Positions 1 through 8,164 of a stretch of 8,164 nt of DNA are shown piece by piece (position 1 is the first letter of the stretch; each line of letters begins with the position of its first letter). Origin of the DNA: Bordetella parapertussis (GTDB taxonomy: Bacteria > Pseudomonadota > Gammaproteobacteria > Burkholderiales > SG8-41). The position numbers and the translations under genes were made by a program. The notes under the pieces were generated by a model, which saw only the letters and a program-made list of their open reading frames with translations, was not told where the DNA came from and searched no databases. The stretch covers positions 1 through 8,164 of the forward strand of contig CAMBCD010000111.1 of assembly GCA_945863085.1 (NCBI GenBank), read 5' to 3'.

Positions 1-1
1 G

Positions 2-418
2 GGCGCCGCCCTTGCGCTGGCCGATGCGATGAGCGGCCACATGGAGTCCTCGGTGGGCAATCTTGCCGGCGCGCCGCTGGCCGCGGTCAAGGCCGGGCGT
101 GTGCGCGCGCTGGGAGTGACCTCGGCGGTGCGCAACGCGCAGCTGCCCGATGTGCCGACGTTTGCCGAAGCGGGTGTGCCCGGTTATGACGTCACCGGCT
201 GGTACGGCCTGTGCACACAGTCGAAAGTGCCGCAACCGATACTTGCCAAGCTGCACGCCGATGGTGCGAAAGTACTTTCAGGGCCGTTGAAAAAGCGCCT
301 TGAAGACCAGGGCATCACCGTTGAATCGGCATCGCCGGAGCAGTTTGCCGCCCATGTCAAATCCGAGATCGCGAAATGGACCAAGGTGGTTCAGGATGCG
401 AATCTGCAGGGTGATTAA
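2..418 (+). CDS. Bug/TctC-family periplasmic solute-binding protein, 3' part
   Basis: This is the C-terminal 138 residues of a tripartite tricarboxylate transporter (TTT) substrate-binding protein of the Bug family, which bind carboxylates or related small molecules in the periplasm. The frame is open from the window edge, so the ATG at 29 is internal and not the start; the residues before it (GAALALADAM) continue the domain. Visible family features are the stretch 'AGRVRALGVTSAVRNAQLPDVPTFAEAG' in pieces: a KAG-R-RALGVTS strand, then LPDVPTFAEAGVPGY, then the W-YGL...VPQPILAKLH segment of the second lobe. About 60% of a normal protein of roughly 320 residues, including the signal peptide, lies outside the window. 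The stop is TAA at 416-418. It converges on the lysR gene and is not next to membrane-subunit genes on the visible side, as is common for the many orphan Bug proteins of Burkholderiales. The ligand is unknown. Confidence 0.93.
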   Translation, partial: GAALALADAMSGHMESSVGNLAGAPLAAVKAGRVRALGVTSAVRNAQLPDVPTFAEAGVPGYDVTGWYGLCTQSKVPQPILAKLHADGAKVLSGPLKKRLEDQGITVESASPEQFAAHVKSEIAKWTKVVQDANLQGD

Positions 419-430
419 ACCGGATTAAAC
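413..430 (+). repeat. 8-bp direct repeat over the Bug stop codon
   Basis: GATTAAAC occurs at 413-420 and again at 423-430, separated by CG, giving a 10-bp period. The first copy contains the TAA stop of the Bug gene. The second TAA is in another frame, so it is not a back-up stop. The 50-bp gap between this convergent gene and lysR (419-468) otherwise contains no clear terminator, only a short GC-rich palindrome around GGCATGCC. This is probably a minor slippage product with no assigned role. Confidence 0.4.
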
Positions 431-468
431 ATGCGCGGCATGCCCGCACCCCCGGATTTACAACCCCT

Positions 469-1434
469 TCATGCACGTTGCCGTTTTTGTCGTGGCGGCG
501 GAGTCTGCGCGGACGATGGGCCTGATTGCGGGAGTGTCCATGGCGGCGGGTCAAACAGGGCTGCCAAAAAATCCATGAACACGCGCACCTTGGGGGCCAA
601 TCGCTGTTGCTGGCGGTAAACGACCGAAATCTTGTAGCCGCCGGCTTTGTAGTCTTCCAGCGTTTCGACAAGTTCGCCGCGCGCGAGATAGGGCTGTGCG
701 TAACACTCGGGAATCTGGATCAGGCCGTATCCGGCCCGGGCGGCCTCGATCAGCAGCCCGATGCGGTTGAAGATCATCGCACTGTTGATCGTGATCTGGC
801 GCTCAGTCGTGCCGTTCTTCATTTTCCATTCGCGCACGCGGCCGGTTCGCGGCCGGCGGTAGTTGATGCAGGTGTGGCCATGAAGTTCATCGGGCGACTG
901 CGGCGCGCCGTGCGCGGCGAAATAGGCTGGCGCCGCGCAGATCACGTAGCGCGTGGTGGCGAGTTGCCGCACGGCAAGGCTGGAATCGTGCATTTCGCCG
1001 GTCTGCACTGAGACGTCGAGCCCGTCCTCAATGGTGTGCGGGACGAAATCCATGCACACGACCTCGACTGCGAGCGATGGGTGCTTGAGCATGAACTGCG
1101 GCAGGCTGGGGACGATCCACATGCGGCCCAGGGTCAGTGGCAGTCTTACCCGCAATCGTCCCACCACTGCCCGCGCGGCGCGGCTGACCAGGCCTTCCGC
1201 TTCCGCGAGTTCGGCCATGATCTGCTTGCAGCGGGCATAGAACTCGGCGCCTTCCGGCGTGGTGCTGAGCCCGCGCGTGCTGCGGATCAGCAGCCGCCCG
1301 GCGAGTTGTTTTTCCAGCCGGCTTAGCGTGCTGCTCACGGCTGCTGTGCTGACGCCCAGCGCCCGTGCAGCGCCGCTCAGGGTGCCGTGTTCGACCACGC
1401 GCAGAAAGACAAGAATGCCGTGCAGCCGGTCCAT
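469..1434 (-). CDS. LysR-type transcriptional regulator
   Basis: A 321-residue LysR-type regulator that probably controls the divergently transcribed aldolase-transporter genes. Residues 1-60 form the winged helix-turn-helix: MDRLHGILVFLRVVEHGTLS, then GAARALGVSTAAVSSTLSRLEKQL with the recognition helix near 28-40, ending in the typical STRGLSTTPEG turn. Residues about 92-295 form the periplasmic-binding-like effector domain, beginning VGRLRVRLP and including an internal FNRIGLLIEAARAGYGLIQIPE segment of the kind seen in most family members. The last 25 residues are rich in Pro, Gln and basic residues and extend beyond the usual length of about 300. The ATG at 1434 is the natural start because the HTH begins at once; the Shine-Dalgarno is weak. 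A perfect inverted repeat lies only 7 bp upstream of the start codon, which fits autoregulation. The effector is not readable, but LysR proteins of such loci usually sense the substrate or an intermediate. Confidence 0.95.
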   Translation of the reverse strand: MDRLHGILVFLRVVEHGTLSGAARALGVSTAAVSSTLSRLEKQLAGRLLIRSTRGLSTTPEGAEFYARCKQIMAELAEAEGLVSRAARAVVGRLRVRLPLTLGRMWIVPSLPQFMLKHPSLAVEVVCMDFVPHTIEDGLDVSVQTGEMHDSSLAVRQLATTRYVICAAPAYFAAHGAPQSPDELHGHTCINYRRPRTGRVREWKMKNGTTERQITINSAMIFNRIGLLIEAARAGYGLIQIPECYAQPYLARGELVETLEDYKAGGYKISVVYRQQQRLAPKVRVFMDFLAALFDPPPWTLPQSGPSSAQTPPPRQKRQRA

Positions 1435-1441
1435 GCAGGAC

Positions 1442-1469
1442 TCACTGTTAAGGTTGATCTTAACAGTGA
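1442..1469. promoter_or_regulatory. Perfect 11-bp inverted repeat, probable LysR operator
   Basis: TCACTGTTAAG (1442-1452) and CTTAACAGTGA (1459-1469) are exact reverse complements separated by 6 bp (GTTGAT). LysR-type regulators bind dyad sites with a T-N11-A core of variable length; here T1449 and A1462 give T-N12-A within the dyad. The site ends 7 bp from the lysR start codon and its centre is about 78 bp upstream of the start site predicted for the aldolase operon, a usual place for a LysR recognition/autorepression site. Assignment to this LysR protein is an inference from position and symmetry. Confidence 0.75.
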
Positions 1470-1474
1470 TTGTA
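1469..1474 (-). promoter_or_regulatory. Putative lysR -10 box
   Basis: Read on the minus strand, 1474-1469 is TACAAT, five of six matches to TATAAT. Transcription would start near 1462, inside the inverted repeat, leaving a leader of about 28 nt before the lysR ATG. The matching -35 (around 1492-1498) is poor. The geometry predicts that binding to the repeat blocks lysR transcription. Confidence 0.45.
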
Positions 1475-1520
1475 GGGCTTGCCGCCTTATGCCGCCAGCA
1501 GCTTGTTTCTAGAATTACCC

Positions 1521-1526
1521 TATAAG
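1521..1526 (+). promoter_or_regulatory. Putative -10 box of the aldolase-transporter operon
   Basis: TATAAG at 1521-1526 matches five of six -10 positions and lies in the most AT-rich part of the gap. There is no good -35 at 16-18 bp; TTGTTT at 1503-1508 is only 12 bp upstream. A weak -35 is common at activator-dependent promoters and fits activation by the divergent LysR protein. TAGAAT at 1510-1515 is an alternative -10. Confidence 0.45.
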
Positions 1527-1596
1527 AAAAAACGTGTGTGCGGAGGACCGGTTATTGCCGCGCGCCCCATCTCCAACCGGAAAAGGAACCCAGCCC

Positions 1597-2565
1597 ATGT
1601 CTACGGTGCTTACCGAAGCCCCTGCCGCCAGGTCGGCATCAAAAAAACAGCCCTTCGTGCTGAAGGGTGTGATGCAGGCCCCCGTGACCCCGCTGCATGA
1701 TGACTTCAGCGTGGATTACGATGGTCTCGAGAAAATGGTCAATTTCCATGTGGTCAACGGCGCGCCGGCCATCGCATGGCCGCATCACAAGGCGGAGTCG
1801 CCGAACCTCACGATGGAGGAGCGCAAGAAAGGCGCGGAAGTGCTGATCAAGACTGTCGCGCACCGTGTGCCGGTCTCCATCTTCGTCGGCAGTCTGTCGG
1901 AAGAAGACTCGCTGGACCTTACGCGCCATGCCGAGAAGGCCGGCGCTGACATGCTGTTGACCATTTCGCCGTACTGCCGCCGGCCGACGCAGGAGGAGAT
2001 ATTCCAATCGATCGTGCGGATCGGAGAGCACACGGACCTGCCGGTGCTCACCTACAACTCGCCCTGGCGCAATGGCGAGGGCGTGGAATTCACCAGCGAA
2101 CTCGTTGCGCGGCTGATCGAACGTCTGCCGAACTACGCGGGCATGAAGGACGCCAGCTTCCACAGCGAGAAATTTACCGAGATATCCCGCGTTGCGCTGC
2201 GCATGCGGCCCGGATTCTCGATCATCATGGGGCTCGAGCATCTTCTCGCCTCCTATCCGCTGGGGGCCTGCGGATCATTTTCGTCGTGCGGCGCCATCGC
2301 CCCCAATCTGTGCAACCGCTTTTTTGCCGCGCTCGAGGCAAATGACTGGGATACGGCGCGTACCTGCCAGTACAAGATCACCAAACTCTATCGCCTGTTC
2401 AAGGATCAGTATCCCTCGTCACTGAAGGGCGCCATGATTTCGATGGGGCGCAATGCAGGTCCGATCAGGCTGCCGCTGCCGACTGCATCGAAGGAACGTG
2501 TTGAATTCCTGTGCCGCCAGCTGGAAGAGCTGGACGTCATCAATACCGAGCCGCATGGCTGGTAA
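1597..2565 (+). CDS. DapA-like (DHDPS/NAL superfamily) aldolase, lysine-containing copy
   Basis: A 322-residue TIM-barrel protein of the dihydrodipicolinate synthase / N-acetylneuraminate lyase superfamily, whose members form a Schiff base between a lysine and a 2-oxo acid. The Schiff-base lysine is K184 in AGMKDAS, the active-site tyrosine is Y153 and a substrate-carboxylate-type arginine is R158, both in YNSPWRNG, matching YNVPSRTG of E. coli DapA (Y133, R138). The usual pyruvate-binding GTTGE is changed to H63-HKAE-67, and the second Tyr of the PYY motif is Cys (PYC, 125-127), so this is not expected to be true DHDPS. The N-terminus has about 20 extra residues before the first barrel strand (VLKGVMQAPVTPL). 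ATG 1597 has AAAAGGA 9 nt upstream; an in-frame TTG at 1555 with GGAGGA is an alternative adding 14 residues. The next gene is a paralogue 22 bp downstream. The substrate is unknown; lyase or hydratase action on an imported acid is likely. Confidence 0.9.
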   Translation: MSTVLTEAPAARSASKKQPFVLKGVMQAPVTPLHDDFSVDYDGLEKMVNFHVVNGAPAIAWPHHKAESPNLTMEERKKGAEVLIKTVAHRVPVSIFVGSLSEEDSLDLTRHAEKAGADMLLTISPYCRRPTQEEIFQSIVRIGEHTDLPVLTYNSPWRNGEGVEFTSELVARLIERLPNYAGMKDASFHSEKFTEISRVALRMRPGFSIIMGLEHLLASYPLGACGSFSSCGAIAPNLCNRFFAALEANDWDTARTCQYKITKLYRLFKDQYPSSLKGAMISMGRNAGPIRLPLPTASKERVEFLCRQLEELDVINTEPHGW

Positions 2566-2587
2566 TTTCCAATAAAAGGATTCCGCC

Positions 2588-3502
2588 ATGAGCACATTCA
2601 AACCCGGTCTGGTCCATGTTCCGGTAACGCCGTTCAAGGCCGACCAGAGCATCGATTACGACCTGTACGCCAAAGTGATCGAGTTTCATCTGAAACACGG
2701 CGCCGATTCACTGGCCGTGCCGATGCAACAGGCCGAAGACGTCAGCCTGAGGGAAACCGAACTGCGCCAGGTCATCGAGTTCGCGATCAAGCAGGTGAAA
2801 GGGCGGGTGCCTGTTATCGCGCACGTCAGTGACCCGGGCACCGGCATCGCCGTGGAGCGCGCGCGCTTTGCGGAAAAGGCAGGTGCATCCGCCATTGCGT
2901 CTCATCCGCCTTACTTCTGGCATCCGAAGCCTTCCATGGTCGTCGAGCACCTGGTGCAGATCGGCTCCGCAACCCGCCTGCCGTTTTTCATCTGCACGCC
3001 GGTCGTCGAAGACGCGGGCACGCACCTCACCGGCGAAATCGTGATGGATGTCATCAATCGACTCGACAACATCGCCGGTTTGGTTGACAGCAGCATGCGT
3101 TTTGTCTTCATGGCGGAAACGATTTCCCTGGGCCGCGAAGTCCGACCGGATTTCCAGTTGTTGTCGGGAACGGATTTCATGGTCCCCAACGCTGCGGTGG
3201 GCGGGGCCGGCGCCTTCTCGCCGTTGTCCAGCGTCGCGCCGAAACTTGCGCGCCGGCTCTACGAACTCTGCACGAAGCAGCAGCTCGTGCAGGCGCGGAC
3301 GTTGCAGGAAGACATGGCCGAACTGCACCATCTGGTGAAGCAGGGCGGACGCGCGGGCCTCAAGACCGCCATGCGCGCCATGGGGCGCGAATGCGGCGAT
3401 CCGCGGCTGCCCGGACTGAGCCTGGGCGAGCCCGTGATGAGCCAGCTCGCGGCGCGTGTTGCCGCGTGTCCGTACCTGAGCGCCGAACCCCGTGGCTGGT
3501 GA
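2588..3502 (+). CDS. DapA-like paralogue lacking the Schiff-base lysine
   Basis: A 304-residue second member of the DHDPS/NAL superfamily, clearly homologous to the gene before it along its whole length (VHVPVTPFKAD...YDLYAKVIEFHLKHGAD; AMRAMGRECGDPRLP; C-terminal EPRGW). Where the first copy has AGMKDAS this one reads AGLVDSS, so the Schiff-base lysine is V166. The YNSPWR segment aligns with ICTPVV (135-140), losing both Tyr and the carboxylate-binding Arg, and GTTGE is MQQAE (46-50). The DNA codon is an unambiguous GTT at 3083-3085. The frame is otherwise intact, base composition is like its neighbours, and AAAAGGA lies 7 nt before the ATG, so the gene seems actively maintained. It may be a non-catalytic partner of the first copy, a binding protein, or an enzyme using different chemistry. 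The superfamily assignment is firm; the function is unknown. Confidence 0.88.
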   Translation: MSTFKPGLVHVPVTPFKADQSIDYDLYAKVIEFHLKHGADSLAVPMQQAEDVSLRETELRQVIEFAIKQVKGRVPVIAHVSDPGTGIAVERARFAEKAGASAIASHPPYFWHPKPSMVVEHLVQIGSATRLPFFICTPVVEDAGTHLTGEIVMDVINRLDNIAGLVDSSMRFVFMAETISLGREVRPDFQLLSGTDFMVPNAAVGGAGAFSPLSSVAPKLARRLYELCTKQQLVQARTLQEDMAELHHLVKQGGRAGLKTAMRAMGRECGDPRLPGLSLGEPVMSQLAARVAACPYLSAEPRGW

Positions 3503-3589
3503 GCAAGGCCGTTGTGGTCATCTCCCGGGTTTTGACACCGTGTGCATGATTGACAGGCGCGCTGCTGCCGCCAGGTCGGAGCGGTGACC
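3503..3589 (+). other. Intergenic gap with two TTGACA hexamers
   Basis: This 87-bp gap between the second aldolase-like gene and the cyclodeaminase-like gene holds TTGACA at 3532-3537 and again at 3550-3555, exactly 18 bp apart. TTGACA is the consensus -35, but neither copy has a -10-like hexamer at 16-18 bp. No hairpin followed by a T-run is present, so transcription probably reads through. Confidence 0.3.
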
Positions 3590-4585
3590 ATGGTTGCCAT
3601 GCTCGACTTCGCTTCGATGGACGGCATTATTTCCATGCCGGATGCGATTGATCTGCTCGAGAAGACAATGGCACACGAAGCGCGGGGCAGTACATCGGTT
3701 TCCCCCAAGTTCATCACCGAATTCGAGGGCGGCGCGATGCGTGTGCTGTTCGCCGCCGACGGCGATGCCGGTTACTGCGCGCTGAAGGCGTACCACAACA
3801 TCAACGGCATCGGTGCGCGCTACGTCGTCCTGCTCTACAGCCTGAAGGGCGGCGAATTGCTGGCCGTGCTCGATGGCCGCCTGATCACCGATCTGCGGAC
3901 GGGTGCAGCGAGCGGCGTCGCGGCGCGACGTGTGCTGTTGGCGGGGGCGGTAAGCGTGGGGCTCGTCGGTTCGGGCAACCAGGCGCGCACGCAGCTCGAA
4001 AGTCTTGCGGCGGTCTATGGCATCGCGTCGGCGGCGGTTTACAGTCCGACGGCCGCAAACCGCGAGACTTTTGCCGCCGAGATGTCGATGAAATTGGGTT
4101 TTCCGGTCACACCCATGGACTCGGCGGAAGCCGCGGTCAGGGGGCGGCAGGTGGTGGCAACGGCGAGCAAGGCGCGCGATGCCGAGCCGGTGGTTCGCGC
4201 CGAATGGCTCAAGGACTGCCGGCTGCTTTGCGCGGTCGGCAACACACGCCGCCAGTTCGCCGAGGTGGACGTGGCGAGCTTCCGCAATGCCGGCATGGTC
4301 ATCGTCGATTCCGCGCATGCCCTGGAAGAGGCGGGTGAATTGCGGCAGGCCACCGCGGCCGGCGCGCTTCCCGCGACAAAGTGCGCGACGCTCGCGGAAG
4401 TGGTGACGGGTGTCAGGTCCGTGCCGTCCGAAGGGCTCGTCGTTTTCAAGTCGGTTGGTATGGCGCTGCAGGATCTTGCGCTTGCTGCGCATTATTACGA
4501 ACGGCTATCCGGCCGGCCCGGTACCGTCATGGCCCCCGACGTGGCAAGTTTGCGCGATCGCGGGAAGATGTTGGCCGGCGTATAA
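3590..4585 (+). CDS. Ornithine cyclodeaminase / mu-crystallin family enzyme
   Basis: A 331-residue NAD(P)-dependent enzyme of the ornithine cyclodeaminase/mu-crystallin/archaeal alanine dehydrogenase family. Members cyclise ornithine or reduce imines/oxidise amino acids in the cytoplasm. Visible features: the substrate-carboxylate lysine in ALKAYHN (K66), the LLAVLDGRLITDLRTGAASGVAA block (R103), the Rossmann fingerprint VGLVGSGNQARTQ (124-135), and the C-terminal VVFKSVGMALQDLALA motif (285-300). In P. putida cyclodeaminase the catalytic Asp228 sits in a GGDCPG stretch; here the equivalent is GNTRRQ with T219, so ornithine cyclisation is doubtful and a dehydrogenase or imine reductase role is more likely. 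ATG 3590 is preferred because GGAG (3578-3581) is 8 nt upstream; a GTG at 3584 would be only 2 nt away, and ATG 3599 is possible. The position between the aldolase-like and transporter genes suggests it acts on the same substrate. Confidence 0.9.
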   Translation: MVAMLDFASMDGIISMPDAIDLLEKTMAHEARGSTSVSPKFITEFEGGAMRVLFAADGDAGYCALKAYHNINGIGARYVVLLYSLKGGELLAVLDGRLITDLRTGAASGVAARRVLLAGAVSVGLVGSGNQARTQLESLAAVYGIASAAVYSPTAANRETFAAEMSMKLGFPVTPMDSAEAAVRGRQVVATASKARDAEPVVRAEWLKDCRLLCAVGNTRRQFAEVDVASFRNAGMVIVDSAHALEEAGELRQATAAGALPATKCATLAEVVTGVRSVPSEGLVVFKSVGMALQDLALAAHYYERLSGRPGTVMAPDVASLRDRGKMLAGV

Positions 4586-4687
4586 CGGGGATTCTGCACG
4601 GCAGAACAAAACATGCGCGGAGCGCACGGAAGTGTTGTATCGAGAACAAGAAGAAATTTTCTGATGTTCGACCTTGAGGAGGGTAAG
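4586..4687 (+). other. Intergenic leader before tctC
   Basis: This 102-bp gap contains a small hairpin, TTCTGC (4592-4597) and GCAGAA (4601-4606) with a 3-nt loop, followed by an A-rich rather than T-rich stretch, so not a typical intrinsic terminator. The second half is AT-rich and ends in the strong Shine-Dalgarno AGGAGG (4677-4682), 5 nt before ATG 4688. No convincing -35/-10 pair was found. Confidence 0.35.
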
Positions 4688-5695
4688 ATGAAATCAAAAT
4701 TCGGTTATTGCCAGATTATTTCGGTTTTTATGGCGGGTGCAGGGTTCTACGCCGGCTGTCCGGCGATGGCTGCGGAAGACGGATGGCAGCCGCAAAGTTC
4801 TGTCGAAATTGTGGTGCCGACCGGGGCAGGTGGCGAGAACGACCGTGTGGCACGTTTCATCCAGCGAATTATCGAGCAGAAGAAACTGGCGGCGACGCCG
4901 GTCGTGGTCGTGAACAAGGCGGGCGGCAACCAGGTTCTTGCGACCGCTTACGTTGCCAAAAAAACCGCGGATCCCCACGCCCTCCTGTATGCGACGGGTA
5001 CCATTCAAAGCAATGAAATCGCAGGGGTGTCCGACCTGAGCTATCGCGACCTGACGCCAATCGCGAAGCTGCGATGCGACAATACAGCGGTGACCGTTGC
5101 CTTCGATTCGCCCATCAAGGACATGCCTGACCTGATTCGGAGACTCAAAGCCGACGTCAAGTCCGTATCGTTCGCAACGGCGTCCCGTGGTGGCGCAAAC
5201 AATCTGGTGCTGGCCAAGGCGCTGCGTTCGGGTGGCATCGATCCCAACGGCTTGAAGCTCATTGTATTCAAGACCAACGCACAATCCATGACAGCGGTCA
5301 TGGGTAAACATGTCGACTCCGTTGGCTCCTCGGTCAGCGCCGCCTTCAAGAACTTCGAAGCGGGCAAACTGCGGATCCTCGCCGTTTCGTCGCCGAAGCG
5401 GCTCGGGGGAGCGCTGGCTGATGTGCCGACGATGGCTGAAGCCGGCCTCAATGTCAGCGGTGTGAGCAACTGCCGTTATGTATATGCGCCGAAAGGCATT
5501 TCCGCCGCCCAGCGGTCTTTCTGGGAAAAGGCGATGGCTGTTGTGAACAACGATGAAGAATGGAAATCCGATATCGCGCTGAGAAACCAGCAGCAGGATT
5601 TTGTGATCGGCAAGGATCTCGAGGCCGGGCTGGAGGAGACTTACAACGCCACCAAGGCTGCAATGGCGGACATCGGACTTGCCAAAACCAAGTAA
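4688..5695 (+). CDS. tctC: TctC/Bug periplasmic binding protein of the TTT transporter
   Basis: A 335-residue solute-binding subunit that would deliver a carboxylate to the TctAB membrane complex encoded just downstream. Residues 1-28 form a Sec signal peptide: MKSK, a hydrophobic core (IISVFMAGAGF) and a likely cut after AMA (AMA|AED). The mature part has Bug features: VEIVVPTGAGGENDRVAR (39-56), the VVVVNKAGG loop (72-80), LSYRDLTPIAKL (117-128), the KNFEAGKLRILAVSSPKR strand (221-238) and ADVPTMAEAG (244-253). C24 sits in YAGC, but -3 is Tyr rather than Leu/Val, so a lipoprotein is less likely. C130 and C262 could form a disulphide. ATG 4688 is chosen because AGGAGG is 5 nt upstream and the signal peptide starts there; upstream in-frame ATGs (4613, 4664) lack ribosome sites. 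The ligand is unknown and differs from that of the orphan Bug at 2-418, as their binding loops are dissimilar. Confidence 0.94.
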   Translation: MKSKFGYCQIISVFMAGAGFYAGCPAMAAEDGWQPQSSVEIVVPTGAGGENDRVARFIQRIIEQKKLAATPVVVVNKAGGNQVLATAYVAKKTADPHALLYATGTIQSNEIAGVSDLSYRDLTPIAKLRCDNTAVTVAFDSPIKDMPDLIRRLKADVKSVSFATASRGGANNLVLAKALRSGGIDPNGLKLIVFKTNAQSMTAVMGKHVDSVGSSVSAAFKNFEAGKLRILAVSSPKRLGGALADVPTMAEAGLNVSGVSNCRYVYAPKGISAAQRSFWEKAMAVVNNDEEWKSDIALRNQQQDFVIGKDLEAGLEETYNATKAAMADIGLAKTK

Positions 5696-5744
5696 GCGGG
5701 CTGAAGGGGATATCTGCTGGCCGTGCCGCGCTCGAAGGCGTCGC

Positions 5745-5779
5745 GCGGAGCGTCATTCGTGCAGCTGATGACGCTCCGC
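5745..5779 (+). repeat. Long intercistronic hairpin between tctC and tctB
   Basis: GCGGAGCGTCAT (5745-5756) and ATGACGCTCCGC (5768-5779) form a perfect 12-bp stem around an 11-nt loop. It stands in the 151-bp gap between the binding-protein and membrane-subunit genes. No T-run follows (CGGTCTTGCGG), so it is unlikely to be a simple intrinsic terminator. Such hairpins after binding-protein genes, as in the malE-malF gap, protect the upstream mRNA from 3' exonucleases so the binding protein is made in excess. That role is inferred here. The rest of the gap (5696-5744, 5780-5836) holds nothing recognisable. Confidence 0.7.
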
Positions 5780-5846
5780 CGGTCTTGCGGTTTGCAGGCG
5801 CGCAAGGGAACGCAGGGCGTGCAGGATTCATGGGGGCAGGAGCATC

Positions 5847-6311
5847 ATGGGCAATCGGATTACGTTCTGTTTTGCCGTCGTTCTCGCGGCGGTGTATCTC
5901 TACGCCACCGGGCAGTTTGCGGTTATGCATCTCAGCGATCCGCTGGGGCCCCAGGCATTTCCGCGCCTGCTCGGCATCGGGCTGCTGCTGACTGCCGCCG
6001 GGCTGCTGGTCGAGACGCTGCGCACCGGGAAGTCCGGCAGCACGGACGGGGAGGGGAAGGTGCCGGGTGAAGGGCGCTACTACGCGGTCGTCATCGGAGC
6101 TACGATCTGGACCGCCCTGTATTTCGCGGCGTTCGAATGGCTGGGTTATGCGATTTCGACCGGCATCTACCTGCTCGTCCTGATGGCGTATTTCCGCCGG
6201 GGCAAGTGGATCAGCAACGGGCTCACTTCGGTGCTGTACAGTTTCGGCAGCTACGTGATCTTCAAAAAACTGCTGCTTGTCGCGCTGCCGGCGGGTTTCT
6301 TGCCTTTCTAG
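5847..6311 (+). CDS. tctB: TctB small membrane subunit of TTT transporter
   Basis: A 154-residue small integral membrane protein of the tripartite tricarboxylate transporter. Hydrophobic segments are visible near residues 5-23, 40-57, 78-96, 98-116 and 126-150, with a hydrophilic, Gly/charge-rich loop at about 59-77. The family-typical DPLGPQAFPRLLG stretch (31-43), after the first membrane span, is present. ATG 5847 follows AGGAG (5838-5842) at 4 nt. It stops at TAG 6309-6311, 11 bp before tctA, indicating translational coupling. TctB is the least conserved TTT subunit and is required together with TctA for uptake; identity here rests on the FPR motif, the hydropathy pattern, size and position between tctC and tctA. 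Confidence 0.9.
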   Translation: MGNRITFCFAVVLAAVYLYATGQFAVMHLSDPLGPQAFPRLLGIGLLLTAAGLLVETLRTGKSGSTDGEGKVPGEGRYYAVVIGATIWTALYFAAFEWLGYAISTGIYLLVLMAYFRRGKWISNGLTSVLYSFGSYVIFKKLLLVALPAGFLPF

Positions 6312-6322
6312 GGCCGGCTCTT

Positions 6323-7837
6323 ATGGAAACGCTGAACCATATCCTCAACGGCTTCGCGGTGGCGCTGCAGCCGATCAATCTTTGGTACACGCTGGTCGGC
6401 TGCTTTCTGGGCACGGTGGTCGGGGTGTTACCCGGCATCGGCCCGGCAGCTGGCATCGCTCTGCTGATTCCCGTGACCTATGGCATGAACCCGGGGTCGG
6501 CCCTCATCATGCTCGCGGGGATTTACTACGGCGCAAAATACGGCGGCTCGACAACCTCCATCCTGATCCGCACGCCCGGCGAATCCTCTTCAGTCATGAC
6601 CTGCATCGATGGTTATGCGATGGCGCTCAAGGGGCGCGCGGGTGCGGCGCTGGCCGTATCGGCGATCGGCTCCTTCATCGCCGGCACCATCGGTGTAATC
6701 GGGCTGTCGCTGTTTGCCGTGCCGCTTGCCGAGATGGCAATTGAATTCGGCCCTGCCGAATTTTTCACGCTCATGCTGTTTGCGATGACCGCAGTGGCTT
6801 CGCTCACCGGCAGATCGTTGCCCAAGGGGCTCTTTTCGATGTTTCTCGGATTGATGCTCGCAACCGTCGGTATCGACCTGCAGAGCGCCTATCCGCGTTA
6901 CACGATGGGCGTTCTGGAGTTTCAGGAAGGAATCAGCTTCGTAATTGTGGCAGTGGGCTTGTTCGCGGTGGCGGAAGTCCTGCAGGGCCTGGAAATGCTG
7001 GTCAGGGGAACTGCTCCCGACGTGATCCGGATTTCGGGCAAGCTGTGGCTCACGCGGGAAGAGTGGAAGAGGTCGATCGGGCCCATCTGGCGCGGTGGCA
7101 TCCTGGGCTTCATCATCGGTGTTCTGCCGGGTGCAGGCAGCACGATTGCCTCGGTCCTTTCCTACACCATGGAAAGAAAACTGTCCAAGCACCCGGAGGA
7201 GTTCGGGGCAGGCGCGATTGAGGGCGTGGCCGGGCCGGAAGCGGCGAACAATTCGGACACGGCGGGTGCTCTGGTGCCGTTGTTGACGCTGGGCCTGCCG
7301 GGCGGGGCGGTCACCGCGGTCCTGCTGGGGGCGTTCATCATGTACGGGATCCAGCCGGGCCCGCAGTTGTTCAAGGAGCATCCTGCAGTCGTCTGGGGGC
7401 TCATCAACAGCATGTACGTAGGCAACATCATGCTGCTGGTCCTCAACCTGCCGCTCATCGGATTGTTTGTGCGCCTGCTCTACATCCCCAGGGGTATGCT
7501 CTATCCGCTGATCATGGCCATTGCGGCGATCGGGGTTTACTCCGCCAACGGCAGTGTCGTTGACTTGTACATGCTGCTTTTCTTCGGGGTCGCCGGCTAT
7601 CTGTTCAACAAGGCCGACATTCCGATCACGCCACTGGTGCTGGGCCTGGTTCTGGGAGACATTCTGGAGCAATCATTCCGGCAGGCGCTGACGCTTTCTG
7701 ACGGGAGTCTGGGCATTTTCTTCAGCAGCCGCATCACCGTGACGCTGATGTTGCTCACCGTGATATCAATTGTTTGGCCGCTTGTTTCCTCGCGTATGAG
7801 TGCGTCTAAAAAGTTGGCAGCCAAATCCAGCGACTGA
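6323..7837 (+). CDS. tctA: TctA large membrane subunit of TTT transporter
   Basis: A 504-residue large permease subunit, of the usual TctA length with about 11-12 membrane spans, that moves the substrate across the inner membrane using ion gradients. It contains the two pseudo-symmetric signature regions: GTVVGVLPGIGPAAGIALLIP (30-50) followed by IYYGAKYGGSTTSILIRTPGE (67-87) and DGYAMALKGRAGAAL (96-110); then IIGVLPGAGSTIASVLSY (264-281), EGVAGPEAANNSDTAGALVPLLTLGLPG (300-327) and a C-terminal segment PITPLVLGLVLGDILEQSFRQAL (434-456). ATG 6323 is chosen because family homology starts there and AGGG (6310-6313) lies 9 nt upstream; the frame is open further upstream within tctB, but that part is a shadow of tctB. 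It ends with a basic cytoplasmic-type tail (SASKKLAAKSSD). The specificity cannot be assigned from sequence alone. Confidence 0.97.
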   Translation: METLNHILNGFAVALQPINLWYTLVGCFLGTVVGVLPGIGPAAGIALLIPVTYGMNPGSALIMLAGIYYGAKYGGSTTSILIRTPGESSSVMTCIDGYAMALKGRAGAALAVSAIGSFIAGTIGVIGLSLFAVPLAEMAIEFGPAEFFTLMLFAMTAVASLTGRSLPKGLFSMFLGLMLATVGIDLQSAYPRYTMGVLEFQEGISFVIVAVGLFAVAEVLQGLEMLVRGTAPDVIRISGKLWLTREEWKRSIGPIWRGGILGFIIGVLPGAGSTIASVLSYTMERKLSKHPEEFGAGAIEGVAGPEAANNSDTAGALVPLLTLGLPGGAVTAVLLGAFIMYGIQPGPQLFKEHPAVVWGLINSMYVGNIMLLVLNLPLIGLFVRLLYIPRGMLYPLIMAIAAIGVYSANGSVVDLYMLLFFGVAGYLFNKADIPITPLVLGLVLGDILEQSFRQALTLSDGSLGIFFSSRITVTLMLLTVISIVWPLVSSRMSASKKLAAKSSD

Positions 7838-7881
7838 GCTCTCAGCCGGCTTGCCGGATGATGCGGGATTTTGATTTGCAA

Positions 7882-7911
7882 TCGACGTATTAAAAAAGTG
7901 CCTGCTATGAT
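7882..7911 (+). promoter_or_regulatory. Extended -10 promoter before the TPP gene
   Basis: TGC-TATGAT (7903-7911) is an extended -10 element with five of six matches in the hexamer (7906-7911). TCGACG (7882-7887) is a 4/6 -35 at 18 bp. It lies in the AT-rich part of the 106-bp gap after tctA, and transcription would begin about 26 nt upstream of the gene's ATG. This suggests the TPP gene has its own promoter besides any read-through from the operon. Confidence 0.55.
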
Positions 7912-7943
7912 ATTAATGTGCTGAAGAAAAGGGACGTCATGCC

Positions 7944-8164
7944 ATGAACGACATGTTGCGGGCTCACTTGAGCCCTGAAGTCATCCTGCAGCAACTTAAA
8001 CAACACGGTGTTACGCATGTCGTCTGGCTTCCGGACAGCGAAACCAACTGGCTGTACCTGCTGATGAAGGCGGAGCCGTCGCTGACGCTGGTGGCGGTGC
8101 CGCGCGAAGGGCTGGCTTGCTCGGTCGCCGCCGGGCTTGCCGCGGGTGGTGCGGTGCCGGTGAT
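7944..8164 (+). CDS. TPP-binding decarboxylase N-terminal domain, 5' part
   Basis: The first 73 residues of a thiamine-diphosphate enzyme resembling the alpha (N-terminal, PYR-domain) subunit of sulfopyruvate decarboxylase (ComD) and phosphonopyruvate decarboxylase. Visible: VILQQLKQHGVTHVVWLPDSE (13-33), with the VPDS-like LPDS turn, then TLVAVPREGLACSVAAGLAAGG (48-69), which carries the conserved glutamate E55 that activates the TPP aminopyrimidine ring, within the PREG motif. ATG 7944 is preceded by GGGA at 7931-7934 (9 nt spacing); ATG 7939 runs straight into TGA. The rest, and probably a separate beta (PP-domain) subunit, lies beyond the window. It would decarboxylate a 2-oxo acid, plausibly one produced or imported by the upstream system. 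TPP superfamily membership is clear; the exact subfamily is a good guess. Confidence 0.85.
   Translation, partial: MNDMLRAHLSPEVILQQLKQHGVTHVVWLPDSETNWLYLLMKAEPSLTLVAVPREGLACSVAAGLAAGGAVPV

Follow-up and report, generated by a model that had tools for sequence, protein, structure and literature searches.

The window, by which we mean the whole stretch of 8,164 nucleotides analyzed, contains two consecutive genes for proteins with the DHDPS/NAL fold. Copy 1 (C1; 1597..2565, + strand) encodes 322 amino acids (aa), and copy 2 (C2; 2588..3502, + strand) encodes 304 aa. Both belong to the PF00701 superfamily, with scores of 153.2 bits (8.1e-45) for copy 1 and 133.7 bits (7.1e-39) for copy 2 against a cut-off of 22.1 bits. 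The original prediction had described the copy 2 gene as uninterrupted and preceded by a strong ribosome site. Indeed, its open reading frame (ORF) was open, and the sequence AAAGGA at 2575..2580 (+ strand), 7 nt before the ATG, fits a probable ribosome-binding site.

A gene for a LysR-type regulator (469..1434, - strand; PF03466/PF00126) is divergent from copy 1. Between the two lies a perfect 11-bp inverted repeat with a 6-bp spacer, TCACTGTTAAG-N6-CTTAACAGTGA (1442..1469), which likely represents a LysR operator-like element. The same repeat was present in the MAG contig L001, and no repeat matching it was found in the MAG contig L002. The copy-2 proteins of L001 and L002 are 97% and 75% identical, respectively, to that of the window, and the title Bordetella parapertussis looks doubtful for both contigs. 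A promoter scan of positions 1430 to 4700 gave no sigma-70-like site.

Downstream of copy 2, the + strand carries genes for an ornithine cyclodeaminase/mu-crystallin (OCD) family protein, an imine reductase-type partner (3590..4585; PF02423, 2.1e-45), a TctC/Bug periplasmic binding protein (4688..5695; PF03401), and the membrane subunits TctB (5847..6311; PF07331) and TctA (6323..7837; PF01970). The start of a gene for a TPP enzyme (7944-8162) is cut by the window edge; it resembles the alpha subunit of sulfopyruvate decarboxylase at 22.8 bits, far under the cut-off. The neighborhood of copy 2 was also surveyed at other places, which fall into two clades, A and B. Within 5.5 kb of copy 2, and counted as lower bounds owing to contig ends, an OCD gene was present at 25 of the 31 clade-A and 5 of the 36 clade-B places, a Bug/TctC gene of the commoner cluster at 23/31 and 26/36, a Bug/TctC gene of the window's kind at 18/31 clade-A places, and an SDR gene at 11/31 and 16/36; in clade B, genes for a GST (10/36) or an amidase (7/36) recurred as well.

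The presence of DHDPS-family and OCD-family genes in one neighborhood with transporters is shared with hydroxyproline-type clusters, which, according to the accessible text of PMC4113996, comprise a DHDPS-family deaminase, an OCD-family reductase, and transporters. Those clusters differ from the locus described here in that the same text mentions no lysine-less twin; moreover, none of the nine window proteins scanned matched proline racemase or DAAO.

Active-site positions of the two copies

The Schiff-base lysine defines the much-studied DHDPS/NAL superfamily. As originally predicted, copy 1 keeps this lysine of the sixth strand (Lys184, numbered from the ATG at 1597; codon AAG at 2146..2148, + strand), and copy 2 has a valine instead (Val166; codon GTT at 3083..3085, + strand). 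In HMMER alignments of copy 2, V166 aligned with the Schiff-base lysine of MosA/2vc6 and of 3na8, and G164 and D167 were in register with 2vc6. The model of copy 2 placed V166 within strand 162-167, which by our own count would be the sixth strand of the barrel. No other lysine was seen at the catalytic position of copy 2. Two of its lysines were considered as displaced catalytic residues and rejected. K114 was not fixed (92 K and 29 R in 121 rows); K259 was conserved, but it is common to C1 and the DHDPS reference, and the model places it in a C-terminal helix.

The catalytic Tyr and Arg had also been reported as lost from copy 2. Tyr153 of copy 1 corresponded to Cys136 of copy 2, and the column of the Arg held V140 or E141, depending on a single gap, so that the Arg is absent either way. 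Two changes beyond those noted earlier were found. In the column of Thr44, copy 2 has Gln47 and copy 1 has His64. The column of Tyr107 (E. coli DHDPS numbering), which we take to be that of the interface tyrosine, is occupied by Phe110 in copy 2 (2915..2917, + strand) and Cys127 in copy 1.

A G-x-x-G-E motif with T44/T45 is typical of the superfamily. It was found in neither copy: unlike DHDPS, where the sequence is GTTGE, copy 1 has PHHKAE and copy 2 has PMQQAE, with the Glu kept in both, and both copies end in EP-x-GW. The C-terminal EP-x-GW was found in 120/120 of the close and 115/120 of the distant C2 homologues, in 119/120 of the C1 homologues, in 8/8 stand-alone relatives, and in 0/6 canonical DapA proteins. 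In copy 1 (residues 62-67), HKAE replaces TTGE, with H in 120/120 and K in 120/120 of the listed homologues; the chemistry of copy 1 may therefore differ from that of known aldolases.

The expectation that copy 2 retains the fold was confirmed by its PF00701 match together with a (beta/alpha)8 model with C-terminal helices. The best of five models had a pLDDT of 89.1 and a pTM of 0.90 (pLDDT of the others, 86.8 to 61.3). Its TM scores, normalized by query length, were 0.83 to 0.88 to the 50 listed chains, which were mostly DHDPS, with some NAL and YagE.

Fixation of the lysine loss and selection on copy 2

The lysine column was then compared among homologues. In the best 120 of 1748 copy-2 homologues it held V in 112, I in 6, L in 1, and D in 1; in the 120 listed of 1981 homologues from a more distant copy-2 branch it held V in 118, A in 1, and I in 1. 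Lys was present in 120/120 of the listed copy-1 homologues (of 1210). We also examined 73 DNA stretches (the window, L001-L009, L041-L055, and L078-L125), which yielded 67 copy-2 ORFs, leaving two short L049 fragments out of the class counts. These had V in 54 cases, A in 8, I in 4, and F in 1, and copy 1 had Lys at 66/66 genomic loci. Chance or a sequencing error was rejected as the source of the substitution, Lys being found in 0/120 of the close and 0/120 of the distant homologues (0/240 of those listed, which were 294-313 aa in length) and in 0/67 of the genomic copy-2 ORFs.

A relative outside the copy-2 clade (L103, G803:C68; ORF ending at 5032, + strand) had Met at the lysine position. 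It probably has Ala at Tyr133, and its sequence suggests a second, separate lysine loss in the group.

Among the 23 closest pairs (copy-2 dS, 0.10-0.59), which are not independent, as several share a member, dN/dS was 0.03-0.30 for copy 2 and 0-0.11 for copy 1. Between the window and L001, the dN/dS of copy 2 was 0.027. Usable dS values (<1.3) were available for 1134 of 2080 pairs, over which the median was 0.35 for C2 and 0.26 for C1, and single copy-2 values reached 0.90 among the 40 pairs listed. These higher values probably reflect dS saturation. C2 evolves 1.7 to 2.1 times faster than C1. Altogether, purifying selection on copy 2 among close pairs is well supported by these sequence comparisons. 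The selection proposed originally thus holds in view of the low dN/dS in close pairs and the consistent absence of Lys, and copy 2 is neither a lone gene nor under relaxed selection.

Pairing of the two genes and partition of residues

A search of 74 genomes, all from one family, gave 57 strong C1 places (at least 406 bits; 57 of the 69 listed matches) and 57 strong C2 places (at least 370 bits), which formed 55 adjacent pairs, with copy 1 first and gaps of -1 to 495 nt (median, 44 nt). The 12 rows omitted from the C1 list comprised one C1 fragment located where its contig begins (G817:C20) and otherwise weak matches such as stand-alone relatives and HI/HV types. Strong C1 and strong C2 were held by exactly the same 32 genomes. 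Four places, in G801, G004:C299, and G795, were unpaired. In G801, the C2 was cut at the contig start; in G004:C299, a Bug gene lay between one C2 and one C1; and in G795 (L140, C464), a full-length C1 was located next to an OCD gene, with no C2 in the 1.5 kb fetched downstream. In the same genome (L081, C545), a C2 beside a C1 broken by a stop was counted among the 55 pairs.

Similarly, 65 of the 67 copy-2 ORFs had copy 1 directly upstream on the same strand. As for the other two, the copy 2 of L119 begins at the first bases of its contig, and that of L008 has a lysine-bearing relative directly upstream and copy 1 two genes downstream. Some genomes carry several pairs. Two pairs in direct succession were found in L005 (9047-12865), and three pairs, each with its own copy 1, were found on one contig (L041 and L042, G002:C23).

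Matches to profile A1 were found in 33/74 genomes of the family, including G804, which had only a stand-alone relative. With only 5 or 6 candidates scored per genome, A1 matches occurred in 11/399 genomes drawn from the order and in 1/398 from the phylum (G008 itself), and A2 matches occurred in 1/369 genomes from the class (again G008 itself). Plasmid carriage was also considered and rejected: the 20 listed plasmid matches were 28-30% identical, and no record reached 60%.

A quick LG tree was built from 152 rows, with canonical DapA as the root. In it, C1 and C2 each formed one clade with an SH-aLRT of 100. Eight stand-alone relatives, referred to as singles because no copy 2 was present in the fetched stretch, branched outside the pair with 85% support. 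Five HI/HV-type relatives grouped with copy 1 (84%), and of these, one (L008) lies beside a copy 2 and four do not. They had Lys in 4/5, and at the Tyr107 column two had Tyr and three had His. Given the support of 84-85% and the long-branch joins that treekit flagged at these forks, the sequence in which duplication and pairing took place is uncertain. The C1 of L088, which is cut by a contig end, was left out of both the tree and the mirror-tree test, so that 64 of 65 pairs were used. The mirror-tree r was 0.81 over these 64 pairs, and the best of 2000 shuffles gave 0.14; within the two clades r was 0.52 and 0.79, with 99.9% of shuffles below 0.25 and 0.21, respectively. Co-inheritance of copy 1 and copy 2 is therefore well supported by the sequence data. 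Because the two genes are nearly always side by side, the "dead" copy most likely serves the live one as a permanent partner subunit, rather than being a gene in decay.

We then examined how residues of the singles are distributed between the two copies. K161, Y133, and Y107 occurred together in 8/8 singles. In copy 1, Tyr133 was kept in 66/66 sequences and Tyr107 in 0/65 (F in 35, C in 28, and V in 2). In copy 2, Tyr133 was present in 18/67 and Tyr107 in 36/67, the other 31 having Phe. Conversely, H10 and H121 of the singles were kept in C2 and lost from C1, with H10 in 66/67 C2 sequences versus Q in 65/66 C1 sequences. Position 46 was M in 67/67 C2 versus H in 57/66 C1, and H79 was present in 67/67 C2 versus 35/66 C1. 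E141 (66/67) and D167 (67/67) were conserved in C2 of both clades. Judging from the alignment, these conserved residues of C2 would be placed at strand ends, in the pocket. If the singles show the ancestral state, as we assume, this partition would be the pattern expected when a homodimer becomes an obligate heterodimer by complementary losses. According to the accessible text of PMC4788353, the interface tyrosine of DHDPS (Tyr109 in S. aureus) crosses the dimer interface and completes the active site of the neighboring subunit. A literal donation of this tyrosine does not apply to the pair of the window because its clade has Cys (C1) and Phe (C2) there.

The assembly of the two barrels was modeled by AlphaFold2 with a C1-C2 read-through chain of 656 aa from L083, one of the loci that have both genes in the same frame, with the stops read as Gly. 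The alignment consisted of 15 such chains and 46 single-gene rows. The model had a pLDDT of 87.8 and a pTM of 0.87, with a pLDDT below 50 for the linker (307-344). An unsure placement of the barrels would be expected, without our having computed it, to give a pTM of roughly 0.5, so the two barrels seem to be fixed relative to each other in the model; this pTM carries no information on a preference of C1:C2 over C1:C1 or C2:C2, and AlphaFold, having seen many DHDPS homodimers, would probably bring any pair of such domains into contact. A C1:C2 assembly is thus predicted, and its arrangement would be that of the tight dimer.

Possible functions of copy 2

The original prediction had assigned copy 2 a non-aldolase role as a partner, a ligand binder, or a protein with new chemistry. 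Such a role is supported, and the partner is favored among the three because of the 55 adjacent pairs, the mirrored trees, and the split of ancestral-looking residues between the copies. We thus consider that copy 1 and copy 2 are probably two subunits of one heteromeric enzyme of the NAL/DHDPS superfamily. Copy 1, with Lys184 and Tyr153, would bind a 2-oxo acid as a Schiff base. Copy 2, without Lys and usually without Tyr133, would be non-catalytic and fill the other half of the dimer, where it would complete and shape the active site of copy 1 across the interface and might stabilize or regulate the complex. A self-sufficient homodimer would have been duplicated, and complementary losses would have led to mutual dependence. 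The substrate may be a carboxylic acid imported by the neighboring Bug/TTT system. However, the co-occurrence and the mirrored trees would likewise be compatible with two separate enzymes that share a pathway and an operon, the clade of the window has Phe (C2) and Cys (C1) at the interface position, and the faster evolution of C2 and its all-pair median dN/dS of 0.35 do not speak for this reading.

Because copy 2 has conserved strand-end residues of its own, ligand binding or new chemistry in it has to be weighed as well. Copy 2 could be an enzyme in its own right. It would use the old pocket (H10, H79, E141, and D167) for a lysine-independent reaction on what copy 1 produces or consumes, in which case the two would act sequentially and need not bind each other. 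The conservation of H10, M46, H79, E141, and D167 in C2 of both clades and the purifying selection among close pairs agree with this proposal, but C2 is variable in the columns of Tyr133 and Thr44, H10 occurs in 8/8 lysine-bearing singles and is therefore no new acquisition, and NAL-fold chemistry without the lysine was not found in the titles and abstract openings searched; we regard it as unlikely. Alternatively, copy 2 could be a regulatory protein that senses a ligand, or an allosteric subunit, and would then bind a 2-oxo acid non-covalently and control copy 1. The same strand-end residues would suit such a role, and the change of lysine to V, A, or I in 66/67 sequences should leave the pocket open. 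A dead paralogue that activates its partner has a precedent in the accessible text of PMC3663545. Nevertheless, ligand binding by copy 2 is hypothetical and the proposal overlaps with the heteromeric enzyme, so that as a separate explanation it seems improbable.

That copy 2 is merely a decaying duplicate under relaxed selection is scarcely credible. The rate and the all-pair median dN/dS of C2 would be in line with decay, as would a few worn copies, such as the L049 fragments and a short-ended C2 in L048. These are outweighed by the dN/dS of 0.027 between the window and L001 and of 0.03-0.30 in the 23 closest pairs, by the lack of Lys in all 240 listed homologues (294-313 aa), and by the near-strict pairing; decay specific to the window would show frameshifts, yet the ORF is open. 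Within a C1:C2 complex, finally, the lysine-free pocket of copy 2 (His10, His79, Glu141, and Asp167) might catalyze a second, non-Schiff-base step on the product of copy 1, which we consider quite unlikely; if this pocket were active, the pair would be a bifunctional two-barrel enzyme with a NAL-fold active site working without lysine.

To return to the heteromeric enzyme, copy 1 and copy 2 resemble DHDPS/NAL proteins (PF00701; E. coli DapA and MosA 2vc6) in fold and length, copy 1 keeps the equivalents of Lys161 and Tyr133, and a dimer is predicted. They differ in that DHDPS is described in the accessible literature as having equivalent active sites within a dimer or homotetramer, and here one of two paralogues is without the lysine. 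On sequence grounds, copy 2 would qualify as a pseudoenzyme or prozyme, being a paralogue with lost catalytic residues that is maintained by selection together with an active-looking paralogue. According to the accessible text of PMC3663545, an impaired and a catalytically dead ("prozyme") paralogue of trypanosomatid deoxyhypusine synthase form one active heterotetramer, and the active sites of the human enzyme lie between monomers. The likeness would be one of mechanism; family and reaction are different, the system is eukaryotic, and it was established by experiment, as opposed to the sequence and prediction used here. In plant vitamin B6 synthesis, PDX1.2, a beta/alpha-barrel pseudoenzyme without active-site residues, co-assembles with its catalytic paralogue PDX1.3, as stated in the accessible part of PMC6829848. 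Unlike copy 2, PDX1.2 belongs to a different family and is a heat-induced regulator, whose dispensability is the topic of that paper, and unlike PDX1.2/PDX1.3, copy 1 and copy 2 have adjoining genes in nearly every locus. A heteromeric L-fuconate dehydratase, not of the NAL superfamily, is mentioned in the accessible part of PMC6336799. No lysine-less or heteromeric NAL-superfamily pair was found in the titles and abstract openings of the open-access literature. If the proposed heteromer is correct, the fixed lysine-plus/lysine-minus pair would amount to a class I aldolase-type enzyme of heteromeric build in an environmental clade of considerable size, and comparison with the stand-alone relatives would make it possible to follow, for each residue, how function was divided between the duplicates.

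A role of the pair in housekeeping lysine biosynthesis is unlikely because 6/6 further places fetched, one for each of six pair-bearing genomes, carried a separate canonical DapA-like gene (TT, Y107, Y133, and K). Neither copy reached the cut-off of the DapA equivalog TIGR00674 (206.15 bits; C1, 155.6; C2, 126.6). In those source records that provide a name, either gene is usually designated "4-hydroxy-tetrahydrodipicolinate synthase" or dihydrodipicolinate synthase/N-acetylneuraminate lyase family protein. The former name is very likely incorrect for each of the two copies, which would affect pathway inferences based on these genes in metagenomes of Burkholderiales.
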